Shown piece by piece: positions 1 through 40,428 of a stretch of 40,428 nucleotides of DNA. The position numbers were made by a program, and so were the translations under genes. Source of the stretch: Fibrobacter sp. (GTDB taxonomy: Bacteria > Fibrobacterota > Chitinivibrionia > Chitinivibrionales > Chitinispirillaceae); the NCBI GenBank assembly GCA_012728995.1, contig JAAYEB010000200.1:1-40428 (forward strand). Reading direction: 5' to 3'. Within the stretch, counting starts at the first letter, position 1. Each line of letters opens with the position of its first letter. The notes below the pieces were generated by a model. The model was given only the letters and a program-made list of their open reading frames with translations, was not told the origin of the DNA and did no database searches.

Positions 1-121
1 AGATGTGCTCGGCGGGATAAAAATAAGTATATTTTTATATTAGATTGTGTGCTCGATGTAACATATTGTCTTTATCATGGGTTGAAAGAAAATGGTAAAT
101 TTCAAAGAAATTGAACTATTT

Positions 122-149
122 TTTACTAAAATACGAAACAATGTATACT
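122..149 (+). promoter_or_regulatory. weak candidate promoter for the epimerase gene
   Basis: A TATACT hexamer at 144-149 has a TTTACT-like hexamer at 122-127, 16 bases upstream. It sits about 40 bases before the epimerase start. The first 186 bases hold no recognisable gene and could equally be the tail of an upstream spacer. The match is weak in this AT-rich stretch. Confidence 0.25.
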
Positions 150-186
150 CCATTGCTTTTTTAAAAAACTTAAAAGAAGATGAAAA

Positions 187-1245
187 ATGAAAGAAAGTCA
201 AAATATAATTACAATTATAGGCTGCAGTGGCTTTATCGGCTCCCATCTGCTTGAGCGTATTCTGAACACAACTAAAGCTTTTGTATATGGAATAGACCTG
301 AATTCAAAAAAGATTCAGCCGTTTATCAGTAATAGCCGCTTCGAATTCCTCAAAACCGATATAAGCGATATAAAAAGTATCAAGCCGGTATTGCAAAAGA
401 GTTCAATCGTTGTCTCTTTGACAGCTCTCTGCAATCCTTCTCTTTATAATACAGTTACACTGAAAGTAATTGAGAGCAATTATAACAAACCTGTTGAAAT
501 AGTTAAACTGTGTTGTGAGTACGGATGCAGGTTTATACATTTTTCAACCTGCGAAGTATACGGAAGAACAGTTGAAAGTTATTGCCGGGAATCGACTTTG
601 GAATCGGTTTTGAAAGAGGATGAAACTCCCTTTGTTACTGGTCCTATACATATGCAGCGATGGAGTTATTCTTCTGCAAAGCAGTTGCTGGAGAGAACGA
701 TATTTGCATACGGGGTTGAGCATGCTCTGAAATATACAATTGTCCGCCCGTTTAATTTTATAGGTCCGAGAATGGATTTTATTCCTGGTATTGATGGCGA
801 GGGAATTCCAAGGGTACTTGCCTGTTTTATGGATGCTCTTATTTTTAATAAACCATTATTTCTTGTGGATGGCGGAAAAAACAGGAGGTGCTTTACGTAC
901 ATAGATGATGCTGTTGATGCAGTTATGGCTATTATAAAAAATAAAAAAATTGCAGACAAACAGGTGTTTAATATTGGTAATCCGGATAATGAGATTACAA
1001 TTGAACAGCTTGCATATAAAATGATCGGCCTGTACAAAGAGCTTCAGCCACAAAAAACATCTTCATTGTATGATGTAAAGCCGATTTCATCACTGCGTTT
1101 CTATGGTGAAGGTTATCAGGATTGTGACAGAAGAGTCCCGGATATTTCCAAAGCACAATCTCTTCTGGGCTGGGTTCCCCACACAGATCTTGACACAGCT
1201 CTCAAAAAAACAATGAGTGCATATATCGAACATTACAATGGATAG
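187..1245 (+). CDS. NAD-dependent epimerase/dehydratase, ArnA C-terminal-like UDP-glucuronate decarboxylase
   Basis: This is a short-chain dehydrogenase/reductase of the extended sugar-nucleotide type, 352 residues. It has a Rossmann glycine motif (GCSGFIG, residues 12-18), the active-site stretch STCEVYG (120-126) and the catalytic YSSAK (Y161, K165). The segments around RPFNFIGPR, the DGG..RRCFTYIDD stretch and the late DRRVPDISKA closely recall the decarboxylase half of ArnA. That enzyme oxidises UDP-glucuronate at C4 and releases CO2 to give a UDP-4-keto-pentose. E123 matches the ArnA glutamate used in decarboxylation. The ArnA formyltransferase half is absent, so the product may be UDP-xylose or a UDP-4-keto-pentose. 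The start follows an AAGAAGATG-like purine stretch. The gene overlaps the following glycosyltransferase, which suggests co-translation and a role in supplying a pentose sugar for a surface glycan. The exact product is inferred. Confidence 0.82.
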   Translation: MKESQNIITIIGCSGFIGSHLLERILNTTKAFVYGIDLNSKKIQPFISNSRFEFLKTDISDIKSIKPVLQKSSIVVSLTALCNPSLYNTVTLKVIESNYNKPVEIVKLCCEYGCRFIHFSTCEVYGRTVESYCRESTLESVLKEDETPFVTGPIHMQRWSYSSAKQLLERTIFAYGVEHALKYTIVRPFNFIGPRMDFIPGIDGEGIPRVLACFMDALIFNKPLFLVDGGKNRRCFTYIDDAVDAVMAIIKNKKIADKQVFNIGNPDNEITIEQLAYKMIGLYKELQPQKTSSLYDVKPISSLRFYGEGYQDCDRRVPDISKAQSLLGWVPHTDLDTALKKTMSAYIEHYNG

Positions 1246-1984
1246 TATGAAAAAAAGATATCTCTCGGTTTTTATTCCTGCTTACAATGCTGAATTGCAA
1301 ATTGAAAAAGTTGTAAAAAGGATTCCCGATGATCTGTGGCAGTCTGTTAACAGGTTGTATATAATAAATGATGGTTCCACCGACAGGACACAGGATAAAG
1401 TTGACATGTTGTCATCAGCAAACAAGCTTATAGTGCCGGTAAAATTTGACAGGAACAGGGGATATGGCAGTGCTGTTAAAGCCGGGGTTGAGTTATGTAA
1501 AAAAGACGGCTGTCAATATGCTGCATGTGTGCATGCTGACGGGCAATATCCACCGGAATATATTCAGAGGTTTATTGAATGCATGAGAAAAGATGGATAT
1601 GACCTTATTCAGGGGTCAAGAATAGCATCTGGAACTGCAATATCCGGAGGAATGCCTCTGTATAAATATGTTGCTGGCAAATGTTTGACATTTCTGGAGA
1701 ATACTGTTTTCAAACTGAAACTGACTGACTATCACAGTGGGTTTCTTGTATACAGCAGAAATGTATTAAACAGGATAGATTTTGGCAGGTTAAGTTCAAG
1801 CTTTGATTTTGATCTTGAAGTAATTGCTTCAGTACGTGCACTTGACCTTGCGATAGGAGAACTGCCAATACCGACCAGATATGCAGACGAGATCTCATAT
1901 TTAAATCCGGTTACGTATGGCTTGAGGGTGCTGAAAGTGCTTTGTAAGTATTGTCTGGGAAGGTATAAAGAAAAAAACACCTGA
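1238..1984 (+). CDS. family 2 glycosyltransferase, dolichyl-phosphate-mannose-synthase-like
   Basis: This is a GT-A fold glycosyltransferase of about 248 residues. Visible motifs are the N-terminal SVFIPAYNAE, the nucleotide-binding NDGSTDR and the HADGQYPPEY segment that supplies the acidic metal-binding position. The later SRIASG and YHSGFLVYSR segments are typical of polyprenyl-phosphate sugar transferases such as DPM1. No C-terminal membrane helices are seen, so it would be a soluble or peripheral enzyme working on a lipid carrier. The reading frame stays open back to a GTG at 1217. The ATG at 1238, inside the end of the epimerase gene, or the ATG at 1247 is a more natural start; no clear ribosome binding site decides between them. 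Its place directly after an ArnA-like enzyme suggests it transfers the sugar made there to undecaprenyl phosphate, which is inference. Confidence 0.82.
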   Translation: MDSMKKRYLSVFIPAYNAELQIEKVVKRIPDDLWQSVNRLYIINDGSTDRTQDKVDMLSSANKLIVPVKFDRNRGYGSAVKAGVELCKKDGCQYAACVHADGQYPPEYIQRFIECMRKDGYDLIQGSRIASGTAISGGMPLYKYVAGKCLTFLENTVFKLKLTDYHSGFLVYSRNVLNRIDFGRLSSSFDFDLEVIASVRALDLAIGELPIPTRYADEISYLNPVTYGLRVLKVLCKYCLGRYKEKNT

Positions 1985-2045
1985 AATATAAAAAAATTAA
2001 TTGATACACGGCGAAAGACAATAAACAGGAAATGGGAAATAAAAA

Positions 2046-2687
2046 ATGAAAGCAAAAATTTTTGCAGTGCGACATGGTGAAACTGAGTGGAATAAAATTG
2101 AAAAACAGCAGGGACATCTTGACAGTAATCTGACAGAGTTGGGTAGATTACAGGCAAAAGCTATTGGCGATGGGTTGAAAAAAACCAATTTCGATAAATT
2201 CTTTTCAAGTGATTTGGGCCGTGCAATTGAAACATCCGAAATTATTTCGGATTATATCAGGATTGATTTTGTTACTGATGCAAGATTGCGGGAAAGGAAC
2301 CTGGGGTGCCTTCAAGGGCTTACAAAAAATGAGTTCAAGAGCAGGTATCCTGATGAATGGATGTCGTTTTCCCAAAATGACCCTGACTATGTTATTCCGG
2401 ATGGAGAATCTATAAAGCAAAGACATGTAAGAGCTGTAAACTGTATTGAAGAATTGGCATTGCAAAACATGAACAGCACAATTTTGTTGGTTACTCATGG
2501 AGGGATTTTAATGAGTATGATGTACAAGACATTGAAAATGCCTCTGAACCAGGAAAGATCTTTCTCGCTCTACAATGGCAGTATAAATACATTCTCTGTT
2601 TCTGACAAAAAAGAATGGAACCTCGAAGTCTGGGGAGACACTCATCACCTGGAAAAATATGGTCTTGAGACATTAGATGACAATTAA
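2046..2687 (+). CDS. histidine phosphatase superfamily protein (phosphoglycerate-mutase-like)
   Basis: The protein of 213 residues opens with the family signature RHGETEWN; R9 and H10 would form the phosphate pocket and the phospho-histidine. R59 (SSDLGRA), the acid E83 (RERNLG) and the second catalytic histidine H151 (VTHGG) are all present, so the full catalytic set is intact. Members hydrolyse phosphate from sugars, nucleotides or alpha-ribazole phosphate, or act as phosphoglycerate mutases. The 213-residue length fits the small GpmB/CobC-type phosphatases. It lies 61 bases after the glycosyltransferase and may share its transcript. The start is the only ATG near a purine-rich stretch (GGGAAATAAAAA). 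No cobalamin genes are nearby, so a CobC role is not supported; the substrate is unknown. Confidence 0.85.
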   Translation: MKAKIFAVRHGETEWNKIEKQQGHLDSNLTELGRLQAKAIGDGLKKTNFDKFFSSDLGRAIETSEIISDYIRIDFVTDARLRERNLGCLQGLTKNEFKSRYPDEWMSFSQNDPDYVIPDGESIKQRHVRAVNCIEELALQNMNSTILLVTHGGILMSMMYKTLKMPLNQERSFSLYNGSINTFSVSDKKEWNLEVWGDTHHLEKYGLETLDDN

Positions 2688-3036
2688 ATAATTAAAAATT
2701 GCACATGAAGAAAAAATGCCTTTGCCCGTATCGTAGCCGAAGTTTGGTCTGAAAATAGAAATTTTTTTCACAATAACCTCCTCTTGCCTTTTTCAAAAAC
2801 ATTATTATATTATATGTAGCAGGTTTAGGTATAAGAACGGTACCAATGAAATAGCATTATTGGTATTGATACATACCCTGACTTTGTATTAACGGAAGAT
2901 GTGTTTTCGATTAAATTGGTTTTGTTATAGGAATTGTGGGCTAAACGGTACGTAATGTGTCCGGAAAATGGAAAGGATATCTGACATTATGGCAACTTGC
3001 TTTAAAGGGAAAAAGAACAATAAAGGATGTAAACTC
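2688..3036. other. non-coding spacer with a 7-base inverted repeat
   Basis: No gene is visible in this stretch. It holds the inverted repeat TACCAAT (2841-2847) and ATTGGTA (2859-2865) with an 11-base spacer, followed at once by a TTGATA hexamer (2866-2871) and a TATTAA hexamer (2887-2892) only 15 bases apart. This could be an operator with a poor promoter for the barrel-like gene starting at 3037. A frame opening at 2968 runs into that gene but has no signal-peptide-like start. Confidence 0.35.
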
Positions 3037-3696
3037 ATGGAAGCGTCTGATAAAATTATGGGGCTGGCTTGTGCAGCATTTATGAGTATAATTATTTCTG
3101 TAACAGATACTCCTGCTGATGAGATTGGATTAGCAATCGGTTTGAATTCTTCTATGTATAAACCATGGGACAAAAATAATGCTGAATATCAAAAAACGGA
3201 CATACTGAATCCTATCGAGATAACATTTCAAAAAAATTTAATCAAATTTTTGGGTATCCATTCGTCTCTTCAATATTCAAAAAGGTCTGTTTCCGAATCA
3301 ATGCAGGCAACAGATTCAAACTTTGAACCTGTAGGTACTATTAAGTATGAGAATACGATGAATTATCTTTCATTGGAGATATCTCCCATTGTCTTCTCCA
3401 GGTTGAATAACTTTCTAATCGATGCCAGATTAGGTGTTAGTGGTGATTTTTACATAAATGAGACGAAAAGTTTCGGAAATGAATCCTCAACAATTCGCAG
3501 CAAAGAAACCAGTTCATTTTTGTTAAGCTTCGTAAGCGGTATTGGGTTGGGATACATTATAAAAGACAGGTTTAAAATCGGTTTGAGAAGCAGTATTTCA
3601 AGAACTTTAACTGACATCTATAAGGACCAGTCAGATAATGCAGATATTTTCTACTTGAATTTTCATAATGTTATATGTTTTAGTCTGCTTATATAA
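3037..3696 (+). CDS. putative exported outer-membrane beta-barrel protein
   Basis: The protein has about 219 residues when started at the ATG at 3037, which has AAAGGA nine bases upstream. The frame is open back to 2968. From 3037 the N-terminus has a hydrophobic stretch (residues 8-21) that could be a signal peptide. The rest alternates polar and hydrophobic residues in short strands, with many Ser, Asn and aromatic residues. It ends in a hydrophobic strand-like tail (NFHNVICFSLLI), as barrel proteins often do. It resembles the small single-barrel proteins common in Bacteroidota/Fibrobacterota-type genomes, but I do not recognise a named family. It stands alone between two non-coding spacers. 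Function unknown; the barrel call rests on composition and strand pattern only. Confidence 0.5.
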   Translation: MEASDKIMGLACAAFMSIIISVTDTPADEIGLAIGLNSSMYKPWDKNNAEYQKTDILNPIEITFQKNLIKFLGIHSSLQYSKRSVSESMQATDSNFEPVGTIKYENTMNYLSLEISPIVFSRLNNFLIDARLGVSGDFYINETKSFGNESSTIRSKETSSFLLSFVSGIGLGYIIKDRFKIGLRSSISRTLTDIYKDQSDNADIFYLNFHNVICFSLLI

Positions 3697-3969
3697 AAGA
3701 GATTTAATAATAATGATTACCATGTGTTGGAGATGTTACATGATTGAAAGCAAGAAACGGGGTATACCGTTGAAGGCAGATGTAAAACAGTATTCACACG
3801 GGAATTCTGCTTCTAATCAATACTTATAAAAACATTATTGCAAGAATGTATGGGGCAATTGTATCCACCCCCTTATATTTTTCTTAATGACTGGTCGTAA
3901 TTCCAGCAAAAGGATTTCAAAGCTCTGACTTAATAAAAAAAACAATCTATTCGGGCAAGTAAATTAAAA
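3697..3969. other. non-coding spacer
   Basis: About 270 bases separate the barrel-like gene and the TPR gene. I see no gene, no strong hairpin and no convincing promoter here. Confidence 0.4.
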
Positions 3970-5004
3970 ATGAAAATGATAAAAATTATCGAAATCGTTT
4001 TGCTCCTGACTCTTTGCTGCAATAATAAATTTTCAGAAACTACCCGCAAAGCAGAAAAAAACTACCCTTTAGCAGAAAAAATCGAAATTCTGAGCAAAGA
4101 TATCGCAACCTGTTTCGACGAGCCGATAATCGAATGCTGGGACAGTTTCAGTTCTGATCTCGACAGCTTATCAATTGCCATTTCTGACGAAATAAATAAA
4201 AGTTACAACCCACAAGAAATAGTGCAAAAAGTAAGAGCGGTTGTTTTTGATACTCTGAAAATCGGTTTTGATAAAAATGAAGATCGGGTAGATAACTGTT
4301 TGCCTCAGCTCGTATTTAAGACCAGAACCGGTTCATGTCTTGGGATTGGACTGTTTTTATTACTGCTGGGTGAAAGGCTTGGATTACCACTCTATGGTGT
4401 ACTTGTCCCGACCCATTTTTTTGTCAGATACGACGATAACTCCTGCTGCATAAATCTCGAACCAATTAAATCCGGAGAAAGTTTTGACGATACATGGTAT
4501 CTAAACAAATACAAGCCTGATAACAGAAAACTAAATAATCTGACTATTGAACAGCTTACAGCTGTTACACATTACTCAATTGGAAATATCTTTCTAACCG
4601 CAGAAAAATATGACCATGCCATAAAACAGTACAGATCATCATTGGATCTATGGCCGGATTTTACCGAAGCAGCAGGGAATCTGGCAGTTGCGCTGGATCT
4701 GACCGGAAAATCTTCTGATGCACTCAAAGTAATCGGCAAAATAAAGAATTTATCCGAAAGCTCAAGCGAACTGAGCAAAAATAAAGGAATACTGTTATTG
4801 AAAAACCGTTTGTACGAAAAAGCAGTTAAACAGTATACCACTTTGCTTGAAACAAACCCGAATGATCCGGACGTCATGTATGGTTTGGGTGTCTCTTATT
4901 TTTACCTCAAAAGGTATCCGGATGCCAGAAAGTATCTTCAAACAGCTCTTCAAATCAAACCTGATCTTGAGCGGGCCAGGCAATTGATTTTATTAATGGA
5001 ATAA
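3970..5004 (+). CDS. transglutaminase-like (SirB1-type) domain plus TPR repeats, probably exported
   Basis: This 344-residue protein has an N-terminal hydrophobic stretch ending in LLTLCCNN (residues 12-19). It could be a lipoprotein signal, although Leu before the Cys is not the standard lipobox. Residues about 85-175 look like the transglutaminase-like SirB1 fold: GSCLGIGLF with C123, PTHFFVRY with H149, and an acidic NLEP (E164) give a possible Cys-His-acid triad. The rest, from about residue 199, is built of about four tetratricopeptide repeats, for example YSIGNIFLTAEKYDHAIKQY and YGLGVSYFYLKRYPDARKYL. This combination suggests a periplasmic scaffold that binds or processes a partner. 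No neighbour points to that partner. The domain call is by remembered motif shape; the activity is not established. Confidence 0.65.
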   Translation: MKMIKIIEIVLLLTLCCNNKFSETTRKAEKNYPLAEKIEILSKDIATCFDEPIIECWDSFSSDLDSLSIAISDEINKSYNPQEIVQKVRAVVFDTLKIGFDKNEDRVDNCLPQLVFKTRTGSCLGIGLFLLLLGERLGLPLYGVLVPTHFFVRYDDNSCCINLEPIKSGESFDDTWYLNKYKPDNRKLNNLTIEQLTAVTHYSIGNIFLTAEKYDHAIKQYRSSLDLWPDFTEAAGNLAVALDLTGKSSDALKVIGKIKNLSESSSELSKNKGILLLKNRLYEKAVKQYTTLLETNPNDPDVMYGLGVSYFYLKRYPDARKYLQTALQIKPDLERARQLILLME

Positions 5005-5091
5005 ATCTCATTTCACAAAAAAATTTCTATATCAACAACTAATTTTCTGCGGGCGAATGCGGGAAAAATTTTTATTGAATGAAAAAAAATA

Positions 5092-5120
5092 TTGTAGTTA
5101 TCAGTTCGAAAAAATATATT
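5092..5120 (+). promoter_or_regulatory. sigma70-type promoter of the sulfur operon
   Basis: TTGTAG (5092-5097) and TATATT (5115-5120) are exactly 17 bases apart, a good housekeeping promoter for the Rrf2-cysK-metY-metA-cysE-thi operon. The start of transcription would fall near 5127, inside the inverted repeat listed next. Confidence 0.6.
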
Positions 5121-5122
5121 AA

Positions 5123-5149
5123 CAATGTTTATCAACATAGTGAACATTG
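5123..5149 (+). promoter_or_regulatory. candidate Rrf2-family operator
   Basis: A perfect 7-base inverted repeat, CAATGTT (5123-5129) and AACATTG (5143-5149), has a 13-base spacer. The spacer holds a third half-site, AACAT (5134-5138), giving half-sites every nine bases. It covers the predicted transcription start and lies just before the GAGGGG ribosome binding site of the regulator gene, so autoregulation by the Rrf2 protein is the simplest reading. The sequence does not look like the published IscR type 1 site; the binding factor is inferred from position. Confidence 0.5.
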
Positions 5150-5156
5150 AGGGGAA

Positions 5157-5585
5157 ATGAAATTTTCAACAAAAACCAGATACGGTCTCAGAGCAGTACT
5201 CGAAATTGCCAGAAACGGAGGCCGCCCGCTAAAAAGAAAAGAGATTGCAGCAAAACAGGAGGTGTCAGATTCATATCTGGAAAATATCCTTATTGTGCTT
5301 AAAAGTAACAGAATAATCGAAACTGTAAGAGGGGCAAATGGCGGATATGTCCTGACCCGCTCACCATCGCGGATTACTGTAATGGAGATAGTTGAAGCTC
5401 TGGAAGGCCCGTTAGATCTGGTTGAGTGTACCTTTTCTCCATCAGTGTGCAGAAAGTCGAATCAATGCATTACAAGAAGTATATGGAAAGAACTGGCTGA
5501 TTCATGGAGATCCATTTTGGGTAATAAGACTGTAGCTGATCTTCTTGAAAAAGAGATGGATAACGTAACGTGCTATTCAATCTAA
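5157..5585 (+). CDS. Rrf2-family transcriptional regulator (IscR/CymR-like)
   Basis: This 142-residue DNA-binding regulator starts with MKFSTKTRYGLRAVLEIA, the standard Rrf2 N-terminus. It has a winged helix (recognition region around residues 36-56) and the wing VRGANGGYVL. Three cysteines, C91, C98 and C104, fall where IscR holds its 2Fe-2S cluster (C92, C98, C104 in E. coli). The histidine that completes the IscR set (CLTHALW) is an arginine here (CITRSIW). It is the first gene of an operon making cysteine, homocysteine and thiazole, and cysK follows 21 bases later. In Bacillus the related CymR represses cysteine genes together with CysK. A sulfur- or Fe-S-responsive repressor of this operon is therefore likely. 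Cluster binding and signal are inference. Confidence 0.88.
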   Translation: MKFSTKTRYGLRAVLEIARNGGRPLKRKEIAAKQEVSDSYLENILIVLKSNRIIETVRGANGGYVLTRSPSRITVMEIVEALEGPLDLVECTFSPSVCRKSNQCITRSIWKELADSWRSILGNKTVADLLEKEMDNVTCYSI

Positions 5586-5606
5586 AAACTGTTGAGGGGA
5601 TGTGTT

Positions 5607-6527
5607 ATGAAAATTGCAAAAAAAGTCACAGACCTTGTTGGAAGAACTCCATTATTGGAGTTACAGAAATTATCTGAAAAAACAGGTGCCAAAGTAATTG
5701 CCAAACTTGAATTTTACAATCCTGTGTCGAGTATCAAGGACAGGATTGCAGTTGCCATGATTAATGCAGCAGAAAAAGATGGTCAGTTGAAGCCGGGTGG
5801 TTTAATAATTGAACCTACAAGCGGTAATACAGGTATAGGGTTAGCTTTCGTTGCTGCATCAAGGAATTACCGGTTAATTCTTACCATGCCTGATACGATG
5901 AGCCTCGAAAGACGAAAATTGCTTGGTGTTTTAGGCGCAGAAGTCGTATTAACAGATGGTGCCAAAGGGATGAAAGGTGCAGTTGAGAAAGCTGAGGAGA
6001 TTCACAATAATAATCCTGGCAGCTATATGCCCCAGCAGTTTAGAAATCCTGCCAATCCCGCAATTCACAAATTGACAACTGGACCAGAAATCTGGCAGGA
6101 TACAGATGGTACAATTGATATATTTGTTGCAGGGGTTGGCACGGGTGGAACAATAAGCGGTTGTGGCAGTTATTTAAAAGAACTTAAACCGGATATAAAA
6201 GTGATTGCAGTAGAGCCAAAAGAATCGCCGGTTTTATCCGGTGGGAATCCGGGGCCACATAAGATTCAGGGAATTGGGGCAGGTTTTGTGCCGGATGTTA
6301 TGGATATGGGAATTGTTGATGAGGTTGTTACGGTGAGTTCTGTGCAAGCAGGTGCAATGGCAAAATATTTGGCGAGTACAGAAGGGCTTCTTGCAGGAAT
6401 TTCTTCTGGGGCTGCTGCTGTTGCAGCTCAAAATATAGCCCAAAGAGCTCAAAATTCCGGAAAAACCATAGTTACCATTTTTCCGGATACAGGAGAACGG
6501 TATCTTTCCACATGGATTTTTGATTAA
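5607..6527 (+). CDS. cysK: cysteine synthase A (O-acetylserine sulfhydrylase)
   Basis: This PLP enzyme of 306 residues makes cysteine from O-acetylserine and sulfide. It has the N-terminal [10 protein letters not shown], the PLP lysine K44 in NPVSSIKDR, the substrate loop [11 protein letters not shown] (71-81), the phosphate-binding [10 protein letters not shown] and the C-terminal [10 protein letters not shown]. Length and motifs match CysK rather than cystathionine beta-synthase. The frame extends back to a TTG at 5592, but the ATG at 5607 has GAGGGGA six bases upstream and begins the family's usual N-terminus. It sits between its likely regulator and metY, and cysE further down the operon supplies its substrate. 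A CysK-regulator interaction like that of CymR in Bacillus is possible. Confidence 0.95.
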
Positions 6528-6595
6528 GTTGTTTAGAATCTGAAATTAAAAAATGTATTTTATCGATCCCTGCCGGTGAAAGGAAAAGATCAAAC

Positions 6596-7891
6596 ATGGC
6601 TATAAGTAGACATCTTGAAACAATTGCTCTTCATGAGGGTTTCTCTCTGGATGAGTCGCGATCAAGGGGTGTTCCGGTACACAGAACCAGTTCATATCTC
6701 TTTGATTCTACAGAACATGCAGCAGATCTATTTGCCTTGAGAAAGCCGGGGAATATCTATACCCGGATTATGAATCCTACACAGGATGTACTGGAAAAAA
6801 GGGTTGCTGCTTTGGAGGGTGGAGCTGCTGGACTCGCGGTGGCATCAGGTACTTCGGCGATTTTTTACTCAATACTCAATGTATGCGAGCAGGGAGATGA
6901 AATCGTTTCGACAATTAACCTTTATGGCGGTACGTTTACGATGTTTAATGATATCCTGCCGGGAATGGGAATAAAGGTTAGGTTCGCAAGGAGTATGAAA
7001 CCTTCAGATGTCGAAAAGCAGATAAATGAAAAGACAAAACTGATATTTACAGAGGTTATTGGTAATCCGGTGCTTGATGTAGCTGATATTAAAGGATTGG
7101 CATCTGTTGCAAAAAAATACCATCTGCCTCTTGCAGTTGATTCAACATTTACAACTCCATATCTGTTCAGGCCGATAGAACATGGTGCAGACATAGTTGT
7201 ACACTCATTGACAAAGTGGTTAGGTGGACATGGCGCAGCCATAGGTGGGATTGTGGTAGACAGTGGTAAATTCGACTGGACAGATAAAAGGTACAGGTTG
7301 TTTAATGAACCGGACCCCTCATACCATGATATCCGTTATGCCCATGATCTGGGTGAGAATAATAATCTGGCGTTTATAATGAGAATGCGGCTGGTTCCGC
7401 TTCGCAACCTGGGGGCTTGTATCAGTCCTGATAATGCATGGATTTTTTTACAGGGGCTGGAAACATTTATTCTTAGAATGCAGCGTCATTGTGAAAATGC
7501 ATATGAAGTTGCCAGATTCCTGAAAAAACATAAAATGGTGGAATGGGTCAGATATCCCGGACTTGAAAATGATCCCTCTTATCCGGTTGCATCAGGACAG
7601 TTTAAGAATGGTTTTGGTGGAATGGTAGTATTTGGAATAAAAGGTGGATATGAGGCAGGTAAAAAATTTATTGATAATCTCAGGCTGGTTTCTCATTTGG
7701 CAAATGTAGGTGATACAAGAACCCTGGCTATTCATCCGGCAAGTACGACTCATTCACAACTTAGCCCTGCACAGCAGCTTGAGGGAGGAATAACTGAGGA
7801 TCTTATCAGACTCTCTGTGGGAATAGAACATATTGATGATATATGTTCAGATCTGCAAACTGCCTTGTTGGCTTGTGAGGGAACCTGTTAA
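6596..7891 (+). CDS. metY: O-acetylhomoserine sulfhydrylase (Cys/Met metabolism PLP enzyme)
   Basis: This 431-residue fold-type I PLP enzyme belongs to the cystathionine gamma-synthase family. It converts O-acetylhomoserine and sulfide to homocysteine. The PLP lysine is K207 in VVHSLTKWLGGHG; the ring-binding AVDSTFTTPYL (180-190) and the phosphate-binding ASGTSAIF are present. The length of about 430 and the NPTQDVLEKRVAALEGG start favour MetY over the shorter MetB/MetC (about 380-400). AAAGGA lies upstream of the ATG at 6596. The stop overlaps the start of metA (TAATG), so the two are translationally coupled. The MetA downstream carries the acetyl-CoA-type residue, which agrees with this enzyme using O-acetylhomoserine. 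It may also use O-acetylserine. Confidence 0.93.
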   Translation: MAISRHLETIALHEGFSLDESRSRGVPVHRTSSYLFDSTEHAADLFALRKPGNIYTRIMNPTQDVLEKRVAALEGGAAGLAVASGTSAIFYSILNVCEQGDEIVSTINLYGGTFTMFNDILPGMGIKVRFARSMKPSDVEKQINEKTKLIFTEVIGNPVLDVADIKGLASVAKKYHLPLAVDSTFTTPYLFRPIEHGADIVVHSLTKWLGGHGAAIGGIVVDSGKFDWTDKRYRLFNEPDPSYHDIRYAHDLGENNNLAFIMRMRLVPLRNLGACISPDNAWIFLQGLETFILRMQRHCENAYEVARFLKKHKMVEWVRYPGLENDPSYPVASGQFKNGFGGMVVFGIKGGYEAGKKFIDNLRLVSHLANVGDTRTLAIHPASTTHSQLSPAQQLEGGITEDLIRLSVGIEHIDDICSDLQTALLACEGTC

Positions 7892-8784
7892 TGACGATTG
7901 TTATTCCAGAAGATTACCATGCTAAAGCTGCTCTTGAGAAAAGCAGGGTGTCATGTATAAACAGCAATGATGCATTGAGAGAAGATATACGTGCCCTGAA
8001 AATTGGCATTCTGAATATCATGCCGAAAGCCGAAACATATGAATTCAGTTTGCTTCATCCATTGGGCCGTTCAATTATGCAAATCGAGCCAGTGTGGATT
8101 AAATTAAAAACGCATTCATATCAGAGCAGCGACAAGTCTCATCTTAACAAAATGTATTTACCTTTTGAAGATGCTGTTGCCAAAAAACCTCTGGACGGAT
8201 TGATTGTTACAGGTGCTCCGGTGGAAGAGATTCCTTTTGAAGAAGTTTCATATTGGGATGAAGTTCAGGATATTCTGAAATATGCACAAGAAAACATTGC
8301 TTCTACGCTGGGAATATGCTGGGGCGGTCTGGCACTTGCCAGGTTTCTTGGAATGAACAAGGTGATTTATCCCAAAAAGATTTTTGGGGTATATAAAGCT
8401 GTTAATCTCGACCGTAATCATCCAGTTACAGGAGAGATGGATGATGTATTCTGGTGTGCACAAAGCAGACATGCGGGAATACCTGATGATCTGCTGGAAC
8501 TGGAGCGGGATAAAGGATGTATTCATCTTCTTGCACACTCGGAAAATGGCGGCTACATGATTTTTGAGAGTACAGATCAGCGTTTCATGATTCATCTGGG
8601 GCATCCAGAGTATGAACCGCAGCGGTTGATTGAAGAGTATTACAGAGACAAGGCAAAAGGACGCTCTGATGTTGAAAAACCGGTTAATTTCGATCTGGTT
8701 AATCCGATAAATACCTGGCGCTCTCACAGAATGGAATTTTTCTCGCAGTGGATTAAATATATCCACGAAACAAAGGTTTACTGA
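7891..8784 (+). CDS. metA: homoserine O-acetyltransferase, MetA-type
   Basis: This 297-residue homoserine acyltransferase of the MetA (HTS) family activates homoserine for methionine synthesis. The nucleophile is C143 in LGICWGGL, with the later GHPEYE and WRSHRMEFF segments that bind substrate and complete the site. Aligned with E. coli MetA, the acyl-CoA-selecting position (Gly111 in the succinyl enzyme) is E112 here, in TGAPVEEIPFEEV. Glu at this place is known to give acetyl-CoA specificity, as in the Bacillus cereus enzyme. This fits the O-acetylhomoserine-using MetY immediately upstream. The start codon overlaps the metY stop by one base. Despite the traditional succinyltransferase name, an acetyltransferase is the better call. 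Confidence 0.93.
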   Translation: MTIVIPEDYHAKAALEKSRVSCINSNDALREDIRALKIGILNIMPKAETYEFSLLHPLGRSIMQIEPVWIKLKTHSYQSSDKSHLNKMYLPFEDAVAKKPLDGLIVTGAPVEEIPFEEVSYWDEVQDILKYAQENIASTLGICWGGLALARFLGMNKVIYPKKIFGVYKAVNLDRNHPVTGEMDDVFWCAQSRHAGIPDDLLELERDKGCIHLLAHSENGGYMIFESTDQRFMIHLGHPEYEPQRLIEEYYRDKAKGRSDVEKPVNFDLVNPINTWRSHRMEFFSQWIKYIHETKVY

Positions 8785-8803
8785 TGGAGTTATAATTATC
8801 GTT

Positions 8804-9712
8804 ATGGATTTTAATAAATGGATGAATGAGAAGCTGCCCGAAGTGGTAAATCTGCTGGAACAGAATATCGGTGAATCTTTTGATTCGCAAATTGAAGATG
8901 GATTGGATCTGGCAGGAAGAAACGAAATTTATAAAATTCTGGACAATATACTGGCTGTTCTGTTTCCTGGTTCGTTCAGTAAAGAGAAATTATCGAGAGA
9001 AGATATCAATTTTTACCTCTCCGATATGCTCAGGCATTTAAGTTTCAAGCTGGGAAAGCATGTCAGGGATGTATTTCGCTACAGGTGTAAAAAGGACAAT
9101 TGTGAAAATTGCGATTGTGAAACGCGGGCAAGTGATGCGGTAAAGAATCTGATAGAACAGCTTCCATATATCAGAACTCTTCTGATGGAAGATATCAGGG
9201 CTGCATATGAAGGTGACCCGGCTGCACAATATATTGATGAGATTATTTTAAGCTACCCTTGTGTTGAAGCAATAGCTACTTATCGCATAGCCCATCTTTT
9301 ATATAAGCTTGATGTCCCGATAATACCAAGGATAATGTCCGAACGGGCACATTCCCTTACAGGTATTGACATACATCCGGGAGCTGAAATCGGAACAGGT
9401 TTTTTTATTGATCATGGCACTGGGGTAGTTATCGGTGAAACCTGTACTATAGGAAAAAATGTAAAAGTTTATCAAGGTGTTACATTGGGAGCATTATCTC
9501 CGTTTGATAAAAAGGGAATTCCCCGTAAAGGTGAAAAACGTCATCCGGACATAGGTGATAATGTAATTATTTATGCCAATGCAACGATTCTGGGAGGAGA
9601 TACCGTTATCGGAGATGGTGCAGTTATCGGGGGTAATACCTGGATAATAAAATCGGTTCCTCCGGGGGCTCATGTTTATAACAGGGTTCGTAATGGTGAA
9701 AGTAATAAATGA
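8804..9712 (+). CDS. cysE: serine O-acetyltransferase
   Basis: This 302-residue enzyme acetylates serine from acetyl-CoA to make O-acetylserine, the CysK substrate. The N-terminal helical domain (about 1-175) leads into EDIRAAYEGDPAA and the active-site MSERAHSLTGIDIHPGAEIG. A left-handed beta-helix of hexapeptide repeats follows (about 188-285), with HGTGVVIGE and YQGVTLGA. It is longer than E. coli CysE and resembles the extended SATases seen in several anaerobe and Bacteroidota lineages. A Cys cluster in the N-terminal domain, C95, C100, C103 and C105 (CKKDNCENCDC), is notable and could be a metal or redox site. The gene is 19 bases after metA and its stop is followed closely by thiS. Confidence 0.93.
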   Translation: MDFNKWMNEKLPEVVNLLEQNIGESFDSQIEDGLDLAGRNEIYKILDNILAVLFPGSFSKEKLSREDINFYLSDMLRHLSFKLGKHVRDVFRYRCKKDNCENCDCETRASDAVKNLIEQLPYIRTLLMEDIRAAYEGDPAAQYIDEIILSYPCVEAIATYRIAHLLYKLDVPIIPRIMSERAHSLTGIDIHPGAEIGTGFFIDHGTGVVIGETCTIGKNVKVYQGVTLGALSPFDKKGIPRKGEKRHPDIGDNVIIYANATILGGDTVIGDGAVIGGNTWIIKSVPPGAHVYNRVRNGESNK

Positions 9713-9733
9713 TTGTACAAATGGAGTATTATT

Positions 9734-9940
9734 GTGAGTATCTCTGTAATGTTAAACGGTAAACAGACAGTTCTGGAAAAAACAGAAACGATAGGTGATT
9801 TGCTCAGAGAAAAAGGTCTTGAGCACAACAAGGTAGTAGTAGAAGTTAATCGAAATATTATAAAACAGCACCAGTTTGAACAATTTACGATTAAAAATGG
9901 AGACAAAGTAGAAGTACTCAGGTTTGTAGGAGGCGGTTGA
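9734..9940 (+). CDS. thiS: sulfur carrier protein ThiS
   Basis: This small ubiquitin-fold protein of 68 residues carries sulfur as a C-terminal thiocarboxylate for the thiazole ring of thiamine. The essential GlyGly tail is present (RFVGGG). The middle, [11 protein letters not shown] and [10 protein letters not shown], is typical of ThiS. The frame is open from a TTG at 9713, but GGAG at 9723-9726 sits seven bases before the GTG at 9734, and that start gives the usual ThiS N-terminus (MSISVMLNG). Its stop overlaps the thiG start by one base (TGATG), and GGAGGC within its 3' end is the thiG ribosome binding site. No ThiF-type activating enzyme is encoded in the window. Confidence 0.88.
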
Positions 9941-10716
9941 TGCGTATGAAGGATGATGATTTAATTATTGCAGGAAAGAAAATTCGGTCCAGACTGATTA
10001 CAGGTTCTGGAAAGTATTGTAATGATAGACTGATAAAAGATGTTCTGGATGCTGCAGAGTGCGATATTATTACCGTAGCAATGCGGAGAATCGATTTTGA
10101 TCGTCCGCAAGAGAGTATTCTCAATTTTATTCCCAAAGACAAGACTCTTCTTCCCAATACATCCGGAGCCCGAAGTGCCGATGAAGCTGTACGGATTGCA
10201 AAACTGGCACAGGCTATGGGATGCGGGAACTGGATTAAAATCGAGGTTATTAATGACCAGAAATACCTTCTTCCCGATAACATTGAGACAATAAAGGCAA
10301 CGGAAGTACTGGTGAAAGAGGGGTTTGTTGTTTTTCCCTATATGTGTCCCGACCTTGCTTCTGCGCGAAGGCTGGTAGATTGTGGTGCTGCAGCTGTCAT
10401 GCCTTTAGGAGCACCCATTGGAAGCAATCGTGGATTGCAGACAAAGGACATGATAGAAATAATCATTAATGAGATCAGTGTACCGGTTATTGTTGATGCA
10501 GGTATTGGCAGACCATCACACGCTGCAGCTGCAATGGAAATGGGGGCGGATGCGATTTTGCTGAATACAGCAATTGCTGCAAGTGAAGATCCTGTGAAGA
10601 TGGCTTATGCCTTTAAATGTGCAGTAAAGGCTGGAAGAGCAGCATATAAGGCAGGTCTTGCAGGGGAATCATATTTCGCAAGTGCATCATCGCCACTTAC
10701 TGGTTTTTTAAGTTAA
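9940..10716 (+). CDS. thiG: thiazole synthase ThiG
   Basis: This 258-residue TIM-barrel enzyme builds the thiazole phosphate from deoxyxylulose phosphate, dehydroglycine and ThiS thiocarboxylate. Seen are [10 protein letters not shown] (17-26), the Schiff-base lysine K100 in [31 protein letters not shown] and the phosphate-binding [20 protein letters not shown]. Length is standard. The ATG at 9940 overlaps the thiS stop; a TTG three bases earlier keeps the frame but is unlikely to be used. It forms a tight thiS-thiG-thiH unit downstream of cysE, which links thiazole sulfur supply to cysteine synthesis. Confidence 0.95.
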
Positions 10717-10731
10717 AAGAATGGTTCTGAA

Positions 10732-11841
10732 ATGACTTTTTATGAGATCGTAAAAAAATATGCAGACTTTGATATTGAAAATTATTGCGCAGCAGTCGAT
10801 TCAAAACAGATAAAAAATATTCTGTTGAAAAATAACCTCTCGGAACTGGATTATCTGGCTTTGCTTTCGGACAGTGCAGACTGTTTTCTGGAGGATATCG
10901 CGCAATCTGCATGGAAAAAGACAAGGCAAATGTTTGGCAATGCAGTTCAGATTTTTACACCACTTTACATATCTAATTACTGTGACAATGTATGCGCTTA
11001 CTGCTCCTTTTCGAGGCAAAAAGAGATCAGCCGCCGTCATCTTACATTTGAAGAGATCGAACTTGAGGCAAAAAATATAAGTAAATCCGGGATAAGGCAT
11101 ATTCTGGTTCTTACCGGAGAATCCCGTTCGAAAGCGTCTCCCGAATATATAGAAGCTGCTGTCAGAATAATGACAAGATATTTTTCTTCAGTTTCAATCG
11201 AAATTTATCCATTAAATGGAGAGGAGTATGGCAGGCTGGTTGATGCTGGTGTTGACGGGTTAACAATTTATCAGGAAACCTACGAACCGCATTTATACGA
11301 TAAACTTCACAAAGGCGGACCAAAAAACAATTATGCATTCAGGCTTGAGACTCCGGAACGTGCCTGCAGGCAGGGAATGCGGATGGTAACCGTTGGTGCC
11401 TTGTTTGGTTTATATAACTGGAGATATGAGGCATTCTTTACAGGTTTGCATGCTCATTATTTGCAGAAGAATTTTCCGTGGATGGAAGTAGGGGTTTCTT
11501 TTCCAAGACTGCGGCCCCTGAGTGGAGAATTTCATTCTGAATATATCATTTCAGATCAAAAAATGGTAAAAATGCTGACTGCATTACGCAATTTTCTTCC
11601 TTCAGCAGGTATAACAATTTCAACCCGGGAATCTCCGGAATTCAGAGATGCCATTCTTCCTATGGGGGTTACAAAAATGTCTGCAGGGGTTTCAACTGCT
11701 GTAGGAGGTCACACTCAGAACCCGTCTACAGTACAGTTTGAAATTGCAGACAGAAGAGATGTAACTACCATGAAATCGGATCTGCTTGAAAAAGGTTATC
11801 AGCCTGTAATGCACGACTGGAACAACAGATATATAAACTGA
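10732..11841 (+). CDS. thiH: 2-iminoacetate synthase ThiH (radical SAM tyrosine lyase)
   Basis: This 369-residue radical SAM enzyme cleaves tyrosine to dehydroglycine for ThiG, the oxygen-independent route, which fits an anaerobic or facultative life. The 4Fe-4S motif is C84-x3-C88-x2-C91 in SNYCDNVCAYCSF. Further ThiH features are LVLTGESRSKA, DGLTIYQETYEP and the late VSTAVGGHT. The closest alternatives in the family are HydG and the FO-synthase type, but length and the thiS-thiG context decide for ThiH. It is the last gene of the operon; a 717-base spacer follows, and no clear terminator hairpin is seen after its stop. Confidence 0.95.
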   Translation: MTFYEIVKKYADFDIENYCAAVDSKQIKNILLKNNLSELDYLALLSDSADCFLEDIAQSAWKKTRQMFGNAVQIFTPLYISNYCDNVCAYCSFSRQKEISRRHLTFEEIELEAKNISKSGIRHILVLTGESRSKASPEYIEAAVRIMTRYFSSVSIEIYPLNGEEYGRLVDAGVDGLTIYQETYEPHLYDKLHKGGPKNNYAFRLETPERACRQGMRMVTVGALFGLYNWRYEAFFTGLHAHYLQKNFPWMEVGVSFPRLRPLSGEFHSEYIISDQKMVKMLTALRNFLPSAGITISTRESPEFRDAILPMGVTKMSAGVSTAVGGHTQNPSTVQFEIADRRDVTTMKSDLLEKGYQPVMHDWNNRYIN

Positions 11842-11870
11842 AAGCTTTATTGATTATGGTTTCGATATTG

Positions 11871-12045
11871 GTACCGACACCAACCCCGATTTTTGACCCG
11901 AAAAAAGGTTTACAATACTTTGGCTGTTTATCATTTTCCTATCTCCAATCGATGTTGGAACTCGGAATTCCGGGTCGGTATCGATTCTGAATTCATCCCT
12001 CTCACTCATTTTTCGATTTACAAAGAAATTTTTGGAATTCAATCT
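11871..12045 (+). repeat. intergenic repeat, copy A
   Basis: This copy begins TACCGACACCAACCCCG and continues through CGATTTTTGACCC, TCCAATCG, ACTCGGAATTCC and TATCGATTCTGAATTCATCC. It aligns along most of its length with copy B, about 198 bases further on, allowing substitutions and small gaps. A partial third copy lies near 23957. Confidence 0.6.
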
Positions 12046-12067
12046 TAATACCTTCTGTCAGGGAATT

Positions 12068-12230
12068 TATACCGACCCCGATTTTTGATCCTAAAAAAGA
12101 TTTTCAATATTTTCTGTTTCTTTTTTTACATCCAATCTCGGGGTTAGGGCTCGGAGCTTGATGTCGATATCGATTCTGACTACATCCCTATCAATTACAC
12201 TTCAATTTGCAGGAGAGGTCTTCCTTAATT
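12068..12230 (+). repeat. intergenic repeat, copy B
   Basis: It begins TACCGACCCCGATTTTTGA and shares with copy A the AAAAAAG block, the TCCAATC block, CTCGGA and TATCGATTCTGA followed by CATCCCTATCA. It is in direct orientation to copy A and diverged, so an old tandem duplication is likely. Confidence 0.6.
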
Positions 12231-12336
12231 GAATATAGTAATTTATGTAAACAAAACATTGTTAGTCCGATCAAAAAAAGTTTAAATCTGATTCACCGTA
12301 ACCCATTCAGAAATCTATAAAAACGCTTTAATAATT

Positions 12337-12365
12337 TTTACGTTTAAAATTGTATTCTGTATAGC
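12337..12365 (+). promoter_or_regulatory. candidate promoter for the polysaccharide genes
   Basis: TTTACG (12337-12342) and TATAGC (12360-12365) are 17 bases apart, with TG just before the second hexamer. Transcription would start near 12372 and leave a leader of about 190 bases before the sugar transferase gene. It is a moderate match only. Confidence 0.35.
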
Positions 12366-12558
12366 ATGGCCTTTTATTTGCTCCCTCGAGTAATTAAAAA
12401 GACTTTGTTATTTGAAAAAGAGTAAATAGAGTGAAACCGGTCATTTTTAAGAATTATGTAAAAACTTAAGGATTAGAGCGAGTGAGTATTGTACAGGCAA
12501 GGCAACTTGATCTGTTTTGTTGGTGGCCTGATAATCAAGAAAAAGGGAAAGAGGTTCT

Positions 12559-13674
12559 ATGGACAGAAAAAAGATAAAGATACTGTCCAGTGATTTAGAC
12601 ACTGATTATGGATGTCATGAATTTTACAAAGAAGAAAAATTCAGGGATTTGCTTACCAAAGAGAGGAAGAGGACAGAACGTACTAATACACCATTTACAC
12701 TTGTCCTTATTAATATAAGTGATCTGGTAAGACAATGGCAGGAACAGAAGAAAAAACATGAAAAGAAGTTACAGAAAATAATACAGGCTACTTGTTCGAT
12801 GATGCGTGAAACAGATATTCGTGGATGGTATAAAGACTTGCGGGTTATAGGTATAATATTCACAGGGAATGATAAAAGAAACGAGATTGCCGTGCAGGAA
12901 AAAGTAAAGAATCAAATCTGGTCTGTAATGAATGGCGCTGTTAATGGGATTGTAGAGATAACTACTATTACATTTCCTGTTGAAAGTAATGGTTCATTGA
13001 GTGAGATAGAGTTGAAATTTTATCCGGAAACCGAAAACAGGAAATGGAAACTGTTTAAGAATTCCGTTAAAAGACTGGTTGATATTGGTGGTAGCTTACT
13101 GGCTCTTCTACTGTTTTCACCTGTTTTTATTGTTGTTCCGGTTTTAATAAGAATGGAATCTGAAGGGCCGGTATTTTACAAACAAAAAAGGGTTGGATAC
13201 AAAGGTAAAGAATTCACGTTGTATAAATTCAGGTCAATGTATAACGGGAGTGATGATGCAATTCATAAGGAATATGTAAGGGCATTGATAAGGGGAAAAA
13301 TTCAGAACAGAAATGGCTTATACAAAATAACTGATGATCCAAGAGTAACATTGATTGGAAAAGTATTAAGAAGAACCAGTCTGGATGAACTGCCTCAATT
13401 AATTAATGTATTAATGGGCAGCATGTCTCTTGTTGGACCACGGCCCGCAATACCTTACGAAACAGATGAGTATCTTCCATGGCATCTCAGGCGTATTATG
13501 GAAAGCAAGCCAGGTATTACCGGAATCTGGCAGGTAAATGGGAGAAGTATGACTACTTTTGATACGATGGTAAGAATGGATCTGAACTATTGCAAAAGAA
13601 GATCGGTATTACTTGATGTCGGATTGTTATTGAAAACACCTCTTGCAATCTTTAAGGCAAAGGGCGCAATGTGA
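12559..13674 (+). CDS. initiating sugar-phosphate transferase with degenerate GGDEF-like N-terminal domain
   Basis: The C-terminal part (about residues 168-371) is a bacterial sugar transferase of the WcaJ/WbaP/PglC type, which moves sugar-1-phosphate from a nucleotide sugar to undecaprenyl phosphate. It has the membrane-dipping helix (about 180-197), GPVFYKQKRVGYKGKEF, LYKFRSM, the RRTSLDELPQ active-site block (271-280), SLVGPRPA and KPGITGIWQVNGR. The N-terminal part (about 25-140) is not the usual transmembrane bundle. Its pattern (PFTLVLINISDL, then IIQATCSMMRETDIRGWYKDLRVIGIIF) follows the GGDEF fold, with YKDLR where GGDEF would stand, so it should lack cyclase activity. It may sense a nucleotide or serve for interactions. 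It is the first gene of the polysaccharide block, with GGGAAAGAGG upstream of the start. Confidence 0.85.
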   Translation: MDRKKIKILSSDLDTDYGCHEFYKEEKFRDLLTKERKRTERTNTPFTLVLINISDLVRQWQEQKKKHEKKLQKIIQATCSMMRETDIRGWYKDLRVIGIIFTGNDKRNEIAVQEKVKNQIWSVMNGAVNGIVEITTITFPVESNGSLSEIELKFYPETENRKWKLFKNSVKRLVDIGGSLLALLLFSPVFIVVPVLIRMESEGPVFYKQKRVGYKGKEFTLYKFRSMYNGSDDAIHKEYVRALIRGKIQNRNGLYKITDDPRVTLIGKVLRRTSLDELPQLINVLMGSMSLVGPRPAIPYETDEYLPWHLRRIMESKPGITGIWQVNGRSMTTFDTMVRMDLNYCKRRSVLLDVGLLLKTPLAIFKAKGAM

Positions 13675-13696
13675 ATATTGCGGAAGGGAGAAGGGA

Positions 13697-14755
13697 ATGA
13701 TTCGTATAGGTGTTATTGGTTTTGGTTACTGGGGACCAAACATTGTCAGAAATTTTAATGCTGTGGATAATGCGGCAGTAGTTGCTATTTGCGACAAAAA
13801 CAAGGAAGTATTGAATAAATTATCAGGAAGTAATCCTGGTGTTACATTAACAACAGATGTAAATGAAATCATAAATTCCGGTTATATCGATCTGGTTGCT
13901 GTGGTAACTCCGGTATCCACACATTATGATATCGCAAAAAAGGTTCTTGAACAGGGTAAAAACGTATTTATCGAGAAACCATTTACAAGCACTTCTACAC
14001 AGGCGGTTGAATTAATAGATCTTGCCGAAACAAAAAAATGCAAAATAATGGTAGATCACACTTTCATATTTACCGGTGCTGTAAGGAAAATTAAACAGCT
14101 TATAAACAGGGGAGATATGGGTAGTGTTTATTATTATGATTCCGTAAGGGTCAATCTCGGGCTGTTTCAGCATGATGTAAATGTTGTGTGGGATCTTGCT
14201 CCGCATGATTTTTCGATAATGTCTTATCTGATTGATGAAGTGCCGGTGGCAGTTTCTGCATGGGGACAGTCGCATGTCAGTTCTCTGGAAGACATTGCAT
14301 ATATCAATGTCCATTTCAACACCAGTACAGTTGCACATTTCAGCGTAAACTGGCTATCTCCAGTCAAAGTAAGAACAACATTGATCGGTGGTGAAAAAAG
14401 AATGCTCGTGTGGAATGACCTCAATGCAGATGAAAAGATAAAAATTTATGACAAGGGTGTTGAGGTTAATGGTAAGCAGGGAATATATGATTTACTTGTC
14501 AGTTACAGATCTGGAGACATGTGGGCTCCAAAGATAGAACAGAATGAAGCCCTGTTTATGGAATGCAATCATTTTATTGATTGTATAAATTACGACAAGC
14601 CTGTTATTAATGATGGAACTAAAGGGCTGGAAGTAGTGAGAATGCTGGAAGCATGCGACAAATCGATGAAAAATGAAGGACGGCCAGTGGAAATTGATTA
14701 TGCCCTTTTTCAGAACAGTAACCTGCTGGATAAAGGAAACACTGACTTGATTTGA
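13697..14755 (+). CDS. Gfo/Idh/MocA-family sugar-nucleotide oxidoreductase
   Basis: This NAD(P)-dependent oxidoreductase of 352 residues has the Rossmann motif GVIGFGYWGPN (5-15), the conserved EKPF (93-96) with the catalytic-site lysine, and DLAPHDF, which matches the substrate-side Asp/His of the family. The relatives that come to mind are WlbA/WbpB-like enzymes, which oxidise C3 of a UDP-sugar so that an aminotransferase can act; a DegT-family gene follows directly. The frame is open back to 13643 inside the previous gene, but the ATG at 13697 has GAAGGGAGAAGGGA just upstream and gives the normal N-terminus. The specific substrate is unknown. Its partner DegT protein lacks the PLP lysine, so the usual 3-keto to 3-amino step may not happen here. 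Confidence 0.85.
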   Translation: MIRIGVIGFGYWGPNIVRNFNAVDNAAVVAICDKNKEVLNKLSGSNPGVTLTTDVNEIINSGYIDLVAVVTPVSTHYDIAKKVLEQGKNVFIEKPFTSTSTQAVELIDLAETKKCKIMVDHTFIFTGAVRKIKQLINRGDMGSVYYYDSVRVNLGLFQHDVNVVWDLAPHDFSIMSYLIDEVPVAVSAWGQSHVSSLEDIAYINVHFNTSTVAHFSVNWLSPVKVRTTLIGGEKRMLVWNDLNADEKIKIYDKGVEVNGKQGIYDLLVSYRSGDMWAPKIEQNEALFMECNHFIDCINYDKPVINDGTKGLEVVRMLEACDKSMKNEGRPVEIDYALFQNSNLLDKGNTDLI

Positions 14756-14811
14756 ATGGTTCATAAGAAACATCTGTCAGATAATGAATCTCCTGTATAA
14801 AAGGAGGACCA

Positions 14812-15993
14812 ATGAATGAAAGAATTCCCTTTTTGAACATAGAATTTCTTCACAAACCATTAGAACAGGAATTTATAAATGCATTCAGGGAAAACCTGTC
14901 AAATCAGGAAATTTCAGACAGTAATGTAGTAAAAGCTTTTGAACAGGAGTTTGCCTGTTTTTGCGGAACAAGATATGCAATAGGTGTTGGAAGCGGTACA
15001 GATGCATTAAGGTTCGCACTTATTGCAGCAGGGGTTAAATATGGAGATATGGTAATTACTGTTCCAAATACCTTTATCGCAACAACTGAAGCTATTTCAC
15101 AGGCAGGGGCAATGCCTGTGTTTATAGATATAGACGAAAAAACATTTACTATGTCACCCGATAAACTTGAGGAATATCTTTACAAAAATTGTTTTGTTGA
15201 TCATATAACAGAGGAAACAATACATACAAAAACAGGGAAACCTGTAAGAGTCATCGTACCGGTACACCTGTACGGCCATATCGCAGATATGGATAAAATC
15301 AAACAGATTGCTGAAAAATACGATCTTACAGTTATTGAAGATGCCTGTCAGGCAAATGGAGCAGTTTTTTATGGAAAAAACAGCATAAAAAAAACTGGCG
15401 CAATTGCAAAGGCTGGTGCATTCAGTTTTTATCCTGCAAACAATCTGGGTGCTATAGGTGAAGCCGGAGCTGTTACCACTGATGATGAACAGATGGCAGA
15501 TAAAATAAAGATGTTAAGGGATCATGGACAGAAAAGAAAATATAATCATGAATTTGAAGGGTACAACGGAAAGCTTGATACAATTCAGGCTTCTATACTG
15601 AAAGTAAAACTGCAATATCTGAACATATGGAACGATGAACGGAGAAAACTGGCGAAAAAATACAAGGAGATGCTCAAAGGAATAAAACAGATTGAAACAC
15701 CATGCGAGAAACCATTTTCAAAATCGGTATACCATTTTTATGTGATAAGATGCAATTACGATAGAGATAAATTAAGAGAACATCTGAAAAGAAAAAAGAT
15801 TGGAACAGGATTGCATTATCCGGTCCCGCTTCACCTTCAAAAGGCTTATCGCTTTTTGGGATACAGGAAAGGCTGTTTCCCTTTTTGTGAAAAAGCATCA
15901 GAAGAAATCCTTTCTCTTCCGATGTATCCTGGATTGAAAGAGGATCAGCAATGGAAAATTACTGAACAGATAAAAAAGTTTTATGATAAATGA
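14812..15993 (+). CDS. DegT/DnrJ/EryC1-family protein with Asn replacing the PLP lysine
   Basis: This 393-residue protein has the full fold-type I architecture of sugar-nucleotide aminotransferases such as QdtB/FdtB. The phosphate-binding GSGTDALRFAL (60-70), TVPNTFIATTEA, the PLP-ring aspartate D177 in VIEDACQANGA and the late HFYVIRC and HYPVPLH are present. The residue that should form the internal aldimine is changed: FSFYPANNLGAIGEAGAV carries N210 (codon AAC at 15439-15441) where family members have FYP.KNLGA. Normal aminotransfer through an internal aldimine is therefore unlikely. The family includes one known non-Lys type, ColD with His, a 3-dehydratase. An altered reaction, a structural role or an inactive partner are all possible. 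A strong AAGGAGGA lies before the ATG. The frame is intact, so this is not simple decay. Confidence 0.88.
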   Translation: MNERIPFLNIEFLHKPLEQEFINAFRENLSNQEISDSNVVKAFEQEFACFCGTRYAIGVGSGTDALRFALIAAGVKYGDMVITVPNTFIATTEAISQAGAMPVFIDIDEKTFTMSPDKLEEYLYKNCFVDHITEETIHTKTGKPVRVIVPVHLYGHIADMDKIKQIAEKYDLTVIEDACQANGAVFYGKNSIKKTGAIAKAGAFSFYPANNLGAIGEAGAVTTDDEQMADKIKMLRDHGQKRKYNHEFEGYNGKLDTIQASILKVKLQYLNIWNDERRKLAKKYKEMLKGIKQIETPCEKPFSKSVYHFYVIRCNYDRDKLREHLKRKKIGTGLHYPVPLHLQKAYRFLGYRKGCFPFCEKASEEILSLPMYPGLKEDQQWKITEQIKKFYDK

Positions 15994-16034
15994 ATGAATA
16001 ATAATCTAAAAAAAATGTGCAAGAGGGAAAATGT

Positions 16035-16967
16035 ATGGTCAAGGCAATTTATTATACAGTAAAGCCCTGTGTACCGCGTGATTTACAACTGTTTATCAGA
16101 AGAAATATCATACAGTACAAAAGGAAAAAGTGTGTAGACATATGGCCAATTGATAAATCTGCGGGGGAAATACCGCTAAACTGGCAGAGTTGGCCGGAAA
16201 AGAAGAGATTTGCGCTTGTATTAACCCACGATGTAGAAAAAGGTGATGGACAGAACAAATGCATAAACCTGTCCAAAATTGAGGAAGATTATGGATTATG
16301 CTCATCATTCAATTTCGTACCGGAAAGATACACTGTTTCTCCTGTGTTAAGATTGTATCTGGAAAACAGGGGTTTCGAAATAGGTGTCCATGATTTAAAC
16401 CATGATGGTAAGCTTTTCAGTTCAAGAAAAATATTCGAATCAAGAATACCTAAAATCAATCATTACCTGAATGAATGGAAAGCAGTGGGTTTCAGGGCCG
16501 GAGCAATGCATCATAACCTGGATTGGATAGGAAAGCTTGATATTGAATATGACTGTTCAACATTTGATACAGATCCGTTTGAACCACAACCCGATGGAGT
16601 GAAAACAATATTTCCGTTCTGGGTTCAGAACAGGAATGGCGGATTCACTGAACTCCCATATACACTACCGCAGGATTTTACGCTGTTTATCCTTATGAAG
16701 ATGAATGGATGTGAAATATGGAAAAAGAAGCTTGACTGGATTGTGGAAAGAGGTGGTATGGCTTTAATAAACACTCATCCTGATTACATGTATTTCAACA
16801 ATAGCGATTATGGAAAAGAAAGATATAGTGCGCAAATCTATCGGGATCTTCTGGAATATGTTGTTGAAAAGTATAATGGTCAATACTGGAATGCTTTACC
16901 AAGAGAATTGGCTTCATTCGTAAAAAGCATAAATTACGAAAATGTCAGTATTCAGAGAATCGATTAA
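16035..16967 (+). CDS. polysaccharide deacetylase-family protein (NodB-like)
   Basis: This protein of about 310 residues has the deacetylase fold motifs. D66 in LVLTHDVEKG replaces the TFDDG start as the first motif. H119 and H123 in GVHDLNHDG are the likely metal ligands. R154 in GFRAGAMHHN and H248 in INTHPDYM form the later motifs. It most resembles the HDVE-type polysaccharide deacetylase-like proteins found in exopolysaccharide clusters. These are thought to remove acetyl groups from amino sugars in the polymer or its lipid-linked precursor. No signal peptide is seen, so it may act in the cytoplasm. A GTG at 16017 keeps the frame, but the ATG at 16035 has GAGGGA six bases upstream. It lies 41 bases after the DegT gene. 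Confidence 0.75.
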   Translation: MVKAIYYTVKPCVPRDLQLFIRRNIIQYKRKKCVDIWPIDKSAGEIPLNWQSWPEKKRFALVLTHDVEKGDGQNKCINLSKIEEDYGLCSSFNFVPERYTVSPVLRLYLENRGFEIGVHDLNHDGKLFSSRKIFESRIPKINHYLNEWKAVGFRAGAMHHNLDWIGKLDIEYDCSTFDTDPFEPQPDGVKTIFPFWVQNRNGGFTELPYTLPQDFTLFILMKMNGCEIWKKKLDWIVERGGMALINTHPDYMYFNNSDYGKERYSAQIYRDLLEYVVEKYNGQYWNALPRELASFVKSINYENVSIQRID

Positions 16968-16982
16968 AAAGGTAGATTGAAA

Positions 16983-18185
16983 ATGAAAGTATGTATGGTG
17001 GCATATACCTTTTATGAAGGTGATAACCGGGTAAGAAGGTATGCAGAAACATTGGTCAAACGGGGTGACTGTGTTGATGCGATTGTATTGCGTCAGGAAA
17101 GAGCAAAGGAATTACAGAATGTTGCTGGAGTTAATGTATATAAAATACAGCATAGAAATATAAATGAACATCTAAAAATAGAGTACCTGTTAAAGTTAAT
17201 GCTGTTTCTGATCAAATCTTTTTATCATATCACCCGCCTTCATCTGAAAAATAGATATGATTTGATCCATGTTCATTCAGTTCCGGATTTCGAGGTGTTT
17301 GCAGCATTGGCTGCAAAACTGACAGGAGCTAAATTAATCCTGGATATACATGACATCGTACCTGAACTCTTTGCCAGCAAGTTTAATGCAAAAAAGGAAT
17401 CATTGTTTTTCAGGATGCTGTTAATTGCAGAGAAACTATCAATTGGATTCTCGGATCATGTAATAGTTGCAAACCATATATGGTATGAAAGACTGATACA
17501 GAGATCTGTAAAAGAAAGAAAATGTACAGTAGTAATGAATTATCCGGATACAGAAATGTTCAGGAGAACAGAAAAAGGAAATAAAAAATCCGAAAATAAA
17601 TTTGTCATGTTATATCCGGGAACACTAAGTATACACCAGGGACTGGAAACTGCCATTAATGCTGTAGAGCTTGTAAAGGATAAAATTCCGGAAATAGAAT
17701 TTCATATTTACGGAAAAGGTACAGATGAAGAATACTTTTGCGATCTGGTTAAAAATAAAGGTCTCGAAAACAGGATTTACTTTAACCCGATCGTTCCAAT
17801 AGAAAAACTTCCGGAAATAATTTGCAGCGCAGATGTGGGAATCGAGCCCAAAAAAAAGCATTCATTTGGTAATGAGGCTTTCAGTACGAAAATACTGGAA
17901 TTTATGGCAATGGGAATACCGGTTATTGCATCGGATACAATGGTGCATAAGCACTATTTCAATGAAAAGATGGTTAAATTTTTTGAATCAGAAAATGCAA
18001 TTGATCTGGCCGAAAAAATCCTGCTGCTGAAAAAAAATGAAAAAATACGGAAAGCACTGATAATTAATTCATTGAATTTCATGGAAAGAAACAACTGGGA
18101 AAAGAAAAAAACAATATATCTGAACCTGGTTGATAGAATCGTAAAAAATCAAAAAAAATATGGCAATGCTTATTATGGAAAATAA
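16983..18185 (+). CDS. family 4 glycosyltransferase
   Basis: This is a GT-B fold enzyme of about 400 residues. The N-terminal half holds EGDNRVRRYAETL and LIHVHSVPDFEVF. The C-terminal half holds the nucleotide-sugar site: MLYPGTLSIHQGLETAI, the region ADVGIEPKKKHSFGNEAFSTKILEFMAMGIPVIAS with the E-x7-E pattern, and a final helix. It is a retaining transferase that would add one sugar to the growing lipid-linked repeat. A TTG at 16977 keeps the frame; the ATG at 16983 is the better start. Its 3' end overlaps the next gene by about 26 bases, so the two are coupled. Donor and acceptor are unknown. Confidence 0.88.
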   Translation: MKVCMVAYTFYEGDNRVRRYAETLVKRGDCVDAIVLRQERAKELQNVAGVNVYKIQHRNINEHLKIEYLLKLMLFLIKSFYHITRLHLKNRYDLIHVHSVPDFEVFAALAAKLTGAKLILDIHDIVPELFASKFNAKKESLFFRMLLIAEKLSIGFSDHVIVANHIWYERLIQRSVKERKCTVVMNYPDTEMFRRTEKGNKKSENKFVMLYPGTLSIHQGLETAINAVELVKDKIPEIEFHIYGKGTDEEYFCDLVKNKGLENRIYFNPIVPIEKLPEIICSADVGIEPKKKHSFGNEAFSTKILEFMAMGIPVIASDTMVHKHYFNEKMVKFFESENAIDLAEKILLLKKNEKIRKALIINSLNFMERNNWEKKKTIYLNLVDRIVKNQKKYGNAYYGK

Positions 18186-19506
18186 AAACCATAAACACAT
18201 TTCAATAGGAATTCTGGTCCCGATAATCTGGATGATGAGAACGGCATCAAGGGGAATATCTTACTGGTTAAGTCCCGAAACAATGGCAAATGCAGAAATT
18301 GATTATTTACAGGGAAGTCCTCTTGACAGAAACTTTCTGATTATTCTGGAAATTCTTGGCCTGGCTGTACTTTTAAGCAGAAATATAAACTGGATAAAGT
18401 TCATCAAACAAAACAGATATCTGATAATTCTGTATGTTTTCATGGGAATAAGCATAATATGGTCCGATTTTCCCGGTGTTTCAATGAAAAGATGGATCAG
18501 AACAGCTGGTGACCTGATAATGGTTACAATACTTATTACAGAAACAGGATATTCATTTGCTATGCAGAAAATATTCAGGACTTGTGCATATTTTCTTGTT
18601 CCTGTTTCAGTTTACCTGATTAAATACAGAAGAGATCTTGGAGTATCTTATGATAATACTGGCGCGTTTGAAATGTGGATTGGGGTTACTACTCATAAAA
18701 ACAGTTTAGGTCAGCTTGCTGCAATAAGTGCAATGTTTTTAACATGGGCTATTTTGACAAAAATATATGGAAAAAGATGGCTTGATATACCTGTTCTGAT
18801 ATCAGCGCTATGGCTTCTCAATGGATCAAGAACCGCAACAAGCAGAACATCTGTTGGAGTATTTGTTTTCGGAATAATTGTTCTGGGAATATTGCTAATT
18901 GTAAAATCAAATTATAAAGTGATCCAAACTGCACTTCTGGTAGTTGCCGCAGGTTATGTTTTGGGAACACTTTTGTCTCAGCATCTGTTTTCAAGTAACT
19001 TTATTCCTTTCCTGGTTGCTTCAACCGGTGGTGATCCTACATTAACCGGGAGAACATTTTTATGGGATGAACTCATGAAAATGGGATCTGATCAATGGAT
19101 GTACGGATCCGGATTTGGTGCATTCTGGATAGGTAATATAAGCAATAACTTGTGGGAAATATTCAGATGGAATCCAGGCCAGGCACATAATGGATACATT
19201 GATGTTTATCTTGAATTGGGAGCTATTGGATTTATCCTTTTTCTGATATTCCTTGTATCTGTCGTCAAAAATATCCTGATAAATATTTCTCATGATTCAG
19301 ATTATGGGCGCCTGAGAATGGTAATGTTTGCAATGATATTGATTTATAATGTTACGGAAAGCAGCTTCCTAAAGCCAACATCATTTCTGTGGTTTGTAAT
19401 GTTAATGATATCTGTAAAAGCTGCAGAGCATTACCCTGGTGAGGAAACAGAAGCCGATAGAAAATTGAATAAAAAGAAAAGAAAAAACTTTGTACAATCG
19501 GTTTGA
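18160..19506 (+). CDS. O-antigen ligase/polymerase (Wzy/WaaL) family membrane protein
   Basis: This 448-residue protein has about ten hydrophobic segments. Near the middle is a small-residue and Arg/Thr/Ser-rich loop (NGSRTATSRTSVGVFVFG). The large periplasmic loop that follows ends in LTGRTFLWDEL, MYGSGFGAFW and PGQAHNGYIDVYLELGAIGF, the signature of the Wzy_C/O-antigen ligase family. It would polymerise repeats or ligate the finished chain in the inner membrane. The start overlaps the upstream GT4 gene. ATGs at 18160, 18166 and 18175 are in frame and no ribosome binding site chooses between them. No Wzx flippase or Wzz/Wza export gene is present in the window, so those parts must lie elsewhere. 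Confidence 0.85.
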   Translation: MAMLIMENKNHKHISIGILVPIIWMMRTASRGISYWLSPETMANAEIDYLQGSPLDRNFLIILEILGLAVLLSRNINWIKFIKQNRYLIILYVFMGISIIWSDFPGVSMKRWIRTAGDLIMVTILITETGYSFAMQKIFRTCAYFLVPVSVYLIKYRRDLGVSYDNTGAFEMWIGVTTHKNSLGQLAAISAMFLTWAILTKIYGKRWLDIPVLISALWLLNGSRTATSRTSVGVFVFGIIVLGILLIVKSNYKVIQTALLVVAAGYVLGTLLSQHLFSSNFIPFLVASTGGDPTLTGRTFLWDELMKMGSDQWMYGSGFGAFWIGNISNNLWEIFRWNPGQAHNGYIDVYLELGAIGFILFLIFLVSVVKNILINISHDSDYGRLRMVMFAMILIYNVTESSFLKPTSFLWFVMLMISVKAAEHYPGEETEADRKLNKKKRKNFVQSV

Positions 19507-19525
19507 ATGAACTTGTAAGAGGGAA

Positions 19526-20413
19526 ATGGTATCAATGAAATATGTTATTATTACTCCTGCAAGGAATGAAGAAGCTTTTATTGAGAATACAATAAAATCA
19601 GTAATTTTACAAACTGTAAAACCTGTAAGATGGATAATTGTAAGTGACGGTTCGACAGATAATACAGATGGAATAGTAAAGAAATATGAAAACAGATATA
19701 AGTGGATTAAATTAATCAGGATGAATGATCATCCGGACAGGCAGTTCGCAGCTAAAGTACATTGTTTCAATGCAGGATATAAAAAGATAAACTGCTTGAA
19801 CTATGATCTCATAGGAAATCTGGATGCAGATGTTACATTTGATTGTCAGTTTTTTGAATACCTTATAAAAAGATTCAAGGAAATACCGGATTTAGGCGTG
19901 GCAGGTACAACATTTCTTGAAAACGGGAAATTGATTTATGACTATAATCATGCAGACTTTAACCATGTTTCCGGTGCATGTCAGATATTCAGAAAAAAAT
20001 GTTTTGAAAATATCGGCGGTTATATACCTATAAAAGGTGGAGGAATCGACTGGGTTGCTGTCACAACTGCGAGAATGAAAGGCTGGAAAACAAAAACATT
20101 TAATGAAAAAAGTTTCATACATCACAGGGTAATGGGCACTGCAAACAGGGGGTTATTGAAAACCCGTTTCCTGTATGGACAAAAAGATTATTATCTTGGT
20201 GGACATCCCCTCTGGGAAATTTTCAGGGGAATGTATCAAATGGCAAAAAAACCTTATGTTCTGGGAGGCTTAAACCTGATTGCCGGATATTTCTATTCAT
20301 CACTTCTTAGAATTGAACGGCCTGTTTCACCTGAATTGATCTGTTTTCACAGAAAAGAGCAGATGCAGCGATTGAGGAAAATAGTACTGGGAAAAATAAT
20401 GTCGCGTGTCTGA
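19526..20413 (+). CDS. family 2 glycosyltransferase
   Basis: This is a GT-A enzyme of 295 residues, or 292 from the ATG at 19535. The nucleotide-binding IVSDGSTDNTDG, the DxD-like NLDADVTFD and the acceptor-side GGGIDWVAVTTARMKGWKT are clear. The C-terminal stretch has no strong membrane helices. It most likely adds a sugar to the lipid-linked repeat built by this block. AGAGGG at 19518-19523 is very close to the first ATG and 11 bases from the second, so the start is uncertain. It follows the Wzy-like gene by 19 bases and is probably in the same transcript. Confidence 0.85.
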   Translation: MVSMKYVIITPARNEEAFIENTIKSVILQTVKPVRWIIVSDGSTDNTDGIVKKYENRYKWIKLIRMNDHPDRQFAAKVHCFNAGYKKINCLNYDLIGNLDADVTFDCQFFEYLIKRFKEIPDLGVAGTTFLENGKLIYDYNHADFNHVSGACQIFRKKCFENIGGYIPIKGGGIDWVAVTTARMKGWKTKTFNEKSFIHHRVMGTANRGLLKTRFLYGQKDYYLGGHPLWEIFRGMYQMAKKPYVLGGLNLIAGYFYSSLLRIERPVSPELICFHRKEQMQRLRKIVLGKIMSRV

Positions 20414-20593
20414 GAAATAATCATCAGAAACAGAAATGATGTCAGTCAGAACTTGTATATAATCAATAGCCATAAAAATAATTAATTGACAAAAAATTAA
20501 AAACCATGATTCCTGATTCTATGTATCATCCGGAACAGCTTAGAAGTCACGGCGTATCTTTTTAGATCATTTTAAATGGAAGGGGTATTAGAG

Positions 20594-21745
20594 ATGCGAT
20601 ATTATGATATTGAGAACAGTTTATTGAAAGTAGAGAAATGGGTCGAAAATCATGATTATAAAAGTTATGAACCATTTGATGGGCTTACATCTTATCTAAG
20701 ACCAATTACATTTGGAACTGTTATTGGTGAACGTCTTTTGCAGCAATTGGTTAGACAAGCTCCAATAAATCTGCGTCCAGTGTTGGGTGTAAAACCCCTT
20801 GAATCTACAAAAGGACGTGGATATATGGCATGGGGTTATCTGAAAAGGTTCAATGTCATAAAGAGAAAAGAATACATGGATAAAGCAGAAAAATGTCTGG
20901 ACTGGCTTCTCAAAAATAAATCACCGGGATTCGAAAAGCCAAGTTGGGGAAATCATTTCGACTTTACAAGCAGGTCTGGAAAACTGCCAAAAAACGAACC
21001 AATAATTGTATGGACAAGCCTGATTGGGCAAGTGTTCCTTGATGCGTTTGAAAAGACAGGAGATAAAAGAAAGCTCAAAATTGCTGAAAAAATATGTGGG
21101 TGGATACTGGATTTACCCAGAGAATTGACAGACAGAGGTAATTGCATAAGTTATGTCGCCTACACACAGAGCTCCATTCATAATTCAAACATGTTAGGGG
21201 CTGCAATGCTGGCAAGAACTGCCAGATTCAATGGAAACAAAAATCTCAAAAAAGTTGCAAAAGAGGCAATGGAATACAGTTGCTCTCGACAGCTTCAAAA
21301 TGGGGCATGGTATTACGGTGAAAAGGAAAATACGAGATGGATAGATAATTTCCACACGGGTTATAATCTTGATAGTCTGAAATGCTATATAGAAAGTACA
21401 GGCGACAAAACTTATGAAAAACAATTGAAAAGAGGATTCAATTTTTATAAAAAGACATTTTTTGAATCGGATGGAAGACCCAGATATTATGACAAGAGAG
21501 TATATCCTGTTGACATTCAATGTGCATCTCAGGCAATTGATACATTGGCAGAGTTTTCTGATTATGATGATGAAGCGATAGTGTTGGGAAGAAAAGTGGC
21601 AAAATGGACAATTGAGAACATGCAGGATGAAAAGGGCTTTTTTTATTACAGACAATTGCCGGGAATTAAAGCTAAAACGCCCATGCTTCACTGGGGACAG
21701 GCAACAATGTATAAAGCTTTGGCACATCTTCTGGAAAAAATTTAA
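20594..21745 (+). CDS. six-hairpin (alpha/alpha toroid) protein of the polysaccharide block, function unknown
   Basis: This protein of about 383 residues is built of repeated helical pairs with the features of an alpha/alpha-toroid: EYMDKAEKCLDWLLKN, RKLKIAEKICGWIL and KNLKKVAKEAMEY alternate with short loops. Conserved-looking loops include YVAYTQSSIHNSN, WIDNFHTGYNLDSL and RPRYYDKRVYPVD. I remember this family from exopolysaccharide clusters, often misnamed as delta-aminolevulinic acid dehydratase. It resembles six-hairpin glycosidases, polysaccharide lyases and squalene-cyclase-like folds. No signal peptide is visible. GGAAGGGG at 20579-20586 lies seven bases before the ATG at 20594, which is preferred to 20576. 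It may cleave or epimerise the sugar made by the block, but no catalytic residues can be assigned. Confidence 0.7.
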   Translation: MRYYDIENSLLKVEKWVENHDYKSYEPFDGLTSYLRPITFGTVIGERLLQQLVRQAPINLRPVLGVKPLESTKGRGYMAWGYLKRFNVIKRKEYMDKAEKCLDWLLKNKSPGFEKPSWGNHFDFTSRSGKLPKNEPIIVWTSLIGQVFLDAFEKTGDKRKLKIAEKICGWILDLPRELTDRGNCISYVAYTQSSIHNSNMLGAAMLARTARFNGNKNLKKVAKEAMEYSCSRQLQNGAWYYGEKENTRWIDNFHTGYNLDSLKCYIESTGDKTYEKQLKRGFNFYKKTFFESDGRPRYYDKRVYPVDIQCASQAIDTLAEFSDYDDEAIVLGRKVAKWTIENMQDEKGFFYYRQLPGIKAKTPMLHWGQATMYKALAHLLEKI

Positions 21746-22074
21746 TTAAATCTGGTTAAATCAAGGCCGGATTCTGAACAGTTTTGTTTGTTTTTAGATT
21801 TCAGTAAACTAGATAATCGAAAAATTCAACAAAATATACTATTTGGAATCTGGTTCCGAAGAGAAACAACAAGGAATAATGATAACTATGATATGGCGGC
21901 TTAAAACAACTGCTTTGTTTATTAAACTTTAAACAGATTACCCTTTGTATTTGTTCACTGAGATTGCTCTGCTGATAAAATAAATGGTCAGAGCAACATC
22001 GAATTAAACCGGTTTATATAGCTTCAAAGAACATGCTTGCCTGTAAAAGTGTATTCATTCGGATAAACGAAAAG

Positions 22075-22104
22075 TTGCAAACAAAAGGGAAAATAAAATA
22101 TACT
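22075..22104 (+). promoter_or_regulatory. candidate promoter for the beta-helix gene
   Basis: TTGCAA (22075-22080) and TATACT (22099-22104) are spaced by 18 bases. Transcription would begin near 22111, leaving a long leader before the gene at 22356. Confidence 0.4.
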
Positions 22105-22179
22105 TACTATTGTGAAAATTAACATAAGGCAAATTTAATGTTAAACTGGTAAAAAAAATAAAATTAATTGATCATTTGA

Positions 22180-22196
22180 CAAAGTGTGTCACTTTG
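22180..22196 (+). promoter_or_regulatory. palindrome CAAAGTG-tgt-CACTTTG
   Basis: A perfect 7-base inverted repeat with a 3-base centre lies in the leader of the beta-helix gene. It overlaps a TTGACA hexamer (22176-22181) that has no matching -10 hexamer. It could be an operator or a short RNA hairpin. Confidence 0.4.
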
Positions 22197-22198
22197 AG

Positions 22199-22273
22199 GG
22201 TCTGGCCATTGCATGTAAAAATTGCACTGAATAAAAAGAACAGATCCATGAGGGAATGCCAAGGTAAGAGACC
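22199..22273 (+). ncRNA. possible structured 5' leader
   Basis: Three segments on the left, GGTCT (22199-22203), GGCCATT (22204-22210) and CATG (22212-22215), pair in nested order with CATG (22247-22250), AATGCC (22255-22260) and AGACC (22269-22273). One bulge and short internal loops are needed. GGGAGGT follows at once. It matches no riboswitch class I know and has only this one copy in the window. Confidence 0.3.
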
Positions 22274-22355
22274 GGGAGGTGATTATGTAAAAGGTGTTTG
22301 AAGAAAAATCGAAACTGGTTAATTGTTAAATTATGTTTTCACAGGGGGAAATTAG

Positions 22356-23750
22356 ATGAAAATTATTTCTGGTGTTATTCTTTTGTTATTTTATTCATTG
22401 TCACTTGCAAGAGTGATTGATGCGAATAGCGGATCGAGAAACGATATAAACAACGCAATAAATGAGGCACAGACAGGAGATACTGTGATGATTCCTGCCG
22501 GGGATTTCTCATTTAACGGAGATTTAAGTTTCAAGGCTGGAATTACTATTATGGGTGCAGGACAGGATAGAACTATTATTCGAAGAACCGGCAACACGTC
22601 AAACTGGATGATGAGAATAGATGGATCGAATGGAGAGAGAGTAAGAATAACAGGTATGACAATAATCGGAAGAAGTCCGAGTACGTCACCGGGTATACGG
22701 CTTTCTGGTTCATGTAAAGATTTTAGAATTGATCATATTACATTTAAAAAATGTTTCAGCAGAGCTATTGAAGTACATGGTAATGCCAGAGGTGTAATTG
22801 ATCACAATATATTCATAGATAATGAATACACGGCTGTTGTTGTTTACGGGGATGAATCTGCATCTTGGAACAGACCTTTGGCTCTGGGAACAGAACAGGC
22901 TGTTTTTGTAGAAGATAACTACTTTGAACATAAAAATATTCACAATCCAGGTATGGCTCATCACATTGCATCGAATAATGGGTCAAAATATGTATTCAGA
23001 TATAATACAGTTAATGACGGGTATCTTAATGCTCAGGCAATTGATGCGCATGGGAACAAATTCGGTGGTGAAAGAGGCAGCAGAAGTTATGAAATATATA
23101 ATAATAAATTGACAATAGAACACAGGTGGCTTGGAATGTGCATAAGAGGTGGAGACGGAGTCATTTTTGATAATGAAATGACAGGAGACCTGACCAGGCC
23201 GATAGATTTGATGCATGAGGGGAGAAATGGTGACGGTAATTGCAATTATCCATGTGTCGATCAAATAAGAGAACTGTATATGTGGGGAAATACCTATAAC
23301 AGGAGTCCTGCTCCTGTAAATGTAAGGCACACCTCCATAATCAAAGAAAACAGAGATTTTTTTATGCATAGAAAACCGGGTTATGTTCCATTTACATACC
23401 CACATCCATTAACAGAAGAGTCAATTCCAACTTCGGTATTGAATAAGACCGCTGTTAACGGAAATAAAACGCTTGATCTTAAAAGCAGCATTAATGCATC
23501 AAAGATGCATAAAATTGAATACTCAATACCTGAAAATTATTCAAATGTACTCGTACAATTGAATGTTTATAATGCCAGAGGACAGCATGTAAGGACACTG
23601 GTAAATTCTGTATTGAATTCCGGTCAACATGAGATCCTTTGGGATGGATTGAATGATAACAGAGAACCATTGGCAAATGGAATATATACTCTGAAATTAA
23701 ATGCTGCAAAAATGAATAAGTCAAGTTCAATCATGTTGTTCAGAAAATAA
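22356..23750 (+). CDS. secreted right-handed beta-helix protein (pectate-lyase-like) with FlgD-like C-terminal tail
   Basis: This 464-residue protein begins with a clear signal peptide (hydrophobic residues 4-18, cleavage probably near A18). Residues about 25-360 form a parallel beta-helix: GDTVMIPAGDF, ITIMGAGQDRTIIRR, FRIDHITFKKC, GVIDHNIFIDN and YEIYNNKLTIEHR are successive rungs, as in pectate-lyase-like and polysaccharide-modifying enzymes. Residues about 385-464 match the FlgD-like Ig tail (LNVYNARGQHVRTLVN, HEILWDGLNDN, LANGIYTLKL), which in FCB-type bacteria often serves as a type IX-like sorting or anchoring domain. GGGGGAAATTAG precedes the ATG. It follows the polysaccharide genes and could trim, cleave or epimerise the exported polymer. 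Catalytic residues cannot be fixed by eye. Confidence 0.75.
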   Translation: MKIISGVILLLFYSLSLARVIDANSGSRNDINNAINEAQTGDTVMIPAGDFSFNGDLSFKAGITIMGAGQDRTIIRRTGNTSNWMMRIDGSNGERVRITGMTIIGRSPSTSPGIRLSGSCKDFRIDHITFKKCFSRAIEVHGNARGVIDHNIFIDNEYTAVVVYGDESASWNRPLALGTEQAVFVEDNYFEHKNIHNPGMAHHIASNNGSKYVFRYNTVNDGYLNAQAIDAHGNKFGGERGSRSYEIYNNKLTIEHRWLGMCIRGGDGVIFDNEMTGDLTRPIDLMHEGRNGDGNCNYPCVDQIRELYMWGNTYNRSPAPVNVRHTSIIKENRDFFMHRKPGYVPFTYPHPLTEESIPTSVLNKTAVNGNKTLDLKSSINASKMHKIEYSIPENYSNVLVQLNVYNARGQHVRTLVNSVLNSGQHEILWDGLNDNREPLANGIYTLKLNAAKMNKSSSIMLFRK

Positions 23751-24477
23751 AAATCCGGAATAAATTAAATGCCCTCCCGACCCCAATTGATATTCAGGTA
23801 AAACCCTGTATCCTTCGTTGAGGCCTATAAGCTCATGGTTAAACGGATCAACAGGAATTACAAAAAGGGTTGGTCGATATGCAAAAGGTGGGAGGGGCAA
23901 TTTTGAGTAAAGGAATTCATTATATCTGAGTGTGAAATATCCGGATTTATAGTTTACCAATATCCAGTCGGGATCGGGACTCGGAATTCGTGGGTCAGTA
24001 TCGATTTGTTTTTTTCTGTTTCAATGATTCAGATACCGATTCTGGTAACGAATTCCGGCCCCAAAAAAAGCGACGAAATAGAATTCGCAAGTATACAACC
24101 CCTTTCTGCGAAAGTAACGTTCTCGCATGCTTACATTAACCCACTCTATTTAGATTTAATCAACCCCGAATAAATTGCTTACCAGATTCAACGGCGTAAA
24201 ACTTGCTTTAATTGTTAATAGTATCTGAAATGTATGTAAGGATTATTCAATCGGCTAAAAAATATTATAAAAGGTGAGTGTATAATCAGGATTGTTTTCC
24301 GTATAAGCAAAGATATGCACCTAAGTAAAAGATCCTCCATGTAAACAAAACGAATCGTACTTTTCCTGTGATAAAATGGGAATTGGTCGTAAGAATAAGA
24401 TGGAATAAATCTTGGAAGCATGTAGATCCTGGATAACAAAATGAGGATTGATAGAAAAGAAAAAGGCGGGGGAAATA
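23751..24477. other. long non-coding spacer with partial repeat copy
   Basis: No convincing gene is seen. A partial copy of the 11.9-12.2 kb repeat lies at 23957-24065. GC-rich segments near 23770 (CCCTCCCGACCCC) and 23887 (GGTGGGAGGGGC) are roughly complementary, about 115 bases apart. A short minus-strand frame at 23727-23960 overlaps the preceding gene's end and has no start signal. A TATAAT at 24281-24286 lacks a good partner hexamer. Confidence 0.5.
23957..24065 (+). repeat. intergenic repeat, partial copy C
   Basis: The stretch with TCCAGTCGGGATCGGGACTC, GGAATTCGTGGGTCAGTATC and GATTTG aligns in direct orientation with the central part of copy A (TCCAATCGATGTTGGAACTC, GGAATTCCGGGTCGGTATCG). 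The right part continues with ATACCGATTCTGG and a CCCCAAAAAAAG block. Together with copies A and B it brackets the polysaccharide genes 12559-23750. Confidence 0.5.
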
Positions 24478-26037
24478 ATGGATAGTACAGATCTGCTTTT
24501 TCGCAGGCAGTTTATACTTGCGCCAAAGGAGTTGACCTCTTTTCGAAAATGGAAAAATGACAAATTAAGTAATGGGTATCATGTATCTGTTCATCCGGAT
24601 CTTCAATACTTGCGAGTACAAAGGGGTGATGATTTCATAATATGTCTTGGATACATACTTGATCCTCTGAATCCATCATGGACAGACTCTGATATAATAA
24701 ACCAGTTTTTCCGATTATTTAAAACAAAAAACGAATTATTTGATTATCTGAATACAAAAGGCGGGAGATATGTAATTATTGGGTATCTGAAAAAAGAATT
24801 TTTTATTCTCAATGATCCTGCAGGTTTCAGACAGGTTTTTTACATGTTCGATTCATCATCAGATTTATGGTGTGCGTCACAACCGGTAATAATTGCAGAA
24901 ATGTTCGGATTAAGTAGTGATATAGAAGTTGAGAAAGATCTGTTATCTATCCCCTTGTTTAACAGGACAAATGAATACTGGTATCCTGGACAATTAACTG
25001 CATACAGAGAAATCAAACATTTAATACCAAATCACTATCTGAATATAAATTCAGGAAAGCAGATAAGATTCTGGCCTGAAGAAACAATAGGAAAAATTGA
25101 TATTGATGAAGGGCTTGAAATTACTTCAGTTTTACTTCGAGGAATAATGGAGAGTGCATGCAGGCGGTTTAAAATGGCATTGGCAATAACTTCAGGACTG
25201 GACAGCAGAATATTACTGGCAGCCTGTAAAGATGTATGTAAATCAATCAACTATATTACACATACCCGTCCTGGCCTGGATACAAACTGTAATGATATCC
25301 GGTTGCCATCTGTAATGCTGAAGGAACTTGGTTTGAAACATGAAATTATAGGACATTCAGAGATAATCGATCCGGACTTCGAAAAATTCTTCAGACGAAA
25401 TGTAACTATGGCAAGGAAAACTAAAGGACTAAATGCTTATGCAATATTTCGATATCTGAAAACAGTAAAAACCGAGATGATGGTTGCAAATGGGGTATGC
25501 GGTGAAATAACAAGACATTTTTACTTTTTACCAAAAGTAATATCTATAAATGGCAAATCGCTTGCTGCATTGGCCGGTATGTCTGGAAGTGAAATAGCTG
25601 TAGAACAATTTGAAAAATGGCTCTCAGAATCAAACGAAATATCAAAGACTGGAATTTCTTTGCTTGATCTGTTTTATTGGGAACAGAGATTGGGAAACTG
25701 GGCAGCTATGTCATACAGTGAATATGATATTGCGTTCGATAGTTTTTCTCCTATGAACTGCAGAAAACTGATTCAATGTATGCTTGAAACAGATAACAAA
25801 TTCAGAAAGCCACCAAAATATATGTTTCATAAAATGCTTATTGAAAAAATGTGGCCGCAAACTGCTGAATTCAGCATAAATCCATCCGATAACATGGTGT
25901 CGGCCATAAAGACAAGAATTAAACGAACAACACTTCATCACATCTACAAAACAATAAAATACATTCCACATTCAACACTGTTTAACAAAGCCGGTGTACG
26001 ATATGGTAATTGTGATAACGACAGGATTATTTCTTAA
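24478..26037 (+). CDS. asparagine-synthase-like protein of the polysaccharide region
   Basis: This 519-residue protein resembles class B asparagine synthetases. The C-terminal part has the PP-loop ATP pyrophosphatase motif SGLDSR (239-244) with following helices and the ITHTRPGLDTN stretch. The N-terminal part has a GATase-like strand pattern (GGRYVIIGYLKKEFFILNDPAG, 95-116), but the start is MDSTDLLF. The Cys2 nucleophile needed to release ammonia from glutamine is therefore missing. It may adenylate a carboxyl group and couple another amine or ammonia, for example amidating a uronic acid. Such homologues are common in exosortase- and exopolysaccharide-linked clusters. The ATG at 24478 has GGCGGGGGAAAT upstream; an ATG at 24448 keeps the frame. 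Substrate unknown. Confidence 0.75.
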   Translation: MDSTDLLFRRQFILAPKELTSFRKWKNDKLSNGYHVSVHPDLQYLRVQRGDDFIICLGYILDPLNPSWTDSDIINQFFRLFKTKNELFDYLNTKGGRYVIIGYLKKEFFILNDPAGFRQVFYMFDSSSDLWCASQPVIIAEMFGLSSDIEVEKDLLSIPLFNRTNEYWYPGQLTAYREIKHLIPNHYLNINSGKQIRFWPEETIGKIDIDEGLEITSVLLRGIMESACRRFKMALAITSGLDSRILLAACKDVCKSINYITHTRPGLDTNCNDIRLPSVMLKELGLKHEIIGHSEIIDPDFEKFFRRNVTMARKTKGLNAYAIFRYLKTVKTEMMVANGVCGEITRHFYFLPKVISINGKSLAALAGMSGSEIAVEQFEKWLSESNEISKTGISLLDLFYWEQRLGNWAAMSYSEYDIAFDSFSPMNCRKLIQCMLETDNKFRKPPKYMFHKMLIEKMWPQTAEFSINPSDNMVSAIKTRIKRTTLHHIYKTIKYIPHSTLFNKAGVRYGNCDNDRIIS

Positions 26038-26163
26038 ACAGGAATTATCCTGAAACCAATACCAATTCAGGGAATCAGTTTTATAATCAGGGTTAAACCT
26101 GCCTGAAGTAAATAAGTGAAAAACGGTCAGTTCGACGAGACAATGGATAAGGAGTTCTGAATT

Positions 26164-26661
26164 ATGATAAAGGATATATACCAGAGGATCTTGAGAAAAA
26201 TAGCTTATTCAGTTCCCGGTGGTTTCAGTATAAGGCCGATGCTGCACAGAATGCGTGGTGTTCATATCGGTAAAGATGTCTGGATAAGTCAATATGTTTA
26301 TATTGATGAAATTCATCCTGAATCTGTTTTTATTGGAGATAATACGACTATTGGCTTAGGTACATTAATTATAGCACATTTTTACTGGGGCCCCAAAAAA
26401 AAGAACAATGATGGAAAGGTAAAGATAGAAAATGATGTATTTATAGGTCCGAACTGTGTAATACTTCCAGATGTTCATATAGGAAAAGAAGCAGTTATTC
26501 AGGCCGGGACTGTTGTATCACGGAATGTTCCATCAGGCACATTATGGGGTGCACCAAAAGCAGGTCCGATTGCAGGTGTTACTGTACCTTTGACAAAAAA
26601 TTTCTCGTCTGATCAGTTTCGAAAGGGGCTCAGGCCACTGAATATAAACAGAGCATTGTAA
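26164..26661 (+). CDS. hexapeptide-repeat O-acetyltransferase (left-handed beta-helix)
   Basis: This 165-residue acyltransferase is made largely of hexapeptide turns: GVHIGKDVWIS, SVFIGDNTTIGLGTLI, VKIENDVFIGPNCVILPDVHIGKEAVIQAGTVVSRNVPSG. A loop with H and aromatic residues (IIAHFYWGPKK) would carry the catalytic histidine. It resembles WcaF/NodL/serine-acetyltransferase-like enzymes that acetylate sugars from acetyl-CoA. It has no N-terminal CysE helices, so it is not a second serine acetyltransferase. AAGGAG lies upstream of the ATG. It follows the asparagine-synthase-like gene and probably decorates the same polymer. Confidence 0.82.
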   Translation: MIKDIYQRILRKIAYSVPGGFSIRPMLHRMRGVHIGKDVWISQYVYIDEIHPESVFIGDNTTIGLGTLIIAHFYWGPKKKNNDGKVKIENDVFIGPNCVILPDVHIGKEAVIQAGTVVSRNVPSGTLWGAPKAGPIAGVTVPLTKNFSSDQFRKGLRPLNINRAL

Positions 26662-26750
26662 AGGAAATATGTTACAGGAGAATGAATGTTAACCTGTACA
26701 TAGATGTTTCAACTCAATGTTTTCCAAAAGAAGAGATGACGGGAAGAGCC

Positions 26751-26780
26751 ACCTGTTTTTATTCTTCAATAAAAACAGGT
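26751..26780. terminator. perfect 13-base hairpin between convergent genes
   Basis: ACCTGTTTTTATT (26751-26763) and AATAAAAACAGGT (26768-26780) are exact inverted repeats around a CTTC loop. The hairpin lies between the acetyltransferase (plus) and the VanZ gene (minus), whose stop is only seven bases away. There is no separate T-run on either strand, so it is an unusual but likely bidirectional transcript end. Confidence 0.55.
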
Positions 26781-26787
26781 AAAATCA

Positions 26788-27879
26788 TTAATCTGGTTCT
26801 GATTGCAGACTGTTTTTGCAGGAGATAATCATTAAACAAATAACAACAGAACCAATTAATCCTCCCAGGGTGTTCAATATGAGATCCGAGAGCTGGGATG
26901 AACGAAATGGAAGATAAATCTGTAAAAATTCAATTGTAAAACTTATGAATGCGCATATTAATCCCGAAACAACAACACTTTTTACACATGAATTTAATCT
27001 GATAAACAAAAGATAACACAGAAGAGCTCCGAACGGAATAAATCCCAGTATATTGACTAAAACATCAGAAATATAGGAGTGATTGAATCGAAAATCTACC
27101 CATGGAGGAGTAAACGGAGATAAAACAGGCGGTCTGAATATCTGAGGTATTGATAATATCGCTTCACTTGATTTGTCGAACGATACTGTAAATGTTTTAC
27201 CGGTTTTGGCATCCGATAAAGAATTGTCTGTTTTATATGAAGATTGATACTGGTAATGGGTTGTAATATCATTTTGTGAGAGAAAACGGTCGTAAAATGT
27301 TATTTCATATATCTGGCCATTCCATGAACCGGTACCATCCGGGGAATTACCTAAAATAATACCCTGAGCTTCTGAAAGATCGTTTATTACAACCGGTTTA
27401 TTCCATCTGTGTACAATTTTATCATTTTTAAACAGAATAGTTTCATTTTTGGAACAGCAGAGTGTAAGCATTACCGGTTCTTCTGATTTAAATGCATCTT
27501 TGTAACCGAAATTGCCTTTATAACCGGTTTTGATATCATTAAATCGAAATAGTACGCCGGATTTCCACTGGCCGATTGTAAAAAAATCTGAATTGTTATT
27601 GTATATGGAAAAAATGTGGGGAACATTTCTGGTTGCATGGGAAAAAGTTTTCAGCCTTATTTGAACGGTAAAGGGTTTATTTAAAATCTGCACAAGTTTT
27701 TCGGGTATTGGGGAAATTAATGCAAACGATGGTTTTTTGAAGCTGATTAGCTGTTTGCTGGTGTCGATACAAGCCAGATTTTTTTCCATGAAATTAAACG
27801 GAAAAAGTCCGACGAACAATATGGCTAAGATCATCAACAGAAACACTGGGTACAAAAGTTCAGAAAAAAATTTTCTCAT
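26788..27879 (-). CDS. VanZ-family membrane protein with LamG-like domain
   Basis: On the minus strand, about 363 residues. The first hydrophobic helix is at about 8-28. A beta-rich region (about 45-215) then looks like a laminin-G/concanavalin-type domain: FTVQIRLKTFS, QIYEITFYDRFLSQNDI and LGNSPDGTGSWNG are typical of LamG-fold lectin-like modules. The C-terminal part (about 262-352) holds three to four helices with the VanZ pattern NILGFIPFGALL and FTIEFLQIYLPFRSSQLSDLILNTLGG. The ectodomain would sit in the periplasm and could bind polysaccharide. The start at 27879 has CGGGAG seven bases upstream; the frame extends to 27936 without such a site. The neighbouring polysaccharide genes suggest a link to glycan handling, which is inference. 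Confidence 0.75.
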   Translation of the reverse strand: MRKFFSELLYPVFLLMILAILFVGLFPFNFMEKNLACIDTSKQLISFKKPSFALISPIPEKLVQILNKPFTVQIRLKTFSHATRNVPHIFSIYNNNSDFFTIGQWKSGVLFRFNDIKTGYKGNFGYKDAFKSEEPVMLTLCCSKNETILFKNDKIVHRWNKPVVINDLSEAQGIILGNSPDGTGSWNGQIYEITFYDRFLSQNDITTHYQYQSSYKTDNSLSDAKTGKTFTVSFDKSSEAILSIPQIFRPPVLSPFTPPWVDFRFNHSYISDVLVNILGFIPFGALLCYLLFIRLNSCVKSVVVSGLICAFISFTIEFLQIYLPFRSSQLSDLILNTLGGLIGSVVICLMIISCKNSLQSEPD

Positions 27880-27906
27880 AATAACTCCCGGGTGTTTTAA
27901 ATTACC

Positions 27907-27936
27907 ATAATACTTTATCTTATTGTATTTTTCCAA
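27907..27936 (-). promoter_or_regulatory. promoter of the VanZ gene
   Basis: Read on the minus strand, TTGGAA (27936-27931) and TATTAT (27912-27907) are 18 bases apart. This places the transcription start about 20 bases before the VanZ start codon. The site lies in the 62-base divergent gap with the RarA gene. Confidence 0.45.
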
Positions 27937-27941
27937 AATAT

Positions 27942-30203
27942 ATGCCAGATTCTAATGATTTAAGTAAAACCGATCTTTTTGAAAGCAATCGTGAAGAGCT
28001 TTTACGTAAGACCGCACCTCTTGCTGATCGTATGCGCCCCAGGACACTTGATGAGTATATTGGGCAGGAACATATAATTGGAGCAGGGCGTCTTTTAAGA
28101 AGGGCTATTCAGATTGACCAGCTATCAAGTCTGATTTTTTATGGACCTCCCGGAACCGGCAAAACTACACTTGCCAGGATTATTGCAAATACGACCAAAG
28201 CACAGTTTCTCTCCATTAATGCAGTTTTAAGTGGTGTCAAGGATATCCGTGAATCTATTGATACTGCCAGGAAAACTTTATCTCTTTATGGGAGAAGGAC
28301 AATACTGTTTATTGATGAAGTGCACAGATTTAACAAATCTCAACAGGATGCACTCTTACCGCATGTAGAAAACGGAACAATAATTCTGATTGGGGCTACA
28401 ACCGAGAATCCTTACTTTGAAGTTAACAAGGCTCTTGTGTCCAGGTCGCGGATCTTTCAGTTAATACAGCTTACAGAAAAGGACCTCAAGGCAGTTGCTG
28501 TTCAGGCTGTTAATGATAAAGAAAGAGGTTACGGAAAGAAGAAGATAATCATAGAGGATGATGCACTTGATCATCTTGTAAAAGTAGCCAATGGAGATGC
28601 AAGAAGTGTTCTCAACGGACTCGAACTCGCTGTTGAAACAACAAAACCGGATAGTTCGGGGGTCATTCGCATATGCAGGGATATTGCTGAAGAATCGATT
28701 CAAAAACGGGCTGTTTTATATGATAAAGATGGTGATGTTCATTATGACACAATTTCTGCATTTATTAAATCCATACGCGGCTCAGATCCTGATGCAGCCC
28801 TTTATTGGATGTCGAAAATGATTTATGCAGGTGAGGACCCAAGGTTCATTTTTCGGCGCATGATGATCCTTGCCTGTGAAGACGTAGGGATGGCTGATCC
28901 AAAAGCGCTTGGGGTTGTAGTTGACTCCGCAAGAGCATTTGATTATGTCGGTTTGCCTGAAGGAAGATATCATCTCGCACATGCATGCCTTTATCTGGCA
29001 ACTGCCCCGAAAAGTAATTCAAGCATGGCTTTCTTTGATGCTCTTGATGCAGTATCGAATGAGAACAAGGATGATATACCGGATCATTTACGGGATGCAA
29101 ACAGGGACAAAAATGGATTGGGACATGGTGCCGGGTATCTCTATCCGCATGCCTATCGGGATCATTGGGTTGCACAGCAATATCTGCCATCTTCTTTACA
29201 AGGAAAAGTATTCTATCTGCCTTCCGATCAGGGATGCGAAAAGGAGACCGGACAGAGAGTAGCCAGATTTCGTGAAGCTCAACTGGAAGCGATGGTTGAA
29301 GACGATGATTCATCACCTTTGACATACGATGAGAAGACCGGAAAAAAGGAAAACCGGAGCAAAGAGTGGATAGACCGGTCTCTTGGAAACAGGGGCGTTC
29401 AGCTAGGTAAAATCAGAAAACAGGTCCTTTCCAGGGCTATGTTGAATAAGGACAGTCTTGTGCTTGATCTGAATGCTCGTACTGGAATGCTGACTTTTGA
29501 AGCTGCAAGGATTGCTGCTAATGGAGCTGTATGGGCTTTGGCACACGATAATAAATCATTTAAAACAGTAAAGGCTATTGCGGAACGGTTCGATTTGTTG
29601 TCCCGGCCACAGATCGTGTTATCATCAATGGATTCATTCGAAAAAGATTTAAAAACAGTTGCAGGAGAGAATGTCAGATTTGATGCAATTATTGGGCGAA
29701 ATATCATTTCCAGATGTTCAGAAAAAAAGGAACTGTTTCTCCGGATTACAAAAATACTCAATAAAGGTGGTCGAATTGTTCTGGCAGAACCGGTTTCTTC
29801 AGAAGGTCAGAGATTATCAGATCTGATTGATCAGTCAAAAATTGATGCTGACCTGTTTAAGTATCTTACAGAAGCGCAGACAGAGCTTTTCTCTGATTGT
29901 TCCGATTCCATGGTAAACTGGAATTCTGATTCTCTTAAAAGTGAGTTTAACAATATTGATAAGATAGAGGTGTCTTATCACAGGCAGATTGAAAATATAC
30001 AAAAAAGAATATCTGAAGCAGATATTGATTTCTGGTTCAGGACAACCGACATCTCAAAAAGGAGATCTTTGGGCAGTAGAATCGCTCAATATTGCAGTGA
30101 AAAGCAGTTTCAGAAACTTAAAGATGAAATTATCCTTCAGTTAAGCAATAAAATTGTCAATTGGAAAACTGTTTATTTGTATATTACTGCAGTCAAAAAA
30201 TAG
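27942..30203 (+). CDS. rarA: RarA/MgsA AAA+ ATPase fused to a methyltransferase-like domain
   Basis: This is a 753-residue fusion. Residues about 20-450 are the replication-associated recombination protein RarA (MgsA, WRNIP1 relative). Seen are the Walker A GPPGTGKT (68-75), Walker B FIDEVHR (124-129), sensor-like GATTENP, the RALVSRSRIF-like arginine region (163-172) and the C-terminal tetramerisation part (FIKSIRGSDPDAALYW, RRMMILACEDVGMADP). Residues about 484-640 resemble a class I SAM-dependent methyltransferase: LVLDLNARTGMLTFEAAR for motif I, then FDAIIGRNII and the LNKGGRIVLAEP strand, though motif I is not canonical. A last region (640-753) is unassigned. RarA fused to an additional domain is known in cyanobacteria. 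RarA alone is about 440 residues. No clear ribosome binding site precedes the ATG. Confidence 0.88.
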   Translation: MPDSNDLSKTDLFESNREELLRKTAPLADRMRPRTLDEYIGQEHIIGAGRLLRRAIQIDQLSSLIFYGPPGTGKTTLARIIANTTKAQFLSINAVLSGVKDIRESIDTARKTLSLYGRRTILFIDEVHRFNKSQQDALLPHVENGTIILIGATTENPYFEVNKALVSRSRIFQLIQLTEKDLKAVAVQAVNDKERGYGKKKIIIEDDALDHLVKVANGDARSVLNGLELAVETTKPDSSGVIRICRDIAEESIQKRAVLYDKDGDVHYDTISAFIKSIRGSDPDAALYWMSKMIYAGEDPRFIFRRMMILACEDVGMADPKALGVVVDSARAFDYVGLPEGRYHLAHACLYLATAPKSNSSMAFFDALDAVSNENKDDIPDHLRDANRDKNGLGHGAGYLYPHAYRDHWVAQQYLPSSLQGKVFYLPSDQGCEKETGQRVARFREAQLEAMVEDDDSSPLTYDEKTGKKENRSKEWIDRSLGNRGVQLGKIRKQVLSRAMLNKDSLVLDLNARTGMLTFEAARIAANGAVWALAHDNKSFKTVKAIAERFDLLSRPQIVLSSMDSFEKDLKTVAGENVRFDAIIGRNIISRCSEKKELFLRITKILNKGGRIVLAEPVSSEGQRLSDLIDQSKIDADLFKYLTEAQTELFSDCSDSMVNWNSDSLKSEFNNIDKIEVSYHRQIENIQKRISEADIDFWFRTTDISKRRSLGSRIAQYCSEKQFQKLKDEIILQLSNKIVNWKTVYLYITAVKK

Positions 30204-30639
30204 AAATGTCTGTTGCCCGGAATCGTTTTGACCGTAAACCTGAAATGCAAAATAAAACTGATCTGCAGGTATCGGTTATGACATTTTTCACAAAATAATA
30301 CTTGATCTGAAATATTTTATACCTGAATGGAGACGATTAATTTACAGCTTGTCCCGCAGTGCGGGAATGAGCTGCAAGAGCGGCATTGAACAGAAAGGGC
30401 CTATGGCTGTGAAGGTCATAAGGTAATGGTGAATGGTGAATGAAGAAAATACAATCGTAATCGTATAACTGCATATTAGCGTTCTGGATCTGACACTTAA
30501 TTCCAATGAAAGTCAATGCTTTCCTGTGATGGTTACAGGGCATGGTTGAGATACAAAAATGCTACAACATGCGCAAATTGATAATTAGTAATTAAATTAT
30601 TATGGCGCCAACGTACGCGGGCGAAGTTGCTTTGGATTT
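30204..30639. other. non-coding spacer with GC-rich hairpin
   Basis: No gene is supported between the RarA-fusion gene and the convergent dtd gene. The central stretch 30340-30450 is richer in GC than its surroundings, holds a two-step hairpin (next entry) and a short tandem GGTGAATGGTGAATG. It may be an old mobile repeat or an RNA element. Confidence 0.45.
30345..30374. repeat. REP-like hairpin
   Basis: TCCCGCA (30352-30358) and TGCGGGA (30360-30366) are perfect inverted arms around one base. They are enclosed by CAGCT (30345-30349) and AGCTG (30370-30374). The compact GC-rich stem resembles REP-type intergenic elements, or a terminator for the convergent genes without a T-run. Confidence 0.4.
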
Positions 30640-31077
30640 TTATTGTTCAAGCAGTAAAGTTACAGGCCCGTCATTAACCAGTTCCACTTCCATCATTGCT
30701 CCGAATATACCGGTTTCGACCTTGCAGATCTGTTTTTTTAATTGTTTAATAAAATGGAGGTATAATTCTTCTCCTTTTTGCGGTGAAGCTGCTTCAATAA
30801 AACTTGGCCTGCGGCCTTTTCTGCAATCACCAAAAAGAGTAAACTGTGACACAACAAGCGCTTCACCATCAATATCCTTAAGTGAGAGATTCATTTTTCC
30901 GTTACTGTCGTTAAAAATACGAAGATCTGCACATTTGTTTGCAAGCCAGGAAGCTTTTTCAGCGGTATCGTCATGATGTACTCCTACAAGAAGGAGTACG
31001 CCTTTTTGGATTGATCCAATAACATTATTATCTACGGTTATTTTTGAACGGGATACTCTTTGTAAAACTATACGCAT
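30640..31077 (-). CDS. dtd: D-aminoacyl-tRNA deacylase
   Basis: This 145-residue protein has the standard DTD length. It hydrolyses D-amino acids, and also glycine wrongly placed on tRNA-Ala, from tRNA in the cytoplasm. It starts MRIVLQRVSRSKITVD and holds both active-site signatures: SQFTLFGD with the catalytic threonine, and NDGPVTLLLE with the chirality-proofreading Gly-Pro near the end. The gene is 16 bases downstream of the barrel gene on the same strand, so the two are probably co-transcribed although unrelated in function. A 124-codon frame on the opposite strand is only its shadow. Confidence 0.95.
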   Translation of the reverse strand: MRIVLQRVSRSKITVDNNVIGSIQKGVLLLVGVHHDDTAEKASWLANKCADLRIFNDSNGKMNLSLKDIDGEALVVSQFTLFGDCRKGRRPSFIEAASPQKGEELYLHFIKQLKKQICKVETGIFGAMMEVELVNDGPVTLLLEQ

Positions 31078-31093
31078 ATTTACCAGAACTGGT

Positions 31094-31735
31094 TTAGAGG
31101 AAAAAACCGATCCCGAACTTTAATCCAAAACCACTCATTTTACGGCGTGCGACAAGATTATCGGTACGTTTGCGTGATACCTTTTTGGGATTGGACCAGA
31201 GATATTCCATTCCTGCAAAAATAGTGGAATTATTACTGAATGCAAAGTATGCGCTTGCACCTATTTTTCCGATCAAACCCATATACCATCCGTTTTCATC
31301 AAAACCGTTAGTCATTGCGTCGTCAGTTCTGATTGAATCGATACTGTTAGAATAATACATCGTATTAAGACCAATTTGTCCTGAAATTCCGGGATAAACA
31401 ATAAGATCAGGCAACGGAGTAATTGATAGAAATGCTGTGATTGGGAAACAGAGTGTTTTTTGTTTGCTGTTAACCTGGGAAATGTTCCCGGCAATCACCT
31501 CTTCATCGGAGTAATTATTCCATAGGAAATTTATATCAGCTCCGATAGCAATTTTTCTGTCGATGATTCTTCCGATTTGCAGTGATGAGTTCCAGGCGGT
31601 TGGTTTTGAAGATTCCTTAAGAACATGTGGCCAGAGTGGCCCGATCTGAAGGTTTATTGTTTTTTCGGAAGCTTCAGCAAAGAAGTACAGTCCCGAAAAA
31701 GTGACTGCCAATAATGTTATAAGAATCTTTTTCAT
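31094..31735 (-). CDS. putative outer-membrane beta-barrel protein
   Basis: This exported protein of about 213 residues has a clean signal peptide (KKILITLLAVTFSGLYFFAEA) followed by ASEKTINLQIGPLWP. The mature part alternates strand-like segments such as AIGADINFLWNNY, YPGISGQIGLNTMYY and FGLKFGIGFFL, and ends in an aromatic residue plus Leu, as small single-chain barrels do. On the minus strand GAGGAG lies seven bases before the ATG at 31735, which is preferred to a more upstream start at 31750. No family-specific motif is recognised; the function is unknown. It lies upstream of dtd in the same direction. Confidence 0.6.
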   Translation of the reverse strand: MKKILITLLAVTFSGLYFFAEASEKTINLQIGPLWPHVLKESSKPTAWNSSLQIGRIIDRKIAIGADINFLWNNYSDEEVIAGNISQVNSKQKTLCFPITAFLSITPLPDLIVYPGISGQIGLNTMYYSNSIDSIRTDDAMTNGFDENGWYMGLIGKIGASAYFAFSNNSTIFAGMEYLWSNPKKVSRKRTDNLVARRKMSGFGLKFGIGFFL

Positions 31736-31758
31736 ACACTCACTCCTCAATTGCTATC

Positions 31759-31787
31759 AAAATAGTGGATTTCAGAATTAATAACAA
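31759..31787 (-). promoter_or_regulatory. candidate promoter for the barrel-dtd pair
   Basis: On the minus strand TTGTTA (31787-31782) and TATTTT (31764-31759) are 17 bases apart, about 24 bases before the start codon at 31735. It is a moderate match in an AT-rich stretch. Confidence 0.35.
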
Positions 31788-32308
31788 CTTTCAAATCTAT
31801 TATTGTGGTAGTTCGGGATACTGGATTTTCATTTTTTTATCCAAAAAAGGAAATGCATGGCTGAATGTGTGTTCAGTTTTCTTTTTTTATCCCGAAAAAG
31901 CAAAAAGATAGTCCGCCCCGAAATGAAAAACAGAACAGGTGAGGTTTGATTGATTTAATCCGGAAATGCAAAAATTATTCAGGAGTTTCTGTTATGTGAA
32001 AAAAGAGCTAATTAAAAAACGCGTCCGGCATTATTCTACCAGACGCGTTTTGTCGCTTTACCCATTGATTAGCAAGGAGAGGCCTTGCAACAAGGAGGTA
32101 TATAAAAATTTAGTATTCAGATCGGATAAATGCAAGCTTTGGGAAGCCCTGTATTCCGGGCAAGTACTTGTAAAAAAAAATCTGAATGCATTTAATGTCT
32201 GTCTATCCAGACTGGAATGAAAAACCAAAGTATTGTAACAAATTGTTATCTTGTGCAATCTAATGTTACAGGTAGTATTTTCAATCAGAATACTTTCCGG
32301 AGGGTTTT
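31788..32308. other. structured non-coding spacer
   Basis: No gene is supported. It holds a 9-base inverted repeat (TTCGGGATA 31812-31820, TATCCCGAA 31888-31896) enclosing CTGAA/TTCAG (31861-31876). It also holds a start-stop codon pair after AGGAG (31981-31999), a strong terminator-like hairpin (32016-32051), the hairpin GCAAGG/CCTTGC (32072-32088) and a perfect AAGGAGGT (32092-32099) with no usual start codon behind it. An 84-codon frame at 31966-32220 runs through the hairpins and is probably chance. Confidence 0.5.
32016..32051. terminator. bidirectional intrinsic terminator or attenuator
   Basis: AAAACGCGTCCGG (32016-32028) and CCAGACGCGTTTT (32039-32051) form a 13-base stem with one mismatch on the plus strand. 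On the minus-strand RNA the mismatch becomes a G-U pair and the stem is followed by six T. The loop has ten bases. It would stop transcripts in either direction. Confidence 0.6.
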
Positions 32309-33094
32309 ATGAGAATAAAAAATTTGTTTGTGATTCTTTTGCCGATGATTTCAATTGGATGCTATACCCAGTTGGCTACTTTGGACTATTCTCCGCCTCA
32401 ACAGGAGGTAATAACTGAAGTTGATTCAACCGGAGATACTGTTAAAATAATTCGGGAAGTCGATACGATTGTTTCCAGAGAAAAGGAAACCTGTGTCTGG
32501 GTTCGTGACTTAACAGGTTATCCCCGTTTGAAATGTTACTCGACATATTACCCCCGAACCTGGATAACCTACAGCAACACTCCCTGGTGGTACAGGAATG
32601 ATCCGTTCTGGTATGATTATGATTACTGTCCCAGATACTACTATTATGATCCTTCATGTGGGTGTTGCAGATATATCGATAATTACAGATATCCCTACAG
32701 ACGAGGAAGACACAATAGTGGAGGAAAAAGCTCTTCAGGTGGGTCATCATCTTCCTATACACCTCGTTCATCACGATCAAGAGGAGTTCCGGGATCAGGT
32801 TCTGCCATTCCATCATCCGGTTCATCCCAGACTACTGGTCAGTTAAATAAATCGTTGAACGATAATACAAAAAAGCAGGAAACTCAAATACCGGTCAGAA
32901 GTGGTAGAAGTGCAGGAGTTCCTGATCCGGGAACAGCGAGGCCTGTAGATAACCAAAAAAGTGAAACCAGAACAGGTTCTGTTCCATTGAATACAGGTGA
33001 ATCCATAAGACCTGAGCAGGAGCAAAAATCGAGTACGCCGGTTAGAAGGGGCAGAAGTGCAGGGGTTCCCGATCCGCGTGATGTTAAACAATGA
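32309..33094 (+). CDS. Tyr- and Ser-rich lipoprotein with repeated RSAGVPDP motif
   Basis: This 261-residue lipoprotein has a signal peptide ending in ISIGC, so the lipid-anchored cysteine is C18. Residues about 80-130 are extremely rich in Tyr, Trp, Pro and Cys (TPWWYRNDPFWYDYDYCP, then YYYYDPSCGCC). The second half is a low-complexity Ser/Gly/Gln/Thr linker with three related motifs, RSRGVPGSG, RSAGVPDPG and RSAGVPDPR, the last close to the C-terminus. GGAGG lies upstream of the ATG. It precedes a PorV/FadL-like barrel gene. It may be a surface or periplasmic structural lipoprotein. I know no family for it, and the repeated motif is the most distinctive feature. Confidence 0.65.
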   Translation: MRIKNLFVILLPMISIGCYTQLATLDYSPPQQEVITEVDSTGDTVKIIREVDTIVSREKETCVWVRDLTGYPRLKCYSTYYPRTWITYSNTPWWYRNDPFWYDYDYCPRYYYYDPSCGCCRYIDNYRYPYRRGRHNSGGKSSSGGSSSSYTPRSSRSRGVPGSGSAIPSSGSSQTTGQLNKSLNDNTKKQETQIPVRSGRSAGVPDPGTARPVDNQKSETRTGSVPLNTGESIRPEQEQKSSTPVRRGRSAGVPDPRDVKQ

Positions 33095-33265
33095 TGTTAA
33101 CGAAAATTGCACAGAATGAGGATGCATTTTTAACTCCTGATGTAAACGAAAAATTGAGGATTATCCATGAATCAGGAACGTATAAGGGAATCGTTACTAT
33201 TCAGGTAACATTTAATTCGAAACGCCAAAACGATTATAAAAAGTTGAAATTTATGGAGTTTGGTT

Positions 33266-34522
33266 ATGAAAAATAAAATTCAAATATTATTGCTGATATT
33301 TGTAATCAGTTCGGGTGCTGTTGCGTCATTAGACGTTAATGGAAGCATAAGAATTGCACAGCAAAGCGGTGTTGGTACTCGTGCTGCTGCGATGGCAAAC
33401 AATTATGTTGCGTTATCAAACGATCTTTCAGGACTTTTCTGGAACCCTGCAGGAATCGCTTTTTCTCCTGTCAGAGAGTTCCAGACATCACTGGAAGGAA
33501 CCAGACTCAACAGCGAATCGAAGTATTTTGGAACCGGGCAATTTGATGATATGCAACGAATGAAGATATCTGGTGCAGGTTTAATGATCGCTATTCCTGC
33601 AACACAGGGGGGACTTACTGTTGCGGGTGCATTCCAGAACCCGATTATCTTTGATGAAATTTCATCATACAAGGGACGTTATTTGGATATTGACAACAGG
33701 ATAATTGAAGTAGAACATCAATTAAAAAATTCTGGTGGGCTTCGGTTGTGGAGCGCTGGTGTCGGTCTTCAGATAGCTCCTTCACTTGCAGCCGGATTAG
33801 CACTTTCTTTGATTTCTGGAAAAGATGATGCTGTGGATAATTACATGGATATAATAGATAATGATTTATACAGTGAAAATAATAAAATTGAAGGAAAGTA
33901 TTTTGGCTATGATTTGCGGCTTGGCATGATGTATAGAACAGATCTTTTCGGGGCTGGAATAAGATTCTGTATTCCACAGATCATAAAACTGCGTGAGTGG
34001 AATAATGGTGACAGAATGGGTGAAGCGTTAATGTACAGTTCTTATTCAGGTGCAGGAGGTTTCAGTTTTTCATTGCCGTTTGTTACAGTGTCTGTTGAAG
34101 GGAGAGCGACACTGCCTCTGGATTATCTTTTTCCTTCCGAGCCTATTCCATCAAACAGTCAGGCAAGTCGTTTCAAAAAGGGTGGAGGAATCGGGCTTGA
34201 ATTTCCGATGATAGTTGTTCCTGTTCTTTTGAGACTCGGATATTCTTATGATGATCTGGATCTTTATCAGTATGTGATTCGTTATGAAGACGAGAATGGC
34301 AGCAGGTTTTTTGATTGGCATGATAATTATGGATATGTTGATCAGGGCATCGAGGTTGATAAAAATCGTCAGCAGTTAACTGCGGGTCTTGGTTTTTTCA
34401 ACAGTTCTGCCAGTTTTGATATATCTTACGGATATCAGTTCTGGAGCATAATTACCAGAAAAAATCTGAAGCAGGATTATAATACGCATCGTGTATCAAC
34501 ATCTTTGGCAATAAGGTTTTGA
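33266..34522 (+). CDS. PorV/FadL-like outer-membrane protein
   Basis: This protein of about 418 residues has a signal peptide (KIQILLLIFVISSGAVAS). It then has the plug-like N-terminus GVGTRAAAMANNYVALSNDLSGLFWNPAGIAF, the hallmark of the FadL/OmpP1/PorV-type barrels (conserved NPAG). The remainder alternates strands, for example LAAGLALSLISGK and QLTAGLGFFNSSASFDISYGYQFW, and ends in a short TSLAIRF strand with terminal Phe. Such proteins transport hydrophobic compounds, or serve type IX secretion as PorV does. With a secreted FlgD-tailed protein elsewhere in the window, a secretion-linked role is possible. The ATG at 33266 is preferred to the one at 33260 because GGAG lies upstream. Its stop is five bases before the rnhA start codon. 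Confidence 0.75.
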   Translation: MKNKIQILLLIFVISSGAVASLDVNGSIRIAQQSGVGTRAAAMANNYVALSNDLSGLFWNPAGIAFSPVREFQTSLEGTRLNSESKYFGTGQFDDMQRMKISGAGLMIAIPATQGGLTVAGAFQNPIIFDEISSYKGRYLDIDNRIIEVEHQLKNSGGLRLWSAGVGLQIAPSLAAGLALSLISGKDDAVDNYMDIIDNDLYSENNKIEGKYFGYDLRLGMMYRTDLFGAGIRFCIPQIIKLREWNNGDRMGEALMYSSYSGAGGFSFSLPFVTVSVEGRATLPLDYLFPSEPIPSNSQASRFKKGGGIGLEFPMIVVPVLLRLGYSYDDLDLYQYVIRYEDENGSRFFDWHDNYGYVDQGIEVDKNRQQLTAGLGFFNSSASFDISYGYQFWSIITRKNLKQDYNTHRVSTSLAIRF

Positions 34523-34527
34523 CCTGC

Positions 34528-34986
34528 ATGAAAAAAGTTACTATATATTCCGATGGCGCTTGTTCAGGTAATCCAGGTCCCGGAGGATATGGTGTTATAT
34601 TAAGATGTAATAGTCACGAAAAAGAATTATCAGGCGGGTTTAAAAATACAACAAACAACCGTATGGAACTGATGGGTGCGATAAAGGGGCTTGAGGCTCT
34701 AAAAGAAACTTGTGAAGTTACCCTTGTGACAGACTCTCAGTATGTTGTTAATGCAATTGAAAAAGGATGGGCCAGGAAGTGGAAAGCTAATGGATGGATG
34801 CGCAACAAAACTGACAAGGCACTTAATTCGGATCTTTGGGATATATTGTTAACACTTGTTTCAAAGCACAAAGTAAGTTTCAAATGGGTACGCGGACATA
34901 AGGGACATCCTGAAAACGAAAGATGTGACAGATTAGCGGTTAATGCTGCATCAGGAAATGACCTCCCCGAAGATATCCGCAGATAA
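34528..34986 (+). CDS. rnhA: ribonuclease HI
   Basis: This enzyme of 152 residues degrades the RNA strand of RNA-DNA hybrids. The four catalytic acids are present: D9 (IYSDGACSGNPG), E47 (NRMELMGAI), D69 (VTDSQYV) and D134 (ERCDRLA). They are at nearly the same places as in E. coli RNase HI (10, 48, 70, 134), and the catalytic-loop histidine is in VRGHKGHPENE. The basic handle region is present (KGWARKWKANGW). A TTG at 34519 overlaps the previous gene, but the ATG at 34528 begins the family's normal N-terminus. It is coupled by position to the FadL-like gene, without a functional link. Confidence 0.95.
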   Translation: MKKVTIYSDGACSGNPGPGGYGVILRCNSHEKELSGGFKNTTNNRMELMGAIKGLEALKETCEVTLVTDSQYVVNAIEKGWARKWKANGWMRNKTDKALNSDLWDILLTLVSKHKVSFKWVRGHKGHPENERCDRLAVNAASGNDLPEDIRR

Positions 34987-35270
34987 AACCAGAACTTTTT
35001 ATCAGGATCTCCTGAGACGTTTTAGGATCTCTATAAATATGAGATGGTTACAGCTCCTGTAATTCATAAGTATAGGGATTTTTGGCCGAAATCTTTGGTT
35101 TGACTTATTTTCATTTCAGGAAGTAATTTTGTATGATACGTAATTGTTCCGGAATTTTGGGACAGTTATACCGGACTACCGATATTATACGTCAAAATAT
35201 AAACCAGTTATCGTTAGTTTTATAAATTGTTTTGAATTAAAAGCTGATTAGAGCGCAGAAAGGATATTTC
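34987..35270. other. spacer between rnhA and tolQ
   Basis: About 280 bases without a gene. A 6-base hairpin, TCAGGA (35002-35007) and TCCTGA (35010-35015), lies 16 bases after the rnhA stop and could be a weak transcript end. The tolQ promoter is probably here, but no strong pair of hexamers stands out. Confidence 0.4.
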
Positions 35271-36014
35271 ATGAGTACTCCTGTACTGGATATGATTCTC
35301 CGTTCAGGTCTGATGGGGCGGATTATCATCAGTATGTTAATGATATTGTCTTTGATTACATGGGCAATTATCTTCAATCGTTTTTTTGCTTTAAGCCGGA
35401 TAAGAGCCGGAAACGGATTGTTTCGACGCATGTATGAGTCTTTGAAAAGAGTTTCTGATATTGAAAATATGGACAAAAAGGTACTTGAGTCGCCTATGGC
35501 GCAGATGGGTCGGGCCGGAGCATCTGAATATCGCAGGATACTTGAAGACGCGCGGTCGCATACAGGAGTAAAAGACTGGTCTTTTTTTCTTCAAAATCAA
35601 TTCACAATGGCTCAGGATAAACTGGAAAGTATATTTACGGCTCTAATTCAGCCATTCGACAAGGGCGTTTTTCTTCTGGCAATGATAAGCAGTATTGCTC
35701 CGTTTATGGGACTGCTTGGAACAGTTTGGGGTATTATGAACTCCTTTTATGAAATCGGGAATCAGGGATCAGCCAGTTTGCCTGTAGTTGCGCCTGGTAT
35801 AGCTGAAGCATTGATTACTACAATTGTGGGACTTGCAGTTGCGATTCCGGCGTTGTTTTTTTACAACTATTTTAATCATCGAGCCGAACGGATTGAAAAT
35901 GAGATGGATGAGTTTAAGGATGTTCTTCTTGTTCGTGTTAAAAGAGAAATCTTTAACCTGTTATATACTGAACGCCCATCAAAACCATCCGGTATAAAAG
36001 CTGATAGCAGATAG
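35271..36014 (+). CDS. tolQ: TolQ, MotA/TolQ/ExbB proton channel family
   Basis: This inner-membrane protein of 247 residues has the three expected helices. One is near the N-terminus (IIISMLMILSLITWAIIF). Two are close together in the second half, around IAPFMGLLGTVWGIMNSF and AEALITTIVGLAVAIPALFFYNYF, which hold the conserved GLLGTVWGI and T-x-GL-x-VAIPA proton-channel motifs. A cytoplasmic domain lies between helices 1 and 2. With TolR it forms the proton-driven motor that energises TolA for outer-membrane constriction during division. It opens a complete tolQ-R-A-B-pal-cpoB cluster, with AAAGGATATTTC before the ATG; tolR follows after 14 bases. The gene order decides for TolQ over ExbB. 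Confidence 0.93.
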   Translation: MSTPVLDMILRSGLMGRIIISMLMILSLITWAIIFNRFFALSRIRAGNGLFRRMYESLKRVSDIENMDKKVLESPMAQMGRAGASEYRRILEDARSHTGVKDWSFFLQNQFTMAQDKLESIFTALIQPFDKGVFLLAMISSIAPFMGLLGTVWGIMNSFYEIGNQGSASLPVVAPGIAEALITTIVGLAVAIPALFFYNYFNHRAERIENEMDEFKDVLLVRVKREIFNLLYTERPSKPSGIKADSR

Positions 36015-36028
36015 GACCAGGATTAAAG

Positions 36029-36451
36029 ATGAGTAAAAAGAGAAGAGCCCGCCGCCGTCATGTGATCAGTGAATTGAATCTTACAAATCTGATTGATGTG
36101 GTATTTGCATTGCTCATAATTTTCATGATAACAGCACCCATGATGACACAGGGGGTTCAGGTCGATTTGCCCAAAACAGATTCAGAAAATGTGGAAGTCA
36201 ACCAGTCAATTCAGGTTTCCATTAATGGGCGAAATGAGATCTTTATTGACCAGGAGAAAGTTTCTCTTGTAGATTTCAAGCGTGAATTCAAGAGCGTATT
36301 TGCAAGTCAAACAGAAATACCGGTTTTTATTAATGCTGATTCCAGAGTTCCCTATGGACTTGTAATGAAGGTGATTTCTGAAATACAGAATGCTGGTGTT
36401 GTAAAACTTGGATTTTTAACTGCTCCTATGGACGTGGCAGGCGGGTATTGA
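36029..36451 (+). CDS. tolR: TolR, ExbD/TolR family
   Basis: This 140-residue protein has one transmembrane helix near the N-terminus (LTNLIDVVFALLIIFMITAPMM), with the essential membrane aspartate in NLIDVVF. A periplasmic domain follows (VQVDLPKTDSE, then NADSRVPYGLVMKVISEIQNAGVVKLGF). The N-terminus is strongly basic (KKRRARRRH). It completes the proton channel with TolQ. The stop overlaps the start of tolA (TGATG), so the two are translationally coupled. Length is standard. Confidence 0.93.
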   Translation: MSKKRRARRRHVISELNLTNLIDVVFALLIIFMITAPMMTQGVQVDLPKTDSENVEVNQSIQVSINGRNEIFIDQEKVSLVDFKREFKSVFASQTEIPVFINADSRVPYGLVMKVISEIQNAGVVKLGFLTAPMDVAGGY

Positions 36452-37152
36452 TGGCCTATATGGTTCCGGAAATTAAAAGGGAAACCTGTAGAGAAGCATC
36501 ATTTGGTTTAGTATTGGGAATATCAGTTGCCTTTCATATCCTGATACTGGTAATTATTCCGATAATAACAAAACTGTTATGGAAACCGACCAGGTTTGAA
36601 AGGCCAAAGACTTTTCAACTTGTCAGTACGCCTTTGCCTCCTGCACCGGCGAAAAAGGTTCCTGTAAAAAAGGAGGCACCAAGGCAAAGGATGCCTATAA
36701 AGGAAACAGAACCACAGCCTAAAAAGCTTCCGACTGAAAAAAAGATAACGCCAAAAAAGCAGGATGCGCAGCGGAAAAAGGAGGCTGCAAGGCCTATTGA
36801 AGAGAACCTTGACGAACTGGCGTCAATACTTGATGAAATTCCAGCTCCGGCACAAGTCGCTGCTGTGGGGGATTTTAAATATCACTGGTATCTGATGAAT
36901 GTTCAGCAAAAACTTGAGAGAAACTGGAATCCACCAAGAAAAGATGATAAATTGAAGGTCGAGGTTTCCTTTACCATATTTACTGATGGTTCGATATCGG
37001 AGCCTTCTATCCGGCACTCTTCAGGAAACAGCTCGCTGGATAATCTGGCTATCAGGGCTGTTAAACTTGCAGCCCCTTTTGGTAAACTGCCTCCGGGATT
37101 TTCCGGAAATAAAATCGATCTTAATTGTACACTTATCCCAACAAGGAAGTAA
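36451..37152 (+). CDS. tolA: TolA/TonB-family energy transducer
   Basis: This 233-residue protein has an N-terminal anchor helix (about 20-43) and a Pro/Lys/Glu-rich periplasmic linker (about 55-125). The C-terminal domain has the TonB/TolA fold (WYLMNVQQKLERNWNPPR, then FTIFTDGSISEPSIRHSSG and LAIRAVKLAAPFGKLPPGF). The helical linker is much shorter than the long domain II of E. coli TolA, so it reaches across a smaller distance or is folded differently. It carries the TolQR motion to TolB and Pal. A TTG at 36448 keeps the frame; the ATG at 36451, overlapping the tolR stop, is preferred. TonB is possible by fold but the operon decides for TolA. Confidence 0.88.
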   Translation: MAYMVPEIKRETCREASFGLVLGISVAFHILILVIIPIITKLLWKPTRFERPKTFQLVSTPLPPAPAKKVPVKKEAPRQRMPIKETEPQPKKLPTEKKITPKKQDAQRKKEAARPIEENLDELASILDEIPAPAQVAAVGDFKYHWYLMNVQQKLERNWNPPRKDDKLKVEVSFTIFTDGSISEPSIRHSSGNSSLDNLAIRAVKLAAPFGKLPPGFSGNKIDLNCTLIPTRK

Positions 37153-37164
37153 CAGGAAATAATA

Positions 37165-38406
37165 ATGAAAAAACCGAGAATTCTGATAATCATACTGTTT
37201 ATCTTCACAAATGTGCTTTATGCAGAAGAATTCGACCTGAATGTCTATGCTTCCAAATTCGACAGTATTCCGATAGGCATCATCGATTTCAGTTCTACCG
37301 GTACCAGGCTTAAAAAAGATCAGCCACACGAGATTATTGCGCAAGACCTTGATTTCTGTGGAAGATTCAATGTGGTAACTGTATCTCAATATGACAGTGC
37401 TGTTTTTGCAGATGCAAGTGCAGGAATCTATGTTGATGGAGAATATACTGTTGAAGGTAGTGAAACTGTTATTAATTGTTATTTACGTGATGTCGCAAGC
37501 CAGGAATTGATTATCGGAAAAAAGTACAAAGGTGAGCAAAATGTGGTCAGGGCAATGATGCACAGGTATTGCAATGAGCTTGTGGAGATGCTTTTTGGAG
37601 ACAGAGGTATTTTTGAATCCAAAATATTATATGTTAAATCCAGTAATGGAAAGCGGGATATCGCCATAATGGATTTTGACGGTTATAATCACAGGCAGAT
37701 TACAAAAAATAATGTTGTCAATATATTCCCGGCGTTTGTTACAAAAAATTCCATGATATGGACTTCATACGAGCGCGGGAAACCGGATCTGTATATCGGA
37801 TCTGTTGCAGATGGATCATCAAAACTGTTCATTTATAGCAAGGCCGTGGAGTCATCACCTGCTGTTTCTCCTGTAGATGGAACCGTAGCTTATGCATCAT
37901 CAAGAAACGGAAATATGGATGTTTACATATGCAATTCAGACAAAACCAATGTACGTCAGCTTACTGTTCATTACGGGGTAGATACGTCACCGGCATGGTC
38001 ACCGAACGGATATCAGATCGCATTTACCTCAGACCGAAGCGGTAATCCTCAGATTTATGTAATGGACTCTGATGGTGCTAATCAGCATAGGGTTACTTTT
38101 GAGCATAAGTATGCAGATTCTCCGTCATGGTCTCCCAAAGGTGACAAGATTGCATATATGGCAATGGGTGAAAACGGAAAATTTGATATCTGGACAATTG
38201 CTCCGGATGGTACAAATCCTCAAAAAGTAACAAGTATTTCCGGACATAACGAGTATCCAAAATGGGCACCGGATGGCTCCCTGATTGCCTTTGTGAATGC
38301 TACCGGCAGTTATAGCGATCTGTATGTTGTCAAGGCGGATGGAAGCAGGGTACGAAGAGTTACAAAAAGAGGTGACGTAAAAATGCCAGACTGGTCGGGC
38401 TTTTAA
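37165..38406 (+). CDS. tolB: TolB periplasmic beta-propeller
   Basis: This protein of 413 residues has a signal peptide (PRILIIILFIFTNVLYA). An N-terminal alpha/beta domain follows (about 25-145; FDSIPIGIIDFSSTG, YTVEGSETVINCYLRDV). The C-terminal beta-propeller has TolB/PD40 repeats such as RDIAIMDFDGYNHRQIT, VDTSPAWSPNGYQIAFTSDR, NPQIYVMDSDGANQHRVT and YADSPSWSPKGDKIAYM. TolB binds Pal and TolA in the periplasm and regulates release of Pal from peptidoglycan. The gene lies between tolA and pal with short gaps. Confidence 0.95.
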   Translation: MKKPRILIIILFIFTNVLYAEEFDLNVYASKFDSIPIGIIDFSSTGTRLKKDQPHEIIAQDLDFCGRFNVVTVSQYDSAVFADASAGIYVDGEYTVEGSETVINCYLRDVASQELIIGKKYKGEQNVVRAMMHRYCNELVEMLFGDRGIFESKILYVKSSNGKRDIAIMDFDGYNHRQITKNNVVNIFPAFVTKNSMIWTSYERGKPDLYIGSVADGSSKLFIYSKAVESSPAVSPVDGTVAYASSRNGNMDVYICNSDKTNVRQLTVHYGVDTSPAWSPNGYQIAFTSDRSGNPQIYVMDSDGANQHRVTFEHKYADSPSWSPKGDKIAYMAMGENGKFDIWTIAPDGTNPQKVTSISGHNEYPKWAPDGSLIAFVNATGSYSDLYVVKADGSRVRRVTKRGDVKMPDWSGF

Positions 38407-38418
38407 TATGGTATTTTT

Positions 38419-38991
38419 ATGATTAAAAAAAGATCTGTATCAGTGCTGTTTTTTTTATTTTCCATAATGATTGTTTTGTCATGTTCTCATAGCTTACAAT
38501 CAAAAAAACAGCAGAGTGATTTCAACTTAACCAAAAGTAAAGACAAACACACTGTTGTTCCGGAAAACGAACTTTTTGCATCAGTAGATACTACCGACGA
38601 GGCGGTGTTTACAGAAGCTCAGTTGATTGAATCGCTTTTGCAAAAAGCAAACGAGGTTCTGAAACCTGTTTATTTTGAATATAACAGTTTTCAACTGGAT
38701 CAGGATGCAGTTGAGTTGTTGGTAAAAATTGCTGAATTCCTGAAAGAAAATCCGGGTATTCGTGTTCTGGTGCAGGGACACTGCGACGAACGAGGGTCTT
38801 CGGAGTATAATATGGGATTAGGTGAAAATAGGGCGAAAGTGGTAAAAGAGTATCTAATAAATTGTGGTATCAATTCTATTAGAGTTGAAATTACTTCTTA
38901 TGGGAAAGAAAAACCGGTAATACTGAACTGTAATGATCAACAGTGCCACTCAAAAAATCGCCGTTGTGAATTTGTTCCTCTAACGAGATAA
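38419..38991 (+). CDS. pal: Pal, peptidoglycan-associated lipoprotein
   Basis: This 190-residue lipoprotein has a signal peptide ending in IVLSC, so C22 is lipidated. A flexible linker precedes an OmpA-like peptidoglycan-binding domain (about 88-190): VYFEYNSFQLDQDA, then LVQGHCDERGSSEYNMGLGE and NRAKVVKEYLI. The DERGSSEYN and NRA motifs that bind meso-diaminopimelate are intact. A pair of cysteines near the end (LNCNDQQC) may form a disulfide. It anchors the outer membrane to the wall and moves with TolQRA. It follows tolB by 12 bases. Confidence 0.95.
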   Translation: MIKKRSVSVLFFLFSIMIVLSCSHSLQSKKQQSDFNLTKSKDKHTVVPENELFASVDTTDEAVFTEAQLIESLLQKANEVLKPVYFEYNSFQLDQDAVELLVKIAEFLKENPGIRVLVQGHCDERGSSEYNMGLGENRAKVVKEYLINCGINSIRVEITSYGKEKPVILNCNDQQCHSKNRRCEFVPLTR

Positions 38992-39009
38992 AAGTGAAAG
39001 GCAGATTTC

Positions 39010-39750
39010 ATGAAAAGAATTTTTAAACTTATAACCGTGGTTTTTGCACTTCTTGGTTTGGGAGGATGCAGTCATATTACGATGCTCAGGACTCAGGAAC
39101 TTAGAGAAGTACAAACCAGAGTCGATTCGCTTCATACCGAGCTGGTATCTGTTCATGAAAAAATTGAAGAGAGTCAGAAAACGCAGATAGAAATGTTACG
39201 CCTTTTACGTGCCGATCAGCAAGTACGGTTTAATGAGTTGGATCGCAAGATATCTGCAGTTGAAGGGAATGTTTCTGAAAGTCATTACAAACTATCAAGA
39301 ATAGACGAAAAAACTGCAGAATTCAAAAAGCAGTTTGAAGCCAAACTTATAGCGGATTCTACATCCGCAGGAATCCAGAATTCAGAAATAGAAAAACTCT
39401 TTCAGATAGCAAAAACTGATTTTAATGCAGGTAGATATGATATTGCCAAATCCGGGTTTGAAGACCTCATAACACAGTATCCCGAATCAAATCTTGTAGA
39501 AAATGCAGAGTATTGGATAGCAGAGTGTTTTTATGCCAAAAGGGATTACAATAATGCCGGGAAACGCTATATAGGGTATATAAAAAAATATCCTGATGGA
39601 GAAAAAATGAGTGTTACCCTGTACAAACTTGGTTTAACTTATGAAAAGCTGAATAAAGTAAAATCAAAAAATATGGTCTGGAAAAAACTGCTTGATCAAT
39701 ACCCCGAATCCCAGGAGGCTAAAATGGTCAAGGTACAGATGGAAGGATAG
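39010..39750 (+). CDS. cpoB: CpoB/YbgF, Tol-Pal cell-division coordinator
   Basis: This 246-residue protein starts with a lipoprotein signal ending in LGLGGC (C20); E. coli CpoB is a soluble periplasmic protein, so a lipid anchor is a variation. A coiled-coil region follows (about 30-120; LREVQTRVDSLHTELVSVHEK). Three TPR-like repeats lie at about 130-240: IAKTDFNAGRYDIAKSGF, NAEYWIAECFYAKRDYNNAG, LYKLGLTYEKLNKVKSK. It is the last gene of the Tol-Pal operon, where CpoB links outer-membrane constriction to peptidoglycan synthesis. No clear terminator hairpin follows the stop. Confidence 0.88.
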   Translation: MKRIFKLITVVFALLGLGGCSHITMLRTQELREVQTRVDSLHTELVSVHEKIEESQKTQIEMLRLLRADQQVRFNELDRKISAVEGNVSESHYKLSRIDEKTAEFKKQFEAKLIADSTSAGIQNSEIEKLFQIAKTDFNAGRYDIAKSGFEDLITQYPESNLVENAEYWIAECFYAKRDYNNAGKRYIGYIKKYPDGEKMSVTLYKLGLTYEKLNKVKSKNMVWKKLLDQYPESQEAKMVKVQMEG

Positions 39751-40226
39751 CCAGTCCGGAAATTTCCATCGGCTTTAACTTTATCCAATCAGACAATTTC
39801 TGTTCGTGAAAAAACAGGACGGGAATATATAATATTACAGCGGGACATTAATTACCGATGGCGCTGCATCTGGATGTCTGGTTATAACAGCACAATGGTT
39901 TACAGTTGCTTTGCGTCCGTTTGTGATATGTTAATACAGTTTTAGAATCTTCAGGTTTCTGCGTTTAGAATATAAAAAAAAATGATGCTGTTTCAACCCG
40001 GCTTATAACAGTTTCACCCTCGAAAGGAACACTTTTGTTTTCTGCAAGAGCTTGTTCATAATTAAACATATAACAATCTTCAAAAATTATTTAATTGCTG
40101 TTTCCACTTTCGGCTAAATCGTATGGTACACATCTTGCTTAAAAATCATGGTTTTGAAAATAATTGTCAATATGATTCTCAACTGAAAACTGTTTCCGGA
40201 TTTATAAATCTGTCGGGGGTTAATAT
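39751..40226. other. non-coding spacer after the Tol-Pal operon
   Basis: About 475 bases without a supported gene. A TATATAAT stretch at 39825-39832 with TTCGTG 17 bases upstream could be a promoter. No terminator hairpin, tRNA or repeat is seen. Confidence 0.4.
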
Positions 40227-40428
40227 TTGATAGATACCAGGCTGATACTTGTCGAAGGGATAACAGGAACAGGGAAATCTACTACTGCACAGAATCTTTT
40301 TTTGAAGCTTCGCTCTCAAAATCAACGTGTAAAATGGTTTCATGAGGAAGAGAAAGCTCATCCCCTTTTTTACCCCGACTGGAATATACAGTGGATCAGA
40401 ACCGCTGACAAATTATCAAATTTCATTC
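40227..40428 (+). CDS. P-loop NTPase, N-terminal part, cut by window end
   Basis: An open frame from TTG at 40227 encodes at least 67 residues, running past the window edge. It begins MIDTRLILVEGITGTGKSTT, where GITGTGKST is a Walker A nucleotide-binding loop, followed by AQNLFLKLRSQNQRVKWFHEEEKAHP. The short N-terminus before the P-loop resembles nucleoside/nucleotide kinases and small uncharacterised P-loop proteins of that type. The TTG start is supported by GGGGG about eight bases upstream and by the absence of an ATG in frame before the P-loop; a stop codon lies further upstream in the frame. The rest of the protein is needed to name it. Confidence 0.65.
   Translation, partial: MIDTRLILVEGITGTGKSTTAQNLFLKLRSQNQRVKWFHEEEKAHPLFYPDWNIQWIRTADKLSNFI

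Follow-up and report, generated by a model that had tools for sequence, protein, structure and literature searches.

A DegT-family protein with asparagine in place of the Schiff-base lysine, possibly a non-catalytic relic, in a conserved exopolysaccharide cluster

The window, by which we mean the whole stretch of 40,428 nucleotides analysed here, contains the following genes and features:

12559..13674, + strand, polyprenyl glycosylphosphotransferase (PF02397, conserved synteny)
13697..14755, + strand, Gfo/Idh/MocA oxidoreductase, UDP-GlcNAc 3-dehydrogenase-like (NF040723, PF01408, alignment)
14756..14811, + strand, 56-bp gap at the place of a hexapeptide N-acetyltransferase gene (synteny with relatives)
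14812..15993, + strand, DegT/DnrJ/EryC1/StrS-family protein, Schiff-base Lys replaced by Asn210 (393-aa open reading frame, PF01041, AF2 model)
16017..16967, + strand, putative polysaccharide-deacetylase-like protein (synteny; no Pfam or NCBIfam match, name provisional)
16977..20413, + strand, GT4 glycosyltransferase, Wzy-like (Wzy_C) protein and GT2 glycosyltransferase (Pfam, synteny)

In relatives, the corresponding order is glycosylphosphotransferase, Gfo/Idh, hexapeptide N-acetyltransferase, DegT, deacetylase-like protein, GT4, Wzy, GT2 and GH88-like protein, with variations, and in most clusters the deacetylase-like gene comes directly after degT. The degT gene of the window is part of this conserved exopolysaccharide cluster. 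It adjoins the Gfo/Idh gene (PF01408), the neighbour named in an earlier note made from the letters alone. For that oxidoreductase, NF040723 (UDP-GlcNAc 3-dehydrogenase) is the best model, at 170 bits and below the equivalog cutoff of 450; the alignment shows both its EKP and its DLAPHD motif undamaged, and it is 58-71% identical to its orthologs in most clusters and 44% identical to that of G006. In the glycosylphosphotransferase, the approximately 160 residues ahead of the PF02397 domain (12559-13050) resemble a degenerate GGDEF-like domain, an impression that comes with no Pfam match and concerns a region also present in relatives.

In 14 of the 20 relative loci, degT is preceded by a hexapeptide N-acetyltransferase gene, which is absent at the window locus. 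It is also absent at the G007 locus, and only a deletion remnant of it is present in G016. The latter sits between the Gfo/Idh and DegT genes (L037, G016:C69, about 6090-6312) and is an internally deleted acetyltransferase in one short open frame, residues from about 1-45 being joined to about 128-159; G016 also has a full copy, on C380. Solved relatives of the acetyltransferase include the WxcM-like 4mzu, the lipopolysaccharide acetyltransferase 3mqg and QdtC, a likeness that fits an enzyme acetylating the 3-amino group of a nucleotide sugar; no QdtA/FdtA-like isomerase was seen in the annotated cluster. The window genome is 97.65% complete; no further DegT of the window clade was found there, its DegT paralogs are only distant (45% identity or less) and a second Gfo/Idh gene lies on C105. 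At the start of contig C426 of this same genome (G000, L069), the contig edge cuts into a related acetyltransferase gene; a deacetylase-like paralog lies 533 bp further on, with no DegT between them (1-1846), so that part of the cluster is present a second time in rearranged form. No credible blastx match to an aminotransferase remnant was obtained in the 533-bp gap. Further along the same contig (5045-7817) there is a complete Gfo/Idh - hexapeptide acetyltransferase - DegT cassette, the DegT of which has Lys.

The degT frame is open from the ATG at 14812 to the stop at 15993, and a strong ribosome-binding site (AAAGGAGGACCAATG) with an intact Shine-Dalgarno precedes it, AAAGGAGG standing immediately 5' of the ATG. 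The 393-residue product matches PF01041 at 350.6 bits (cutoff 19.8) over residues 18-387, i.e. the whole protein. An AF2 model (pLDDT 80.9, pTM 0.84, with low confidence in loops 129-135, 209-216 and 240-251) has the fold type I aminotransferase fold, and its top Foldseek matches are DegT sugar aminotransferases with TM of about 0.83-0.86. The nearest PDB matches are 7b0d (an Archaeoglobus veneficus sugar transaminase), QdtB 3frk and DesV 2oga, with phmmer E-values of 7.6e-99 for 7b0d and 8.4e-92 for 3frk; these proteins and WlaRG 5u1z, which are the nearest in sequence as well as in structure, share the DegT fold with the window protein. Both the assignment to the DegT family and the clean frame, as described in the earlier note, are borne out by the PF01041 score, the DegT-fold model and the 393 codons without a stop. 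The active-site features of the protein are as follows:

14902..14925, + strand, degenerate loop, residues 31-38, NQEISDSN (ortholog alignment)
14989..15009, + strand, PLP-phosphate motif GSGTDAL, residues 60-66, retained (alignment)
15340..15342, + strand, Asp177, the pyridine-N aspartate, retained (alignment)
15355..15357, + strand, Asn182, His in 20/20 orthologs (EDACQAHGA; ortholog alignment)
15436..15438, + strand, Ala209, Gly in 20/20 orthologs (ortholog alignment)
15439..15441, + strand, AAC codon of Asn210, at the aldimine-Lys position (codon read and alignments)
15571..15573, + strand, Lys254, Arg in 20/20 orthologs (NGRLD) and at least 90% Arg in 40 wider relatives

Residues 204 to 213 of the window protein are F204, S205, F206, Y207, P208, A209, N210, N211, L212 and G213, with GCA, AAC and AAT as codons 209-211. 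In the phmmer alignments, N210 falls on the aldimine lysine of 7b0d (FSFYPTKNLGA) and of QdtB 3frk (FSFYPAKNLGS), so that the asparagine which the earlier note had placed at the Schiff-base position is indeed there. Relatives were collected by a search of 151 genomes of the phylum, which returned 20 close ones (49-61% identity, about 390 residues) and many more distant DegT proteins. All 20 close relatives read FSFYPGKNLGA and have kept the lysine. When the pattern F-[Y/S]-P-x-N-N-L-G was searched in 168 genomes of the phylum, the window gave the only match in coding sequence, a second match (G002:C182) lying inside no open reading frame; the viral contigs gave zero matches. A scan of genome contigs with the window protein recovered three distant relatives only, two of them Lys-bearing and one E1-like with His. 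Asn210 is private to the window genome, the sole genome of its genus among those compared. A conserved Asn-type subfamily was therefore rejected, with 0/20 orthologs carrying Asn and the pattern search returning the window and one match outside any frame. The possibility raised in the earlier note that other genomes have Asn beside the same oxidoreductase did not hold either, as all orthologs adjoining that oxidoreductase carry Lys. A literature search, in itself weak evidence, found no natural Lys-less DegT proteins other than those of the His type.

We asked whether another lysine could take over, in which case the protein would still be an aminotransferase of some kind, a different lysine or an external amino acid acting in a slow reaction or on a different substrate. 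The cofactor cup is intact, and candidate lysines are present: K200 (in GAIAKAGAFSF), the one nearest to N210 and ten residues ahead of the aldimine position, and the private new lysines K285, K292, K300, K304 and K329. However, K200 also occurs in the orthologs of G016, G010, G007, G024 and G031, all of which bear the Schiff-base lysine; it was therefore rejected as a relocated or replacement lysine, and in the AF2 model it is located just ahead of strand 201-206. The five private lysines are scattered over other segments. We consider continued transamination very unlikely, and the absence of another lysine at the aldimine position, on which the earlier note had made its reading depend, is upheld.

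Asn210 is accompanied by further changes. We counted as invariant those columns that are unchanged in all other sequences (19 others compared). The window DegT breaks 8 of 94 such columns (G37S, H182N, S188G, G209A, K210N, R254K, L309F and V383I), the highest number among 20 DegT sequences, the others breaking 0-5 and mostly 0-2. The same count for other genes of the window gives 1 each for the glycosylphosphotransferase, deacetylase-like and GT4 genes, 2 for the GH88-like gene, 5 each for gfo and Wzy, and 7 for GT2. Over 40 wider relatives, 22 columns of the DegT alignment are conserved at 95% or more, of which G37 and K210 are the only two that the window breaks; when the level is set at 90%, R254K joins them. 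Seen against the 3-aminotransferases of GnnB/WbpE/QdtB type, the Schiff-base lysine is missing and the clade-invariant residues G37, H182, G209 and R254 are all four replaced. Three residues present in 7b0d and QdtB, namely the Schiff-base Lys, the His in QAHG and the Arg in N-x-R-x-D, correspond to Asn, Asn and Lys in the window protein. In loop 31-38, orthologs mostly read S-G/A-K/R/Q-F/Y-I/V-S/G-G-P, and Ser37 of the window replaces a Gly conserved in 40/40 relatives. The partner subunit of Spr1654 contributes residues 28 and 30 to uracil binding (PMC5936713), and if matched to that structure the window loop is possibly the partner-subunit uracil loop.

The cofactor side of the active site presents a different picture. 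T63, D177, Q180 and S205 are all kept, which preserves the aspartate to the pyridine nitrogen, the glutamine to O3' and the serine/threonine contacts to the phosphate; the counterparts of these four residues contact PLP in solved relatives (PMC8040287, PMC5936713), and the phosphate motif, Asp, Gln and Ser are common to the window protein and the QdtB/DesV/WlaRG/7b0d group. The earlier note was correct in calling D177 and the GSGTDAL phosphate site intact, and Q180 and S205 can be added to these. Residues 61-90, which include most of the phosphate motif, have private changes in 0/23 columns; residues 181-210 have them in 7/17 columns, versus 25/180 elsewhere (Fisher p = 0.009, for a block that was chosen after the counts were seen).

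These substitutions bear on whether the true gene might carry Lys, the asparagine being an error of sequencing or assembly in a metagenome-assembled genome. The window is one contig of a 486-contig assembly, and the genomes compared include no second one of the genus. But five substitutions, G209A, K210N, H182N, G37S and R254K, all private and independent of one another, fall in conserved active-site columns of a clean frame with no premature stop, which argues against a sequencing error; no single-base error can account for the window DegT, and we regard this explanation as hardly credible.

By the established chemistry of the DegT family (compare PMC8987622), a protein without the Schiff-base lysine can form no internal aldimine and is deprived of the base needed for the 1,3-proton shift. 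Catalytic transamination should therefore be lost in the window protein, and we infer this loss from the sequence with high confidence. What would be left is suggested by structures of DegT enzymes in which the lysine was changed to alanine by engineering, namely 5u21 (a Campylobacter aminotransferase, K184A), WbpE 3nys (K185A), perosamine synthase 3dr4 (K186A) and ArnB 4oca (K188A), all crystallised with cofactor and/or amino sugar. An engineered ColD with Asn at the very same place (3b8x) trapped PLP-bound GDP-perosamine as an aldimine. Taken together, these structures point to binding without turnover, and by analogy the window protein is likely to be at most a binder. All five are laboratory-made, whereas the window protein is a natural Lys-less variant with further active-site changes.

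Lys-less members of the fold that do react are known, which is the basis for supposing a new chemistry in the window protein, i.e. a PMP-using enzyme in the manner of ColD, E1 or SpnQ that would carry out, for example, dehydration or deoxygenation of a 3-keto sugar with Asn in the place of His. In the DegT-fold 3-dehydratases ColD, E1 (RfbH) and SpnQ, the Schiff-base Lys is lost and a His is functional instead, a precedent within the superfamily (PMC8987622). L036, which is E1-like, has His at the N210 column, and a lysine at the position of Lys254 is also found in E1 (NLK). The His of ColD/E1/SpnQ acts as acid/base on 4-keto-6-deoxy sugars; the window protein lacks it, has an Asn that cannot act in that way, and sits inside an aminotransferase clade next to an enzyme expected to yield a 3-keto sugar. 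Since an Asn could not serve as catalytic base, a dehydration of the ColD type is unlikely, and the Asn form of ColD is the engineered variant with its trapped aldimine. Moreover, the ancestral H182 and R254 are lost, and the window protein has a gap in place of the [2Fe-2S] cysteine insertion, which L036 carries and which is seen in E1 and SpnQ only. The "different sugar chemistry" put forward in the earlier note was thus not borne out: H182N, R254K, G37S, the scrambled N-terminal loop and the missing acetyltransferase point instead to a protein that has neither its original substrate nor its original reaction any longer. We judge a new PLP/PMP chemistry to be very unlikely, as we do a persisting aminotransferase.

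As for the original reaction, the nearest pathway is of the UDP-GlcNAc 3-dehydrogenase / 3-aminotransferase / N-acetyltransferase kind, leading to a UDP-3-amino sugar. GnnA/GnnB represent such a gene set without the acetyltransferase. WbpB/WbpE/WbpD (PMC10622841), which like GnnA/GnnB lead to UDP-2,3-diamino sugars, are matched in the window's relatives by the 3-dehydrogenase-like Gfo/Idh, DegT and the hexapeptide acetyltransferase; by comparison, the window locus is without the acetyltransferase and its aminotransferase without the lysine. The ancestor of the window protein would have been a PLP-dependent UDP-sugar 3-aminotransferase of GnnB/WbpE/QdtB type, aminating the 3-keto sugar that the Gfo/Idh dehydrogenase next to it supplied, with the neighbouring hexapeptide N-acetyltransferase then acetylating the amine. 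In the window lineage, the acetyltransferase is no longer at the locus, and the aminotransferase is now without the Schiff-base Lys and several conserved active-site residues. The present protein is probably still of dimer fold and may hold PLP or PMP non-covalently via GSGTDAL, Asp177, Gln180 and Ser205.

To see how long the gene has been under constraint, a codon model was fitted to five species. It gave an omega of 0.065 on the window degT branch versus 0.058 for the background; a test against omega = 1 rejected that value (2dlnL about 20), the model tolerating an omega as high as about 0.16. All this is a rough bound, given saturation at synonymous sites and a base composition that varies among the species. 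The low omega indicates purifying selection for most of the history of degT on this branch, of which roughly a tenth could be neutral under the model, its power for a late neutral phase being small. A long neutral decay is, with the same caveat on saturation, unsupported. In protein trees, the window DegT tip is 0.60 versus 0.27 for G007, a ratio of 2.2 that indicates moderate acceleration; the same ratio in seven other cluster genes is about 0.7-1.7.

We favour the reading, and give it an even chance, that the protein is a relic without catalytic activity, left from a 3-amino-sugar branch which this organism's exopolysaccharide no longer has, and that it was inactivated recently relative to the divergence from its relatives. 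Inactivity was one of the options listed in the earlier note. Against a relic stand the intact frame and ribosome-binding site and the omega of 0.065, with no sign of prolonged neutral decay. G016 and G007 are also without a working acetyltransferase at the locus yet keep Lys, which means that loss of the acetyltransferase alone does not imply loss of the aminotransferase.

The same observations (intact frame and Shine-Dalgarno, low omega on the branch) are what a maintained pseudoenzyme would show, in which catalysis was lost and selection acts on some non-catalytic function; it might, for instance, scaffold the Gfo/Idh enzyme or be its allosteric partner, regulate the cluster by binding PLP or a UDP-sugar, or form the inactive half of a heterodimer. 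The absence of private changes at residues 61-90 while the active-site loops changed, and five or more co-occurring active-site changes without a stop or frameshift, are likewise in its favour. However, the Asn form occurs in one genome only and hence gives no direct sign that a Lys-less state has been conserved, the distance of the DegT paralogs in this genome leaves no obvious heterodimer partner, and a role as UDP-sugar sensor sits poorly with the degenerate state of the possible uracil-binding loop. We therefore hold a maintained pseudoenzyme to be a tentative alternative. The more specific proposal, that of a selected cofactor- or ligand-binding pseudoenzyme which controls or scaffolds the 3-dehydrogenase, or else of an Asn-type PMP reaction on the 3-keto sugar, we find doubtful. 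Relic and maintained pseudoenzyme are poorly separated because one genome only bears on them.

The Lys-less DegT members known are His-type dehydratases or laboratory mutants, and the window protein is a natural Asn variant in an otherwise strictly Lys-bearing clade. It illustrates how a sugar-tailoring enzyme can be stripped of its catalytic residue and yet retain its fold and cofactor site, here together with the disappearance of a partner enzyme. Should selection be maintaining the protein, it would count as a DegT pseudoenzyme; otherwise, it exemplifies the abandonment of a cell-surface sugar branch. Either way, it is a warning against annotating such genes as aminotransferases by family membership alone.

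Two further genes of the window can be mentioned. On the - strand, 26788-27936 encodes one protein with a laminin-G-like region (a weak match) followed by a VanZ-like domain. At 27942-30203, a MgsA/RarA-type AAA+ ATPase seems to carry a fused methyltransferase-like domain (residues 503-636, also weak).
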